A stretch of 64,000 bases of DNA from Flavimaricola sp. Its GTDB lineage: Bacteria > Pseudomonadota > Alphaproteobacteria > Rhodobacterales > Rhodobacteraceae. Both the position numbers and the translations under genes were made by a program. Below are positions 1 to 64,000 of the stretch, piece by piece (positions within the stretch are counted from its first letter, which is position 1; every line of letters starts with the position of its first letter). The notes under the pieces were generated by a model. That model was not told the DNA's origin, ran no database searches, and saw only the letters and a program-made list of their open reading frames with translations. The stretch covers positions 1-64,000 of the forward strand of contig JAHDDU010000008.1 in the NCBI GenBank assembly GCA_020629175.1. Direction: 5' to 3'.

Positions 1-76
1 TGGTGAGCCCGCAGGGGTTCGAACCCTGGACCTACTGATTAAAAGTCAGTTGCTCTACCAACTGAGCTACAGGCTC
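1..76 (-). tRNA. tRNA-Lys (anticodon UUU)
   Basis: The reverse complement folds as a full cloverleaf. The 7-bp acceptor stem GAGCCTG/CGGGCTC contains one G-U pair and is followed by discriminator A and an encoded CCA. The anticodon loop reads CTTTTAA, so the anticodon is TTT (Lys). The T loop GGTTCGAACC is intact. The 3' CCA begins at base 1, so the gene is complete but any downstream sequence lies outside the window. Confidence 0.97.
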
Positions 77-161
77 ACTGCCGCGCTACCTAGAAAACCC
101 GCAGCACCGGGTCAACCCTGAATCTGAGTGTGGGGTGGAATAGCTGCTATGCCTCAACTAT

Positions 162-1010
162 ATGGCAGCCATGACCAAGACTGCAGCCTCTCCCCTCCCG
201 TTCATGAAAATGCATGGACTTGGCAACGATTTCGTTGTGATCGACGCGCGCGCAGCCGGTGCGGCCGCTGCCTTGACGCCGGAGCAGGTGCAGCGGATTG
301 CAGACCGTCATCGTGGTGTTGGATTTGACCAGCTGGCGGTCATTGACGTGGGCCGCGCTGCACCGATTTCTCTCTCGTTCTGGAATTCGGACGGATCGCG
401 CTCCAGCACCTGTGGAAACGCGACGCGCTGTATCGCAGGTTGGGAAATGGACCGGACCGGAGCAGATACGCTCGGGATTGAAACCGATGGTCGCGTTTTG
501 GCCACCCGACGGGCGGATGATGGGTTTGTCGCCGTCAATATGGGTCAGCCAGAGGTACATTGGGAAAAAATCCCTCTGCGAGACAAGATGGATACTCTTT
601 CACTTCCCATAGGTGGCAATCCAACTGCCACAAGCATGGGCAATCCACACTGCTCATTTTTTGTTGATGATGTCGACGCTGTCGATCTTGAAGCCCTTGG
701 CGAAGAGCACGAGCATCATCCTCTATTTCCAGAGCGTACCAATGTTCAGGTCGTGCAAGTGCTGTCCCGCACGCATCTTCGGATGCGGGTGTGGGAGCGG
801 GGCGTAGGGATCACGCTTGCCAGCGGATCATCGTCCTGCGCTGTCGCTGTGGCAGCGGCTCGGCGCGGATTGACGGAACGGTCGGTCACAGTGTCCCTCG
901 ACGGCGGTGATCTTGGGATCAATTGGGCCGAAGATGGCGTCTGGATGAGTGGCCGCACGGCGCATGTTTTTGATGGCGTGTTCACGCCAGACTTCCTCGC
1001 CGGGGCGTAA
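162..1010 (+). CDS. dapF: Diaminopimelate epimerase DapF
   Basis: This cytoplasmic, PLP-independent racemase converts LL- to meso-diaminopimelate for lysine and peptidoglycan synthesis. The 282-residue length fits the family. The N-terminal MHGLGNDFVVID signature is at about residues 17-28. The two half-sites carry Cys84 (STCGN) and Cys226 (SGSSSC), the expected catalytic pair. The usual Glu in the RGVGET motif is Ile here, which I believe occurs in alphaproteobacterial members. A second ATG at 171 would shorten the protein by three residues. mtaB starts one base after the stop, so the two are probably cotranscribed. Confidence 0.95.
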   Translation: MAAMTKTAASPLPFMKMHGLGNDFVVIDARAAGAAAALTPEQVQRIADRHRGVGFDQLAVIDVGRAAPISLSFWNSDGSRSSTCGNATRCIAGWEMDRTGADTLGIETDGRVLATRRADDGFVAVNMGQPEVHWEKIPLRDKMDTLSLPIGGNPTATSMGNPHCSFFVDDVDAVDLEALGEEHEHHPLFPERTNVQVVQVLSRTHLRMRVWERGVGITLASGSSSCAVAVAAARRGLTERSVTVSLDGGDLGINWAEDGVWMSGRTAHVFDGVFTPDFLAGA

Positions 1011-1011
1011 G

Positions 1012-2265
1012 GTGGCCAAGGCACCGATCTTTTCCAACCATGGTTGCCGCCTCAACATGTATGAGACGGAGGCAATGAAGGATCTCGCCGGTGCGGCGGG
1101 CCTCGACGACGCGGTGATCGTAAACACGTGCGCTGTGACGGCGGAGGCTGTGCGCAAGGCCCGTCAGGACATCCGCAAACTGCGGCGCGAAAATCCATCG
1201 GCCCGGATCATTGTGACGGGCTGTGCCGCGCAGACGGAACCTGACACATTTGCTGGAATGGACGAGGTCGATCATGTGATCGGCAATACCGAAAAGATGC
1301 GGGTGGGCACATGGCAAGGCCTTGCAACTGGCCACACAGAACCTGTTCAGGTGGATGACATCATGTCGGTGACTGAGACTGCGGGCCACCTGATCGATGG
1401 CTTCGGCACAAGATCGCGGGCCTATGTGCAGGTACAAAACGGCTGCGATCATCGCTGCACATTTTGCATTATTCCCTATGGCCGGGGCAATTCGCGTTCG
1501 GTGCCTGCCGGTGTTGTTGTTGATCAGATCAAACGGCTTGTCGACAAAGGGTACAATGAGGTCGTGCTCACGGGTGTTGATCTTACCTCATGGGGAGCGG
1601 ACCTGCCGGCCACACCGCGCTTGGGCGATCTGGTGATGCGCATTCTGCGGTTGGTCCCCGATCTGCCGCGCCTGAGGATCAGCAGCATTGACAGTATTGA
1701 GGCCGATGACGCGCTGATGCAGGCCATTGCCACGGAACCGCGCCTCATGCCGCATTTGCATTTGTCGCTGCAGGCGGGCGACGACATGATCCTGAAACGG
1801 ATGAAGCGCCGCCACCTGCGCGATGATGCCATCGCTTTTTGTGCGGAGGCGCGCGCCCTGCGCCCGGACATGACGTTTGGTGCGGATATCATCGCGGGTT
1901 TCCCAACAGAGACCGACGCCATGTTTGCGAACTCGCTGGCCCTGGTGGCGGACTGCGATCTGACATGGCTGCACGTGTTCCCCTACTCCGCGCGCCAAGG
2001 AACGCCCGCCGCGAAGATGCCCGCCGTGGATGGTCGCGCGATTAAGGACCGGGCCGCTCAGTTGCGCGCTGCGGGGACGGACCAAGTTTCACGCCATTTG
2101 GCGGCGCAAGTTGGCCGCAGGCACCGTATCCTGATGGAAAGCCCGACCATGGGGCGCACCGAGCAATTTGCGGAAGTTATTTTTGAGAGCCCCCAAGTCG
2201 AAGGGGCAATCGTCGAGGCCGTGATTTCAGGGGTGGACGGCAGCCAACTTAAGGCCGCCCGCTGA
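1012..2265 (+). CDS. mtaB: tRNA t6A37 methylthiotransferase MtaB
   Basis: This radical-SAM enzyme adds a methylthio group to C2 of t6A at position 37 of ANN-decoding tRNAs. An N-terminal UPF0004 domain carries Cys12, Cys40 and Cys71 for one 4Fe-4S cluster. The radical-SAM motif CDHRCTFC (Cys145, Cys149, Cys152) binds the second, and a TRAM-like tail follows. I chose GTG at 1012 because homology begins there (AKAPIFSNHGCRLNMYE); the open frame extends back to 949 but would overlap dapF. At 417 residues it has normal family length. It is MtaB rather than MiaB because of the short N-terminus and the GCRLNMYETE signature. Confidence 0.9.
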   Translation: MAKAPIFSNHGCRLNMYETEAMKDLAGAAGLDDAVIVNTCAVTAEAVRKARQDIRKLRRENPSARIIVTGCAAQTEPDTFAGMDEVDHVIGNTEKMRVGTWQGLATGHTEPVQVDDIMSVTETAGHLIDGFGTRSRAYVQVQNGCDHRCTFCIIPYGRGNSRSVPAGVVVDQIKRLVDKGYNEVVLTGVDLTSWGADLPATPRLGDLVMRILRLVPDLPRLRISSIDSIEADDALMQAIATEPRLMPHLHLSLQAGDDMILKRMKRRHLRDDAIAFCAEARALRPDMTFGADIIAGFPTETDAMFANSLALVADCDLTWLHVFPYSARQGTPAAKMPAVDGRAIKDRAAQLRAAGTDQVSRHLAAQVGRRHRILMESPTMGRTEQFAEVIFESPQVEGAIVEAVISGVDGSQLKAAR

Positions 2266-2331
2266 ACCATTGGCAAGGGCTACAGCCTGATCCATAGTGC
2301 TGCTCACCCGCAGCAGCTAAAGGCCCGCATC

Positions 2332-2934
2332 ATGAAACTGATCATGTCCCCCACATCCCCGTTTGTGCGCAAGGTCCGGGTGATGATCCTTGAGACGGGT
2401 CTGACTGATCGAGTGCAAGAGATTGAGGTCAGCACGACCCCTCTTAACACTGCGCCAGAGGTGGCAGCAGCGAACCCAATCGGCAAAATTCCCGCACTTC
2501 TGCGCGACGAGGGGCCCGCGATCTATGACAGCCGGGTCATCACGCGATATCTGGACGCGCAAGCTGGCTGTGGCTTCTACCCTGACACCCGGATTTGGGA
2601 AGTGCTGACGCTCGAAGCCAGCGCGGACGCGATCATGGAAGCCGCTGTTGCGATGACGTACGAAGCGCGGCTCCGCCCCGAGGCGCAACAATCGCCTGAG
2701 ATTGTCGAGGCCCAATGGCAGAAGGCCGCTCGCGCCATTTCAGCGATCAACGCCCGCTGGATGAGCCATCTGGCTGGACCCCTGGATATGTCACATATCG
2801 CCGTGGGGTGCGCCTTGGCCTATGTTGATTTCCGCCATGACGCTCGCGGGTGGCGCAACGGCAACGACGCGCTGGCCGCGTGGTTTGCGGGCTTTGACGC
2901 CCGCGACAGCATGCAAGCGACCGTTCCTGAGTGA
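2332..2934 (+). CDS. Glutathione S-transferase family protein
   Basis: This is a 200-residue two-domain GST. The N-terminal thioredoxin-like fold begins MKLIMSPTSPFVRKVRVM, with Ser in the usual catalytic area, then NPIGKIPAL (cis-Pro) and YDSRVITRYLD (glutathione-binding loop). A helical C-terminal domain follows. It probably acts in the cytoplasm on unknown electrophiles or in thiol exchange. It lies 66 bases downstream of mtaB on the same strand and nearly abuts the convergent outer-membrane protein gene. The substrate cannot be read from the sequence. Confidence 0.85.
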   Translation: MKLIMSPTSPFVRKVRVMILETGLTDRVQEIEVSTTPLNTAPEVAAANPIGKIPALLRDEGPAIYDSRVITRYLDAQAGCGFYPDTRIWEVLTLEASADAIMEAAVAMTYEARLRPEAQQSPEIVEAQWQKAARAISAINARWMSHLAGPLDMSHIAVGCALAYVDFRHDARGWRNGNDALAAWFAGFDARDSMQATVPE

Positions 2935-2940
2935 GCGAGC

Positions 2941-3588
2941 CTAAAAGCTGTAGCTGACACCAAAATTAATGGCGTTGGTGATGATGTTCGTCTCGAGCGA
3001 CCCGCCGGTGTCCAAATCAGCCTCGTTCAGCGAATAGGTTCCTTTGTACTCTCCGAAAACGGACCAAGTGTCAGTGATCGGATAACTTGCCCCGGCTATC
3101 CACGCCACGGCAGGCCCGGTGACCTGATAGCCAAAGGTGCGGCTGCTCTCTTCCGTTAGTTCGACATGCGGAATGGATAGGCCGAGGCCGCCGCCGACAT
3201 AGGGCGTGACCTGACCAAAGGCGGCGGGCCACCGACGGTAGGCGTTCAGGGTCAGGATGTTGATGCCGTCCGAAAATTCAAGTCGCTCAAACCCGGTCTC
3301 GGCGAGCGTTTCAGCGTCAGCATAGACTTTAGCATGGGTGAAATCGACACCGACACCAAAGGTCTCACTCCGCCACCACGTTGCGCGCCAACCATAGTAC
3401 GGCGGCGTCTCAAAAGAGCGACCTTCCCACCCAGCGGTGAAAGACGTGTCTGCAACGACACTGTCGCCTGTGATCGTTGTTGTGGAATGCGGGCTCGACT
3501 GAGCACCGCCGTAGAAGCTGAGTTCGACTTCAGCGGCCGCCAGAACAGGGCAGGCAATTGCAGCAGCGATTGAAGTTAAACGGATCAT
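2941..3588 (-). CDS. Outer-membrane beta-barrel protein (possible lipid A oxidase-like)
   Basis: This is a predicted exported 8-stranded-type barrel of 215 residues. The signal peptide MIRLTSIAAAIACPVLAAAE is followed by alternating aromatic strands (VELSFYGGAQ) and ends in Phe (GVSYSF), as outer-membrane barrels do. I start at 3588 because a good ribosome site (ATGAGGG) sits eight bases upstream; a longer open frame reaches 3645. Proteins of this pattern are sometimes annotated as lipid A oxidase (LpxQ-like), but I cannot confirm that. It is convergent with the GST gene. Confidence 0.7.
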   Translation of the reverse strand: MIRLTSIAAAIACPVLAAAEVELSFYGGAQSSPHSTTTITGDSVVADTSFTAGWEGRSFETPPYYGWRATWWRSETFGVGVDFTHAKVYADAETLAETGFERLEFSDGINILTLNAYRRWPAAFGQVTPYVGGGLGLSIPHVELTEESSRTFGYQVTGPAVAWIAGASYPITDTWSVFGEYKGTYSLNEADLDTGGSLETNIITNAINFGVSYSF

Positions 3589-3672
3589 TCGGCAAACCCT
3601 CATCAAAGCATTGACGATGACATAGGCCGCAGCCACCGCGGCCACAAGCGACAGGGCGTCACATTCACGTTG

Positions 3673-4032
3673 CTAGTCCAGATACGCCCAAGTCTCTGCG
3701 CCATCAAATGTACGGACTGCAAAGGACCCCAATGCATCTCGCGAAGCAAGTCGCATGTTCACCGAAACTCTGTCACCCAGATTCCCGCCGGGCCGAGAGC
3801 TATAGTGCGTGATACACCCGCAGGTCGCGCAATGATGAAAATTGATCAGAGCGTCACCATGCACATAAACGCGGGTCTGCCCGGTCACCGAGACATCGTT
3901 CTCTGTCGCATGTGCCCATAGGGCGCCGTACCTGTGGCAGATACTACACGTGCATTGCACCAGATGTGGTGGTCTGGAGCGCAGGACCCAAGAGACTGCG
4001 CCACAATGGCAATGTCCTTCAATCTCATCCAT
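3673..4032 (-). CDS. GFA family (glutathione-dependent formaldehyde-activating/CENP-V fold) protein
   Basis: This small zinc-binding protein carries the family cysteines in order: GHCHCGAV, then QCTCSICHR, then CATCGC. The family includes glutathione-formaldehyde adduct enzymes, but most members have no proven activity. ATG at 4032 puts the first motif near the N-terminus; an in-frame GTG at 4041 is also possible. About 190 bases separate it from the divergent petA gene, and I see no obvious operator there. Confidence 0.85.
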   Translation of the reverse strand: MDEIEGHCHCGAVSWVLRSRPPHLVQCTCSICHRYGALWAHATENDVSVTGQTRVYVHGDALINFHHCATCGCITHYSSRPGGNLGDRVSVNMRLASRDALGSFAVRTFDGAETWAYLD

Positions 4033-4234
4033 GGCCTGCACCGCCGTGATGTGTCAGCATCACCCACCCCCCCTGCGCCCTAATGTCCGCTGGACGGCCC
4101 TAGAATAGAGGGCTAAGTAGCCGGGCGAAAGACCACGGAATGAATCCGCCCGGCTGATTCTGTCGGTTTTGTCCTGCATTTGGGGCTGGAACGTAAAACC
4201 ACAGCATCGGGCGACCAAAATGGAGATGCACCTC

Positions 4235-4840
4235 GTGTCACATGCAGACGACTTACAGGGCACACGCCGAGACTTTATCTACTACGCAACGGCAGGCGGC
4301 GGCGCGATCGCGGCCGGCGTTGGCGGTTGGGGCCTGATCAACTCGATGAACCCATCACGCGATGTTCTGGCGCTTCAGTCGGTCCGCGTTGATATCAGCG
4401 GCCTGAGCGAAGGCATGCAGATCGTGCCATTGTGGCAGGGCAAGCCAGTGTTCATCCGCTACCGCACGCCTGAGGAGATTGAAGCCGCGCGTTCGGTTGA
4501 TGTTGCGGACCTGCCAGACCAATCTGCTGGCAACGATTTGCTGGGCGATGACGCCGAGGCAACAGACGCCAACCGCACCGTGGCTGTTTTTGATGGTGGC
4601 GAGGGTGTTGAGCCTACATTCCCAGAGGGCGCGCTCTATGTGTCCAGCGGCCTGTGCACGCACCTTGGTTGTGTGCCTGTAGGCGAAAGCGGCGATTTCG
4701 GTGGCTGGTTTTGCCCGTGCCACGGCTCGCACTACGATACGGCCGGCCGGATCCGCAAAGGCCCAGCGCCGCGCAACCTACCCATTCCCTATGCTGTCCT
4801 CGTAGAGGACACCGTTCTGCAACTCGGTGAGGAGGCTTAA
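4235..4840 (+). CDS. petA: Ubiquinol-cytochrome c reductase Rieske iron-sulfur subunit PetA
   Basis: This is the Rieske subunit of cytochrome bc1, passing electrons from ubiquinol to cytochrome c1. The N-terminus has a twin-arginine motif ([11 protein letters not shown], about residues 9-19) and a membrane anchor (20-36). The 2Fe-2S ligands lie in CTHLGC (Cys141, His143) and CPCHGS (Cys160, His163), with the structural disulfide Cys146-Cys162. I chose GTG at 4235, giving 201 residues, because GGAG lies nine bases upstream and homology starts at SHADD. Upstream ATGs at 4220 and 4226 overlap that ribosome site. First gene of petABC. Confidence 0.95.
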
Positions 4841-4843
4841 GTC

Positions 4844-6193
4844 ATGGCTGGTATTCCACACGACCACTACGAACCGTCCACAGGGGGCGAAAAGTGGCTG
4901 CACAAGCGGCTGCCTGTCGTCGGCCTGATGTACGACACGCTGATGATCCCCACACCCAAGAACCTGAACTGGATGTGGATCTGGGGCATCGTCCTTGTCT
5001 TTACGCTCGTTCTGCAGATTGCGACCGGCGTGATACTTGCGATGCACTACGTGGCCGACACAGAGCTCGCCTTTTCACGGATTGAGCACATCATGCGCAA
5101 TGTGAACGGCGGTGCGATGATCCGCTACGTACATATGAACGGTGCGTCACTCTTCTTTGTCGCCGTCTATGCGCACATTTTCCGCGCGCTGTACTACGGC
5201 TCATACAAATCTCCGCGGGAAGTCACATGGATCATCGGCATCCTGATGTTCGTCCTGATGATGGGCACAGCCTTTATGGGCTACGTTCTGCCATGGGGTC
5301 AGATGTCGTTCCACGGGACCGCCGTGATCACCGGCCTGTTTGGCGCCATCCCGTTCGTGGGTGAGGCGATCCAAACATGGCTCTTGGGTGCTGGCGCCGT
5401 GGGTCAGCCTGCGCTGAACCGCTTCTTTGCACTGCACTACATGCTTCCCTTCGTGCTGCTGGGGCTGACCATCGTGCACGTCTGGGCCTTCCACACCACG
5501 GGCAATAATAACCCGACAGGTGTTGAGGTTCGCCGCACCAGCAAAGAGGAAGCCGAGCGCGACACACTGCCGTTCTGGCCATACTTTGTGATCAAGGATC
5601 TTCTCGCACTCGTCGTGATCCTGATCGTCTTTACTGCCATTGTAGGCTTTATGCCCAACTACCTTGGCCACCCGGACAACTACATCCCGGCGACGGCTGC
5701 GGCGACACCTGCACACATCGTGCCAGAATGGTACTTCCTGCCCTTCTACGCGATCCTGCGGGCCTTTGATGACAGCGTCTGGATCGTGATCCTGACCAAC
5801 TGGCTGACCTTCGGCATCATCGACGGCAAGTTCTTTGGTGTTCTGGCGATGTTCGGCGCGATTGCGGTGATGGCTCTGGCTCCTTGGCTCGACACATCAT
5901 CGGTGCGCTCTGGCCGCTACCGCCCGATGTTCAAGTGGTGGTTCTGGCTGCTGGTTGTCGACTTCATCATCCTGATGTGGGTCGGTGCGCGCCCTGCGGA
6001 AGGCATCTACCCAGTGATCTCGCTGATTGGCGCGACCTACTGGTTTGCCTACTTCCTCGTGATCCTGCCACTTTTGGGTGTGATCGAGAAGCCGCTGACA
6101 CCACCGGCGACAATCGAAGAAGACTTTGCCGCCCATTACCCGAAATCGACCGGGGGCAGCAGTTCTGCACCTGCAGCCGCTCCGGCTGAGTGA
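4844..6193 (+). CDS. petB: Cytochrome b subunit of bc1 complex PetB
   Basis: This diheme membrane subunit carries the Qo and Qi quinone sites. At 449 residues it matches the long bacterial form. The first helices contain the haem-ligand region, [16 protein letters not shown] forms the Qo-side segment, and PEWYFLPFY is the Qo motif. The start three bases after petA has a strong GAGGAGG ribosome site inside the petA end. The Pro/Ala/Ser-rich C-terminus ([11 protein letters not shown]) is probably disordered. Confidence 0.97.
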
Positions 6194-6210
6194 GAAAAGG
6201 ACAAATACTC

Positions 6211-7083
6211 ATGTTGAAAACACTCACTCTCACAACTGCACTTGGTCTGGGCCTTATGGTCTCGACCGGTGCGCAGGCCGCCGGCGCCGAGACCTACGTC
6301 GAAGACTTCGATTTCTCGTTTGAGGGTATGTTCGGTCGCTACGACACGATGCAGCTGCAACGCGGGATGCAGGTCTACACCGAAGTCTGCGCCAGCTGCC
6401 ATGGTCTGGAATATGTCACTTTTCGCAGCCTCGCTGAGGACGGTGGCATCGGCTGGACCGACGATAACGTACGCGACTACATCGAGTTCAACGGGATCGA
6501 GCTGTTCGACAATACGCTCGACGATGGCTTTGGCGATTTCCGCCCTGCCGAACTGACTGATACGTTCCCCGGCAGCCAGGCCGAAGGTGCACCTGACCTG
6601 AGCCTCATGGCCAAGGCGCGTGCGGGCTTTCACGGCCCCGAGGGCACAGGCTTGAACCAGTTGTTCTACGGGATGGGCGGGCCAGAGTATATTGCCTCGC
6701 TCATGACCGGCTACGCTGAAGAGCCCGAATGCGCCCTCGAAGGTGAACCGATGGACGGCTACTACAATACGGCCTTTGGCGCTGGCGGTTTCCCTGAAAG
6801 CTGCATCGACGAAAACGGCAAACACAAAGTTCCAGGAAGCTGGATTGGTATGCCACCGCCACTTGATGACGGTTGGATCGAGTATGCCGACGGCAGCCCG
6901 AACGACCTCGACGCGCTGTCGGCTGATGTTGCTGCCTTCCTGATGTGGACGGCCGAACCCGGACTGAATGCACGCAAGCAGGCCGGCCTGACCGGCGTCA
7001 TCTTCCTCAGCATCCTCGCTGTTCTGCTTTACCTCACAAACAAGCGTTTGTGGGCGCCAATCAAGAAAGGCCGAGACGAGTAA
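6211..7083 (+). CDS. petC: Cytochrome c1 PetC
   Basis: Membrane-anchored c-type cytochrome of the bc1 complex. A signal peptide runs to about residue 24 (TGAQAAG). The haem-binding CASCH is at residues 60-64, the probable Met ligand is in WIGMPPPL, and a C-terminal anchor helix (GVIFLSILAVLLYL) is followed by basic residues. Two cysteines (PEC...ESC) frame an insertion like the disulfide loop of Rhodobacter cytochrome c1. I chose ATG 6211, not the earlier open frame at 6190, because it begins the signal peptide and AAAAGGA precedes it. Confidence 0.95.
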   Translation: MLKTLTLTTALGLGLMVSTGAQAAGAETYVEDFDFSFEGMFGRYDTMQLQRGMQVYTEVCASCHGLEYVTFRSLAEDGGIGWTDDNVRDYIEFNGIELFDNTLDDGFGDFRPAELTDTFPGSQAEGAPDLSLMAKARAGFHGPEGTGLNQLFYGMGGPEYIASLMTGYAEEPECALEGEPMDGYYNTAFGAGGFPESCIDENGKHKVPGSWIGMPPPLDDGWIEYADGSPNDLDALSADVAAFLMWTAEPGLNARKQAGLTGVIFLSILAVLLYLTNKRLWAPIKKGRDE

Positions 7084-7103
7084 GTCTTAGCTCAATGACT
7101 TGG

Positions 7104-7134
7104 AAAGGCGCGCCGGTCCGGTGCGCCTTTTTCA
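7104..7134 (+). terminator. Rho-independent terminator after petC
   Basis: The 8-bp perfect stem AAAGGCGC/GCGCCTTT has an 11-base loop and a run of T residues on the plus strand. It lies 20 bases after petC. It could also serve the convergent tspO, though the minus-strand T run is short. Confidence 0.85.
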
Positions 7135-7137
7135 TTT

Positions 7138-7617
7138 TTACAGTTTGGACGGCTCAAGCGGTTTCTGATCCGGATTGAGGCGCGCGACAGACAGGTTCAA
7201 CGCCGCAGCCACCGTGACCCAAATCAGGTAAGGCACAAATGCGAGCCCAGCCCAGAGATCGAGCTGTAGATGCGTGATGGTGCATCCCAGTACCGCCACC
7301 CACAGCATTGCCATAATCGGCAGCGATGATTTCAATCGCCGAAGGCCAAAGAAGACTGGCGTCCAGAGCGTGTTAAAAGCTATCTGCAACGCCCAGAACG
7401 CCATTGCGTAAGCATTCCCGTCGAGGGGGGCGACGCGGGCCCCGGCAAAGGAGATCAGGAAATAGATGGATGTCCAGGCCACTGGGAACACCCAGTTTGG
7501 AGGGACCCAGTTCGGCTTGTTCAGCCGCTCATACCAGGGGCCGGTCGGAAACATCGCCCCCGTCGCGGCCGCACCGCAGCACGCTAAGAAGAAGATCGCA
7601 AAGAGGTAGATATCCAT
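7138..7617 (-). CDS. tspO: Tryptophan-rich sensory protein TspO
   Basis: This outer- or inner-membrane TspO/MBR (benzodiazepine receptor) family protein has 159 residues, about five hydrophobic segments and the Trp-rich WVPPNWVFPVAWTSIY stretch. In Rhodobacter sphaeroides TspO tunes expression of PpsR-controlled pigment genes in response to oxygen and porphyrins, and its gene sits next to crtIB, as here. It is the third gene of the minus-strand crtI-crtB-tspO run, 30 bases after crtB. Confidence 0.95.
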   Translation of the reverse strand: MDIYLFAIFFLACCGAAATGAMFPTGPWYERLNKPNWVPPNWVFPVAWTSIYFLISFAGARVAPLDGNAYAMAFWALQIAFNTLWTPVFFGLRRLKSSLPIMAMLWVAVLGCTITHLQLDLWAGLAFVPYLIWVTVAAALNLSVARLNPDQKPLEPSKL

Positions 7618-7647
7618 CGCCGGCCCTTTCGTGGCTTGCGAAGTTAC

Positions 7648-8670
7648 TTAGGCCCCTTGCCCGCCAGGTCCAATGCCTGCTTGCCTGTTGTGAAGGTCTG
7701 CCAGCACATCCATTAACGCAACTGTTCGGCCCTGAGCCTTTGTGCCCCGACCAGCTGCATCAACAAGGAATGCGACCTCCTCGAGTGGCGGCGCAAAAAT
7801 GACTGCGGGTTTCGGCATAATGACTGAGGCTCCCGTTCTGAACGTGGCCTGGGCCATCCACCCCAGTTTTTGTACGGTGGAGGTGTGCGCCCTCATTGAG
7901 ATACTATCGAACCCCTGCCGGCGCACCTGTGTTCCGATTCCAGCATAGATCAACCGCGCGGCCCAAATCCCCATGCGGGCGTTCAGCGGGAGTGCGGCGA
8001 TACCCGCCTCTGATCTTGCGTAGAGTCTGTCTGCTTCGGCCAATAGTCGTGCCACCATGCGCCGTACCTCGCGCGTTGGCAGGGGGTCACGAAGAAAATT
8101 CAGCGGATCAATCCCGACCTCAGCCAACCAATCGGTCGGCAGATAAATACGTCCGGCGCGGGCATCTTCCCCCACATCGCGCGCGATGTTGGTCAGCTGC
8201 ATCGCCACACCCAGATCACAGGCGCGGGCCAAAGCATCCGGATCGCGAACGCGCATCAAAACACACATCATTGCCCCCACGGCGCTGGCCACCCGGGCCG
8301 AATAGGCCCGCACGTGTGACAACGTCTGATACGTACGCCCCTGAGCGTCCCAAGCGAGACCTTCAAGCAAGGCTTCGGGCAAAGCACGCGGCATTTCAAA
8401 CTCTTCCACAATCGCCGCAAAAGCCCGGTCCTCGGGCGCATTTCTAGGTGTGCCAGCATACGCCATATCGAGCCTATCCCGCAAAGACAGGACAGCAGCC
8501 GCCTTTTCATCGCCCTCGTCCACCTCATCATCTGCAAGGCGACAAAAGGCATAGAGGACCAGAGCCGGATCACGCACGGCGGCAGGCAACAGGCGCGAGG
8601 CCGCATGGAAGGACAAGGACCCCGTGCGAATGGCCTCACGGCAGTGGATCAGATCATCTTCACGGATCAT
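7648..8670 (-). CDS. crtB: Phytoene synthase CrtB
   Basis: This enzyme condenses two geranylgeranyl diphosphates to phytoene, the first committed carotenoid step. The two Asp-rich prenyl-diphosphate sites are visible: LADDEVDEGDE near residue 46 and NIARDVGEDARAGRIYLP in the middle of the protein. The length of 340 residues is typical. The start overlaps the crtI stop as ATGA, which implies translational coupling. Confidence 0.96.
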   Translation of the reverse strand: MIREDDLIHCREAIRTGSLSFHAASRLLPAAVRDPALVLYAFCRLADDEVDEGDEKAAAVLSLRDRLDMAYAGTPRNAPEDRAFAAIVEEFEMPRALPEALLEGLAWDAQGRTYQTLSHVRAYSARVASAVGAMMCVLMRVRDPDALARACDLGVAMQLTNIARDVGEDARAGRIYLPTDWLAEVGIDPLNFLRDPLPTREVRRMVARLLAEADRLYARSEAGIAALPLNARMGIWAARLIYAGIGTQVRRQGFDSISMRAHTSTVQKLGWMAQATFRTGASVIMPKPAVIFAPPLEEVAFLVDAAGRGTKAQGRTVALMDVLADLHNRQAGIGPGGQGA

Positions 8671-10217
8671 TCGGCGGCCATCCTTTGTGGTAATACGGGC
8701 ATTTCGGGTGCATCCGGAACCAATTCACCCAAGACCTTTGCGCTCGACACCACTCCTGGCACACCCGCGCCCGGATGTGTGCCCGCCCCGGAGAGAAAGA
8801 GGCCCTTGACCTCCTCGCTCACGTTGTGAGGCCTGAACCACGCGCTCTGCAGGATTCTTGGTTCGATTGAGAACCCAGACCCATTTGGGGAAAGATACCT
8901 GTCGCGGAAATCCTCAGGTGTCAAAATGACCTCTTCGCTCAGATGCGCCTGAAAACCCGGGATCGTCCGCTCCAGAACAGCCGCCACTTTTGCGCGGTAG
9001 CTGTCCGCTTCTTTTGCCCAGTCGACAGGATTGGCGTGGCCAAGGTGCGGCACGGGTGACAGAGCATACCACGTGTCATCTCCGTCAGGTGCGACGCTCG
9101 GGTCCGTCAATGATGGGCGATGCAAGTAAAGGCTCATGTCATCGGCGAGCTTTCCCTTGATGAAGATATCGCGCAGCAGACCTTCATAACGTGGACCGCT
9201 GAGGATCGTGTGATGGCCGACATCCTGCCATTTGCCCTTGGTACCTTTGGTTCCAAAGTACCAGACGAACAACCCCATCGACCAACGCGACCGCTTGAGC
9301 CTGCCCGGTGTCCACCGACGCTTTCTATGATTGCGGAGGAGGTGATCGTAGGTGTGCCCCGCGTCCGCATTGCTGACCACGAGGGGTGCCGACAGCACCT
9401 GCCCATCCGTAAGCGAGACACCTTGGGCGGCGCCGTCGCGGACAAGTATTTCATCTACCTGCGCACCGTGCTGGACCGTCCCACCTTGTTCGTTGATGAC
9501 CCGCACCATGGCATCGGCAATCGCCTGTACGCCGCCCATCGCATAATGCACCCCGAACTCTTTTTCGAGGTACGCGACAAGCGCATACATGCTGGTAACA
9601 TTCATCGGATCCCCACCGATGAAGAGCGGGTGGAAAGACAGCGCCATGCGCAGCCGCTCGTCCTTTACGCGTGCGCGTGCCAGGCCGAGGATGGAACGGT
9701 CGGCCCGCAACATCGCAAACTGCGGCAGGACTTTGATCGTTTCCCAAAGCTTGTGCATGGGCTTGGCCACCATGCCCTCAAATCCAACGATATACCGGCG
9801 CTGGCTGTCTTTGAGGAACTTCAAGTACCCTTTCACATCGGCAGGGTTAAACTTGCGCACCTCTTCGACCATTGCGTCCGTGTCGCCCGATGCGCGAAAC
9901 ACCGAACCATCAGTCCAACGGATTTCATAGAATGGATCAACGGGCTTCAGCGTGACATCATCCTCAAACCGGCGACCACAGGCCGCCCAAAGCTCACGGT
10001 AGACCTGCGGCACGGTGATGATCGTCGGACCCAGATCAAACCGGTGCCCCCCTTTTGAAATCGATGATCCGCGTCCGCCCGCGCGATCCAATTTGTCGAG
10101 CACGGTGACACGGTATCCCTTGGCCCCAAGGCGCATAGCAGAGGCCAACCCGCCAAGGCCCGCGCCTATAACGATGGCGTGGTTCTCAACAGATTCTGCA
10201 GCTCTATATGTCAACAT
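8667..10217 (-). CDS. crtI: Phytoene desaturase CrtI
   Basis: This FAD-dependent membrane-associated desaturase converts phytoene to neurosporene in spheroidene-type pathways. It has the N-terminal dinucleotide fold VIGAGLGGLASAMRLGAKG (about residues 17-35) and the C-terminal carotenoid-oxidase signature FLSGAGTHPGAGVPGVVSS. The 516-residue length matches the family. The ATG at 10217 has no ribosome site in front, and a PpsR-type palindrome covers the start codon. It leads the crtI-crtB-tspO operon and is divergent from crtA. Confidence 0.97.
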   Translation of the reverse strand: MLTYRAAESVENHAIVIGAGLGGLASAMRLGAKGYRVTVLDKLDRAGGRGSSISKGGHRFDLGPTIITVPQVYRELWAACGRRFEDDVTLKPVDPFYEIRWTDGSVFRASGDTDAMVEEVRKFNPADVKGYLKFLKDSQRRYIVGFEGMVAKPMHKLWETIKVLPQFAMLRADRSILGLARARVKDERLRMALSFHPLFIGGDPMNVTSMYALVAYLEKEFGVHYAMGGVQAIADAMVRVINEQGGTVQHGAQVDEILVRDGAAQGVSLTDGQVLSAPLVVSNADAGHTYDHLLRNHRKRRWTPGRLKRSRWSMGLFVWYFGTKGTKGKWQDVGHHTILSGPRYEGLLRDIFIKGKLADDMSLYLHRPSLTDPSVAPDGDDTWYALSPVPHLGHANPVDWAKEADSYRAKVAAVLERTIPGFQAHLSEEVILTPEDFRDRYLSPNGSGFSIEPRILQSAWFRPHNVSEEVKGLFLSGAGTHPGAGVPGVVSSAKVLGELVPDAPEMPVLPQRMAAE

Positions 10218-10226
10218 AAAGTGACA
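10209..10226. promoter_or_regulatory. PpsR/CrtJ operator overlapping the crtI start
   Basis: The sequence TGTCAACATAAAGTGACA is an exact TGT-N12-ACA palindrome. It spans the crtI start codon (10215-10217) and touches the proposed -10 box. PpsR binding here would block both transcription and start-region access. Confidence 0.85.
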
Positions 10227-10252
10227 CTACCCAACTGACCTTGCTCTGACAA
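10224..10252 (-). promoter_or_regulatory. Candidate crtI promoter
   Basis: On the minus strand, TTGTCA (10247-10252) and TAGTGT (10224-10229) are separated by 17 bases. The expected transcription start falls on or next to the A of the crtI ATG, which would give a leaderless message. Confidence 0.5.
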
Positions 10253-10365
10253 CGTTTCATTCTTGTCTTGATTGGGTCATTTAATCCATATTTTGTAGGT
10301 CCATTTGAACGAAACCCAAGGTCATTAGCCAAATCTTCGAAACCCTTTCCAAAGGGAACAGCATC

Positions 10366-10383
10366 TGTCAGGATAAGTTTACA
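10366..10383. promoter_or_regulatory. PpsR/CrtJ operator upstream of crtA
   Basis: TGTCAGGATAAGTTTACA is an exact TGT-N12-ACA match 20 bases before the crtA start. It lies 157 bases from the crtI site, like the widely spaced pair described for the crtA-crtI region of Rhodobacter. Confidence 0.82.
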
Positions 10384-10402
10384 ACTAACGCCAGGTGCCC
10401 AC

Positions 10403-11122
10403 GTGAGCTCCACTACTGGACAATCTGTCAGCCTCTCCTTCTTTCGGTTCTCCGGAGGTGTGGCGCGCGCTTGGGCATTCGCTCAAATGGGCTTGGCGCG
10501 CCCCAGCCTGGCGCGGACACCAGACATCGGGTTCTGGAAGTTGTGTGGCTCTGGCACTGGCGAGGGGTTCACCCCGGTTCCCAACACCGCCGTCTACGCC
10601 ATCCTCGCTACGTGGCCCGATGACGCTACAGCGCGCGCTCGGGTCGCGACATCGCCCGTCTTTGCCAGATACCGCGCGCGCGCCGTAGAGGCTTGGAGCG
10701 TTTTCCTTTCACCAACGTCGGTCAAAGGCCAATGGTCAGGCCAATCTCCTTTCTCAACGGGAGCAGGCAGCAGCAGCGGCCCTCTCGCAGCGCTCACGCG
10801 CGCCACCGTTCGACCTTCTGTTGCCGCCCGGTTTTGGGGCAGGGTTCCCAACATCTCTGACAAGATCGGCGCTGATCCCAACGTCGTTTTCAAGATCGGC
10901 ATTGGGGAGGTGCCACTTTTGCATCAGGTGACGTTTTCCATTTGGCCGGATGAACGTGCGATGGCTGCCTTTGCACGTACCGGCCCGCATGCCGAAGCAA
11001 TCCGCGCGGTCCGGTCCGAAGGATGGTTCAAAGAAGAACTCTACGCCCGCTTTGCCGTCTGCTCTGATATGGGGACCTGGCACGGCGTCTCTCCACTCGA
11101 CAAACTCAAAGAGGCCGCATGA
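10403..11122 (+). CDS. crtA: Spheroidene monooxygenase CrtA
   Basis: This oxygenase adds the C2 keto group that turns spheroidene into spheroidenone under oxygen. The diagnostic stretches are ARTPDIGFWKLCG, GEGFTPVPNTAVYAILATWPD and DPNVVFKIGIGE. I start at GTG 10403, giving 239 residues, because AGG lies seven bases upstream and homology begins at SVSLSFFRF; the open frame extends to 10268 with no homology. The stop overlaps the bchI start (ATGA), so it heads crtA-bchI-bchD-bchO. Confidence 0.95.
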   Translation: MSSTTGQSVSLSFFRFSGGVARAWAFAQMGLARPSLARTPDIGFWKLCGSGTGEGFTPVPNTAVYAILATWPDDATARARVATSPVFARYRARAVEAWSVFLSPTSVKGQWSGQSPFSTGAGSSSGPLAALTRATVRPSVAARFWGRVPNISDKIGADPNVVFKIGIGEVPLLHQVTFSIWPDERAMAAFARTGPHAEAIRAVRSEGWFKEELYARFAVCSDMGTWHGVSPLDKLKEAA

Positions 11123-12123
11123 CACAGCCCTTTCCCTTTTCGGCTATCGTAGGCCAGGACGAAATGAAGCGCGCGATGGTCCTCACCGCCATCGACCCCA
11201 GCATTGGCGGGGTGCTGGTGTTTGGGGATCGCGGCACAGGCAAATCGACGGCGGTGCGGGCATTGGCGGCACTCCTGCCTCCAATCATAGCGGTCAAAGG
11301 CTGCCCAGTGAATTCCGAAGCTGTGGCCCTCGTCCCGGACTGGGCAGATAGCGCCGGCAAAAGCACGCATCAAATCCCGACACCTGTCGTCGACCTCCCC
11401 CTCGGAGTGTCGGAGGATCGCGTCACCGGCGCGCTTGATATCGAACGCGCGCTCACGCGGGGCGAGAAGGCGTTTCAGCCAGGGCTGCTGGCGCGCGCCA
11501 ATCGCGGCTACCTTTATATTGATGAGGTCAACCTGCTTGAGGATCATATTGTCGATCTTTTGCTGGACGTTGCGCAATCCGGCGAAAACGTGGTTGAGCG
11601 AGAGGGAATGTCGATCCGGCATCCTGCACGCTTTGTCCTTGTGGGATCTGGCAATCCCGAAGAAGGGGAGCTGCGCCCTCAATTGCTCGACCGGTTTGGC
11701 CTGTCAGTCGACGTCACCTCGCCCACAGACATAGAAGAGCGCGTCGAGGTTATTCGCAGACGGGACGCCTATGAGAACGACAACGCCGCCTTCATGCTCC
11801 GCTGGCAAGCCGAGGATGCCGCCATCCGCGATCGTATCCTGACGGCACGGAAGGCACTGCGTGATTTGAAGACACCGGAAAGCACGTTGCGGGACGTGGC
11901 CGAGCTTTGCGTTGCGTTGGGTTCAGACGGCTTGCGCGGGGAACTGACTCTACTAAAGGCCGCACGGGCCTATGCCGCGTGGCGCGATGACACGGCCTTG
12001 ACCCGGGGGCATGTGCGAGATGTTGCCGCAATGGCGCTGCGGCATCGCCTCCGCCGGGATCCGCTTGATGAGGCGGGCAGCGGCGTGCGGGTTGGACGCG
12101 TCGTGGAAGATGTCCTTGGATAA
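11119..12123 (+). CDS. bchI: Magnesium chelatase ATPase subunit BchI
   Basis: This AAA+ subunit drives insertion of magnesium into protoporphyrin IX together with BchD and BchH. Walker A is GDRGTGKST (residues 36-44) and Walker B is YLYIDEVNLL near residue 135. LVGSGNPEEGELRPQLLDRFG carries sensor and arginine-finger residues. The length of 334 residues is normal. It overlaps crtA by four bases and bchD by 14. Confidence 0.97.
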   Translation: MTQPFPFSAIVGQDEMKRAMVLTAIDPSIGGVLVFGDRGTGKSTAVRALAALLPPIIAVKGCPVNSEAVALVPDWADSAGKSTHQIPTPVVDLPLGVSEDRVTGALDIERALTRGEKAFQPGLLARANRGYLYIDEVNLLEDHIVDLLLDVAQSGENVVEREGMSIRHPARFVLVGSGNPEEGELRPQLLDRFGLSVDVTSPTDIEERVEVIRRRDAYENDNAAFMLRWQAEDAAIRDRILTARKALRDLKTPESTLRDVAELCVALGSDGLRGELTLLKAARAYAAWRDDTALTRGHVRDVAAMALRHRLRRDPLDEAGSGVRVGRVVEDVLG

Positions 12124-13777
12124 GCCCGCCGACACCGCTTGGCATCGCGGTGCCTTGGCGGCAGCCTTGCTTGCGGTTGATCCGCGCGGTCTGGGCGGTC
12201 TGACCCTTCGCGCCCGCGCCTCGCCTGTGCGCGATGCATTCTGCAAGGCATTCGCCCACTTTCCGCACCCCATGAACCGTCTGCATCCGTCTGCATCGGA
12301 TGAAACACTGTTCGGCGCGATGGATTTGTCCGCGACGCTAGCAGCCGGAGAAATCGTTAAGACGGCTGGGCTGCTAGACCGCTCTCAAACGCTCATCCTG
12401 ACGATGGCAGAACGGACAAGCCCACAGCTTGCGGCGCGGCTGGCCCTCGCTCTCGACGGCCCCGATGCGCCTTGTCTTATCGCACTTGATGAAGGGGCCG
12501 AGCCGGATGAGTCACTGCTCGACAGCCTCAAGGACCGTCTGGCTTTTTCCATCGACCTCACCGACAGTTCACGTTCAAGCATCGTTGCATGCGAATGGGA
12601 CATTGAGGGCGCGCGGGCGCGGTTAGAGAGTGTTGATACACCTCAGACAACCCCGGCCTCGATCGTTGAGGTTTGTACGACATTGGGGATTTCAGGAGCG
12701 CGAGCGCCGCTCTTTGCCCTTCGCGCTGCGCGGGCGTTGGCCGCATTAGAAGAGCACACGTCCGTTTTGGACAGCGATGTTGAAACGGCCTGTGCCCTTA
12801 CACTCGCGCATCGCGCCACGCGCCTCCCCGAACCCTTGTCCGAAGATGCGGCCCCCCCGCCTGAACCATCGGGCAGTGACAATAACGAAACGCACGCCGC
12901 AGGAATGGAGCTGCCGCAAGAGCTGTTGCTAGAGGCCGTGCGCGCGTTGATCCCCGACGGATTGCTGGACCGGATCGCAGCAGGCAAGTCGCGCGCGGCG
13001 AGGGGTTCTGGGACAGGCGCGCGGAAAAGAGGCAGCCTTCGTGGCCGACCGCTGCCATCCCGTCCAGGCAAACCGGGCGGCAACGCGCGTGTTGACATCG
13101 TGGCCACACTGCGCACCGCTGCCCCTTGGCAAACGATCAGAGCGGCAGCCCGTCCGGATCACCACGGTCTTCACCTTCGGCCCGACGACATCCGGATCAA
13201 ACACTACGAAGATCGCGCCGACCGACTGCTCATCTTTGCTGTTGATGCGTCCGGCTCTTCGGCCCTCGCGCGTTTGGCCGAGGCCAAGGGAGCGGTTGAG
13301 TTGATGCTTGCGCAGGCCTACGCCCGGCGGGATCACGTGGCCCTGATCGCATTTCGTGGCACGACAGCTGAGATTCTGCTCCCCCCCACCCGGAGCCTGG
13401 TACAAACAAAGCGGCGCCTGTCTGCCCTTCCTGGCGGAGGCGGGACACCGCTGGCTGCTGGCCTGAAGGCAACGCTTTCCCTTGCTGATCAAGCGCTGCG
13501 AAAAGGCATGACGCCGACGCTCGCACTGCTTACAGATGGGCGTGCAAACATCGCGCTTGATGGCACGGCGAACCGGGGTGAGGCTGCTGCCGACGCCCTG
13601 CAGATGGCCGCCGCTTTGCGCGGCGCTGGTCTCGACAGCATTGTTATCGACACAGGGCGACGACCCGAAAGAAGTCTCGAGCTTTTGGCGGGCGCACTCG
13701 GCGGTGCTTACATCCCAATGCCGCGTGCAGATGCGGCCAGAATGGCAGATGCCGTCACCGCCCGTTTGGAGACATGA
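12110..13777 (+). CDS. bchD: Magnesium chelatase subunit BchD
   Basis: This platform subunit of Mg chelatase pairs a degenerate AAA+ domain with a C-terminal von Willebrand A domain. The P-loop is absent, as usual for BchD. A Pro/acidic linker (about residues 245-265) precedes a basic Arg/Gly patch. The integrin I-like domain shows the metal-site motif DASGSS near residue 379 and LTDGRANI later. ATG 12110 gives 555 residues, close to the family length; an upstream frame from 12011 lies wholly within bchI. Confidence 0.95.
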   Translation: MSLDKPADTAWHRGALAAALLAVDPRGLGGLTLRARASPVRDAFCKAFAHFPHPMNRLHPSASDETLFGAMDLSATLAAGEIVKTAGLLDRSQTLILTMAERTSPQLAARLALALDGPDAPCLIALDEGAEPDESLLDSLKDRLAFSIDLTDSSRSSIVACEWDIEGARARLESVDTPQTTPASIVEVCTTLGISGARAPLFALRAARALAALEEHTSVLDSDVETACALTLAHRATRLPEPLSEDAAPPPEPSGSDNNETHAAGMELPQELLLEAVRALIPDGLLDRIAAGKSRAARGSGTGARKRGSLRGRPLPSRPGKPGGNARVDIVATLRTAAPWQTIRAAARPDHHGLHLRPDDIRIKHYEDRADRLLIFAVDASGSSALARLAEAKGAVELMLAQAYARRDHVALIAFRGTTAEILLPPTRSLVQTKRRLSALPGGGGTPLAAGLKATLSLADQALRKGMTPTLALLTDGRANIALDGTANRGEAAADALQMAAALRGAGLDSIVIDTGRRPERSLELLAGALGGAYIPMPRADAARMADAVTARLET

Positions 13778-13778
13778 C

Positions 13779-14675
13779 ATGCGCTGGCCACAAGATGCGC
13801 AGAACTGGCCGCTCAGCGCGCATTCGAGGCAGGTGCTGTGCCGCCCGCACCGTTGGCATGTGCAAGAGGCAGGAGAAGGCCCCTCGCTTCTGCTGATCCA
13901 TGGCGCAGGTGGTGCGACGCAAAGCTGGCGAGGCATTTTTCCGCCACTGGTAAACGCCGGGTATCATTGCGTCGCCATGGATCTGCCCGGACAAGGCTTC
14001 ACCCAGCTTGGCGCTCGGCAGAGGTGCGGGCTTGACCATATGGCTGAAGATTTGCGCACCCTGTGCCGCCAAGAAGGATGGCGCCCCTCTGCCATAATCT
14101 GTCATTCCGCCGGTGTGGCCATTGCCCTGCGCCTAGCGGAACTCGGCGTGCTCCCAAAGGGTCAGATCATTGGTATCAACGCGGCATTGGGCACTTTCAA
14201 AGGTGTCGCCGGTTGGCTCTTTCCGATGCTGGCCAAAGTTTTGGCGATCAACCCACTGACAGCCTCTGTCGTTTCGGGCACAGCCACAGCGCACACCGTC
14301 AAACGTTTGATCGAAGGCACGGGATCAACGCTCGATCAAACGGGACAAGACCTTTATCTTCGTTTGATCAAGGACCGGGCACATGTTGACGGAACGCTCG
14401 CCATGATGGCGCAGTGGAAACTTGATGGGCTGCTGGCACGGCTCTCAACCATCGAGACACCCACAACGCTCATCACCGGGATCACCGACGGCGCTGTGCC
14501 GTTCCAAACAAGCCATGAGGCAGCGGCACATCTACCAAACTGCAGGGTTATTGATCTTCCGAACCTTGGGCATCTTGCGCATGAAGAAGACGCTGATCAG
14601 GTCGCCGAACTGATATTGAACGCCCTTGCAATAGAAAAAGGGCCGCAGACTGAACCGCGGCCCTTCGAAAGCTGA
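13779..14675 (+). CDS. bchO: Alpha/beta hydrolase BchO
   Basis: This Mg-chelatase-linked alpha/beta hydrolase of photosynthesis clusters has no established reaction. The oxyanion region is LLIHGAGGATQSW, the nucleophile elbow is CHSAGVA, and a late His lies in LGHLAHEED. The start is one base after the bchD stop and gives 298 residues. The last 38 bases of the gene contain the inverted repeat that ends the convergent cycA message. Confidence 0.93.
   Translation: MRWPQDAQNWPLSAHSRQVLCRPHRWHVQEAGEGPSLLLIHGAGGATQSWRGIFPPLVNAGYHCVAMDLPGQGFTQLGARQRCGLDHMAEDLRTLCRQEGWRPSAIICHSAGVAIALRLAELGVLPKGQIIGINAALGTFKGVAGWLFPMLAKVLAINPLTASVVSGTATAHTVKRLIEGTGSTLDQTGQDLYLRLIKDRAHVDGTLAMMAQWKLDGLLARLSTIETPTTLITGITDGAVPFQTSHEAAAHLPNCRVIDLPNLGHLAHEEDADQVAELILNALAIEKGPQTEPRPFES
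14631..14665 (-). terminator. cycA terminator inside the bchO 3' end
   Basis: The perfect 9-bp inverted repeat AAGGGCCGC/GCGGCCCTT occupies 14638-14665 with a 10-base loop. On the minus strand it is followed by TTTTTCTATT. It therefore ends cycA transcription, while encoding the last residues of BchO on the other strand. Confidence 0.85.
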
Positions 14676-14684
14676 TAAGCTGCC

Positions 14685-15122
14685 TTATTCGGCGCTGAAC
14701 GTCGCCAGGTATGCGTAGATGTTGGCCGCATCGTCTGCGCTGCGAACCTGGAACGCCATCTTGCCACGGGCACGACGGTTGTCGAGCGTCTCACGCAGCC
14801 AACCCGTTGGGTCTTGCACGTAGCCGACGAAATTCTCTTCGGTCCACATCTCGCCAGACTCGCCAACCTCAACAATCGAATCGCCGTAGTTGAAGTCAGG
14901 ATGTGTGCCAATGCCCCGCGCGACAAGATTGTACAGGTTTGGACCCGTGCGCGCATTGCGGCCAGCCAGCGTATTGCCATCGTCATCGACGACCACGTGG
15001 CAGGACACACACTGACGGTTGAATGCTTCTTCGCCAGCAGCGGCGTCACCAGATGCGTGGCCATCTGCGAATGCCGGTGCGGACAAAAGCGTCAGCGCGG
15101 CGGCGAGTGTAAATTTCTTCAT
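14685..15122 (-). CDS. cycA: Cytochrome c2
   Basis: This soluble periplasmic class I cytochrome c carries electrons from cytochrome bc1 to the photosynthetic reaction centre or oxidase. The signal peptide ends near ALA/FADG (residue 20). The haem site is CVSCH (residues 38-42), and the distal Met lies in RARGKMAF near residue 117. The length of 145 residues fits long c2 cytochromes. It stands alone between bchO and hemA, on the hemA strand, with a strong AGGGAGA ribosome site. Confidence 0.9.
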   Translation of the reverse strand: MKKFTLAAALTLLSAPAFADGHASGDAAAGEEAFNRQCVSCHVVVDDDGNTLAGRNARTGPNLYNLVARGIGTHPDFNYGDSIVEVGESGEMWTEENFVGYVQDPTGWLRETLDNRRARGKMAFQVRSADDAANIYAYLATFSAE

Positions 15123-15248
15123 CGTAGTCTCCCTTAGAGGTGATGGTGCGACCGTTGTGCCCCGATCAGGTAATCAAGATAATGCTCTACCAGCTATGGT
15201 CCAGAGCAAACATAAAAATCTTCTCACGCATCCGTGATCCCGCCGATG

Positions 15249-16463
15249 TTACGCCACCGCGTGCGCGATTGCGCATTGCTTCCATAATGTTGAGAGCGCT
15301 GCGACAAGATGGTCGATGTCAGCGTCAGTATGCAAAGGTGACGGTGTAAACCGCAGACGCTCTGTCCCTTTCGGCACGGTCGGATAATTGATTGGCTGGA
15401 CGTAAATATCCCATTCGGCCATCAGATAATCAGCCAGCATCCGGGTTTTCACCGGATCCTTGATCAACACCGGCACAATGTGGCTGTCATTCATCATGTG
15501 CGGAATGCCCTCACGGTCGAGCGCGGCGCGCAAGCGAGCGACCTGACGGCGCTGGCCCTCGCGCTCAACGCTGCTTTCCTTGAGATGCGCGATTGACGTC
15601 CGGGCTGCCGCCGCCACCGCCGGAGGCAGAGCCGTGGTAAAGATGAACCCGCTGGCGAAGGATCGAATGAAATCACACAAGGCCGCGGACCCGGTGATAT
15701 AGCCACCGACGACACCGTAAGCCTTGCCCAATGTCCCTTCGATCAGCGTGATCCGGTCGGCGACACCGTCTCGCTCTGACACGCCGCCGCCCCGTGGCCC
15801 GTACATGCCCACTGCATGCACCTCATCGAGGTATGTCATCGCCCCATACTTTTCAGCGACTTCCACGATTTCGCGGATCGGAGCCACATCACCATCCATG
15901 GAGTACACGCTTTCAAACGCCACAATCTTGGGCACGTTGGCCGGACAAGCGGCGAGCTTTGCCTCGAGATCAGCAACATCGTTATGTTTCCAGATCACCT
16001 TCTCGGCGCGGCTATGGCGAATGCCCTCAATCATCGACGCATGATTGCCTGCGTCCGACAAAATGATGCAGCCCTCCAGCCGGGAGCCCAAAGTCGACAA
16101 AGCTGCCCAGTTGGACACATAGCCGGAGGTGAACAACAACGCCGCTTCTTTGCCATGCAAATCCGCAAGTTCACGCTCCAAAAGCAGGTGGTCATGGTTC
16201 GTGCCGCTGATGTTGCGCGTTCCCCCTGCCCCTGTTCCCGTCCGCGCCACAGCCTCGCACATCGCGTCAATTACCAACGGGTTCTGCCCCATCCCAAGGT
16301 AGTCATTGCTACACCAGACGGTCACATCGCGCACGCCATCTTCTCCATGGCTCGCGGCCTTTGGAAACTTGCCGCAATCACGCTCAAGCTCGGCAAAGTA
16401 CCGGTAGTTGCCATCCTCCTTCAGCTGGTTCAGCTGCGCGTTGAAAAGTGCGTCAAAGTCCAT
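15249..16463 (-). CDS. hemA: 5-aminolevulinate synthase HemA
   Basis: This PLP enzyme joins glycine and succinyl-CoA to make 5-aminolevulinate, the first tetrapyrrole precursor (C4 pathway). The PLP Lys is K247 in EGTLGKAYG; Asp213 and His216 lie in YLDEVHAVG. Length is 404 residues. I start at ATG 16463 ([10 protein letters not shown]), where homology begins; it overlaps the puhE end by 11 bases. It is the last gene of the acsF-puhE-hemA run. Confidence 0.96.
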
Positions 16464-17259
16464 GTGTCCGTCCCTTATCGTCAGGTCTTGTTTTTGGCGC
16501 CGGAAGCATCCAGCGCCAGAGTTTTGCATCGGGCAACGGCACAACCATCAACCAATGTTCGAGCAATGCGAGGGCCGCAAGCGCCGAGAGCAACGTAAAT
16601 CCGGCCGCTTGCATATCAGTGTCCGCTGTCACCAACCGATGCGCCAAACCGGCGACCACAAATGACAGCACTGTAATCGCCACTGGAAACATCACCGTTA
16701 TCGGGCCGCGTCTGAAGTAGGATTTGATATGGGTCAATTGCACCGGCACAAATTCTAGGTTGATCCGCGGCACGCCGAAAAACAGGTTCAGTTTGGCCAA
16801 AATCCGCGCCACAAACAGAATGAGATATGACCAGAGCGCAATCTGGTTGACGGCCCCGCTGGTGACCATGACCAACACCATCAACCCCAACGCCAGCGCC
16901 AATTCGTGATGCGCCACCGTGCCCCAGGCCCGCCCAAACCGCGCCCAACCAGCCAGCCCTGGCGGACACTCCCGCCGTTCTGGTCCTGCGATGATCCCGG
17001 CCAGAAACGCCATCTCAATCCAGCCCCAGATCGCCAAAGCCCCGAGAAATCCGGCATACACACCCCAGACCGTTACTGAAGACAGACTAAGCACCACCGC
17101 CGCCACACCCAATGACAACAACGGCACGCCCGCAAACACGACCATCCCGTGCGCCCCGCCGCCCGCACGGTCTGCCCAGCGAACAGCCAGCATGATCGCC
17201 CCGGTGGCGAACCACCAGACGAAAATCGCCAATACCGCTGCCGTCCAATGGGCTGTCAT
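16453..17259 (-). CDS. puhE: Photosynthetic complex assembly protein PuhE
   Basis: This 268-residue polytopic membrane protein has about seven hydrophobic segments. It matches the alphaproteobacterial family TIGR03055 by position and by features such as the [18 protein letters not shown] block. In Rhodobacter capsulatus loss of PuhE alters bacteriochlorophyll production and reaction-centre assembly. It lies between acsF and hemA, the usual order. Confidence 0.93.
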
Positions 17260-17277
17260 CTTAAGTGTTTTTCCTCA

Positions 17278-17330
17278 TCTTCTTCTGGCCAAAATAATCC
17301 CTGGGGGTCCGGGGGCTGGCCCCCGGCCCG
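17278..17330. repeat. Dispersed intergenic repeat, copy A
   Basis: The box CTTCTTCTGGCCAAAATAA is followed by a GC-rich hairpin with GGGGGC/GCCCCC arms. It fills the gap between puhE and acsF. Related copies are at 23815, 28983 and 60361. Confidence 0.75.
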
Positions 17331-17333
17331 TCC

Positions 17334-18461
17334 TCAGTAAACAGGCTCCAACCTCACGTCTGCAGGCACCTCATTAGGGATCGCTGGGATCGACAGAAGC
17401 GCCACAAACGCTGCCCCTGCCCGAACGGACCCACCCATCCGGGTCAGCCATCCGCCCAAACCGCCAGCCTTGCGACCGCGCGCAATCGCTAGATTGGCCC
17501 GCTCCATCCGCTCAAGGTTCTTAACCCAGCGTGGATGATCGATGTCCAGCGTCATCGGAAACACCTGTTTAGAGATCTCAGAGGTCTTGCGATACACCTC
17601 TTGCCCGTACCAGGCAGGATCCACACCCAACGCCTTGTGGAACTCTGGCCGCTGGTGATCGCGCACCCACATGGTGGAATAGACCGCCGTCAAAAAGAAC
17701 TTGATCCACATCTTGTTCACCCGGCTTTGCGTCAACGCAGGGTCTGTTTTCATCAGCAAGGCAAAAGCCTCGCCATGGCTGAACTCGTCGTTGCACCACT
17801 CGCGGAACCACTGGAAAATCGGATGGAACTGTTTGTCCGGGTTTTCCTCAAGATGCCGAAAGATGGTAATATAGCGCGCATAGCCAATCTTCTCGGACAG
17901 ATAGGTCGCGTAATAGATGAACTTGGGCCGGAAATAGGTGTACTTTTTGGCCTGTGTCAGAAACCCAAGGTTCACGGCAATGCCTGCCTCGCGCAGCGCA
18001 TCATTGATGAAGCCCGCGTGCCGCGCTTCGTCCCGTGCCATCAGTTGGAACAATGTGGTGATATCTTCGTTTGAGCCGCGCCGCTTCATTTCCTTATAGA
18101 GTACACAGCCCGAAAACTCCGCCGTGCAGCTTGATATCAGAAAGTCGATGAACTCGGCCTTCAGCGCCGGGTCCATACCCTCCCAGTCGGCCTCCCATTC
18201 ATCATTCTTTTTGAAATGGCCTTTGTTTGGATCACTCTTCATCTGGGCAATTAACGCGTCCCATTCGGCCCGCACAGGGCTCACATCAATGGCGTCCATT
18301 TCATCAAAATCGGTGGTGTAGAACCGCGGGGTTAGCAACGTGTTCTGCATCGCCACTTCTGTCGCTTCCTCATTTGTTAGAGGCGGCAGGGCTTCCTGCC
18401 GGGCGATCGCCTCTTCGGCGGTGGCGGCATCGGACGAATGGAGCGGGGCTTGCACGTTCAT
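17334..18461 (-). CDS. acsF: Mg-protoporphyrin IX monomethyl ester oxidative cyclase AcsF
   Basis: This membrane-associated di-iron enzyme forms the isocyclic E ring of bacteriochlorophyll using oxygen. Two Glu/His helices are visible: SCTAEFSG...ARDEARHAGF and NDEFSHGEAFAL. Its 375 residues match the family. No BchE appears in the window, so ring closure here depends on oxygen. The start overlaps the upstream 98-residue gene by ATGA. The C-terminus is variable and rich in Gly and Arg before a hydrophobic end. Confidence 0.96.
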   Translation of the reverse strand: MNVQAPLHSSDAATAEEAIARQEALPPLTNEEATEVAMQNTLLTPRFYTTDFDEMDAIDVSPVRAEWDALIAQMKSDPNKGHFKKNDEWEADWEGMDPALKAEFIDFLISSCTAEFSGCVLYKEMKRRGSNEDITTLFQLMARDEARHAGFINDALREAGIAVNLGFLTQAKKYTYFRPKFIYYATYLSEKIGYARYITIFRHLEENPDKQFHPIFQWFREWCNDEFSHGEAFALLMKTDPALTQSRVNKMWIKFFLTAVYSTMWVRDHQRPEFHKALGVDPAWYGQEVYRKTSEISKQVFPMTLDIDHPRWVKNLERMERANLAIARGRKAGGLGGWLTRMGGSVRAGAAFVALLSIPAIPNEVPADVRLEPVY

Positions 18462-18754
18462 GACATCACCTCTTCGCTAAAGGAAAACTCACACAACTCC
18501 ATGAATTCCAGATCACCCGTCGCGCGGGTCCACAGCCGCTCTAGCTTGGAGGCGCGGACAATCGTTGCCAGACGATCCTCCTCAACCACCTCGCCGTAGG
18601 GGGCCATGATCTCGGGGCCCTGCACTTGCACCGTGTCCCCGGGGTGGACGACCGCGCCGTTGTTGAACCGTACATGTGCGGACAGCTCCTCAAACCGGTG
18701 GCTGATGCTCACCGTGCAGGGCGCTGTTTCACGTGATCTGAATATCAATCCCAT
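18458..18754 (-). CDS. Conserved photosynthesis-cluster protein of unknown function (98 aa)
   Basis: I recognise this only by position: a small soluble protein between puhC and acsF occurs in many Rhodobacteraceae clusters. It has no signal peptide or membrane segment. It shows beta-rich stretches (NNGAVVHPGDTVQVQGP) resembling a small barrel and an acidic tail. Its stop overlaps the acsF start as ATGA, which suggests a role tied to the cyclase, but no function is assigned. Confidence is high that it is a gene and low on role. Confidence 0.85.
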   Translation of the reverse strand: MGLIFRSRETAPCTVSISHRFEELSAHVRFNNGAVVHPGDTVQVQGPEIMAPYGEVVEEDRLATIVRASKLERLWTRATGDLEFMELCEFSFSEEVMS

Positions 18755-18810
18755 AGCTCTTTGTTCCCTTTTTCAAATGGCGCAGGCTGGCTGGGCCCGC
18801 GCGGTTTTAC

Positions 18811-19266
18811 TCACTTCACCAAATCCGCAAAGGCCGCGACGTTGTCCGCGCCATAGCCGATCAGCTCAATCACCTGCCCGGTCGCGTCGTCAATGACTGC
18901 CGTATGTCCGTTGTCGCGTGTCACAACGCGGATCGGGGCCTCCATCCCGGCGCCCTCCAACATGCGCTGACGCTCTATCACAAGGCCGATGACTCCGATG
19001 AACCCATTGCGCGGATCGGATGAAATGGCGACGACCTCATCTCCATCTCGCAGGGTATAGACCCGCATGTCATTGCCGCTCAGCGTCAGACTGCGCTCGG
19101 CTACAATAGGCGCTTCTTGCAGCACGCCGCTGTTGGGTACGTCAGCCCATTGCGCATAGGTCACCAACGCGACGCTCGCGAGCATCAGACCAAACATGGC
19201 CTGCACCAAAAACTTGGGGACCATCTCGCGGTCCCGGTGGCGCATCTGTGTTTCCAAACCTGCCAT
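18811..19266 (-). CDS. puhC: Photosynthetic complex assembly protein PuhC
   Basis: This single-pass inner-membrane protein (TIGR03054 type) is needed for normal assembly of the reaction-centre/LH1 core in Rhodobacter. It has 151 residues, with a membrane helix at about 18-40 (FLVQAMFGLMLASVALVTYA) and a periplasmic domain behind it. A TAGGAGGACGTC ribosome site precedes the ATG. It follows puhB by nine bases. Confidence 0.93.
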   Translation of the reverse strand: MAGLETQMRHRDREMVPKFLVQAMFGLMLASVALVTYAQWADVPNSGVLQEAPIVAERSLTLSGNDMRVYTLRDGDEVVAISSDPRNGFIGVIGLVIERQRMLEGAGMEAPIRVVTRDNGHTAVIDDATGQVIELIGYGADNVAAFADLVK

Positions 19267-19275
19267 GACGTCCTC

Positions 19276-19914
19276 CTATTCTGCCGCGACGGCATTGCCG
19301 TCAGGTTGTTGCGTGCGCTTGACTTGTGGCTGGCTGATCCGCGTCTCGGCCGCTTCGGCGAAAAGTCGGGCGACATTGGCCGCATCCGGGATGCAGCGCA
19401 GTGCTGGCTGGGTACGCGCCATTTTCCACGGGCGTACGTGGGGCCAGGTCATCAGATAGCTGATGCGCGTGTCGCCTATCGTCTCAAACGCGATCGTTCC
19501 GGTGCCATCCTTTTTGACGTCGGCCTGCGCCGTGCCAATCCAGGTGTACGGCAAATTCAAAGTCATGGTCAGCGCCGCGCCAATGCGCATCGCCACACGC
19601 TTGTTCGTCAGGGTGTAGACCGTGCTGCGCGCCTGAACATAGGCGATGCCATACAAGATGAGGCAAGCCACAACACCTGACAGCAGGAACGGCACCCCAT
19701 GCAACAGCGCCTGCCCAAGCGGATATACTTCCGCCGAGACGATGATCCGCCAGACAGCAATCAGCGCGAAATAGCCAAACACCCAGCGCAGGCCCAGCGC
19801 CTCCCTCGCAAGGCGGCGCGGATTGGGCGACCCTTGCCACAGGATATGCTCATCCTTGGGCAATTGTTCCGGCAGGCCGCGGATGGGCTCAAAATTGAAA
19901 TCGTCGTCGCTCAT
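19276..19914 (-). CDS. puhB: Photosynthetic complex assembly protein PuhB
   Basis: This PH-domain-like membrane protein helps reaction-centre assembly. The conserved start is MSDDDFNFEPIRGLPEQLP, then DEHILWQGSP, two or three hydrophobic segments and a PH-like C-terminal half. I chose 19914, giving 212 residues; an open frame back to 20115 would run into puhA and has no homology. It sits between puhA and puhC as in all related clusters. Confidence 0.94.
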   Translation of the reverse strand: MSDDDFNFEPIRGLPEQLPKDEHILWQGSPNPRRLAREALGLRWVFGYFALIAVWRIIVSAEVYPLGQALLHGVPFLLSGVVACLILYGIAYVQARSTVYTLTNKRVAMRIGAALTMTLNLPYTWIGTAQADVKKDGTGTIAFETIGDTRISYLMTWPHVRPWKMARTQPALRCIPDAANVARLFAEAAETRISQPQVKRTQQPDGNAVAAE

Positions 19915-19978
19915 CTTGTGTTCCCCTGTCTTGGGTCTTGCGGCCCCCGACCGGCTGCGTCGGGGGCCGCTATCGCGT

Positions 19979-20752
19979 TTACAGAACGGTGTTCGACCGC
20001 GCGGGCGAGGCATAGAACGTGCCGCCTGCGTACCAAGCCATGACCTTCTCTTCTTCGAGAAGCGTGATCTGGCTGGGGTCCTTTTGCTGCGGAATGCCGG
20101 CAAAGTTCTCAGCAAAGAGTGATCGGACTTTGACCCGGTCGGACTTGATTTTGCACATATTGATCGGGATCAAACGGGTGCTTCCATCGTCCAACTGGAC
20201 ATCAAGAAAGCGCACCATCTGCTCTGGCACATCGACCCACATGTCCGTGACATTGCCAACGATGCCTTTGTCGCCCGCCACAACGGTCAACCCACGCGGA
20301 TCATACCCGGCAGACACCGCGAAATCTGCAAGACCAGACATCCGCTGGATCTTGACGTGACCGTGACCATCGAGCTCAGGCACATCGCGCCGTGGCGCCC
20401 AGGCCGCAGGGCCCACACCATCGGCCATCGGATCACCGGTTGGAACGTAGGGCGACCCGGCCGAGGCCGACGTCCGCGCCAGCGCGAGGTTCTTGCGATC
20501 ATGCGCCTCTTCGTTCTCGACACTAGGCACCGTCACCGAGCCGCGCCCATGGGGCAGATCAAATGTCTTGGGTTTGGGCACCGGAAATGGCCCTTGATTG
20601 GGGGCTGCATTGCCGTCGTCATCCTGCAAAGGATAGCCTTCGCGCATGTTCTCGGTCTGCAGGTAGTAGACGAGCCCCGCAAAGAAAATCCAGAACAACC
20701 AGATGGCCGCGCTCGCCAGATCGAAGTTGCCGAAAAAAGTTTCACCTACCAT
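19979..20752 (-). CDS. puhA: Photosynthetic reaction centre H subunit
   Basis: This subunit caps the cytoplasmic face of the reaction centre and guides protons to QB. There is one N-terminal helix (about residues 12-31, [16 protein letters not shown]), then the conserved REGYPL and a soluble PRC-barrel domain with [16 protein letters not shown]. The length of 257 residues is standard. The distant partners pufL and pufM are 21 kb away in the same window. Confidence 0.97.
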
Positions 20753-20772
20753 GGTTTCAAATCCTCCTTAGG

Positions 20773-22203
20773 TCAGGTCGGGAAGTCGGTGAGGGCAAGC
20801 TTGCCCCCCCGCGCCCCTGTCATCGCCAGCGTCCGCACAAGCGGGCCCAAAGCGACAAGAGTGATGAACAAAAGACCAATCTCGACGTGGTATACGACCG
20901 AGTAGCCGGTGGCAGGCGTGGCGAGCGCCTCTCCCAAAGTGCCGTTCCCGGCGGCACCGTTGACGAGGTCGCGTAAAGCGCCCCCGACAAAGATCGAAAG
21001 CCCGGCACCGGTGGCCTGCGCGGCCCCCCAGGCACCAAGGGCAAGTCCGCGACCCGCAACACCCTGCACCGGCAAGGTCATCGCGGCCGTCAGGGTAGAG
21101 ACGGAGAACAATCCGCCTCCAAACCCAATCAGCAGAGCACCCAGATAGAACAAAACGGGCGAGCCAAAAGGCGCGGAAAAAATCACACATGTAAAGGCCA
21201 GCACACCGGCCAATATTCCCCGCGCCGCCATCCGGTAGGTATCCAACCCGCGCGATAACCAGCGTGCGGCCAGCGCAAAGGCCGCCAGCGCGCCCCCCGC
21301 CCACATGGCCGTGAGCAACGTGGTCGCCGATACCGACAGGCCCAAAATCTCACCGCCATAGGGCTCCAACAGCACGTCCTGCATGTTGAAGGCCATGGTT
21401 CCCAAAAACACGACAGCAATCAAACGCCCCGCGTCCGACCCTTCTGCAAAGTCCCGCCACGCTTGTTTGAACGTTGGCCGGGGTGCGGCCCGTTCAGCAC
21501 GCGACATGGGCGCCATCTTTTCCTGTTTCCACAGGGCGATCAGGTTCAGCACAATGGTGACAACCGCCGTCCCCTGCACCACCTGCACCAGCCGCAGCGC
21601 CGAATAGTCGCGCAACAGCGTACCGATCACCACGGCGCTGAGCGCCATGCCGGCAAGGAACATCACATAAAGAAGTGCCACAACCTTTGGCCGCGTCTCC
21701 TCATCCGCACGGTCTGCGGCCAGCGCAAGGCCCGCCGTCTGGGTCATATGCATGCCCAAACCGGTGAGCAAAAACGCGAGCGCAGCCCCCAATTGCCCGG
21801 CCCAATCTGCATCCAGCGTCCTGTCCCCTGACAGAACCAAAAGCGCCATCGGCATGATCGCCAGCCCGCCAAACTGGTAGAGCGTGCCAAACCATAGATA
21901 CGGCACACGCTTCCACCCAATGGCCGAACGATACGTGTCCGACCGAAACCCCAAAAGCGCGCGAAACGGCGCCACCAGAACCGGGATTGCAATCATGAGC
22001 GCCACGACCATCGCACTGAGCGACAGCTCAACAATCATCACCCGGTTCAGCGTCCCCAGCAGCATCACCGTCGCCATCCCGACAGAGATCTGGAACAGGC
22101 TCAGCCGCAGCAATTGCCCAAGCGGCAGCCCCGTACTGGCCGCATCCGCAAAGGGCAGCATGCCAACACTCAGCCGTTTCAGTGAGGACGAGCGAAAGAT
22201 CAT
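20773..22203 (-). CDS. lhaA: LH1 assembly protein LhaA (PucC-family transporter-like)
   Basis: This 476-residue, roughly 12-helix protein of the BCD/PucC branch of the major facilitator superfamily is thought to deliver bacteriochlorophyll or hold LH1 peptides during ring assembly. Typical blocks are GTLNRVMIVELSLSA, LGFRSDTYRSAIGWKRVPY and GFGGGLFSVSTLTAAM. It sits between bchM and puhA; the start overlaps the bchM end by four bases. A second family member lies after bchG. Confidence 0.94.
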   Translation of the reverse strand: MIFRSSSLKRLSVGMLPFADAASTGLPLGQLLRLSLFQISVGMATVMLLGTLNRVMIVELSLSAMVVALMIAIPVLVAPFRALLGFRSDTYRSAIGWKRVPYLWFGTLYQFGGLAIMPMALLVLSGDRTLDADWAGQLGAALAFLLTGLGMHMTQTAGLALAADRADEETRPKVVALLYVMFLAGMALSAVVIGTLLRDYSALRLVQVVQGTAVVTIVLNLIALWKQEKMAPMSRAERAAPRPTFKQAWRDFAEGSDAGRLIAVVFLGTMAFNMQDVLLEPYGGEILGLSVSATTLLTAMWAGGALAAFALAARWLSRGLDTYRMAARGILAGVLAFTCVIFSAPFGSPVLFYLGALLIGFGGGLFSVSTLTAAMTLPVQGVAGRGLALGAWGAAQATGAGLSIFVGGALRDLVNGAAGNGTLGEALATPATGYSVVYHVEIGLLFITLVALGPLVRTLAMTGARGGKLALTDFPT

Positions 22204-22885
22204 GCCACCCCCTCAAACACAAGCGCAGTCGAAATGTAGAACCCGCTCGACACCCGCTCCACTTCGGTCAAAGTGCCGGGCACACCGGTTTCTTCCATCT
22301 CGCGGCGGACACCATCCGTCGTGTGTGGCACCATCTGGGGCGATCTGTCGGCCTTTGGGAAGAGCTTTCCAATGCGGAACATCGCCATCAGCAAGGGCGT
22401 CCGGGGTGGCAGGGTAAAGACAAAGCGCCCACGCAAACGGGGTGCCGCCTCCCCCAACAGACGTGCCACATCATCGGCACCGTAATAGATCATCGAATCC
22501 ATCGCAAAGATGTGGTCAAACGTGCCCAGCGCGGGGTCGAGCATATCGCCCGCATGCCAGGTGATCTGCCCCGCCAAATGCGCCGGGCAGCGTTTCTGTG
22601 CAATCTCGATCAGCGCAGGCGAGATATCTGCTGCCACAACATGCGCGCCCCGCTCGGCCAGCGCCACGGCTGCCGCACCCGTCCCACAGCCTGCATCCAA
22701 CACGCGCGCCCCGCGCAAATCGGCAGGCAATTGCGCCAGCATCACCGCGCGCATCCGGTCCCGCCCCGCACGCACAGTGGCCCGCACACCAGACACGGGC
22801 GCATCCGACGTCAGACGCTCCCATACCTTGGTGGCTGAGCCATCGAAGTAGCTCTCAACCCTATTGCGCGTGGACAGGTAATCCA

Positions 22886-22886
<1 letters not shown>
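22200..22886 (-). CDS. bchM: Mg-protoporphyrin O-methyltransferase BchM
   Basis: This SAM-dependent enzyme methylates the C13 propionate of Mg-protoporphyrin IX, the step before AcsF. The SAM motif I is VLDAGCGTGAAAVALAERGA, and motif II-like VAADISPAL follows. I use ATG 22886, which overlaps the bchL stop as TGATG; the preceding in-frame codon is TTG. The length of 228 residues is typical. Confidence 0.96.
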
Positions 22887-23850
<964 letters not shown>

Positions 23851-23906
23851 ACACCGGATCGGCGGGCGGGTCGATGCGGCAAAGCCGCGAGGGACGCACG
23901 ACGTAT

Positions 23907-26900
23907 TCATTCCGCAGCCACCCCTTCCATTCTGTCTTCCAACTGATCGGCCGCCTCTTGCAGCGCCTCCAGCGTTTCTGCATCTGGCGCCCAATACTCA
24001 CGGTCGCTTGCCTCCAGCAGTCGGTTCGCCATCCGCATCGACGCTTGCGGGTTCAATGCAGCCAACCGGTTGCGCATCTCGTCATCCAGCACAAAGGTCT
24101 CGCTCAACCGCTGGTACACCCACGGCTCCACATCGCCGGTTGTCGCCGACCACCCCATCGTGTTGGTGATATGCGCCTCAATCTGGCGCACACCCTCATG
24201 CCCGTGCTTGAGCAAGCCTTCGTAAAACTTCGGGTTCAGGCTACGGCTGCGCGTTTCCAGCGCCACCTGATCGGTCAGGGTCCGCACCTTCGCCGTCCCG
24301 CGCGTCTGATCCCCGATATAAACTGGGGCCGCCTCGCCACCCTTCGCACGCTTAACTGCCCGCGCGATCCCACCAAGCGTGTCAAAGTAATGATCCACCG
24401 TGGTCACACCCAGCTCGACGCTTTCAAGGTTCTGATAGGCCAAATCCACATCGCGCAGTGCCTTTTGCAAGAGGCCAGGATTTGCCTCCGCCTTACCGTT
24501 GATACCGTAGGCAAACGACTTGCGCGCCTCATAGGCATCGGCAAGCTCATCCTCATCCCCAAAGGCCGAGCTATCGACCAACTGATTGACGTTCGAGCCA
24601 TAAGCCCCTTCGGCATTGGAAAACACACGCAGCGCCGCCTCTTCCAGTGAGCATCCCATCTCGGCCGCATAAATCAGCGCATGGCCGCGGATGAAGTTCT
24701 GCTCCACCGGCTCGTTGGCCTGAGCACATTTCAGCGCCGCCTCAGCCAGCATCCGGGTTTGCAACGGCAACAAATCGCGGAAAATTCCGGACAGCGTCAT
24801 CACCACGTCAATCCGAGGCCGCCCCAGTTCAGAAAGCGGCACCAGATCGGCGCCCGACAACCGGCCAAAGCTGTCAAACCGCGGCACGGCCCCCATCAGC
24901 GCAAACGCCTGCGCAATCGGCGCACCGTCGGATTTGATATTGTCCGACCCCCACAAAACCAGAGCCACCGTCCGCGGCAGAGCATCATGCGTCTCAAGCA
25001 ACAAATCCGCCTGGGCCGCACCATCGCGCAGGGCAAAGGTTGTAGGCATCCGGAACGGATCAAACGCATGGATATTTCGCCCGGTTGGCAAAATCTCGGG
25101 GCTGCGGATCAAATCGCCGCCGGGCACAGGGGGGATGAACCGCCCCGACAACGCCCGCATCAAGGCAGGCAGCTCATGATCCTCGGCCAATTCGGGCATG
25201 TCACGCCCTGCCAGCCGCTCCATGTCGGCACGCGCCGCCGCAGACATCGGCGTGCCCACGATATGCAGCCCCTCGGGGATCAGCGCCCCTTCGGTTTCCT
25301 GCACCACCAGCCACAGCTTTTCGATATCGCGCGCATTCAGATCGACCGCATTGGCCTGATCGCGGATCAGCACCTCCAGATCACCGCGCGCCTCGTCCTC
25401 AGGTGCCATCTCGCGCCAGCGGGTCAGGCTGTCCTTCAGCTCGATCAGCCCTTTATACAGCCCGGCACTGGCCAAAGGCGGCGTCAAATGCGTGACCGTC
25501 ACAGCGCCGGACCGCCGTTTGGCAAGCGATGCCTCAGACGGGTTGTTGGCCGCATAGAGATACACATTCGGCATCTCGCCGATCAGCCGATCCGGCCAGT
25601 CGCGCGCGCCTAGGCCCGCCTGCTTGCCCGGCATAAACTCCAGCGCGCCATGCATGCCAAAATGCAGCACCACGTCTGCCTCATAAGTGTTGCGCAGCCA
25701 TAGGTAAAACTGAGCGAACGCATGGGTCGGCGCAAAGCCCCGCTCAAACAGCAGACGCATCGGGTCGCCTTCGTAGCCAAAGGCAGGCTGCACACCTACA
25801 AAGACATTGCCAAAGTGCTGGCCTAGCACGAACACGCCGCGCCCGTCCGATTGCACCTTGCCGGGGGCCGGGCCCCAGACCTCTTCGATCGCGGCCAAGG
25901 GCGGTGTGCCACGCACGATATCTTCGGCGCTCACATGCGCCGCCACATTCGCCTCTTGCCCGTATTGCTGCGCATTGCCGCCCAGAACAGCGGCACGCAA
26001 CGCATCAACGCTTTCAGGCATCTCGACGTGATAGCCATCGGCCTGCATCTGCTGCAGAGTGTTGAACAGGCTCTCAAACACACTCAAATAGGCGGCTGTC
26101 CCTACCGCACCCGCATTGGGCGGAAATCCAAACAGCACAACGCCGACCTTCTTGTCGGCATTGCGCATTTGCCGCAGCTTGGCCAGCCGTAGCGTCTTTT
26201 GCCCCAGCGAGGTGATCCTCTCCGGACAAGGGGCCATTTCCTTGCAGGTGGAAACAGCGCGACAGGCATGGGCACATCCGTTGCACCCTTCGGCGCCATG
26301 CCGTCCGGCAAAAACCGTCGGGTTCGTAGCCCCATCGATCTCAGGCAAGGCAACTAGCATCGTTGTCTCGATCGGACCCAGCCCCTGTGCACTCTCGGCC
26401 CACTGACCCAGCGTCTGAAACTCCAACGGTTGCGCCGAAATATAGGGGACATCCAACCGCGTCAGCAGCTCTACCGCTGCGGCACTGTCATTGTAGGCGG
26501 GCCCCCCCACAAGCGAGAACCCGGTGAGCGAGACCATCGCATCAACCTTGCCCTCAAAATAAGCCTCGACCGCCGGCGTCCCGTCCAATCCCCCGGCAAA
26601 GGCCGGCACGACGCGCAAGCCCAATCCCTCAAACTCGCGGATCACTGCATCATAATGCGCCGTGTCCCCCGACAGGACATACGACCGCAGCATCAGCACA
26701 CCCACCGTCGCCAAAGGCGATTGAACAGCCGGTATATCTGCCAAGTCAGTCACGACACCAACATCCGGGTGATAGAGACCCACCTCCGGATACTCGACCG
26801 GCGCCCTAGCCTTCACCGGCTGCCACTCCATGCCTGTGGCATAGCGCGACACCAGCATCCGGATCATCTGTTCGATGTTCTCATCAGACCCGCCCAGCCA

Positions 26901-27422
26901 ATATTGCATCGCCAGAAACCAAGTGCGCAAATCCTGCGCCTTGCCCGGGATGAGCCGCAGCAGCTTGGGCAACCGACGCAAGGCCGCCATCTTCTTAGCA
27001 CCTGACGCGGTCGACGGCTTGGATGTGCCGCGCAACGCCTTGAGCACCTTCAGGGCGCCCGACGCAGGCTTTGCCATATCCAGATCGCCCATTCGGGTCA
27101 GCTTGACGATCTCGGCATCAGCGATGATGTTCACCATCGCATCACAGTGATCCCGCCGCGCTGCAAGATCGGGCAAAACGGCCGCCGTGTGCTCCTCAAG
27201 GAAAAGCAGGTTCGACACCACAATATTGGCACCGGCAATCGATGTCTGTGCAGCCTCCAGCGCATCCGGAGATTCACCCCATTCCGCAGCGGCATGTACT
27301 GAAATCTCAAGCCCCGGGAAATCCGCCACCAACCGCTCGCGCGCGCGCATCACCGGTCCAGCCGCATGGCTGTCCAGCGTCACGATGACGACGCGATATG
27401 TGGGGGCCAAACTATCGCGCAT
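23907..27422 (-). CDS. bchH: Magnesium chelatase subunit BchH
   Basis: This large porphyrin-binding catalytic subunit accepts protoporphyrin IX and Mg2+ and is driven by BchI-BchD. It has 1171 residues from ATG 27422 ([19 protein letters not shown]), close to the usual 1180-1200. CobN-type blocks include [16 protein letters not shown] and [10 protein letters not shown]. The start overlaps the bchB end by 11 bases; a longer open frame to 27593 lies in bchB. The C-terminus ends in a Glu-rich helix. Confidence 0.97.
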
Positions 27423-28974
27423 AATGGGCCTTCGCCTCATAGAGCGTATCGAGCGAAATCTCCGCCAAGCCTCGATCTGCAGCAAATGCTTCGGTATTGC
27501 GTCGCGCTTTGCCGCGCACAAAGAACGGTATTTTCTTGAGCTCACGCTCGGCGTCTGACAGCCAGATGACGTTGTCGGCTGGATGTGCGCCATCTTTCAT
27601 CTGACCAACAATACTCCCGCCGGAGGCTCCCGTGTTTTCAACTTCTTCCAAAGGCTTGGGGCTGTGCCCGCCGTGATGGCTTGGCCCCGCTGCATCATGA
27701 AATTCAAAATCGTCTCGGAACATCGTCAACAAGTGCTCTTCAAGCCCCATGACGAGCGGATGCACCAATGTGTCAAACAATACATTCGCGCCTTCAAAGC
27801 CCATTACCGGGCTGTAGCGGGCGGGAAAGTCCTGAACGTGCACGGGCGCAGAAATCACGGCGCATGGAATGCCCAGACGTTTGCCAATATGGCGCTCCAT
27901 CTGCGTGCCCATGATCATTTCAGGGGCAAGACGCTCAATAGTTGCTTCCACTTCGAGGTAGTCATCAGTGATGAGCGCCTCCACACCGTAGTCTTTTGCC
28001 ATGGTGCGCAAAGGACGGGCCATCTCGCGGTTGAAACATCCCATCCCGACAACTTCGAAACCCATTTCATCGCGCGCGACGCGGGCCATGGCCATCACGT
28101 GACTGCCATCCCCAAACAGGAAAACCCGCTTGCCTGTCAGGTAGGTGCTGTCGACGCTGGCGCTCCACCAGGGTAGACGCAGCCGGCTCTCATCAGGCGA
28201 AAAATTTTTGCCCAAAATTTTTCCCACCTCACCGACAAAGTCGCGCGTTGCTCCGACACCGATGGGCACGATCTTGGTGTAGGGCTGGCCATGATTTTTC
28301 TCCAAAAATCTGGCGGCGGCTTCACCTGTTTCGGGATAGAGCAAGACATTAAAGTGTGCAGCGGGCATGCGGGCAATATCCGCAGGCGTTGCGTCCAAAG
28401 GAGCCGCGACATTCACGTCGATTCCAAGATCGTAGAGAAGGGCGGTGATCTCCTGAATATCATCGCGATGGCGAAATCCGAGAGCAGTTCCACCAAGGAT
28501 GTTGCAACTGACCCTTTCCGTCCGCTCCTGCGGTTTGGCGAGCGTACGCACGATCTGATAAAATGTCTCATCGGCGCCAAAGTTTTCTTTGCGCTGGTAC
28601 GAAGGAAGCTCGAGCGGGATCACCGGAATGCCGCCCAGATCCATGGTTTCGGCCATGCCACCAGGGTCATCCTGAATAAGTTCGGCCGTGCAGGATGCGC
28701 CTACAATGATTGCCTCGGGCTGAAACCGGTCCACCGCATCTTGACAGGCATCTTTGAATAGATGGGCGGTATCAGATCCCAGATCACGGGCCTGAAAAGT
28801 CGTATAGCTCACCGGCGGGCGGTGATTGCGCCGTTCGATCATGGTAAAGAGCAGATCGGCATAGGTATCGCCTTGTGGCGCATGCAAGATGTAGTGCAGC
28901 CCCTTCATACCTGTCGCGACACGCATTGCACCCACATGGGGCGGACCCTCATATGTCCAGACCGTCAGCTTCAT
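27412..28974 (-). CDS. bchB: Dark-operative protochlorophyllide reductase subunit BchB
   Basis: This NifK-like half of the catalytic heterotetramer carries the Asp ligand of the NB cluster at Asp36 (QGDTYAD), the known position. Family blocks include [13 protein letters not shown] and [26 protein letters not shown]. The length of 520 residues is normal. Residues 448-460 in the linker before the C-terminal domain are encoded by DNA closely resembling an intergenic repeat (see the separate entry). It is the third gene after bchF and bchN. Confidence 0.97.
27595..27632. repeat. Repeat copy lying in frame inside bchB (copy G)
   Basis: Read on the minus strand it has GGAGCCTCCGGCGGGAGT, a short variable part and TGGTCAGATGAA. 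The intergenic copy E at 56220 has the same two blocks (18 and 12 identical bases). The length keeps the bchB frame and encodes Thr448 to Lys460. Confidence 0.7.
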
Positions 28975-28982
28975 GACGCACG

Positions 28983-29038
28983 CCCCGGGGGCGCTTCGCC
29001 CCCCGGACCCCCAGAGGATATTTTTAGCCAGAAGAAGT
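28983..29038. repeat. Dispersed intergenic repeat, copy C
   Basis: A GC-rich hairpin (GGGGGCG/CGCCCCC) is followed by GGATATTTTTAGCCAGAAGAAG in the inverse orientation to copies A, B and F. It lies between bchN and bchB. Confidence 0.75.
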
Positions 29039-29050
29039 CGGATGCTTGCG

Positions 29051-30855
<1,805 letters not shown>

Positions 30856-30885
30856 GTTAAGATTCCCTGACAGTCAATTATGTCA

Positions 30886-30915
30886 AGAATAGGAATGAAC
30901 AGCGCTGAGTGTCAA
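30886..30915 (-). promoter_or_regulatory. bchF promoter
   Basis: Minus-strand TTGACA (30910-30915) and TATTCT (30886-30891) are 18 bases apart, a good sigma70-type promoter. The -35 box is inside the PpsR operator at 30910-30927. The leader would be about 23 bases. Confidence 0.7.
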
Positions 30916-30927
30916 CTTTAAGTTACA
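30910..30927. promoter_or_regulatory. PpsR/CrtJ operator at the bchF promoter
   Basis: TGTCAACTTTAAGTTACA is an exact TGT-N12-ACA palindrome covering the bchF -35 box. It is 123 bases from the second site near ppaA in this divergent 279-base region. Confidence 0.87.
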
Positions 30928-31032
30928 ATAATCGATGCCGCTTATTGTCTTATAAAGTTTACAGTTTCCTCTTCGATTTTGACTTGATGGGCAAGTCTCG
31001 CACGGCCTTCATGGAGGTGTGTCAACAATAGG

Positions 31033-31050
31033 TGTCAATTTGCTTTGACA
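31033..31050. promoter_or_regulatory. PpsR/CrtJ operator upstream of ppaA
   Basis: TGTCAATTTGCTTTGACA is an exact TGT-N12-ACA match. Its right end is TTGACA (31045-31050), a possible -35 box with GAAAAT 17 bases downstream, so PpsR may repress its own regulator operon. Confidence 0.83.
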
Positions 31051-31134
31051 ATACATCGGCCGTACTTGAAAATAAGGGATATCCTGCAGCCGAGGGCCGC
31101 AGGGCAGTCCGTATGTCGGACGACGGAGGCGAGG

Positions 31135-31959
31135 ATGGACGACCACCCTCACAATTCAAAAAACACCCCGAGTGCGGGTGGCAATCAGCGTGTCGATGCG
31201 CTGGCCAATCGTGTTTTGTCCGTCGTCGCCGAGAGTGTACGGAAATCCTCTCCAGATGCCTTGCCCGCCCATGCCGTGATGAGCGATGCAGTCTTTGATG
31301 CAGCTTTGTCCGTTGAAGCAGACGCGGTCTGGACGGCGCTGGCCAAATATTCAGCAATGGGTGTGCCGTTAGACACGTTATGCGAAACCGTCATCGTGGA
31401 TGTGGCGCGTCGCCTTGGCGATCAGTGGTGCGAAGATGAACTGGGTTTCGCGGGTGTGACCATCGGCTGCGCACGATTGACGGCAGCTCTGCGGCGGCTT
31501 GAGGCGCTGACGCCCCTGCCGTTGGATCCCCGCACGCCGCAGGTTCTGATCCTTGTCGGGAACGAGATTTACCATACGCTAGGCGCGACAGTTCTGGCGG
31601 GCATGATGCGGCGCAGCGGGGTTGAGACCCAGCTGTGGATTGGCGCCGATGTCGCCGCCGTCGCCAGTCATCTTGAGACATCTGAATTTAGTGCGGTTTT
31701 CATCTCGGCCTCCAAGGGAGAGAAAATTGAAAGCCTGCGCCGGCTGGTGGCTACGGCCCATGCAGCCAACCCCGATCTGCCCGTCGTTGTTGGCGGTACG
31801 ATCATCGACACCCCCAACACGCCTGATCAGATCAAGGAGCTGACAGGTGCGAACCACGTGACCAAAGACCCGAACGAGGCCTTGAAGCTTTGCGAAATAC
31901 ACCATCAGCCAGCCCCGCCCGCGATACCGCCAGCCCCAATCCGGACAAAGGGAGGCTGA
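31135..31959 (+). CDS. ppaA: PpaA/AerR-type cobalamin-binding regulator of PpsR
   Basis: This 274-residue protein has a B12-binding-type (SCHIC) domain in its second half, with VLILVGNEIYHTLGATVLAGMMRRSG and FISASKGEKIESLRRLV. In Rhodobacter PpaA/AerR counters PpsR/CrtJ repression in response to light, oxygen and cobalamin. ATG 31135 follows GGAGGCGAGG, so it is preferred over the open frame from 31045. It is 32 bases before ppsR, the standard pairing. The classic DxHxxG cobalamin motif is absent, as in the family. Confidence 0.92.
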   Translation: MDDHPHNSKNTPSAGGNQRVDALANRVLSVVAESVRKSSPDALPAHAVMSDAVFDAALSVEADAVWTALAKYSAMGVPLDTLCETVIVDVARRLGDQWCEDELGFAGVTIGCARLTAALRRLEALTPLPLDPRTPQVLILVGNEIYHTLGATVLAGMMRRSGVETQLWIGADVAAVASHLETSEFSAVFISASKGEKIESLRRLVATAHAANPDLPVVVGGTIIDTPNTPDQIKELTGANHVTKDPNEALKLCEIHHQPAPPAIPPAPIRTKGG

Positions 31960-31965
31960 CGCAAG

Positions 31966-31995
31966 ATGCTCAATCGCACGCAGCGCAACCCATGA
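31966..31995 (+). CDS. Candidate nine-codon leader ORF overlapping the ppsR start
   Basis: ATG at 31966 follows GGAGG (31951-31955) and encodes MLNRTQRNP. Its TGA overlaps the ppsR ATG as ATGA. ppsR itself lacks a ribosome site, so translation may depend on coupling to this leader. It could equally be chance, since the reading frame is very short. Confidence 0.35.
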   Translation: MLNRTQRNP

Positions 31996-33416
31996 CCTCA
32001 CGCGGCGCCAAGTACTGGAATTCTGGTGCGATCCCACTGATTGCGCCGGACATTCTTGGCAATATCATCACCGAGGTGGCGGACATTGCTCTCGTGGTCA
32101 CCGAACAGGGCAAGATCCTGTCTGTGCTGGTTAACCCGGACAATCCCGCATTCAAGCCCATTGAGAAGTACGAAGGCCGCGATATTCGCCAAGCTTTGGC
32201 AATCGAAAGCGCCGAGAAATTCGACGCGCGAATGGCTGAATTTCTGGCCGGTCAGACACTTCGCCGAGGGGTCGAGCTCAACCATGCCGATGATGGCGGC
32301 ATGTGGTCTTTTCCAGTGCGCTATTCGTTCCATCAGATTGGGCCAGATGGCGCTATATTGTTGCTGGGCCGCGACTTGCGCCCCGTCGCCGAAATGCAGC
32401 AGCAACTGGTGAATGCCCAGCTCGCGCTCGAGCGCGATTACGAGGCGCAACGCGAGAGTGACACCCGCTTCCGTGTCATGATGGAAAGTACGCGGGAACC
32501 GATTGTCTTTGTCAGCCTTCAGTCGGGTCAGGTGACAGAGGCGAACTCGGCTGCCGCTGAATTGCTTGGCGTGGACGAAACAGCTCTCATTGGCAAAAGT
32601 TTCTCACCAGAGTTTGAATTGCGCGAGCGTGGCGATCTTATTGAAGCGCTCAGTTCGGCTGCAATGACGGACCGGTCGTCGCCGGTTTCCGTGACGTTGC
32701 GCAAGGGTGGTGCTCAGCTTCATATGACACCGACGTTGTTCCGGGCTGCAGGTCAGCGGCTGCTGATGTGTCGGATTGAGCCCGAGGATGAGCACGCAGT
32801 CCAAGCGGATGGGCTCTCCAGAAACCTGAATGCGCTTTATGAGCAGGGCCCTGACGCAATAGTTTTTGCGGACTCGGATGGCAGCATTCTGTCTGCCAAT
32901 GACGGCTTCCTGTCGCTGATCGACACCGCACATGACCTGAACGTCAAAGGCCGTTCCCTTGCGGATTACCTGCAGCGCGGGTCTGTTGACCTCAAGGTGA
33001 TGATTGACAACGCGGCCCGGTCTGGCCGGATGCGCATGTTCCCGACCAAGATTAGCGGCGCCTTTGGCGGGCCTCGCTCTGTTGAAATTGCAATCACATC
33101 CCTTGATGCCGGCGGCGAACGGATCTTTGGGTTCCTCATCCGCGATGTCAGCAGGATGGATCAAGTACGGCCGGTGAACGCCCCCGTTACAGATGACAAT
33201 GTCCGTTCAGTAATGGAGCTTGTCGGGTCCGCCGCGTTGAAGGAGATCGTGGCTGAGACAACCAATGTGGTTGAGCGGATGTGCATTGAGACTGCAGTTG
33301 AGCTGACGATGAACAACCGTGTCGCGGCTGCCGAAATGCTCGGCCTGTCCCGCCAGTCTCTTTACGTAAAGCTGCGCAAGTATGGTCTGCTGAGCCGGGA
33401 CGAGCCGGAAAGCTAA
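31992..33416 (+). CDS. ppsR: Redox-responsive photosynthesis repressor PpsR/CrtJ
   Basis: This aerobic repressor of bch, crt and other pigment genes binds TGT-N12-ACA sites. It has an N-terminal region and PAS domains, a coiled-coil-like stretch (QQQLVNAQLALERDYEAQ) and a C-terminal Fis-type helix-turn-helix (NNRVAAAEMLGLSRQSLYVKLRKYGL). Cys260 (LLMCRIE) and Cys431 (ERMCIE) match the two redox cysteines known in the family. ATG 31992 gives 474 residues, like Rhodobacter PpsR (464) and CrtJ (469). An upstream frame to 31890 overlaps ppaA. Confidence 0.95.
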   Translation: MTSRGAKYWNSGAIPLIAPDILGNIITEVADIALVVTEQGKILSVLVNPDNPAFKPIEKYEGRDIRQALAIESAEKFDARMAEFLAGQTLRRGVELNHADDGGMWSFPVRYSFHQIGPDGAILLLGRDLRPVAEMQQQLVNAQLALERDYEAQRESDTRFRVMMESTREPIVFVSLQSGQVTEANSAAAELLGVDETALIGKSFSPEFELRERGDLIEALSSAAMTDRSSPVSVTLRKGGAQLHMTPTLFRAAGQRLLMCRIEPEDEHAVQADGLSRNLNALYEQGPDAIVFADSDGSILSANDGFLSLIDTAHDLNVKGRSLADYLQRGSVDLKVMIDNAARSGRMRMFPTKISGAFGGPRSVEIAITSLDAGGERIFGFLIRDVSRMDQVRPVNAPVTDDNVRSVMELVGSAALKEIVAETTNVVERMCIETAVELTMNNRVAAAEMLGLSRQSLYVKLRKYGLLSRDEPES

Positions 33417-33505
33417 CACGATTACATTGAACTGATCGAACGAACCGAAGCCATTCGCGGAAGCGCGTATTGGCCGAGATGTTTTGCCGCCTTCTTTGGT
33501 AGCTT

Positions 33506-33523
33506 TGTCTACTTTAGTTTACA
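33506..33523. promoter_or_regulatory. PpsR/CrtJ operator 1 upstream of bchG
   Basis: TGTCTACTTTAGTTTACA fits TGT-N12-ACA exactly. It is 17 bases from the second bchG site. Confidence 0.82.
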
Positions 33524-33540
33524 CTTGCCGACTCTCGCAA

Positions 33541-33558
33541 TGTCACTCTAGACTGACA
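33541..33558. promoter_or_regulatory. PpsR/CrtJ operator 2 at the bchG start
   Basis: TGTCACTCTAGACTGACA is an exact match with extended TGTCA/TGACA ends, and it finishes three bases before the bchG ATG. It covers a possible -10 (TAGACT, 33549-33554), with TTGCCG 18 bases upstream. Confidence 0.85.
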
Positions 33559-33561
33559 TAC

Positions 33562-34467
33562 ATGAGTGTCACCTCTAGCATACATACCCTGCAGCGCCGC
33601 TGGCCCGAACCACGGGCCGTTCTGACGCTGGTCAAACCCCACACGTGGTTTCCACCGATGTGGGCTTATTTGTGCGGGGTTGTATCCTCGGGGGCGTCGC
33701 CGTCAGGACAGTGGCTGATGGTCATTCTGGGCGTCATCCTTGCAGGCCCCGTTGTGTGTGGGATGTCACAGGCGGCCAACGATTGGTGCGACAGGCACGT
33801 CGATGCAATCAATGAACCCCACCGCCCAATCCCATCGGGCCGTATACCCGGACGTTGGGGCCTCTACATCGCTTTGGGCATGTCCGTCCTGTCCCTCTTT
33901 GTTGGCTACGCGCTGGGGCCTTGGGGCTTTGGCGCTACCATACTTGGCGTCGTGGCGGCCTGGGCCTATTCGGCTGAACCTCTGCGGGCCAAGCGGTCCG
34001 GCCTTTGGGGGCCAGGCCTGTGCGGTTTGGCCTATGAAACGCTGCCGTGGATAACCGGCGCTGCCGTCCTCGCCGCAGGTGCCCCCGCGCCTGCGACGAT
34101 CCTCATTGCTCTCCTCTACGGGATTGGCGCACACGGCATAATGACCCTCAACGATTTCAAGGCGATTGAGGGTGACCGCGCCACAGGCCTTGCCTCGCTG
34201 CCTGTCAGCCTTGGGCCCGACCGCGCAGCCCGCGTGGCCTGCTGGGTTATGGCGCTCCCCCAAGTGGTGGTTATCGCCCTTCTCTTTGCGTGGGGGGCGC
34301 CGGTTTATGCGGCGGCCATCGTGATGCTTCTGGGTGTGCAACTGGCTGCGATGCGTACCCTCCTGTCCGATCCCGAAGGCCGCGCGATGTGGTACCAGGG
34401 CATGGGCATCCTCTTCTATATCAGCGGCATGATGATCGCCGCCTTTGCCCTCCGAGGCCTCGCATGA
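33562..34467 (+). CDS. bchG: Bacteriochlorophyll synthase BchG
   Basis: This UbiA-superfamily membrane prenyltransferase esterifies bacteriochlorophyllide a with geranylgeranyl or phytyl diphosphate. The diphosphate-Mg motif NDWCDRHVDAINEPHRPIPSG is near residue 73-93, and EPLRAKRSG follows. Roughly nine helices; 301 residues from ATG 33562. The open frame to 33484 lies upstream of the operators. No ribosome site precedes the ATG. First gene of bchG-PucC-like-bchP-idi. Confidence 0.96.
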   Translation: MSVTSSIHTLQRRWPEPRAVLTLVKPHTWFPPMWAYLCGVVSSGASPSGQWLMVILGVILAGPVVCGMSQAANDWCDRHVDAINEPHRPIPSGRIPGRWGLYIALGMSVLSLFVGYALGPWGFGATILGVVAAWAYSAEPLRAKRSGLWGPGLCGLAYETLPWITGAAVLAAGAPAPATILIALLYGIGAHGIMTLNDFKAIEGDRATGLASLPVSLGPDRAARVACWVMALPQVVVIALLFAWGAPVYAAAIVMLLGVQLAAMRTLLSDPEGRAMWYQGMGILFYISGMMIAAFALRGLA

Positions 34468-35744
34468 CACTCTCATGGTTCCAGATATTCCGGCTTGGCC
34501 TTGTGCAAATGGCCCTCGGGGCCATCGTTGTCTTGATGACCGCGACGTTCAATCGGCTGATGGTCGTAGAACTCGCTCTGCCCGCTGTCCTCTCCGGCAG
34601 CCTCATCGCGTGGCATTACGGCGTCCAACTCACCCGGCCCAAATGGGGTTATGCCTCGGATGCGGGCGGCAAGCGGACACCGTGGATCATCGGCGGTATG
34701 GCGATGCTGGCCTTGGGCGGTCTTGGCGCAGCCTATGCAATCGCGTTGTTTGAGACGTCTTACGCCGCAGGTCTCACCCTCTCGATCCTGTCCTATGCGC
34801 TGATCGGTCTTGGCGTTGGCGCATCGGGCACATCGCTTTTGGCCCTGATTGCCAGCGCCACAGCCGTCCGCCGCCGTCCGGCGGCAGCGATGATCGTCTG
34901 GCTGATGATGATCTTTGGCATTGCCCTTACCGCCGGCCTTGTCGGTGCGAACCTTGATCCCTACTCCCACGCGCGGCTGATCCGCATCGTGGCCATCGTA
35001 GCGGTCGCCGCAACGCTCCTCACCACACTCGCTGTGTGGGGGATTGAGGCGCGCGTTGTCGCAGAGCGCCAACCCGATCCGATGCCCTTCCGCCAAGGGC
35101 TGGCCGAGGTTTGGTCCGAACGGAGGGCCCGGCATTTCACCGTTTTTGTCTTTCTCTCGATGACCGCCTTCTTCCTGCAAGACCCGATCCTAGAGCCCTA
35201 TGCGGGCCACGTCTTTGGCATGACCGCGGGCGAAAGCACATCGCTGTCGGGCCAGATGCACGGCGGCATGTTTATCGGCATGTTGACCGTCGGCATCTGC
35301 GCCAGCTGGCTGCGCTGGGGCGCATTGCGCACATGGGTGATGGCAGGCTGCCTTGGGTCCGCCGCCACGCTTTGCATCGTCTCGCTGCTAGGGCCATCTG
35401 GCTGGGCCACAGGACTGGTGCTGGCCACCACTGTTCTAGGCTTCTTCAACGGCATGTTCGCCATCGCCGCCATCGGCTCGATGATGACGCTCGCCAGCGA
35501 AGGGCGTGAACGCCGCGAAGGCACACGCATGGGCATTTGGGGTGCGGCTCAGGCCATCGCAGCCGCCATCGGAACGTTGGGCGGTGCAGCCCTCGTCGAT
35601 GCGCTGCGCCTCATGCTCAGCACAACGCAGGCCTATGGGGCCGTGTTCTTCTTACAGGCGGCCCTCTTTGCTGCCAGTGCCTTTATGGCCGCTAAAATTA
35701 TGCAAGGCCGTGCGCCTTCAACCAGCCTAGTCCCGGGAGAATGA
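34464..35744 (+). CDS. PucC-family BCD transporter-like protein (ORF428 type)
   Basis: This is a second LhaA/PucC relative: 426 residues, about 12 helices, with TFNRLMVVELALPAVLSG and DAGGKRTPWIIGG blocks. In Rhodobacter capsulatus a homologue (orf428) lies between bchG and bchP, as here. It probably handles bacteriochlorophyll after its synthesis by BchG, but the exact role is not settled. The start overlaps the bchG stop as ATGA and it precedes bchP by three bases. Confidence 0.92.
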   Translation: MTLSWFQIFRLGLVQMALGAIVVLMTATFNRLMVVELALPAVLSGSLIAWHYGVQLTRPKWGYASDAGGKRTPWIIGGMAMLALGGLGAAYAIALFETSYAAGLTLSILSYALIGLGVGASGTSLLALIASATAVRRRPAAAMIVWLMMIFGIALTAGLVGANLDPYSHARLIRIVAIVAVAATLLTTLAVWGIEARVVAERQPDPMPFRQGLAEVWSERRARHFTVFVFLSMTAFFLQDPILEPYAGHVFGMTAGESTSLSGQMHGGMFIGMLTVGICASWLRWGALRTWVMAGCLGSAATLCIVSLLGPSGWATGLVLATTVLGFFNGMFAIAAIGSMMTLASEGRERREGTRMGIWGAAQAIAAAIGTLGGAALVDALRLMLSTTQAYGAVFFLQAALFAASAFMAAKIMQGRAPSTSLVPGE

Positions 35745-35747
35745 ATT

Positions 35748-36929
35748 ATGGAGTATGACGTCATCGTCGTGGGCGGCGGACCCGCAGGCGCTACCGCCGC
35801 AGAAGACCTTGCCCGCAGTGGGCACAGCGTCGCCATGCTGGACCGCGCAGGCCGGATCAAACCCTGCGGCGGCGCGATCCCGCCCCGTGCCGTGGCTGAT
35901 TTCAACATCCCCGATGATCAGATCGTCGCCAAAATCCAGACCGCGCGCATGATTTCCCCCACACAGCGCAAGGTCGATATCCCGATTGAAAATGGCTACG
36001 TTGGCATGGTCGACCGCGAGCATTTTGACGAGTTCCTCCGCGTCCGTGCCAAAGAAGCCGGCGCACACCGTTACACCGGCACCTACCTGCGCATAGACCG
36101 CGACGACGGGCGCACTGGTGTGACTTTCCGCGATAAGGTCAGCGGCAATGAAATGACCCTCCACACCAAGCTGGTGATCGGTGCCGACGGCGCGCGGTCC
36201 AACGTTGCAAGGGATGAAGTGCCGGGCGGCGATGCCATTCCATATGTCATCGCCTATCACGAAATCATCGAAGCACCTGAACCAACAGCGGCCTATGATC
36301 CCAAGCGCTGCGACGTTGTCTATGACGGCGCGATCAGCCCCGATTTCTATGGCTGGGTGTTCCCGCACGGCACCTCTGCCAGCGTCGGCATGGGCAGCAT
36401 GATCAAGGACGTCGACCTCAAAGAAGCCACGGCCGCTCTGCGCGCCTCATCCGGCCTGTCAGACTGCAAAACCATACGCAAGGAAGGCGCGCCTATCCCA
36501 TTGAAGCCGCTTGATCGCTGGGACAATGGCCGCGATGTGGTGCTGGCGGGTGATGCCGCAGGCGTTGTTGCCCCGTCATCAGGTGAGGGGATTTACTACG
36601 CAATGATGGGCGGGCGCGTGGCTGCCACCGCCGCCGCCGCGACCCTCGCAAGTGGTGAGGTCAAAAACCTGCAACTTGCGCGCAAGATGTTCATGAAAGA
36701 GCACAAGCAAGTGTTCCGTGTCCTCGGCGCCATGCAGAATGCGTACTACAAATCAGACGAACGGCGCGAACGCTTTGTCTCGCTCTGCCATGACATCGAC
36801 GTGCAGCGCCTGACGTTTGAAGCCTACATGAACAAGAAATTGGTCAAGGCCCGCCCCTTGGCACACCTCAAGATCGGGATTAAGAATTTGGCCCATCTGA
36901 TGGGGATCGTCTCTCCCAACAAGGTGTAG
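35748..36929 (+). CDS. bchP: Geranylgeranyl diphosphate/bacteriochlorophyll reductase BchP
   Basis: This FAD/NADPH-dependent reductase saturates three double bonds of the geranylgeranyl tail to give phytyl. The N-terminal dinucleotide fold is VVGGGPAGATAAEDLARSG; KPCGGAIPPRA and VVLAGDAAGVVAPSSGEGI are family blocks. It has 393 residues. The ribosome site GGGAGA lies within the end of the upstream gene. Confidence 0.96.
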   Translation: MEYDVIVVGGGPAGATAAEDLARSGHSVAMLDRAGRIKPCGGAIPPRAVADFNIPDDQIVAKIQTARMISPTQRKVDIPIENGYVGMVDREHFDEFLRVRAKEAGAHRYTGTYLRIDRDDGRTGVTFRDKVSGNEMTLHTKLVIGADGARSNVARDEVPGGDAIPYVIAYHEIIEAPEPTAAYDPKRCDVVYDGAISPDFYGWVFPHGTSASVGMGSMIKDVDLKEATAALRASSGLSDCKTIRKEGAPIPLKPLDRWDNGRDVVLAGDAAGVVAPSSGEGIYYAMMGGRVAATAAAATLASGEVKNLQLARKMFMKEHKQVFRVLGAMQNAYYKSDERRERFVSLCHDIDVQRLTFEAYMNKKLVKARPLAHLKIGIKNLAHLMGIVSPNKV

Positions 36930-36932
36930 GTT

Positions 36933-37484
36933 ATGAACGTCCACAGCACGCCGCCCGCGATAATGATCCCAGCGTGGATCGACGGTGAATTACAGCCGGT
37001 GGAAAAACTTGCCGTGCATCAGCGCGGGTTGCGGCACAAGGCGGTCAGTGTCTTTGTCATGGATGGCACCCGCGTACTGATCCAACAGCGCGCCATGTGC
37101 AAATACCATACCCCCGGCCAATGGGCGAACACCTGCTGCACCCACCCCGATTGGAAGGAAGACCCCCGCGCCTGCGCCATTCGCCGGCTCAACGAAGAAC
37201 TGGGCATAACCGGCGTCGATCCTGTGTTTCGCGAGCAGGTGGAGTACCGCGCAGATGTCGGCGGCGGCCTGATCGAGCACGAGCTTGTCGATATCTTTGT
37301 TGCCAAAGCAGATGACACGCTGGCGCTGGCGTTAAACCCAGAAGAAGTTATGGCAACCCGCTGGGTCGATCTCACGGTCCTCGCCGCAGAAATAGCGGCG
37401 CGCCCCTCTGAATTTACCCCTTGGATGCGCATCTACATGGCCGAACATCACAGCTCGATTTTCGGGGACGAAACGGCGGCCTGA
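36933..37484 (+). CDS. idi: Isopentenyl-diphosphate isomerase type 1
   Basis: This Nudix-fold enzyme interconverts IPP and DMAPP, feeding carotenoid and phytyl synthesis. The active-site Cys lies in NTCCTHP, and the Nudix-like RACAIRRLNEELGI with the EHEL metal/acid region follow. It has 183 residues. It closes the bchG operon, three bases after bchP, and is convergent with the copper genes. Confidence 0.95.
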   Translation: MNVHSTPPAIMIPAWIDGELQPVEKLAVHQRGLRHKAVSVFVMDGTRVLIQQRAMCKYHTPGQWANTCCTHPDWKEDPRACAIRRLNEELGITGVDPVFREQVEYRADVGGGLIEHELVDIFVAKADDTLALALNPEEVMATRWVDLTVLAAEIAARPSEFTPWMRIYMAEHHSSIFGDETAA

Positions 37485-37506
37485 CTCAAGCCACCGTGCC
37501 TTCGCA

Positions 37507-38100
37507 TCAAAGATTGTCTACGTAGCAAGCGGTTAGTTCCGCCACTTCGTCTGGTGTTGCACTGGTCCGAAAGAACTCGGCAAAGCCGATCCCCGGCAAC
37601 ATCAGGTACGTAAACGTCGTGTGGTCGACGAGGTAAAACTCATCCCCGCCCCGCTGCGCCCGGTAAAACACCCGGTATTGCTGAGCGGCTGCCGCAATCT
37701 GCTCTTCCGAGCCGGTCAGCCCGATCATCCGCGGATGAAAGACATCTGCGTAGTCGCGCACCACATCGACCGTATCTCGCGCCGGATCGATGGTGATGAA
37801 CAGCGCGTCAATTTCATGCCCGTGATCCTCTTCCAGAAAATCCATGGCCAGCGCGTTGCGTGCACTGTCCAGAGGGCAGGCATCCGGGCAGAAGGTATAG
37901 CCAAAATAGACCAGCGTGGGCCGCGTGATCATATCAGCATCTGTCACAGTGTTGCCCGTCTCATCGATCAACTCAAACGGCCCGCCAATCGCCGCTTCAC
38001 CAACCGTGCTCGCCCGACACTCTGCAAACTGATCCTGTGCCAGTGCGGGAGCGGACACCGCCGCCAAAGCCCCGGCCATTGCCAATCCTAATCTAATCAT
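37507..38100 (-). CDS. SCO1/SenC family copper protein
   Basis: This exported thioredoxin-fold copper chaperone of cytochrome oxidase assembly has a signal peptide to about residue 21 (APALAQ), a copper motif GYTFCPDACPLD (CxxxC) and a distal His in VDHTTFTY. Relatives (SenC, PrrC) in Rhodobacter link oxidase activity to photosynthesis gene control. It is translationally coupled to the upstream PCuAC gene (ATGA overlap). Confidence 0.9.
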   Translation of the reverse strand: MIRLGLAMAGALAAVSAPALAQDQFAECRASTVGEAAIGGPFELIDETGNTVTDADMITRPTLVYFGYTFCPDACPLDSARNALAMDFLEEDHGHEIDALFITIDPARDTVDVVRDYADVFHPRMIGLTGSEEQIAAAAQQYRVFYRAQRGGDEFYLVDHTTFTYLMLPGIGFAEFFRTSATPDEVAELTACYVDNL

Positions 38101-38615
38101 TCGCCATCCTCCTCATGCATATCATCGTGGTCGATATCGGACATGTCAGTCCCGGTTTGACCCGTTGTCGCAGGTACCCGGGCTTCGACCTTGAAGACAA
38201 TGTCAAGCTCCCCGGCCGTTTCAAAAACCAACGTCGCAGGGATATCTTCGTTTACCTCAAACGGATCGCCGCCAAGGCCCATAAACATTATGTGAAAGCT
38301 GCCAGGCTCTAGGGAGACGGTCGCACCCGCCGGTATAACAAGTCCCCCCATGACATGCTGCATGCGCGTGATATCGCCGTCAGTGATGGTTTCATGAAGC
38401 ATGACGCGCGGAAAGTCAGCGCGAACGTCGATGAGTGTTTCGTCGACATCCCCTGTATTTGTGATGCTTAGATAGCCCACTCCAGTTTGCGCCGTCACGG
38501 GCGTCTCATATGAGATGGGGTCGCTAATGACGAGATCGCCAACGGCAAATTCGTCAGCGAACGCCATAAATGGGAGCGCGGCAAAGCCTGCCGCTGCAAA
38601 GAGGTCTGTTTTCAT
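38097..38615 (-). CDS. PCuAC periplasmic copper chaperone
   Basis: This 172-residue exported protein of the DUF461/PCuAC family has a Met/His copper site spread over MLHET, MQHVMGG and FHIMFMGL. The signal peptide ends near MAFAD. A His/Asp-rich tail (DIDHDDMHEEDGE) may also bind metal. PCuAC proteins pass Cu(I) to Sco and the CuA or CuB site of oxidases. It precedes the Sco gene with a four-base overlap. Confidence 0.9.
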   Translation of the reverse strand: MKTDLFAAAGFAALPFMAFADEFAVGDLVISDPISYETPVTAQTGVGYLSITNTGDVDETLIDVRADFPRVMLHETITDGDITRMQHVMGGLVIPAGATVSLEPGSFHIMFMGLGGDPFEVNEDIPATLVFETAGELDIVFKVEARVPATTGQTGTDMSDIDHDDMHEEDGE

Positions 38616-38674
38616 TGTCTTAGTCCTGAGAGGTGCGCCGTTGTGAGGCGCCGTTTCGTATCAGATGGCTACAC

Positions 38675-39040
38675 TCAGACCAAAGGCGGCGGCGCGCGTG
38701 CCTCCGCGACGCCAAATCCAGCAGTCCCGGCAATGCCAGAACGAAACCCGCCAAAGTCTGCTGTTCTGTACGCGATCAGCGATTGCAGGGTCCATGTCCC
38801 ACCCGGAAGATCAGCACCAGAGACGAGGCGGCATGCTTCACAATCGGCGGCAAGCTCATGTGGTCTGTGTGACGCATCCAGACAAAGATCTTCAACGCTG
38901 CCGCCAGCCTCAAAGAACGCCAAAAGCTGATCGTCGACAGGCGGTGCAGCACGGTGCGCAAACCCGGCAGTCACCAACCCGATCGCAACGAGTGCAATCA
39001 GTGCGCCGCGCGCCAATATATGGGAGGCAATGGCTCTCAT
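38675..39040 (-). CDS. Small exported protein of unknown function with a CxxC motif
   Basis: This 121-residue protein has an N-terminal hydrophobic segment (RGALIALVAIGLVTAG) that could be a signal or anchor, then DCEACRL, a possible metal or redox site. It resembles small DUF2946-like proteins near copper genes, but I cannot confirm the family. It lies 59 bases upstream of the PCuAC gene on the same strand and is probably cotranscribed. A TTG in the same frame at 39076 would lengthen it; I prefer ATG 39040. Confidence 0.65.
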   Translation of the reverse strand: MRAIASHILARGALIALVAIGLVTAGFAHRAAPPVDDQLLAFFEAGGSVEDLCLDASHRPHELAADCEACRLVSGADLPGGTWTLQSLIAYRTADFGGFRSGIAGTAGFGVAEARAPPPLV

Positions 39041-39091
39041 GCGCCAAGGGTTATGCGAAGCGTGAGACCGAGCCAAGCGACAATACTGTGA

Positions 39092-41002
39092 TCAGCGCTG
39101 CGGCACTTTCGCCTTCAAATCTGCGCCTGACGCTTGCAACGCCATGGCCGCAATATCAACAGCGGTCATCCCCGCGTCTGCATACATGGCATCCGGCGCG
39201 GCCTGATCGATGAAACGGTCAGGCAAAGTCATCGTCCGAAGTTGGCAGCTTGTGCCCAACAGCCCCTCGTTCGCCAGATAGTGCAACACCATGGCACCAA
39301 ATCCACCTTGCGACCCCTGCTCAACCGTCACCACCACTTTGTGATGGCGTACGAGCTGGCGGAGGAGTGCATGATCCAGAGGCTTGGCAAATCGCGCATC
39401 CGCGATGGTCACAGACTGGCCCGCGTCTTCCAACCGCTGCGCGGCTTTGCGGCACTCACCAAGATGCGCACCAAAGGACAGGAGGGCAATATCTGTGCCT
39501 TCCTGAACGATCCGGCCCTTGCCGATCTCGATTACCTCTCCGCGCTCGGGCATTTCGAGTCCCTCGCCTTCGCCACGAGGGTAGCGGAACGCGATGGGGC
39601 CTTCGTTATACTCGGCGGCCGTGCGCACCATATGCATCAACTCCACCTCATCGCTGGCGGCCATCACGACCATGTTGGGAAGGGCCGCGAGATAGCCAAT
39701 GTCGAATGCGCCCGCATGCGTTGCACCGTCCGCACCCACAAGACCCGCCCGATCAATGGCAAATCGAACGGGCAGATTCTGGAGGGCCACGTCATGTACG
39801 ATCTGATCATAGCCGCGCTGCAGGAAGGTGGAATAAATCGCGCAAAACGGCTTTAGACCGCTGGCCGCCATCCCGGCGGCGAAGGTCACGCCATGTTGTT
39901 CGGCGATGCCAACATCGAACACGCGGGATGGAAATTGTCGGGCCATAATATCAACGCCTGTCCCCGATGGCATTGCAGCCGTCACAGCGACAACGCTGGG
40001 GTCACGTGTGGCCTCTTCGGTCAAGGCCTTGCCAAAGACGGAGGTATAGCTTGGCGCATTGGGTTTCGATTTTTTCTGCGCGCCTGTCGCCACGTCAAAC
40101 TTTGCGACGCCGTGATACTTGTCTGCGCTTGTCTCAGCCGGAGCATACCCCTTGCCCTTGACCGTGCAGCAATGAATAAGCACCGGCCCCGTTGCACGGG
40201 TCCGCGCCGCGCGCAGGACAGGCAGCAGCTGTGACATGTCGTGGCCGTCGATCGGGCCGACGTAAGAGAATCCGAGCTGTTCGAACAAAGTCCCCTGCCC
40301 GCCCACAGCACCAGTCACCAATTGACGAGCCCGTTTGGCATGATCGCGGAGCGGACCTGGTAACGCGGCCTCGAACCCCTCTGCCATTTTGTGCATCTGG
40401 CCTACTGGTCCGGCGTAGAGCCCGGATAGATATTTTGACATCGCGCCAACGGGTGGGGCGATCGACATTTCATTGTCGTTGAGGATCACAAATAGCCTGC
40501 GCCCCTCTGCGCCGACGTTGTTCATCGCCTCATACGCCATGCCTGCACTGATAGAGCCATCACCGATCACAGCGATGGCATCGCCGGTTTCCATCCCCAT
40601 ATCGCGGCCCGTTGCAAACCCCAAAGCTGCCGAAATGGATGTGCTGGAATGCGCGGCACCAAACGGATCAAACTCACTCTCGGATCGCTTGGTAAAGCCA
40701 GAAATCCCCCCCTCCTGACGCAGAGTATGCATCCGATCACGGCGCCCGGTCAGAACCTTGTGCGGGTAGCACTGGTGGCCAACGTCCCAAATGATTTTGT
40801 CACGCGGGGTGTCAAACACCGCATGCAGGGCAACTGTTAGTTCCACAACGCCAAGAGATGATCCCAAATGCCCGCCCGTTGTCGCAACGGCCTCAACGAC
40901 TTCGGCCCGAACTTCATCTGCCAAACAGGCAAGCGAACGGTCTGACATACGGCGAAGATCGGCGGTGGATGTGAGCGCATCTAGCGTTGGTCTGGCAGTC
41001 AT
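39092..41002 (-). CDS. dxs: 1-deoxy-D-xylulose-5-phosphate synthase
   Basis: This TPP enzyme makes DXP from pyruvate and glyceraldehyde 3-phosphate, the entry step of the MEP isoprenoid pathway. The TPP-binding [16 protein letters not shown] motif, the KGKGYAPAE block and a transketolase C-domain are clear. The length of 636 residues from ATG 41002 is typical, and AGG lies six bases upstream. It follows pufX, as dxs does in Rhodobacter, so precursor supply is linked to the puf operon. Confidence 0.96.
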
Positions 41003-41075
41003 TAGGCACCTGCGACTTTCTGTGTTAGAAAGAAAAGGCGCCATGCGAGGGTTGCGCCCCACATGACGCCAGTCT

Positions 41076-41194
41076 CCTGTAGCCAACAGGAAGGGAACTG
41101 GAGCACCGCGGGGAACGCGGGTGCCCCTAGTATCGGACCATTCCGGGAGGAGAGGCCCGATAGCTGAGAGGGTGGGCCGCAGCCCGGTCCACCC
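41076..41194 (-). promoter_or_regulatory. Hairpins in the pufX-dxs intergenic region
   Basis: Three inverted repeats lie in the 201-base gap: GGGTGGGCC/GGTCCACCC at 41170-41194, ten bases after pufX; GCACCGCG/CGCGGGTGC at 41103-41124; and CCTGT/ACAGG at 41076-41090. The first lacks a T run, so it may protect the 3' end of the puf message rather than act as a simple terminator. Confidence 0.55.
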
Positions 41195-41203
41195 CCAATC
41201 TCA

Positions 41204-41449
41204 TCAGGCGACTATTGCGCCTTCTTCGACCAGTTCGAGCGATGACCAAGGCGTTGGGTCTTGCGCCTCTTGGCTCTCAGCGGGCAGCAGCCCACCGACG
41301 AATGTCATCGCCCACATGGCAAACCAGATCACCAGACAGAAGACGGCGGCATATCCTGCACCCTTGAGCATGAGGATCGTCACCTCACCCACAAGCGCCA
41401 TTCTCTGAGACTCGTTGCGATCCAGCAGACTGAAGTTTTCGTCACTCAT
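41204..41449 (-). CDS. pufX: Reaction-centre-LH1 core protein PufX
   Basis: This small single-helix polypeptide opens the LH1 ring for quinone exchange and, in Rhodobacter, organises the core complex. It has 81 residues against 82 in R. sphaeroides. A central helix (about 27-56) begins with LMLKGAGYAA, close to MMKGAGWAG in Rhodobacter. GLLPAESQEAQDP resembles the RMLPIQENQAP segment after the helix. The start is ATG 41449 with GGAG upstream; the frame reaches a TTG at 41464. It takes the place where pufC lies in many roseobacters. Confidence 0.85.
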   Translation of the reverse strand: MSDENFSLLDRNESQRMALVGEVTILMLKGAGYAAVFCLVIWFAMWAMTFVGGLLPAESQEAQDPTPWSSLELVEEGAIVA

Positions 41450-41464
41450 GTTTCTCGTCTCCAA

Positions 41465-42394
41465 TCAGCGGTCCAGCGGGGCGAAACCGTGGTCTTGCGC
41501 CCAGACGTACCAGTTATCAACAACCGTGCCGGAGAGCAGGATACCGATGCCGCCTGTCAGCGTTGTCAGTACTGCAAACCACCACGCCCAGCGGTGAATG
41601 CCTTCCATCGTGGCATTGAACCCCATGGTCCAGCGCCAGAAGAGGGCCGCACGCTCAGACGCTGTGCCACGGTCCACGATCTGTTCAATCTCGCGCTCCC
41701 CGCCGAAACGGGACACTGCGAGAATTGTCGCACCGTGCATCGCAAACAGCAGAGCTGAACCATAAAGGAACACAATGCTAAGCGCGTGGAACGGGTTGTA
41801 GAACAGGTTGCCGTGCCGGATGGAAAAGAGGTTCGTCCAGTCAAGGTGGCTAAAGATGCCGTAAGGCACAGCTTCGGACCAGCTTCCCATGAGGACGGGC
41901 CGGATCAGGCCGAGCACGAGGAACAACCAGATGGCAGAGGCAAAGGCCCAGGCCACATGTTTGCCCATCCCCAGCTCTTCAGCCCGCAAATATGTGCGGA
42001 TCCACCAGCTAATGACGCTAACCAGCAGGAAGAAGCTGGCTATAAGCCACCAGCCACCTTCGTTCAGCGGCGCAAAGCCAAGGCCATACTCAGGACCGGG
42101 CGGCTCGAGCGAGAAGTAGAAGAGATCGCGGGCAAACACGCCTGGGCTATAGCCCGCCTGCGCCCAGTAGCTCATGCCAACGATAAAGAACCAGGCAAAG
42201 CCGGTGGCCAGCGACACCACCCCGAAGGTGCCCAAGTGAATGGGCCCCAACTGAGCGTTGCCGAAGAGACCGGCAAGCTGGGAAAAGCCCGCCTTCTTGG
42301 TCCGTTCGCGTGCAATGTTGTTCTCATTGTCCATGCCCATTTCGGGCGGACCGACAACCTGCACTTGGGTGAAAATGTTCTGATACTCAGCCAT
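41465..42394 (-). CDS. pufM: Photosynthetic reaction centre M subunit
   Basis: One of the two membrane subunits holding the bacteriochlorophyll dimer, bacteriopheophytins, QA and iron. It has 309 residues, five helices, and conserved [26 protein letters not shown] and FNPFHALSI-type His ligand regions ([23 protein letters not shown]). The start overlaps the pufL end by eight bases. An N-terminal extension [15 protein letters not shown] is typical for M. Confidence 0.97.
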
Positions 42395-43235
42395 TTACGC
42401 CTCCCTCAAGATTGATCCACCATGGCAGATCGACATACCAGTACCACCAGACGATCCACTCCTCGAACCAGATGGTTCCAGAGATGACGATGCAGACAGC
42501 ACTCCAGAAACCAGCGTTCAACGCCAGGAATAGGCCCAGACGGTGAATGCCCAGTGGCCCGATGGAATAGCCGATTAGATCGCGGAAATAGGTGTCTTCG
42601 TGATCAGGTGATTTGACCTCTGTCCCTTTCGCAGGGTTCACCGCTGACAGCACAAGCGAGCCATGCAGCGCGAGCGCCAAACAGGTGGTGAAGAAGAACG
42701 TGATCGCCACCATATGTGCAGGGTTGTAATGGAAGTTCCCGTAGGCATAGCCCACGTTGTTCACCCAATCGAGGTGTGAGAATATCCCATATGGGAATCC
42801 GTGCGCCCAAGCACCCATCAACATCGGCCGGATCACCACCAATGTCACATAGGCCAGGATCGCGACGCTGAACGCGAACGGCACATGGTACCCCATCCCC
42901 AGTTTGCGGCAGATCTCAACCTCACGCAGCGCCCAACTCACAAAGGCTCCGATCGCGCAGATGGTAATAATTTGCCAAAGCCCCCCTTCCAGCAAAGGCG
43001 CAGCCCCAAGGCCCACCTCCAGCGCTGGCGGATCAATGGAAATCAGCCAGGGGTTCCATGTGGGGCCTTGGCTGGCCCCATAAAAAATCAAAATTGTCCC
43101 GAGGGCGGCGAAAAAGAACGTCGTGACCCCGAAGAAGCCCACATAAAAAGGCCCCACCCAGAAGTCGAACAGATCGCCTCCGACGAGTGTCCCGCCACGG
43201 ACACGGTATTTTCTTTCGAAGCTGAGCTGAGCCAT
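42387..43235 (-). CDS. pufL: Photosynthetic reaction centre L subunit
   Basis: This five-helix subunit binds the special pair with PufM and carries the QB site. The length is 282 residues. Conserved segments include [43 protein letters not shown] and FGYIFSHLDW-type [11 protein letters not shown], then [21 protein letters not shown] with His ligands. It follows a 123-base intercistronic region with a strong hairpin after pufA. Confidence 0.97.
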
Positions 43236-43305
43236 CTTCCGTCTCCAGTTTTGGACGATACCCCACCCTGGCAGGGCAGCGTCACTATCGTCATGTCTTT
43301 GGTGT

Positions 43306-43334
43306 GCTGCGGGCAGTGCACGCCCGCCCGCAGC
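43306..43334 (-). promoter_or_regulatory. pufA-pufL intercistronic stem-loop
   Basis: The perfect 9-bp arms GCTGCGGGC and GCCCGCAGC are separated by 11 bases, 25 bases after the pufA stop, with no T run. It corresponds to the puf stem-loop that, in Rhodobacter, stabilises the pufBA segment and so gives more LH1 than reaction centre. Confidence 0.75.
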
Positions 43335-43358
43335 GCTATTGAGAGCTCATCGAGCCGC

Positions 43359-43523
43359 TTATTCTGCCATCTCAGACGCGAAAGCGCGGTCGAACCAGTT
43401 GGTCTCTGGGTTGCTGAGCAGGACGAGGTGAATCATCGCAGCCAGCAAGAACAGGAACACACCCTGCGCCACGAACACGCGGCGAGGATCAAAGATGAGC
43501 CAGATTTTATAAAACTGTGCCAT
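43359..43523 (-). CDS. pufA: LH1 alpha polypeptide PufA
   Basis: This 54-residue single-helix antenna peptide binds bacteriochlorophyll through His32 (AAMIHLVLL). The N-terminus [21 protein letters not shown] and C-terminal [10 protein letters not shown] are typical of LH1 alpha chains. The ribosome site AGAGGAGC lies 8-9 bases upstream. It follows pufB by 15 bases. Confidence 0.96.
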
Positions 43524-43538
43524 ATTGATATGCTCCTC

Positions 43539-43697
43539 TTAGCCCCAGGCGAACCAAGGCAGTTTGATGTACGTCAGTACATGCGCGACCACGGCCACAA
43601 TCGTGAAGATCGTGAACCCGCTCATGTAGACCGAGTGCAGCTCCTGCGCTTGCTCGTCTGTCAGACCTGTGAACGACAGGTCATTTCTATCAGCCAT
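43539..43697 (-). CDS. pufB: LH1 beta polypeptide PufB
   Basis: This 52-residue antenna peptide has the characteristic [17 protein letters not shown]-terminal block and bacteriochlorophyll ligand His39 (VVAHVLTYI), ending LPWFAWG. ATG 43697 follows GGAGGAAAAATA, a strong ribosome site; the open frame to 43727 has no homology. Confidence 0.96.
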
Positions 43698-43860
43698 TAT
43701 TTTTCCTCCGAAAAATTGCACTGACACCGCACGTTCCCCGCGGCCGGGTCGTGACGGGGCTCATCCCCGCCTTTATTCGCCTGCCCCTGTAGAAGTGAGA
43801 GGCGAAGTCGTAGGCATGGCGCGGTGGGTGAACACCAGATGCGCCAAACCAATTCCTAGG

Positions 43861-44082
43861 TCACGCCGCAAAAATATGTGGCGTTATGATCCGGGCTTGT
43901 GTCCATGCGCGGGCAAAAGGGCCCTTTTCTGGCAGAGCGAACTGCCGCGCGGCGCTCAGGCCCCAGGTCAACATGGCCAGCGGAAGTGCGGCCAGAAAGA
44001 TGATCGTGAAATAGGCGTAGTATTCCCGCTTTGGCGGGGCAGCACGGCTGCGCGTCACTGGCGCATTCGTCATATCCGTCAT
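43861..44082 (-). CDS. pufQ: PufQ, bacteriochlorophyll-related puf operon protein
   Basis: This 73-residue protein has one membrane helix (YFTIIFLAALPLAMLTWGLS, about 23-42) and the family C-terminus GPFARAWTQARIITPHIF. In Rhodobacter PufQ is needed for normal bacteriochlorophyll formation, possibly as a carrier of pathway intermediates. The start overlaps the bchZ stop (TGATG). The 163 bases between pufQ and pufB hold a small CGGGG/CCCCG hairpin at 43755-43769 and no convincing gene. Confidence 0.9.
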   Translation of the reverse strand: MTDMTNAPVTRSRAAPPKREYYAYFTIIFLAALPLAMLTWGLSAARQFALPEKGPFARAWTQARIITPHIFAA

Positions 44083-45542
44083 CAGGTGTTTCCTCCCTTG
44101 GTCGTCTCGAGCGTCTGAACTGTCTCCAGAACAACGCGGTCTTCGCCCGCGGCCAATGCGGCCTTCTCGGCGGCATCGCGCAGAGTTTTGGCCGCAGAAA
44201 TGCGGGTCAGAATTGGATGGCTGGCAACAATATCATCCAGCTTTTGCTGCGCATCCGCGTCCCATGGGAAATCGCGGCGCAGCGGTGTCGGTGTCGCTTC
44301 GGCGGCATCCATCTCACTGCCCAAGGGCAGGATATGGAACAGCGCGTCAAACAGGCCGTTGCAGACCTCTTGAATGACATAGGTTGCCCCCGCGTAGCCC
44401 ATAAACGGCGTGCCCGTGGCCCGCCGAATGGCTGCACCAGGGAAACTGGCCGGGATGAACGATGGGCTTGGCCCATGCCCACCACGCATCTCCGCCATGT
44501 ACATCTTTTCATTGATCGAACCAAAGACGATGAGCGGGCGTTTGGTGTGCATCAGATCGCGCACGTCTTCGTTGTCGGTCTTTTTGCCACGCAAACGGCT
44601 CACTGAAAACGCGCAGGGGAACCCCAGATCGCCCTCAAGGTACTTTCGAATCCCGCGCGTGTAGGTTTCGTTCGCGACGACAGCGAATTCACATGTGGCA
44701 TAGAAATCCTGCGTGACAGATCGCCACAAATCCCAAACCGGCTTGATCGTCGAATGCTTTTCCCGCTCGATGAACGGCTCAGGATCAAGCCCGAGCAGTT
44801 CACCCAACTTGCGGAGGAATTTTGTCGTTGAATCGATGCCAAAGGGCGCTTGCAGATATGGCTTGCCCAATACTTCACACAGGCCCCGGCCAAACTCGCG
44901 GTACATGCAGATATTCACATCCGCATTCACCAGATTGCGCATCTCAGCCACATGCGCGCCCAGAGGCATCACCATGTTGACGTCCGCGCCGATCCCCTCG
45001 ACCAACCGCCGGATTTCGGCCAGGTCAGACGGCATGTTGAACGTGCCATACATCGGCCCAAGGATGTTAACCCGCGGAGCCGCACCCTCTTCCCGCTTCT
45101 TCTCGGGCGGCATCCGGCCTTTGGTCATGCCAAATTCGGTGAAGATCCAGGTCATCGCGCGATCCGCGCTTTCCCATTGATCCTCGTCAATGGTGCGCGG
45201 CAAGAACCGCTGAATATTCGTGCCCTGCGGCGTGACCCCCCCACCGATCATCTCAGCAATGGATCCAGTCACCACCACAGCGGGCAAAGCGGGATCAAGC
45301 ACGCCCCAAGCGCGCTTCATCGCCTCTTCTGTGCCCTCACCCATCTCGCTCTCGCCCAGACCGGTAACCACAATGGGAAGTTCGTGCGGTGGCAGTCCGT
45401 CGGTGTAGTGCAGAACGCTAGTCACAGGCAGGTTTTCACACCCGACAGGCCCGTCAATCACGCATTGCAGGCCCTTTACCGCGCAAAACGCATAAACGGC
45501 ACCCCAGTAGCCACCGGCACGGTCGTGATCCATCACCAGCAT
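44082..45542 (-). CDS. bchZ: Chlorophyllide a reductase subunit BchZ
   Basis: This NifK-like subunit of the BchXYZ reductase reduces the B ring of chlorophyllide a to the bacteriochlorin. Conserved parts are [45 protein letters not shown] and [12 protein letters not shown]. It has 486 residues. ATG 45542 follows a 91-base gap with a GC-rich repeat, the only gap in bchY-bchZ. pufQ follows directly. Confidence 0.96.
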
Positions 45543-45574
45543 CCGCGCGCACCCCGCAGCTTCTTTGGGCCGTC

Positions 45575-45612
45575 ACCCCGGGGGAGCGCAGCGGGGGCAG
45601 AGCCCCCCGTAA
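45575..45612. repeat. GC-rich repeat-like element between bchY and bchZ (copy D)
   Basis: CCCCGGGGGAGCGCAGCGGG and GGGGGC...GCCCCCC can form a hairpin like the tails of copies A, C and F, but the conserved CTTCTTCTGGC box is missing. It fills most of the bchY-bchZ gap. Confidence 0.5.
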
Positions 45613-45633
45613 CATGTGCCGACCAGCGCGCCA

Positions 45634-47205
45634 TCAAATCATCTCCGCCGCTTTGGCCGCACGCGCCATTTTATCGAGCTTCTTTTGGTGCTGTGCTCGG
45701 AAATCCGGGCGAAGGTTTGGAGCCCCCTCCCAAACGCCTGCCGTATCGCCATGACCGACGCCTTCAAAAAACGCCTTCATAGACGCCATGCGGTCACGGC
45801 CCGCAATCGCCGCGTTCACGACCTGACCCAGTGAGCCCGCACCTGCGGGCCCCATCAATGGCCGCGCCGAAATCAGGTTGGTGAAGTAGAGCGCTGGTAT
45901 CCCCAGCTCTTTGGCCTTTTGCACCACAGGTGTGGTGCCAATCGCAAGATCAGGTTTGACCCCTTCCATTGCCGCCAAATCATCTTCAAGCGAGGCGCGA
46001 TATTTTACCGTCACGCCCTTGGCCGCAAGCCATTCAGCATCCGCTGCAGACCACGGCGTTTTTGGGCAAGCCGTGCCGACATAGGGCACGTTTGCGCCAC
46101 TTTCGATCAGGAGGCGTGCGACCAAAAGCTCGGACCCTTCGTACCCCGAAAGGGTGATCGTCCCATTGATCGGTGCCGCTGCCAAAGCCTGCTGAATTGC
46201 TGGGAGGAAGGCGTTCTGAGACGCCGCGACCTGATCTTTGTTCAGACCAAAGGCGTCACCGATGCCAGCCAGCCAATTTGCCGTGCCGTCATGCCCCACC
46301 GGGGCCGAGCCCACAATCGGACGGCCCGCAGCCTCAAAGGCACGCACGCTGGCCGTATAGAACGGATGGATGGCGGCAACCGCACCGCAATCAAGTGCCG
46401 CATAAAGCTCACGCCATTCGCGCGTCGGCACAACCGGACCGGCCGCCAAACCCATTGGGGCCAGCATCGCACCGATCATCATCGGATCCGCGGGGAACAT
46501 TTCACCCAGGATCGACACCGTTGGTCGGTCAGACTTTCCGCCTTGAGGGGCGGCAACCGGCCCTGCCTTGATCTCTTCGCGCGCATATTCGAGCATCGCG
46601 CCCGCCAACACATCCTTGGCTTCGGCGTGGGTCGGAATGCCAAAACCGGGCACGTCAATCCCCACGATGCGCACGCCGTTGATCTCGCTAGGCAAGAGTC
46701 GCAGCGGCACACCAGACGCGGTTGGCACACATAGATTGGTCACGACGATCGCGTCATACTTCTCAGGATCGGCCAAGGCGTGGACGCTCTCGCGTATGTC
46801 CTCAAACAACTTGCCAGTCACCAAAGTTTCAGAATTGAACGGCACATAGCCCACAGACCGCCGCGCGCCGTAGAAATGGCTGACGAAGGTGAGGCCGTAG
46901 ACGCAGCAGGCAGAGCCCGACAGGACCGTCGCTGTCCGCTTCATCCGCAGACCAACCCGCAGCGAACCAAAGGCAGGACACATGGATTGCGGCTGATCAT
47001 GCGGGCCCATCGGGTAATCAGCGGCATAGCGATCCAAAAGCTCGGACTGACCGGCGGTACGCGCCGCTTTGTCCATCTCACCCTTTGAGGCGCAGCCGAG
47101 GCCGTCGACCGCCGGGCTCGCGGGCTGATCCGAAGGCGTCACCTGCACGGCACCGTTGGCGTCATAGCCAACGTCAAAGCCTTCTCTGCCGCCATCATGC
47201 GCCAT
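45634..47205 (-). CDS. bchY: Chlorophyllide a reductase subunit BchY
   Basis: This NifD-like subunit pairs with BchZ. Cluster-ligand cysteines lie in QSMCPAFGSLRVG, GSACCVYGLTFVSHFYGARRSVGY and NLCVPTASGVPLRL. The protein has 523 residues from ATG 47205, with ribosome site GGGAGGG. The longer frame to 47235 overlaps a small ORF between bchX and bchY. The C-terminal region ends in a Lys/Ala helix. Confidence 0.96.
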   Translation of the reverse strand: MAHDGGREGFDVGYDANGAVQVTPSDQPASPAVDGLGCASKGEMDKAARTAGQSELLDRYAADYPMGPHDQPQSMCPAFGSLRVGLRMKRTATVLSGSACCVYGLTFVSHFYGARRSVGYVPFNSETLVTGKLFEDIRESVHALADPEKYDAIVVTNLCVPTASGVPLRLLPSEINGVRIVGIDVPGFGIPTHAEAKDVLAGAMLEYAREEIKAGPVAAPQGGKSDRPTVSILGEMFPADPMMIGAMLAPMGLAAGPVVPTREWRELYAALDCGAVAAIHPFYTASVRAFEAAGRPIVGSAPVGHDGTANWLAGIGDAFGLNKDQVAASQNAFLPAIQQALAAAPINGTITLSGYEGSELLVARLLIESGANVPYVGTACPKTPWSAADAEWLAAKGVTVKYRASLEDDLAAMEGVKPDLAIGTTPVVQKAKELGIPALYFTNLISARPLMGPAGAGSLGQVVNAAIAGRDRMASMKAFFEGVGHGDTAGVWEGAPNLRPDFRAQHQKKLDKMARAAKAAEMI

Positions 47206-47338
47206 GAACACCCTCCCTCTCGGGCTGGGACGCACGGATGTCTTTGAGCAGTCGGCAGAGCTGTTCTGGTCGAGCGGCCTGAACCATCTGCTTGGCGACG
47301 GAATACGCCTCGGGAGAAATGCGCTCAGGCGTCATCAT
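47195..47338 (-). CDS. Candidate 47-aa ORF bridging bchX and bchY
   Basis: A minus-strand ORF runs from ATG 47338 (a second ATG at 47335) to TGA at 47195. It overlaps the bchX end by 14 bases and the bchY start by 11, so it fits the junction exactly. The product starts [20 protein letters not shown], is probably helical with one Cys, and ends basic/acidic (SQPEREGVHGA). The overlap pattern matches the other coupled genes of this operon. I do not recognise a family, and chance cannot be excluded. Confidence 0.5.
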   Translation of the reverse strand: MMTPERISPEAYSVAKQMVQAARPEQLCRLLKDIRASQPEREGVHGA

Positions 47339-48329
47339 AGATGACCTCCAGGCTTTCCTGCACCGCGCCGTATTTGCCCCTCATATCCGTGAGTGTCGCC
47401 GGCACCAGCTCATAATCGCCTCCGGTGTCCTTGCTGTCGAACAAGCCCAGAAGGCCGTCCTGATCCAACGGTTTTGGCCGCACAGGCGGAGCTACGCCAA
47501 CAGCCTCGGCAAGGCCTGCGAACATGTCGCCCCATTGGCTCTCTTTGGTGCCGACGATCTGATAATTCGCCGACTTCTTCCTTAGATCGTCGTCTGCGGG
47601 GATAGCGGCCAAGATGGGGACATCAACGGCCTCAGCAAATTTTTGGGCTTCGCCGGTACCATCATCTTTATTGATGACGAGCCCAGCCACACCAACATTG
47701 CCGCCGAGCTTTCGGAAGTATTCGACGGCGGAGCATACGTTATTAGCAACATACAGGGATTGGAGGTCATTGGATCCTACAAGAATGACCTTTTGCGCCA
47801 TATCGCGCGCGATGGGCAGGCCGAACCCCCCGCACACAACATCCCCCAGAAAATCGAGGAGGACATAGTCGAAATCCCAATCGTGAAACCCGAGCTTCTC
47901 AAGCAGTTCGAAGCCGTGGATGATCCCGCGCCCGCCGCAGCCACGGCCCACTTCCGGCCCGCCAAGCTCCATCGCGAAAACGCCACCGCGCTTGAAGCAC
48001 ACGTCTCCGATCTGCACCTCTTCACCGGCGAGCTTTTTCTTAGACGAGGTTTCAATGATCGTCGGGCAGGCTTTGCCGCCAAACAGAAGGCTGGTGGTGT
48101 CGGATTTAGGGTCACAGCCGATCAGCAGCACGCGTTTGCCCATTTCAGCCATCATGTGGCTGAGGTTGGCGAGCGTAAAGGACTTACCGATGCCACCCTT
48201 GCCATAGATCGCGATGATCTGTGTTTTCGACGTAGGCTCACCCTGAGGCACTTCGAGTGTCGCCTCTTCGTTTGCCTCATCGCGCAACCGCTGATCAAAA
48301 TCTTTGAGGTTTGGGACGTCCAGGGTCAT
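47325..48329 (-). CDS. bchX: Chlorophyllide a reductase iron protein BchX
   Basis: This NifH-like ATPase supplies electrons to BchY-BchZ. The P-loop is [11 protein letters not shown] (residues 41-51), and cluster cysteines lie in VGRGCGGRG and GDVVCGGFG. It has 334 residues, longer than BchL because of an N-terminal extension, as usual. ATG 48329 follows GGAG nine bases upstream and overlaps the bchC end by four bases. Confidence 0.97.
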
Positions 48330-49267
48330 GCAACAGCACTCCAATCCAAAATCATCTTGAGGCAGGAGGCGTCGCTGAACGCCGTCTCATACCCTTTGGC
48401 CGCGTCCGCTGCGGCCCGCTCATGCGTGATCAAATCGTCAAGTCGCAGCGTCCCGCTTTCAACGAGGGCGCGGGTGGCCGTCATATCGTCCGACGACCAT
48501 TCTGCACTGATCCGGAACCGGGCTTCTTTCATGAAGGCGGGCGGAAAGGCGAACTGCAACGGCTCAGCATAAAATCCTGCCAGCACAACCTCACCGCCTT
48601 TGGCGAGGCGCCCGACCATGTCGTTAAGCAAATCCCCTCGTCCGCTGGCATCATAGATTGAGAGGTAATCCCGCCGAGCGTCGCTGTCAGGCGTGATGAC
48701 CTCATAGCCTTCAGCGCCAGACATGCGGATGGGATCAACTTCCCAAACCGTGGGTGGAGGTGCGCCCGCCGCCACGGTCAACCGCGCCAAAAGACGGCCA
48801 AGCACACCATGCCCGATGATCAGGTCCGGCACAGCCTTGCCTTCGCCCGCCATCGCATGCCGTGCGGTCGCGGCTAGCGCCAGCAACGCACCGCTGGCCT
48901 GCAGACCACCATCAATTGGCGTCACCCGCGCGGCATCTGTGACGATTCGCTTCGCCGCGCCACCAAACAGCCCATGCGCGCCCTGATAGCAGGACGCCCC
49001 CGGCACAAAGACACGTTGCCCGACGCACAGGCCACTCTCACGCCCAGCTTCGACAATTTCGCCCGCGGCCTCATAGCCCGGTACAAGTGGATATCCCATG
49101 CCCGGAAACGGAGGCATTTGCCCTGTCCAAAACAGTTTTTCGGTGCCCGTGGAAATGCCGGAATGCGTAATCTCAACCACAACATCTGTCGCAACCGGGT
49201 CGTTTACCGGCAGCGCATCTAGGGCGATATACCCTGGTGCAGTCATGAGAACGGCCGTGGTTTCCAC
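48326..49267 (-). CDS. bchC: Bacteriochlorophyllide a dehydrogenase BchC
   Basis: This zinc-type alcohol dehydrogenase family enzyme oxidises the C3 hydroxyethyl group to acetyl. Blocks include [39 protein letters not shown] and a Rossmann region ([14 protein letters not shown]). I start at GTG 49267 because GGGAGGAAAAAGAC is directly upstream and family homology begins at ETTAV; this gives 313 residues. The frame continues to 49324 without homology. It leads the bchC-X-Y-Z-puf unit. Confidence 0.95.
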
Positions 49268-49333
49268 GTCTTTTTCCTCCCACACCGCAACGCCTGTCCC
49301 CGCCGAGAGACTCAGTTGCGGCATTCTGTCACC

Positions 49334-49351
49334 TGTAAGTTTAACCTGACA
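49334..49351. promoter_or_regulatory. PpsR/CrtJ operator 1 upstream of bchC
   Basis: TGTAAGTTTAACCTGACA fits TGT-N12-ACA exactly. It is eight bases from site 2, the same spacing reported for the cooperative CrtJ pair at Rhodobacter capsulatus bchC. Confidence 0.87.
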
Positions 49352-49359
49352 TCCCTAAG

Positions 49360-49377
49360 TGTCAATTGATTTGGACA
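49360..49377. promoter_or_regulatory. PpsR/CrtJ operator 2 upstream of bchC, covering a -35 box
   Basis: TGTCAATTGATTTGGACA is an exact match. On the minus strand it contains TTGACA (49360-49365), a likely bchC -35, with the -10 area inside site 1 (around 49337-49342). Both sites would be blocked together. Confidence 0.87.
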
Positions 49378-49386
49378 TAATTGGTG

Positions 49387-50517
49387 TCAACCCAGCCTGA
49401 CAGCCTCGATTACAGTGGTGACAAAGGGACGTCGGCTGCGGTGTAATTTGATCTGCGCAAAGCCCGCATCTGTCAGCATGGCTTTAATCTGCTGCGCGGA
49501 TCTGGCCCGCCCCGTGCGCATCGCCATGCAGTAAAGCGCGAAATAGGCATCCCCTGCCCGTTCAGGGTTATCGCCGCCCGTCATCGGCTCAGATACGATC
49601 AATCGCCCGCCCTTCGGCAGTGCCGCGTGAACGGAGCGCAGCAGCGCCATCACCGTCTCATCGCTGTGGTCGTACAACACCCGCACTAGGCTGATGACAT
49701 CCGCGCCGAGCGGAAGCGGATCGTCGCGAAACGATCCGGGATGCGATGTGAAGCGCTCCAACGCGCCCAGATCAACCATGCGATCCCGAGCTGCAGGAAC
49801 AACGGCGGGCAAATCAAACAGATCGAGCGCGATGTCCGGATACGCTTTGGCAACTGCGCCAAGAAACGCCCCAGTTCCACCACCAACGTCCAAAATGCGT
49901 GCCGCACCCGCAAGCGAAGCAATGTCGAGCGTGTCCGCCGCAACCAGCGACTGGCTGTCTGACATCAATTGAGAATACCGTTCTGCAGCCTCCGGGTCTT
50001 TGGCCGCACCAGCACCAAAAACATAGGGCCAGAACGCCGCGAGCTCGGTCTCTACTTCGCCGCGAAAAAAGGCCACGGGATCGGCTAGATCACGGTAGAG
50101 CACGTCATGATGGCGGATCATGTCCGCAAGCCCCGGCACACCTGCCAAGGCTGCGCCTCGACGGGTCAATTGCATTCCGCGGCGGCCACGCTTGAGCAGC
50201 CCAAGCGACACGCCGCCGTTAAGCAGCACCTCCATACGATCCGGTGGAATGCGAGTGGCATGCGCTAAGTGAGAAACGGAAATAGGACCGTCCAGCAGCC
50301 GATGAGGGATGTCCAGCTGTACCAGCGCTTGCAATATCTGGCTGTGACAAAAGCCCGCCACCAGATCGAACATCGCCTCCCCTTCGCGCCGGACAATCCG
50401 ACGTGTCAGAGGAAAACGCGCAGCCCAAGCCTGAAATCCTGGAGAAGCGATGAGCCGCGCAAACCCCCTACGCTTTTGCGGCGAGGTGACAGGACCAGTG
50501 GCGGCGCTATCGCTCAT
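49387..50517 (-). CDS. crtF: Hydroxyneurosporene O-methyltransferase CrtF
   Basis: This SAM-dependent enzyme methylates the C1 hydroxyl group in spheroidene synthesis. An N-terminal dimerisation/winged-helix domain precedes the SAM motif ILDVGGGTGAFLGAVAKAYP, then EPMTGGDNP. ATG 50517 (MSDSAATG) gives 376 residues; a GTG at 50556 in the same frame could add 13, and neither has a clear ribosome site. It lies 45 bases after crtE and stops next to the bchC operators. Confidence 0.93.
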   Translation of the reverse strand: MSDSAATGPVTSPQKRRGFARLIASPGFQAWAARFPLTRRIVRREGEAMFDLVAGFCHSQILQALVQLDIPHRLLDGPISVSHLAHATRIPPDRMEVLLNGGVSLGLLKRGRRGMQLTRRGAALAGVPGLADMIRHHDVLYRDLADPVAFFRGEVETELAAFWPYVFGAGAAKDPEAAERYSQLMSDSQSLVAADTLDIASLAGAARILDVGGGTGAFLGAVAKAYPDIALDLFDLPAVVPAARDRMVDLGALERFTSHPGSFRDDPLPLGADVISLVRVLYDHSDETVMALLRSVHAALPKGGRLIVSEPMTGGDNPERAGDAYFALYCMAMRTGRARSAQQIKAMLTDAGFAQIKLHRSRRPFVTTVIEAVRLG

Positions 50518-50562
50518 TGCGCGCACCGATGTTTGGCAGTGGAAAAAGAGCCCCACATAGGT

Positions 50563-51441
50563 CTATTCGCCCGGAACCGTCCGCTTGCGCAGAGCAGCAG
50601 GCACGATCTTATTGGCATAGGCCTGCACCATCTGCGCCAGCGCAGCCTCCCCCGGACAGGCTGGAATGGAGGAGATGGCCCCCGCAAGTATGTTATCGAG
50701 CCGCTCAACCGCCCCGGCCACACCGAGAGTGGCAACCGCATTAGGCCGACCATGCAAATCATCCTGACCTGCCGGCTTGCCCAACTCTTGCGATGAACAT
50801 AGCGCGTCGCGCAAGTCGTCGGCCACTTGGAACGCCTCGCCAATGCGGGCGCCCAGTTCCTCCCAAGGCTCGGCATCTTGCCCGGCCGCCACCGCCCCCA
50901 TCTGGGTTGCGGCAATAAACAAAGCGCCAGTTTTGGCCTGATGATAGGCAGACAGATCAATCTCTGCCTCGCTCTCCCAGCCCTGTCCCGCGCAAATTCC
51001 AAACGGCATGCCCGTGCGCTTGCCCAAAAGCTGCACCAGTTCGAGCGCACGCTCCGGATGCTGAACCCCTGCCCGTGCGAGCACTTCAAAAGCCATAACG
51101 ATCAGGCTGTCCCCGGACAAAAGCGCGATCGGCTGTGAGAAGGCGCGATGCACGCTCGGCTTGCCCCGGCGCATGTCTGCGTCGTCAAACATCGGTAGAT
51201 CGTCATGGACAAGGCTCGCGCAATGGATCAGCTCAAGTGCCACAGCGGCAGCATCGCTCAGTTCCGGATCATCCTCTCTGCAGGCCATCGCGACAGACAT
51301 CAAGATCGTCGGCCTGATCCGCGCGCCACCCGGCGTCACCGAATAGTCAAGCGCTGCTGCCAATCGTCCTGGCGCGATCCCATTTTGCCCCACGCTAATC
51401 GCAGCGGTGAGGGCTGTCGCAATTCGCTCGGCTATGGCCAT
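50563..51441 (-). CDS. crtE: Geranylgeranyl diphosphate synthase CrtE
   Basis: This trans-prenyltransferase extends prenyl chains to C20 for carotenoids and the bacteriochlorophyll tail. The first Asp-rich motif is HDDLPMFDDADMRRG, and the second is FQVADDLRD. It has 292 residues from ATG 51441, with GGAG upstream. The open frame to 51492 crosses the operator and is rejected. Divergent from crtD. Confidence 0.95.
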   Translation of the reverse strand: MAIAERIATALTAAISVGQNGIAPGRLAAALDYSVTPGGARIRPTILMSVAMACREDDPELSDAAAVALELIHCASLVHDDLPMFDDADMRRGKPSVHRAFSQPIALLSGDSLIVMAFEVLARAGVQHPERALELVQLLGKRTGMPFGICAGQGWESEAEIDLSAYHQAKTGALFIAATQMGAVAAGQDAEPWEELGARIGEAFQVADDLRDALCSSQELGKPAGQDDLHGRPNAVATLGVAGAVERLDNILAGAISSIPACPGEAALAQMVQAYANKIVPAALRKRTVPGE

Positions 51442-51461
51442 GGCTGCGCTCCAATAATGTA

Positions 51462-51479
51462 TGTCATCTTTTTTGGACA
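51462..51479. promoter_or_regulatory. PpsR/CrtJ operator 1 between crtE and crtD
   Basis: TGTCATCTTTTTTGGACA fits TGT-N12-ACA exactly and lies seven bases from site 2. Confidence 0.85.
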
Positions 51480-51486
51480 GTGCATA

Positions 51487-51504
51487 TGTCAATTAGACTG
51501 GACA
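51487..51504. promoter_or_regulatory. PpsR/CrtJ operator 2 between crtE and crtD
   Basis: TGTCAATTAGACTGGACA is an exact match. On the minus strand it holds TTGACA (51487-51492), a possible crtE -35. The pair may control both divergent genes. Confidence 0.86.
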
Positions 51505-51534
51505 CATTCCGTCTGGGAGTCAACAATCCCAACC

Positions 51535-53109
51535 ATGACACCCTCATCCACACACAAAACGGTGGTGATCGGCGCGGGCATTGCCGGCCTCGCAGCGGCA
51601 TTGCGCCTTGCGCATGCAGGCCGCGATGTGACGGTGGTGGAACAACAATCCACCCCTGGCGGAAAGATGCGCACAGTCCCATCTGTCGCCGGACCAGTGG
51701 ATGCCGGCCCAACGGTCCTGACGATGAGACCCGTGTTCGAAGAATTGTTCGCCTCCGTTGGAGAGGCGTTGTCGGATCATGTCACCCTCACGCCACTTAA
51801 CACGCTTGCCCGACACCACTGGGATGACGGCACCGCACTCGACTTAATGGCAAATGAGGAGGAGAGTCGCGCAAACATCGCATGCGTATTCGGCAGCAAA
51901 TCGGCGCGGGATTACGAGCGGTTTGCCCGCAGGACACGCCGATTGTTCGAAGCGTTTGATGCCCCGATGATGCAAACAGCGACGCCCTCGCACCTGCGCC
52001 TGACCGGCACAGTGCTGACGAGGCCGCACCTGATCCGCGACATGGCCCCGCACAAATCCCTTATGCAGCACTGCAAAGACAGCTTTTCAGAGCCCAAACT
52101 CGCCCAGCTCTTTGCGCGCTACGCCACATATGTTGGCGGCCTGCCGACCCACTCACCGGCGCTCTTGTCCTTGATTGCCCACTCAGAGGCGCGCGGCGTC
52201 TGGTCTGTCAAAGGTGGCATGCATAAGCTGGCAGCCGCTATCGCCCATCTTGCTGCAAAGCGGGGCGCTCAGTTCCAATACTCGACCAAAGTTCAGGAGA
52301 TCGAAATCCAGAACGGACAGGTGCGTGGTCTGCATACCTCGCGCGGCGCAATGGCCGCCAACACGATCCTATTCAACGGAGATCCCCGTGCGCTCGAACG
52401 CGGGCTCCTGGGTCGCCGTGCGCAATCATCGGTGCCTAGACACTCCGTCGAAGAACGCAGTCTCTCTGCATGGGTTCACGCCTTTGCCGCCACACCGCAG
52501 GGAACCAACCTTGCCTACCACACAGTCTTTTTCGGCAACGATCCAGACGCGGAGTGGCAAGCCCTATCTTCGGGTCAAACACCCAAAGACGCCACGCTCT
52601 ATGTCTGTGCCCAGGACCGGGCCTCACCGGACCGACGTCCCGGACCTGAGCGATTTGAAATCATTCTCAACGGGCCCCCGCTGTCTGCCGGGCCAGACCA
52701 ACCAGAGGACATAGACGCATGTCAGACACAGGTCTTCAGCCGTCTCGCGGACTTCAACCTGACCTTCGACCGACCAGCCGGACCCACGAGCCTGACCACA
52801 CCCCAATCCTTTGCGAAGATGTTTCCCGGCAGCGCCGGGTCGCTCTACGGGCGCAGCCCGCATGGGATGACCGCAGGGCTGAAACGCCCGACAGCGCGGA
52901 CGAAGATTGTGGGGCTCTACCTCTGCGGGGGCGGGGCGCATCCGGGGGCGGGGGTGCCAATGGCAACGCTCTCCGCCCGGCACGCGGTAGAGGCGATATT
53001 GGCGGACCAAACTTTAACCTCGAGGTCCCGCCAAATGGCTACGCCTGGTGGTACATCGACGGCATCAGCGACGATGGCAAACGCGCCGTCTCAGTCATCG
53101 GTTTCATAG
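51535..53109 (+). CDS. crtD: Hydroxyneurosporene/methoxyneurosporene desaturase CrtD
   Basis: This FAD desaturase of the CrtI family introduces the 3,4 double bond. The N-terminal fold is VVIGAGIAGLAAALRLAHAG, and the C-terminal signature GGGAHPGAGVPMATLSARHA. It has 524 residues from ATG 51535, somewhat longer than the Rhodobacter enzyme because the frame runs on through the crtC overlap (tail SRQMATPGG...). The frame continues to 51205 upstream but lies in crtE. Confidence 0.94.
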   Translation: MTPSSTHKTVVIGAGIAGLAAALRLAHAGRDVTVVEQQSTPGGKMRTVPSVAGPVDAGPTVLTMRPVFEELFASVGEALSDHVTLTPLNTLARHHWDDGTALDLMANEEESRANIACVFGSKSARDYERFARRTRRLFEAFDAPMMQTATPSHLRLTGTVLTRPHLIRDMAPHKSLMQHCKDSFSEPKLAQLFARYATYVGGLPTHSPALLSLIAHSEARGVWSVKGGMHKLAAAIAHLAAKRGAQFQYSTKVQEIEIQNGQVRGLHTSRGAMAANTILFNGDPRALERGLLGRRAQSSVPRHSVEERSLSAWVHAFAATPQGTNLAYHTVFFGNDPDAEWQALSSGQTPKDATLYVCAQDRASPDRRPGPERFEIILNGPPLSAGPDQPEDIDACQTQVFSRLADFNLTFDRPAGPTSLTTPQSFAKMFPGSAGSLYGRSPHGMTAGLKRPTARTKIVGLYLCGGGAHPGAGVPMATLSARHAVEAILADQTLTSRSRQMATPGGTSTASATMANAPSQSSVS

Positions 53110-53933
53110 GATCGGTCTTTTCGCCTTGGTACAAATGGTCAGGCCGCACTTCGCCTGACAATAACGTCTGCATCAACGTTGCAACCTATGGCCCCGGCGG
53201 ACGGTTTACGATGACAGACCGGGGCCGCAGCGCGCTGCGGCAATCGCGCGATTGTTTTGAGGTGGGCCCAAGCCAGATGCACTGGAACGGTTCCGAGCTG
53301 GTGATCGACATCAATGAAATCGCATCTCCGCCGCTGATTTCTCGCGTCAGGGGCCGGATCACAGTGACACCACGAAGCGTCACATCGGTTGAAGTCCCGC
53401 TAACCCCGGATGGCGCGCACATTTGGCGACCGTTTGCCCCGATCTCGGACATTCAGGTCGATTTAGAGGCGAAGGGCTGGCAATGGTCCGGTCACGGGTA
53501 CTTCGATGCGAACTTTGGCACACGCGCGCTCGAAGAGGACTTCAAGTTCTGGACTTGGGGCCGTTACCCTACATCGGACGGTGCAATCTGCATCTATGAC
53601 GCCCAGCGCCGCGATGGCAGCACGCTGGACACGGCCATTGCGTTTGACCGGGACGGTTCCGCACGCGCTGTCTCGGCGCCGCCGCGGACAAAGTTCAAGC
53701 GATCCCTCTGGCAAGTTTACCGCGAAACCCGCGCTGATCCGGGAACGACACCGAAACAGGTGCTGCCAATGCTCGACGCACCATTCTACTCACGATCCGC
53801 CGTTCAGACACAGATCAACGGAGAGTGTGTGACCGGCGTACATGAGGCCCTGGACCTCCGCCGTTTTGCCTCGCCGCTGATCAAGCCAATGCTCGCTGTT
53901 CGCGTGCCGCGCCGCGCGAAATGGACGTTCTGA
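52998..53933 (+). CDS. crtC: Hydroxyneurosporene synthase CrtC (non-standard start)
   Basis: This enzyme hydrates neurosporene at C1. Family blocks are VPPNGYAWWYIDGISDDGKRA, FIGSVFSPWYKWSG and GYFDANFGTRALEEDFKFWTWGR. The conserved N-terminus begins near 53010, but the only ATG in frame upstream is at 52719, deep in crtD, and no GTG or TTG occurs between. I place the start at ATT 52998 with AGAGG (52989-52993) before it, giving about 311 residues; this is inference. A coupled start within crtD is otherwise likely. Confidence 0.8.
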   Translation: MGGPNFNLEVPPNGYAWWYIDGISDDGKRAVSVIGFIGSVFSPWYKWSGRTSPDNNVCINVATYGPGGRFTMTDRGRSALRQSRDCFEVGPSQMHWNGSELVIDINEIASPPLISRVRGRITVTPRSVTSVEVPLTPDGAHIWRPFAPISDIQVDLEAKGWQWSGHGYFDANFGTRALEEDFKFWTWGRYPTSDGAICIYDAQRRDGSTLDTAIAFDRDGSARAVSAPPRTKFKRSLWQVYRETRADPGTTPKQVLPMLDAPFYSRSAVQTQINGECVTGVHEALDLRRFASPLIKPMLAVRVPRRAKWTF

Positions 53934-53977
53934 GGCACGCACCCTAAAGTGTGAGAGCCAAAACGACGGACCTCACC

Positions 53978-55030
53978 ATGATCCCCATTTTTGACGGCCA
54001 CAACGATTTCCTATTGCGCCCCTTGAGGGACCCGCAAGCACGGGACTCACTCTGGAAAAAGGGGGATGGAACCGGGCACATTGATCTGCCGCGATTGAAA
54101 GCGGGCGGCATGGTGGGCGGGATGTTTGCGATCTTCGTGCCCTCGCCCGAGGACGTGGTCCCACATGACATCGACAGGCTGATGACCTGTGAAAGCTATG
54201 ACATCCCCCTGCCGCCCGCGATTACACTTTCGGAGGCGCAATCGACAGCTCTGACCATGGCAGGCCATCTGCATGCCTTGGCACGCGGAGGCACGCTGAC
54301 GCTGTGCACGCAGGCCAGCCAGATAGAGGCCGCGATAAGGGCAGGATCAATTGCAGCCGTCATGCATATGGAAGGGGCAGAAGCCATTGACCCGGACCTT
54401 GACGTGCTGCACCTGTTTCATCAGCTGGGCCTGCGCTCGCTCGGCCCCGTCTGGTCGCGCCCCACGATCTTTGGCCACGGCGTTCCGTTCCGGTTCCCCG
54501 GCGCGCCCGACACCGGACCGGGGCTGACAGAGGCGGGCAAGCGTTTGGTCATGGCCTGCAATGAGTTGCGCATCCTGATTGACCTTAGCCATCTGAACGC
54601 CAAAGGCATGGAGGATGTCGCGCGCCCGACTGACGCGCCGCTTGTTGCGACCCACTCCAACGCCCACGCCATCACACCCAGCACACGCAACCTCACAGAT
54701 CGCCAGCTCCACATGATCCGCGACACCGGCGGTATGGTCGGTCTGAATTTTGCGACAGTCTTTCTGCGGCCCGATGGGCAGCAAAACCCTGATACTGGTT
54801 GGGAGCCTCTCTTGCGACACCTGGATCACTTAATCACGCATCTGGGCGAAGATCACGTCGGCTTTGGGTCCGACTTTGATGGCGCCATGATTCCCAGTGG
54901 GATCGGGGACGCCGCTGGCCTGCCTAATCTTATCGCAGCGCTTAGGCGCCATGGATATGACGATGCCCTGCTCGCAAAACTTGGGGCTACGAATTGGATC
55001 AACACCCTGCGCCGCACCTGGGGCAAGTGA
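53978..55030 (+). CDS. Membrane dipeptidase family (peptidase M19) protein
   Basis: This zinc dipeptidase of the renal dipeptidase family, 350 residues, has N-terminal metal ligands in FDGHNDFLL, a bridging Glu region MHMEGAEAID, and LIDLSHLNAKG and VATHSNAH with further His ligands. No signal peptide is seen, so it is probably cytoplasmic. I choose ATG 53978; a GTG at 53951 is in frame. It is not linked in function to the pigment genes. Confidence 0.9.
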   Translation: MIPIFDGHNDFLLRPLRDPQARDSLWKKGDGTGHIDLPRLKAGGMVGGMFAIFVPSPEDVVPHDIDRLMTCESYDIPLPPAITLSEAQSTALTMAGHLHALARGGTLTLCTQASQIEAAIRAGSIAAVMHMEGAEAIDPDLDVLHLFHQLGLRSLGPVWSRPTIFGHGVPFRFPGAPDTGPGLTEAGKRLVMACNELRILIDLSHLNAKGMEDVARPTDAPLVATHSNAHAITPSTRNLTDRQLHMIRDTGGMVGLNFATVFLRPDGQQNPDTGWEPLLRHLDHLITHLGEDHVGFGSDFDGAMIPSGIGDAAGLPNLIAALRRHGYDDALLAKLGATNWINTLRRTWGK

Positions 55031-55032
55031 GA

Positions 55033-55060
55033 GCCAAGAAATTTCGCGAAATTTCTTGGC
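55033..55060. repeat. Perfect 28-bp palindrome between the dipeptidase and aroC genes
   Basis: The arm GCCAAGAAATTTCG is followed directly by its exact reverse complement, centred at 55046/55047. It lies two bases after the dipeptidase stop and 51 bases before aroC. It has no loop or T run, so it is either a cruciform-type or protein-binding repeat or a hairpin protecting mRNA. Confidence 0.85.
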
Positions 55061-55111
55061 CCCCCTCCGCGGATCGCCTATGCCTGCACCGCAGTCTGGG
55101 AAAGAGCCTTT

Positions 55112-56215
55112 ATGTCGTACAACACCTTTGGCCATCTGTTTCGTGTCACCACCTGGGGCGAAAGCCACGGTCCCGCCTTGGGGGCGACGGTCGACGGGAC
55201 TCCGCCCGGCATCGCGCTCGACCCCGCGATGCTGCAGCACTGGCTCGACAAACGCAGGCCCGGTCAGAACAAAAATACGACTCAGCGCAATGAGCCTGAT
55301 GCCGTCGAGATATTGTCCGGAGTTTATGAAGGCCGCAGCACTGGCACGCCAATCCAGCTGATGATCCGCAACACGGATCAGCGCTCCAAGGATTACGGCG
55401 ACATCCTGCAAACCTTTCGCCCCGGTCATGCCGATATCACCTACCATCAGAAATACGGCCTGCGTGATCCGCGTGGCGGCGGGCGCTCATCGGCCCGCGA
55501 AACCGCGGCGCGCGTGGCCGCGGGTGGTATCGCGCGGGCAGCTCTCGATCATTTGGTGCCCAGTATCGAGATCAAGGGCTATATGGTCCAAATGGGCGAA
55601 AAGACCATCGATCGGGAGCGGTTCGATTGGGGCGCGATTGATCAAAATGACTTCTGGTGTCCCGATGCCACGGCCGCCAAAGACTGGGAAGATTATCTCA
55701 CCTGGCTGCGCAAAGATGACCACAATTCCGTTGGTGCGATGATCGAAGTTGTCGCTCGCAATGTGCCTGCCGGCTTGGGTGCGCCGATTTATGGAAAGCT
55801 CGACACCGATCTGGCCGCGGCCATGATGTCGATCAACGCAGTGAAAGGCGTAGAGATTGGCGAGGGGATGGCCGCCGCCGCCCTCACCGGACGCGACAAC
55901 GCCGATGAGATATTTATGGGACCGGACGGACCAGACTACAGCTCAAACCACGCAGGTGGCATTTTGGGCGGCATCTCGACGGGACAGGACATTGTTGTGC
56001 GGTTTGCTGTCAAGCCAACGTCTTCCATCCTCAGCCCTCGCAAATCTATCCGTCTTGATGGCAGCCCAACCGAAGTGATCACCAAGGGCCGCCATGATCC
56101 TTGTGTGGGGATCCGGGCTGTCCCAGTGGGTGAAGCAATGATGGCCTGCGTCGTGCTGGATCATCTTTTGCGGGACCGTGGTCAAACGGGCGGAACCCGC
56201 GGCGCAATCGGCTAG
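55112..56215 (+). CDS. aroC: Chorismate synthase AroC
   Basis: This FMNH2-dependent enzyme makes chorismate from EPSP, the last shikimate step. The N-terminal block [20 protein letters not shown], the [24 protein letters not shown] segment, [24 protein letters not shown] and the late [12 protein letters not shown] are all present. It has 367 residues. GGGAAAG lies upstream of the ATG. Confidence 0.97.
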
Positions 56216-56219
56216 CGCA

Positions 56220-56254
56220 GGAGCCTCCGGCGGGAGTTTTCTGGTCAGATGAAG
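56220..56254. repeat. Intergenic repeat, copy E, after aroC
   Basis: GGAGCCTCCGGCGGGAGTTTTC followed by TGGTCAGATGAAG lies between the convergent aroC and DMT-exporter genes. The CTCC/GGAG stem followed by TTTT could end aroC transcription. It matches the copy inside bchB. Confidence 0.7.
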
Positions 56255-56256
56255 AG

Positions 56257-57186
56257 TCAGGTGCCGCCCGGCGGCATCGCTTTTTTCTGCTGGGCGCGTT
56301 CGAGTCCCAGTTGGCGTTCACGCCATATGATCAAGACACCCGCTGCGATGATCATGGCCGCACCCGCAAGGACCGTCGCAGTGGGAACCTCGCGAAAGAT
56401 GAAATAGCCAATTGCGATGGCCAGCAACATCGACACGTAGTCAAAAGGCGCGATGAGCGAGGCTTCAGCCAAACGGTAGCTGGTGGTAAGGCAGATTTGC
56501 CCGACACCTCCGATCAGGCCCGCAAGGAGCAACATTGCAAGTGTGCCTGCCGATGGCCAGACCCAGCCCCAAGGCAGCGTCAGCAGTGACAAGACAGACG
56601 CTGTGACCGAGAACCAAAAGACGATGGCCGCCGTTTCCTCGGTGGCCGTGAGCTTGCGGATATAGACTTGCGCGAGAGCGGCAAAGAACGCACCGCCCAG
56701 AACCAGCACTGCTCCAAGTGTTTCGCCTGTTGTCAGGTCTGCGCCGACAGAAAGCCGCGGGCTCAGGATCACGATCACTCCCGCAAGACCCAAAGCCACA
56801 GCCGTCAGTCGAAACAGCCGGACTTTCTCGCCCAGAAACATCGCGGCAAAGATCACCACAAAAAGGGGCGCCGCATAACCAATGGCTGTGACCTCTGGCA
56901 GCGGCAACAAACCGAGCCCGGCAAAGCCCAGCCCCATCGCCATGGTCCCAACCAGACCGCGCCAGAAATGGTTGAGCGGATGGGCCGTCTCCCACCCATG
57001 GCGCAGTTGCCCACGCGCCGCCAACCAACCAAGGATCACCGGAATGGCAAAAAAAGATCGAAAGAAAACCGCTTGACCCGGCGGCACCTCATCGCTGGCC
57101 GCTTTGATCAGCGAGGCCATGCAGACAAAAAGGCACACTGAGATGACCTTAAACACGATGCCACGGATGTTTTGCATGGGGGTCAT
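56257..57186 (-). CDS. DMT family (EamA) transporter
   Basis: This inner-membrane permease of 309 residues has ten hydrophobic segments in two EamA repeats, starting at residues 12-30 and about 158. It is similar in design to drug/metabolite exporters; the substrate cannot be inferred. Basic positive-inside tail (REREL-like WRERQLGLERAQQKK). It is convergent with aroC. Confidence 0.88.
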   Translation of the reverse strand: MTPMQNIRGIVFKVISVCLFVCMASLIKAASDEVPPGQAVFFRSFFAIPVILGWLAARGQLRHGWETAHPLNHFWRGLVGTMAMGLGFAGLGLLPLPEVTAIGYAAPLFVVIFAAMFLGEKVRLFRLTAVALGLAGVIVILSPRLSVGADLTTGETLGAVLVLGGAFFAALAQVYIRKLTATEETAAIVFWFSVTASVLSLLTLPWGWVWPSAGTLAMLLLAGLIGGVGQICLTTSYRLAEASLIAPFDYVSMLLAIAIGYFIFREVPTATVLAGAAMIIAAGVLIIWRERQLGLERAQQKKAMPPGGT

Positions 57187-57215
57187 TCTAACACATGGGG
57201 AGAGGTCTGAAATGG

Positions 57216-58172
57216 CTAAAGACCTTCGACCGCCTCATAGTGATCTACAAGGTCAAGCGGCACACCCGCTGAGCGAATGGTCTCAACATCCGCCACAGAC
57301 GCAGCACGTCTGGCCGTGCGCAAAATGATCCGTTTGATCCGCCCGGGATGACGCGCCACAGCCGCCGCATAGACGGCTGCATCCTTTTGCCCCGTGTCCC
57401 CAATCAGAATGAACGAAAGCTTCGGATTGGCTGCGAGGATCAGATCAATCTTCGCCCCCTTGTGCCCGTGGTGCCCGCCCCCCAGCAGGCTGGTCTCGTT
57501 CAGACCCAAATCGCGCAAGTACATCGGCCCGCGCGGGAGCCCCGCTTTGTCAAAAATTTCAACGAGGAACCCATGCAAATTCCACGGCGATGAACTGACA
57601 TAGAAGACTGGATTCAAATCACCCTGCGAAAGACGCACCATCAGATGAGCCGCGTCCTCAAAGACCAAACGTGTCCCGGCATTTCCCGTGAAGGTCGTCC
57701 ACAGATTGCGCGGCAGCGACCATGCTCCGGTCAGCATCATCGTGTCGTCAATATCAGAGATCACGCCGAACTGCGCATCCGGGTTCGGGATCATCACGGG
57801 AAGCTCGGCCGTCGTCTCTCCGACGGTTGCAGGCAGCGTGATCCAGCCGTGCGCCTCCCCACGCGGCAGCAAGGCCTCAAAGAACCCTTCGCCATCTGTT
57901 GTGCACTGCCTGCCCAAGACTGAGACCGAGACGCCCGCCAATTCGTCCGTCGCAAACAGGCTCGCCATGCCGCGCAGGTTGGCCCAGCGCCCTTGCCCTT
58001 CTTTCACCACCCGGCCCTGCAACCGCTCCAGCACGCGCCCGCGTAGAACCAGATGATCAGGCGTAGCATAGCCAACATAGGGGTCGATGACCGCCGTCGT
58101 CGTCCCCCGACGCCTTTGCCGCCACAGATCAAAACGCGCCTCAATCTGTGCCAATCGGGCAAGCAAGGTCAT
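57216..58172 (-). CDS. App1 family (DUF2183) phosphatase-like protein
   Basis: This 318-residue protein has the HAD-type catalytic motif GVISDIDDTMML (DxDxT) and later SFILIGDTGQKDAAVYAAAV. It resembles the yeast App1 phosphatidate phosphatase domain. A second region before it (GYATPDHLVLRGRVLER) is a typical N-terminal partner. No signal peptide. Its start overlaps the stop of the sugar dehydrogenase gene (ATGA), so they form an operon. Confidence 0.88.
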   Translation of the reverse strand: MTLLARLAQIEARFDLWRQRRRGTTTAVIDPYVGYATPDHLVLRGRVLERLQGRVVKEGQGRWANLRGMASLFATDELAGVSVSVLGRQCTTDGEGFFEALLPRGEAHGWITLPATVGETTAELPVMIPNPDAQFGVISDIDDTMMLTGAWSLPRNLWTTFTGNAGTRLVFEDAAHLMVRLSQGDLNPVFYVSSSPWNLHGFLVEIFDKAGLPRGPMYLRDLGLNETSLLGGGHHGHKGAKIDLILAANPKLSFILIGDTGQKDAAVYAAAVARHPGRIKRIILRTARRAASVADVETIRSAGVPLDLVDHYEAVEGL

Positions 58173-59329
58173 GGACCAGGTGTCAGCCGGACGATGGCCC
58201 CTTCTTCATCATCCACGAGCACAAGGACCGAGCCATCCGGTGCCACCTCTACATCCCGGATCCTCCCCAGATCCGGGACAAGCCGTTCCTCGCCCACAAC
58301 GCGGCCATTCTCCATCCGCAATCGCACCAGCACGCCGGGGTTCAGTGATCCTATCAAAAGATCGCCGCGCCACGCGAAAAGTGATGCGTCGTAAAACGCC
58401 ATACCGCCCGGCGCAATCACCGGATCCCAATAGTAAACCGGTTGCTCCATCCCAGGTGCCACCGCGATGCCAGAGCCGACGTCAGAGCCATTGTAATTGA
58501 TGCCATAGCTGATCACCGGCCATCCATAGTTGCGGCCCGCTTGCGGCATGTTCAGCTCGTCCCCGCCACGGGGCCCATGTTCAACGGTCCACAGCGCGCC
58601 TGTCCGCGGATGAAGCGCCGCCCCCTGCACATTGCGGTGTCCATAGGACCAAATGGTATCAATACCGTCACGGCCCACAAACGGATTGCTGGCCACAGGC
58701 TCACCATTAGGGTGCACCCGTGCGATCACTCCATACGTCGTCCGGATATCCTGCGCGCGGCCACGCTCAGATGCATCTGAATGCTCACCCGTGGTGATCC
58801 ACACCACGTCCCCATCCGGTATGATCCGCGCGCCGTAATGTGCGGCAAAGCGGGACGGCGGTTCCTGCACGAATATATCGCGCACATCGGCCATCACATA
58901 TCTGCCACCTGAGGCTGTGAGCCGCCCACGCGCCGCTGCAGTAACAAAGCCACCGCCAACCTCCTTGGCATAGGTCCAATAGACCGTCCCGTCGCGCGCA
59001 ACCGCAACATCGAGCAGACCCCCCTGCCCGCGCGCTGCTACTGCTGGCAGCCCCTCAATGGGCGCACTCAATGAGGCATCCTGCTCAATGACCCGCATCC
59101 TGCCGGGCCGCTCGGTTACCACCCAACGTCCGTCGCCCAGCGGCGCAATCCCCCACGGGCGTTCCAACCCCTCAACAAAAACGGCAGCACTGACCGATGT
59201 AACAGGCAAAGCCGCGGCTCGCGTCTGATCCAGAAACGCAGGGGCAAAGTCTGCGTTGGGTGGCCCCTGCGGCACCTCCGCTTGTGCAAAGGACGCAAAC
59301 AGCAGGCCAAAGACACTCAGTCGAAACAT
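58169..59329 (-). CDS. PQQ-dependent sugar dehydrogenase family protein
   Basis: This soluble periplasmic six-bladed beta-propeller oxidoreductase of the YliI/Asd type, 386 residues, has a signal peptide MFRLSVFGLLFASFAQAE. Blocks RPWGIAPLGDGRWVVTERPGRM and HPRTGALWTVEHGPRGGDELN carry the usual PQQ/calcium surroundings. The start is ATG 59329, with AAAGG six bases upstream; ATG 59335 is also possible. The real substrate and cofactor are unproven in most homologues. Confidence 0.87.
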   Translation of the reverse strand: MFRLSVFGLLFASFAQAEVPQGPPNADFAPAFLDQTRAAALPVTSVSAAVFVEGLERPWGIAPLGDGRWVVTERPGRMRVIEQDASLSAPIEGLPAVAARGQGGLLDVAVARDGTVYWTYAKEVGGGFVTAAARGRLTASGGRYVMADVRDIFVQEPPSRFAAHYGARIIPDGDVVWITTGEHSDASERGRAQDIRTTYGVIARVHPNGEPVASNPFVGRDGIDTIWSYGHRNVQGAALHPRTGALWTVEHGPRGGDELNMPQAGRNYGWPVISYGINYNGSDVGSGIAVAPGMEQPVYYWDPVIAPGGMAFYDASLFAWRGDLLIGSLNPGVLVRLRMENGRVVGEERLVPDLGRIRDVEVAPDGSVLVLVDDEEGAIVRLTPGP

Positions 59330-59331
59330 CC

Positions 59332-60360
59332 TCATCCTTTCCCTATCTGCTCCAAAGCCCAACGTGCGGCCTCCGCAACCGTTCCGTCAGCATCCTGCGT
59401 CAAAGCCCGCGCGAACGGTGCCAAATCCACCCGGCCCGCGTTGCCGACAGCATACATCACATTGCGAACAAACCGGTCCCGCCCAATACGTTTGATGGGG
59501 GAGCCTGCAAACCGCGCCCGAAACGCCGCGTCATCCAAGACGGCCAGTTCGGCCAGATCAGGGGGGGCCGCATCGCTCAGGTACCGCAATTCTCGCGCCT
59601 CTTGCGCAAACTTGTTCCACGGACACACCGCAAGGCAATCATCACAACCGTAAATCCGGTTCCCTAGACCCGCTCGCAAAGCTGGATCAACCGGCCCCTT
59701 GTGTTCAATGGTCAGATAAGAAATGCACCGTCGCGCATCGAGCTGGTAAGGTGCCGGAAAAGCATTCGTCGGACACACATCCAGACAGGCCCGGCACGAT
59801 CCGCAATGATCAACCTCCGCAGCATCCGGCTCCAGCTCAACAGTCGTAAAGATCGCCCCCAGAAACACCCAATTGCCAAGCCCACGTCCCACCAGATTGG
59901 TGTGCTTGCCCTGCCAGCCTAACCCCGCCGCCTGTGCGAGCGGTTTTTCCATCACCGGAGCAGTGTCGACAAAGACCTTGATCTCCTCATCCGGCGCTTG
60001 CTCCAACAACCAGCGGCCAACCCGTTTCAGTCGCTTTTTGACGATGTCATGATAGTCCCGTCCATGAGCATAGACGCTGATCGCAGCCTTCTCTGGCGCG
60101 TCCAGCACCTCCAGCGGATCATGTTTGGGTGTATAGGCCTCAGCCAGCATGATGACCGATCGCGCCGCGGGCCAAAGTGCTTGCGCCTCCCCGCGCCATC
60201 CCATCCGCTCCGCCATCCAGCCCATCTGCCCGTGATAGCCCGCATCGACAAAGGCCGCCAATCGCGCGGCTGTCTGCGGCGCCGCACCGGGGGCGCAAAC
60301 ACCCATCGCCACGAACCCGGCTTCAAGGGCAAATGCTTCTAGGTCCGCTTTCAGCCCCAT
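59332..60360 (-). CDS. queG: Epoxyqueuosine reductase QueG
   Basis: This cobalamin-dependent iron-sulfur enzyme makes queuosine from epoxyqueuosine in tRNA. Two 4Fe-4S motifs are clear: [16 protein letters not shown] and [11 protein letters not shown]. The length of 342 residues from ATG 60360 fits QueG; the open frame to 60420 covers repeat copy F. It abuts the sugar dehydrogenase gene. Confidence 0.94.
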
Positions 60361-60420
60361 GCTTCTTCTGGCCAAAATAATCCCGGGGGGGCGCCTTTGG
60401 CGCGGGGGCAGCGCCCCCAC
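60361..60420. repeat. Dispersed intergenic repeat, copy F
   Basis: GCTTCTTCTGGCCAAAATAA is followed by perfect GGGGGCGC/GCGCCCCC arms with an inner GCGCC/GGCGC hairpin. It fills the gap between the GST and queG. Confidence 0.75.
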
Positions 60421-60429
60421 TTGCCGCCC

Positions 60430-61110
60430 TTAAAAGTCAAGATCGGCATAATGGCCCGGTGGCGGAAACCCCGGCAATTGATCTGCCAGCAATGACCGAA
60501 ACGCAGGGCGCGATTTTATCTTGGCATACCAATCCTTCACCGTCTCAGACCGGTTCCAATCCACGTCTGAGATATAATCAAGGCAGCTTAGATGCGCCGC
60601 CGCTGCAAAATCAGCCATCGTCATCTCATTACCAGCCAGCCAGCGGCGGCCTTCCAGCAGCCACGACATGTAGTCGAGGTGAAATTTGATCGCCCGCGCG
60701 CCCTCTTTGACATTTGCACTGTCGGGATAGCCCGTACCCATGACCTTGCGGAACACCCGCTCGCCCAGCAGCTTGGAGGTGACCTCATGATAGAACTTGT
60801 CGTCAAACCAGCTCACCAGCCGCCGCGCCTCAAACCGGGCCTCTGCATTTTGCGGCAGCAACGCGGGCGCAGGATAAACCTCTTCGAGGTACTCACAGAT
60901 CGGCCCGCTCTCCGTCATGATCCGATTGCCAAGCTTGAGCACCGGCACCTTGCCTGCCGGATTGCGGCGCATGAAATCTGCACCCTTTTCCCAGTAACGC
61001 TCTTCCTGCAGTTGCACCTCGATCTTTTTCTCGGCCAAGCACAACCGCACCTTCCTGCTGAAGGGCGACATGGCAAAGTGATACAGGATGTTTGTAGGCG
61101 CATCTGACAT
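60430..61110 (-). CDS. Glutathione S-transferase family protein (second)
   Basis: This 226-residue two-domain GST has an N-terminal thioredoxin fold with MSPFSRKVRLCLAEKK, NPAGKVPVL and the ESGPICEYLEEVYPA binding loop, then a helical domain (WLAGNEMTMADFAAAAHL). Substrate unknown. ATG 61110 is chosen; the earlier in-frame start lacks homology. Between mtgA and queG on the same strand. Confidence 0.88.
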   Translation of the reverse strand: MSDAPTNILYHFAMSPFSRKVRLCLAEKKIEVQLQEERYWEKGADFMRRNPAGKVPVLKLGNRIMTESGPICEYLEEVYPAPALLPQNAEARFEARRLVSWFDDKFYHEVTSKLLGERVFRKVMGTGYPDSANVKEGARAIKFHLDYMSWLLEGRRWLAGNEMTMADFAAAAHLSCLDYISDVDWNRSETVKDWYAKIKSRPAFRSLLADQLPGFPPPGHYADLDF

Positions 61111-61146
61111 AAAACCTAAATGCCGCAAGCGCGCCCGGCGATCAAG

Positions 61147-61899
61147 CTACTGAAAACAGGCCGCCCGCCCATCCCGGTCGATTGTCGCCGCCCCATCCAG
61201 AATACCGGCCGCCCGCCGGCGGACAGAGGACGAGGGATTCGACGCTGATCGAGACTGCGGCGCAGGCAAGATCGCCGCCAGACGTGCTGCCTGAACCGCG
61301 CTCAGGTTTGCGGCATCCACGTTGAAGTAATGCTGCGCCGCTGCCTGAACCCCAAAGACACCTTCATCGAATTCCGCCACGTTGAGGTACACTTCCAGAA
61401 TGCGCTCCTTCGTCCAGACAAGCTCGACGACCGGTGTAAGCACAGCCTCAATCGCTTTGCGCACCCATGATCGGCCGTGCCAAAGGTAGACGTTCTTCAC
61501 CGTCTGCTGCGAAATGGTCGAGGCGCCGCCGTTTCCATCATCAAGCGCGCGGCGGATCGCCACGACATCCAGCCCCCAGTGTAGGCAATAATTGGCATCT
61601 TCCGCCGCCACCGCTGACCGCGCCATGACAGGGGCGATGTCCTCCATCGCCACCCATTCCTGCTCGACCCCGCCTAAACGCTGCCCTTCGGCGAACATAT
61701 ACGGCGTCGTCGGCGGATTGATCAGCGCATAGCCCACAATCGCCACAATCGTCATCGCCACCACAGCAAACACCCCCCGCCAGAACCACCGCAATAGCCA
61801 TCTGACGGGCCGAAACGGCGGTTTCTTGGAAGACGCTTTTTTGCGGGCCTTGCTCTTGGAAGCGCCGGTTTTCTCTGCTCTGCGTGCCATGCCCTTCAT
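61147..61899 (-). CDS. mtgA: Monofunctional peptidoglycan glycosyltransferase MtgA
   Basis: This GT51 enzyme polymerises lipid II glycan strands at the inner membrane. A basic N-terminus and one helix (FAVVAMTIVAIVGYALI) precede the catalytic domain, with the family AAEDANYCLHWGLD motif and GGASTISQQTVKNVYLW. There is no transpeptidase domain. It has 250 residues; ATG 61890 is an alternative start. Confidence 0.94.
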   Translation of the reverse strand: MKGMARRAEKTGASKSKARKKASSKKPPFRPVRWLLRWFWRGVFAVVAMTIVAIVGYALINPPTTPYMFAEGQRLGGVEQEWVAMEDIAPVMARSAVAAEDANYCLHWGLDVVAIRRALDDGNGGASTISQQTVKNVYLWHGRSWVRKAIEAVLTPVVELVWTKERILEVYLNVAEFDEGVFGVQAAAQHYFNVDAANLSAVQAARLAAILPAPQSRSASNPSSSVRRRAAGILDGAATIDRDGRAACFQ

Positions 61900-61938
61900 A
61901 AGCCACCCGTCTCACCGCGGGTCAAGTTCCGAGGCCGC

Positions 61939-61977
61939 AAAAAGGAAAGGGCCCTGAGACTGTCGCCTCAAGGCCCT
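61939..61977 (-). terminator. gltB terminator
   Basis: On the minus strand AGGGCCTTGAG pairs with CTCAGGGCCCT (one G-U pair) around an 8-base loop and is followed by TTCCTTTTT. It is 20 bases after the gltB stop. Confidence 0.85.
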
Positions 61978-61998
61978 CACTCAAATCAAACTGAACGC

Positions 61999-64000
61999 CT
62001 ACTCCGCCGGCACCGCCTGCGCCTCATGGCTCAGCGGGTGCGGCAGATGCACCAGCATTTCTTTCGGGCAAACCTGCACGAAATGACCGCGCTCGCTCTC
62101 CCAGTGCTGCAGGATCTCTGCTGCCTTCTGGCTCCCGGTCTCTTTCGCATGGCGCTCGATCAGACCCTTCAGCTGGGCCTCCCAATGCTCCACCGTGACC
62201 GAGCAGGTTACCAAGGTTTCCATGTTCATCAGCGGTTCGGATACGCCTTCAGGATCATAAAGGTACGCCATACCACCCGTCATACCAGCCCCGAAATTCG
62301 CACCAAAGGAGCCGAGGATGACGGCGACACCACCAGTCATATACTCACACCCATTCGAGCCGCAGCCCTCGATCACGACCGATGCGCCCGAGTTGCGCAC
62401 AGCAAACCGCTCGCCCGCGCGGCCAGCGGCAAAGAGATAGCCCCCGGTGGCACCATAGAGCACTGTGTTGCCAATGATGGTATTATTCGCCGCAACAAGC
62501 GGGCTGGCCATCGGTGGCCGCACGACAATCGTGCCACCCGACAGACCCTTGCCCACATAATCGTTGGCATCGCCAGACACCTCAAGCTTGATCCCCGGCG
62601 CGGCAAACGCCCCCAGGGATTGCCCGGCAGAGCCCTTGAGCTTGATCGTCAAATGATCATCCTGCAGATCATTGCGCATGCCAAAGTTCTGCACGATGTG
62701 ACTGCTGGTTCGTGTCCCGATGGTCCGCAGCGTGTTTTGCACCGCATATTCCAGCTGCATCTTCTCGCGATCCTTCAGGAACCGCGCCGCGTCCTGCACA
62801 ATCTGCGCATCCAGTGTATCAGGCACGGCGTTCCGCGCCCGATCGCGGTCATAGGCGATGCTGTCCGCCCCATCGACGGTGATCAGCAGCGGGTTGAGGT
62901 CAAGGTCATCGAGATGTGCCGATCCACGGCTGACCTGAGTGAGCAGATCTGCCCGGCCAATGACCTCATCCAAGGAGCGCGCGCCGATGCTCGCCAATAT
63001 CTCACGTACTTCGGTGGCGTAGAAGGTTATCAGATTGACGACCTTATCCGCGTTGCCGGTGAACTTGGCCCGCAACTCGTCCTTTTGCGTGCACACGCCG
63101 ACTGGACAAGTGTTGCTCTGACACTGGCGCACCATAATGCAGCCCATCGCGATCAGCGCCGCAGTGCCGATGCCGTATTCCTCGGCCCCCAACATTGCCG
63201 CCATCACGATATCGCGGCCCGTGCGCAAACCACCGTCGGTGCGCAGCGTAATCCGATCGCGCAGGTTGTTCATCGCTAGCACTTGATGCGCCTCGGTGAG
63301 GCCCATCTCCCACGGCAACCCTGCGTATTTGATCGACGTGCCGGGCGATGCACCGGTGCCGCCATTGTGGCCCGAGATCAGGATGACGTCGGCCTTGGCC
63401 TTGGCCACACCTGCGGCAATCGTACCGACGCCGCTCGACGCCACAAGCTTCACTGTCACTTTACAGATCGGGTTGATCTGTTTCAGGTCGTAGATCAGCT
63501 GCGCCAAATCCTCGATTGAGTAGATATCGTGGTGCGGCGGGGGCGAAATCAGCGTAACACCCTTGGTCGAATGCCGCAGCTTGGCGATCAGGTCTGTCAC
63601 CTTCATGCCGGGCAGCTGGCCGCCTTCACCGGGCTTGGCGCCTTGGGCCACCTTGATCTCAAGCTCTTCACAGGCCAGCAGATATTCCGCCGTCACACCA
63701 AAGCGACCAGAGGCGACCTGTTTGATCTTCGCACTCGCGTTGTCGCCATTGGGCTCGGGCGTGAAATCATCGGGGCTTTCGCCACCCTCGCCACTGTCAG
63801 ACTTTGCACCAATGCGGTTCATCGCAATGGACAGCGTCCGGTGCGCCTCGGGCGACAGCGCGCCAAGGCTCATGCCAGGCGTGACAAACCGTTTGCGGAT
63901 GCTGGTAATGCTCTCGACTTCTTCAATCGGCACCGGCTCGCCCATGGGCTTCATCGCCAACAGATCACGCAGATGGATCGGCGGGTTGGACTGCATCGCT
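61999..64000 (-). CDS. gltB: Glutamate synthase large subunit GltB, C-terminal part
   Basis: This is the 3' portion only; the gene runs past base 64000. It encodes the FMN-binding synthase domain (SLGALSPEAHRTLSIAMNRI, SDSGEGGE, SGHNGGTGASPGTSIK), the 3Fe-4S cysteines in QCQSNTCPVGVCTQ, and the C-terminal GXGXG beta-helix domain. The stop is TAG. The enzyme makes glutamate from glutamine and 2-oxoglutarate. The first in-frame Met here is internal, not the start. Confidence 0.96.
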   Translation of the reverse strand, partial: AMQSNPPIHLRDLLAMKPMGEPVPIEEVESITSIRKRFVTPGMSLGALSPEAHRTLSIAMNRIGAKSDSGEGGESPDDFTPEPNGDNASAKIKQVASGRFGVTAEYLLACEELEIKVAQGAKPGEGGQLPGMKVTDLIAKLRHSTKGVTLISPPPHHDIYSIEDLAQLIYDLKQINPICKVTVKLVASSGVGTIAAGVAKAKADVILISGHNGGTGASPGTSIKYAGLPWEMGLTEAHQVLAMNNLRDRITLRTDGGLRTGRDIVMAAMLGAEEYGIGTAALIAMGCIMVRQCQSNTCPVGVCTQKDELRAKFTGNADKVVNLITFYATEVREILASIGARSLDEVIGRADLLTQVSRGSAHLDDLDLNPLLITVDGADSIAYDRDRARNAVPDTLDAQIVQDAARFLKDREKMQLEYAVQNTLRTIGTRTSSHIVQNFGMRNDLQDDHLTIKLKGSAGQSLGAFAAPGIKLEVSGDANDYVGKGLSGGTIVVRPPMASPLVAANNTIIGNTVLYGATGGYLFAAGRAGERFAVRNSGASVVIEGCGSNGCEYMTGGVAVILGSFGANFGAGMTGGMAYLYDPEGVSEPLMNMETLVTCSVTVEHWEAQLKGLIERHAKETGSQKAAEILQHWESERGHFVQVCPKEMLVHLPHPLSHEAQAVPAE

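Follow-up and report, generated by a model that had tools for sequence, protein, structure and literature searches.

The small open reading frame that follows pufM in this Flavimaricola sp. raises the question of whether the puf operon ends here in pufX rather than pufC, and of what this would mean for the core complex. A sequence-only reading of the window (i.e., the whole stretch of 64,000 nucleotides analysed, from contig JAHDDU010000008.1) had drawn attention to an 81-residue frame with an LMLKGAG and an LLP segment at 41204–41449, and this frame is present as described, on the minus strand. Profile, gene order, the lack of a PufC match over cut-off and the pufM phylogeny agree on pufX in place of pufC, and we are nearly certain that the gene is a pufX orthologue belonging to a puf operon of the PufX type found in Rhodobacteraceae (pufQBALMX followed by dxs).

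Read along the minus strand, the genes follow in the order pufQ, pufB, pufA, pufL, pufM, pufX, and dxs (Table 1), so that the frame in question sits between pufM and dxs, the place of pufC in relatives. It opens with ATG at 41449, 15 bases after the pufM stop, and runs through 81 codons and a stop to 41204, while the list of open reading frames begins it at an upstream TTG (41464) and thereby arrives at 86 amino acids; GGAG at 41462–41459 stands nine bases 5' of the ATG. The same-genus genome G032 carries pufBALMX with the order of the window from bchZ to pufX, and its PufM is 96% and its PufX 67% identical (74% over the 73 residues aligned by tblastn); dxs was not found behind this pufX within the sequence stretch examined. 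The only LHC-family genes found in the window's own assembly are pufA and pufB, and LH2 genes are thus not seen in an assembly rated 93.6% complete.

Table 1. Features of the puf locus in the window, with the evidence for each.
Feature	Position	Strand	Evidence
dxs, downstream neighbour of pufX	39092..41005	minus	PF13292, PF02779, PF02780 over cut-offs
Terminator-like hairpin and T-rich run 3' of the core	41030..41070	minus	covarying stem in the alignment of 57 relatives; position from sequence
Conserved core CTTCCTGTTGGCTACAGG of the puf 3' untranslated region	41076..41093	minus	pattern matches, conservation across loci
pufX, 81 aa, one transmembrane helix	41204..41449	minus	PF11511 67.8 bits, E 6.5e-19; AlphaFold long helix 8-54
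Shine-Dalgarno-like GGAG before pufX	41459..41462	minus	direct sequence reading
pufM (reaction centre M)	41465..42394	minus	PF00124 344.5 bits
pufL (reaction centre L)	42387..43235	minus	PF00124 323.4 bits
pufA (LH1 alpha)	43359..43523	minus	PF00556 57 bits
pufB (LH1 beta)	43539..43727	minus	PF00556 40 bits; NCBIfam NF040862 73.1 bits, cut-off 61
pufQ	43861..44082	minus	PF05398 97.5 bits

Sequence similarity had been judged low, with length and position carrying much of the call. The judgement is right for pairwise comparison: identity to the R. sphaeroides-type PufX (locus L003) is about 25%, and phmmer, run with the single sequence against the PDB, returned chains labelled PufX at E = 0.019 to 1.2, with CD20 chains ranking among them, and at best E = 0.011 for 8ygd_X, labelled DXP synthase by its depositors although the matched stretch is PufX-like. 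Such values, 0.011 or worse for PufX chains, are what one would expect to find cited in favour of an unrelated small membrane protein that happens to follow pufM. The profile search that had been suggested as a check tells another story, since a Pfam scan of the 81-residue protein retrieved a single family, PF11511 (RhodobacterPufX), with 67.8 bits (cut-off, 25 bits; E 6.5e-19) and a match over residues 13–66, i.e., model positions 10–63 of 67; in the own genome (3,137,858 bases, 85 contigs) the pufX locus is the only match. The resemblance thus exceeds chance in the profile and also in global alignment with the L003 PufX, where the score of 40 compares with -34 on average (sd 11) and 5 at most among 2000 shuffles. 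Because the PF11511 match is strong, the call is firmer than had been thought. The NCBIfam scan gave no PufX family match, and only oxaloacetate decarboxylase gamma at 19.6 bits versus a cut-off of 93. The AlphaFold model consists of a long helix (residues 8–54; pLDDT 96 across residues 31–50) and a short one (57–60) with low-confidence ends, and Foldseek found no match to it in the PDB, as expected for a lone helix. The length of 81 residues compares with a median of 79 (range 54–122) at the other 109 PufX loci, and the characteristic motifs fall at residues 26–32 (LMLKGAG) and 52–56 (GGLLP). In an alignment of 87 of 102 distinct PufX sequences (two short PufX are among the 15 not aligned), G30 and P56 are invariant and M1, M27, A31, A34, L55, S59, and P65 nearly so, and the window protein has both of the former and all seven of the latter. 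These positions are common to the family, and relatives in the same place after pufM form a graded series of 67, 51, 50, and 49% identity; together with the profile match, they leave the unrelated protein, as far as sequence evidence reaches, with a negligible probability.

It might also be asked whether the frame is what remains of a decayed pufC, namely its N-terminal anchor, and not a separate PufX. Derivation of PufX from the N-terminus of PufC is a published idea (Huck 2003, as cited in PMC9640540), and two results go in this direction: residues 2–52 of the PufC of genome G015 (L144:1274-2398) match PF11511 at E 0.0015, with 18.6 bits and hence under the cut-off of 25, and hhalign, given 102 PufX and the first 85 residues of 36 PufC, returned P 0.0026 over 16 columns. 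Nevertheless, the probability of that hhalign match is only 11.6% (reversed control, 1.2%), and the other six PufC scanned were without a PF11511 match. Recent decay would moreover leave pufC debris, and there is no PF02276 match on the window contig; in the own genome as a whole no PufC (PF02276) match exceeds the cut-off, two matches under it (E 0.074 and 0.077) both lying on other contigs, and the gene after pufM has 81 codons versus about 370 amino acids for the multi-haem PufC. In a pufM tree of 136 different rows, from which L146 and L119 had been dropped as long branches, one branch (SH-aLRT 98) parts 102 PufX rows from 34 PufC rows; the window falls on the PufX side, with a Pseudooctadecabacter MAG and Planktomarina as the nearest rows outside its genus. 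Its position on that side of one well-supported branch speaks therefore against a recent local decay, and we consider a pufC remnant very unlikely. A single replacement of pufC by pufX is also what Brinkmann et al. 2018 describe (PMC6052148); with L146 and L119 included (138 rows), our tree requires two changes instead of one. The remnant idea bears on how PufX as a whole first arose and not on the gene of the window, and the apparent sequence link between PufX and the PufC N-terminus is compatible with the published hypothesis but no proof of it.

Taken as an orthologous pufX, the gene is ordinary, common in Rhodobacteraceae, and already described. Among the 44 photosynthetic Rhodobacteraceae treated by Brinkmann et al. 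2018, pufC is missing from 22, all of which have pufX in the same place (PMC6052148), and roseobacters are reported to be of PufX-type or PufC-type, some within one genus (PMC6739100). In the light of these two sources, the statement of the sequence-only reading that PufX is known mainly from Rhodobacter and a few relatives is outdated, roseobacters being included among the pufX carriers, and its premise that most roseobacters have pufC at this place is unsafe as background. The PufX-type roseobacter clusters presented in PMC6052148 have undergone the same replacement of pufC; the window belongs to this PufX group, and nothing distinguishes it in kind from the clusters as outlined there. It adds one more genome to the well-described half of Rhodobacteraceae phototrophs and matters little as a pufX gene.

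Our own counts give a similar picture of the family. PF11511 was found in 95 of 394 Rhodobacteraceae genomes at E <=0.001, with 91 over the cut-off (counted by that cut-off, most without individual inspection), and PF02276 in 72. Among the four under the cut-off (G015, G385, G151, and G207), the match in G015 is the N-terminus of a PufC, and the frames of G385 and G151 look by eye like other membrane proteins. Five genomes appear on both lists: G015 through the PufC N-terminus that PF11511 matches, G385 through its apparent other membrane protein, and G058, G194, and G296, which are considered below. A search with the window pufM, from whose 593 relatives 80 named loci were retained, contributed to a set of 150 pufM loci, where the gene next to pufM is PufX in 110 and PufC in 39, the sequence of L078 ending too early; some loci are present twice and the set overlaps with the survey of 394 genomes, so that it is not an independent sample. 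In a search of 385 genomes of the class, directed outside the family, nine had PF11511 at E <=0.01 and three over the cut-off; two of these three are family members, and the third, G428, has another family code and carries pufL, pufM, PufX, and dxs on one stretch. At L158 (G567), which has a PF11511 match at E <=0.01, the window proteins found nothing. Two short PufX exceed the PF11511 cut-off: L104:3902-4093, which has 63 residues from its first ATG and ends just past VLP, and L105:3938-4102 of Rhodobacter sp. SW2, which has 54 residues and no LLP. L104 is also the PufX row closest to the PufC side of the 136-row tree.

What the gene would do can be proposed by analogy. The PufX of Rhodobacter sphaeroides, R. 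capsulatus, R. veldkampii, and R. blasticus likewise follow pufM and have about 80 residues, one transmembrane helix, and KGAG and LP segments. In the solved relatives, PufX is described at one edge of the LH1 ring, in contact with RC-L and the first LH1 pair, where it prevents ring closure and permits quinone exchange (PMC9640540, PMC11463270, PMC9007983, PMC9932092); upon deletion of pufX in R. sphaeroides, the LH1 ring closes and photoheterotrophic growth stops (PMC9007983). The window PufX would similarly span the membrane once with a cytoplasmic N-terminus and bind RC-L together with the first alpha-beta pair of LH1; this binding would keep the LH1 ring from closing, so that quinone and quinol could be exchanged through the gap. 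With no bound cytochrome subunit, the reaction centre would presumably be re-reduced by c-type cytochromes that are soluble or anchored in the membrane. A PufX of this kind thus leads one to expect an open LH1 ring, and the species is suggested to form an open LH1-RC without bound cytochrome. The gene had also been held to bear on whether the core complexes are open-ring or dimeric, and the first part of this stands, but PufX alone does not decide between monomer and dimer: the core complexes of R. capsulatus and R. veldkampii, both with PufX, are reported to be monomeric (PMC9932092, PMC11463270). R. blasticus is described as dimerising without PufY (PMC11463270). Unlike R. sphaeroides, whose PufX shares only about 25% identity with that of the window and which has PufY, the own genome yielded no PufY in a search whose positive control, G051, gave a match of 100% identity. 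Across 80 genomes (a set without G194, G207, G224, G296, G339, G342, G343, G346, G376, G380, G381, and G386), 33 gave some PufY match at E <=1, and only G051 (100%) and G091 fell below 1e-3; the G091 match (E 6.8e-6) lies inside a 211-residue frame, and PufY was counted in G051 alone.

Three observations made along with the pufX gene, namely a conserved RNA element, a genome with both puf types, and the separation of pufLMX from the LH1 genes, are more novel than the pufX call, and the occurrence of the element at both operon types and the two-type genome could matter more than the gene itself. In genome G058 (four contigs, 99% complete, 1% contamination; loci L145 and L146), pufBALMX lies on a contig of 1.26 Mb, and another of 104 kb carries a divergent pufL-pufM-pufC whose L is 66% and M 54% identical to those of the window; the only two LHC genes of G058 are both on the 1.26-Mb contig, none accompanying pufL-pufM-pufC. 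The contigs agree in composition (GC 69–74% in the compared stretches, tetranucleotide r 0.97–0.99), which speaks against contamination. A review states that pufX and pufC do not occur together in any phototroph, and G058 goes against this statement. Two further genomes pair a PufC-type operon with a second set of genes on another contig, pufLMX in G194 (L147/L148) and a cut pufM-pufX in G296 (L149/L150). Correlation of composition in G194 is r 0.94 for the 8-kb puf stretches and r 0.99 for two 20-kb stretches; in G296 it is r 0.73 for the compared stretches, and G296 may therefore be a mixed bin.

At 82 loci the sequence reaches 700 bases or more ahead of pufL, and seven of them (L081, L091, L092, L097, L103, L146, and L147) had no pufA or pufB hits there. 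The genomes of L081, L092, and L103 have bchZ-pufQ-pufB-pufA-dxs at another place, and from this separate arrangement we infer that the reaction-centre genes and pufX left the operon while the LH1 genes stayed. The frame that precedes pufL in L092 and L103 has at its end a sequence that looks PuhC-like. No LHC genes were found in the genomes of L091 and L097, assemblies of 1.4 and 1.5 Mb for which there is no completeness figure.

The RNA element lies in the gap of 198 bases between pufX and dxs, which contains GTTCCCTTCCTGTTGGCTACAGG followed by a terminator-like hairpin. The core pattern occurs once in the own genome at <=2 mismatches, in the puf 3' region, and once in the window at <=3 mismatches versus 0.20 expected; the reversed control pattern likewise has one match in the genome. 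A 23-nt form (<=5 mismatches, <=900 bases downstream) was found behind 75 of 110 PufX and 19 of 39 PufC genes. Where dxs is adjacent, the 18-nt core (<=3 mismatches, <=700 bases) was present at 84 of 97 PufX and 23 of 34 PufC loci, compared with two of 11 PufX (one being the same-genus G032) and none of five PufC loci without adjacent dxs, and one of two short loci. Of the 102 distinct sequences, 57 (47 of the 81 behind pufX and 10 of the 21 behind pufC) were picked by hand for an alignment that leaves out Planktomarina- and Sulfitobacter-like variants; in this chosen alignment a small CCUG/CAGG hairpin is present in all 57 rows, and the terminator stem covaries, with 12 of 16 predicted pairs changed on both sides in at least one sequence and pairing kept. 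Since rows were chosen at <=3 mismatches, the invariance of the core is partly a matter of construction, by which the covariation of the terminator is unaffected. Rfam gave no match over 38500–46000 at E up to 1.

The PcrX sRNA of R. sphaeroides, reportedly the work of Eisenhardt et al. in 2018, provides a natural comparison. It is placed behind pufX, where the puf transcript ends (PMC8625941, PMC9438474), and the element shares this position. In the R. sphaeroides-like locus L003, the element lies 92 bases after pufX, which suggests that it is the PcrX region, whose conservation would then extend beyond Rhodobacter; judged from position, it is perhaps PcrX itself. Unlike PcrX, which is placed after pufX, the element also occurs after pufC. 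It is tempting to go further and to propose, with a chance that we would put somewhat short of even, a family-wide PcrX-like sRNA of the puf 3' end (core, CCUG/CAGG hairpin, and covarying terminator) that would predate the switch from pufC to pufX and would act on puf mRNA whichever gene ends the operon. L117 is among the other loci that carry the element. Beyond dxs, three small genes on the minus strand (37507–39076) separate it from the oppositely oriented idi, and two of them look like copper-chaperone genes (SCO1-like and PCuAC-like).
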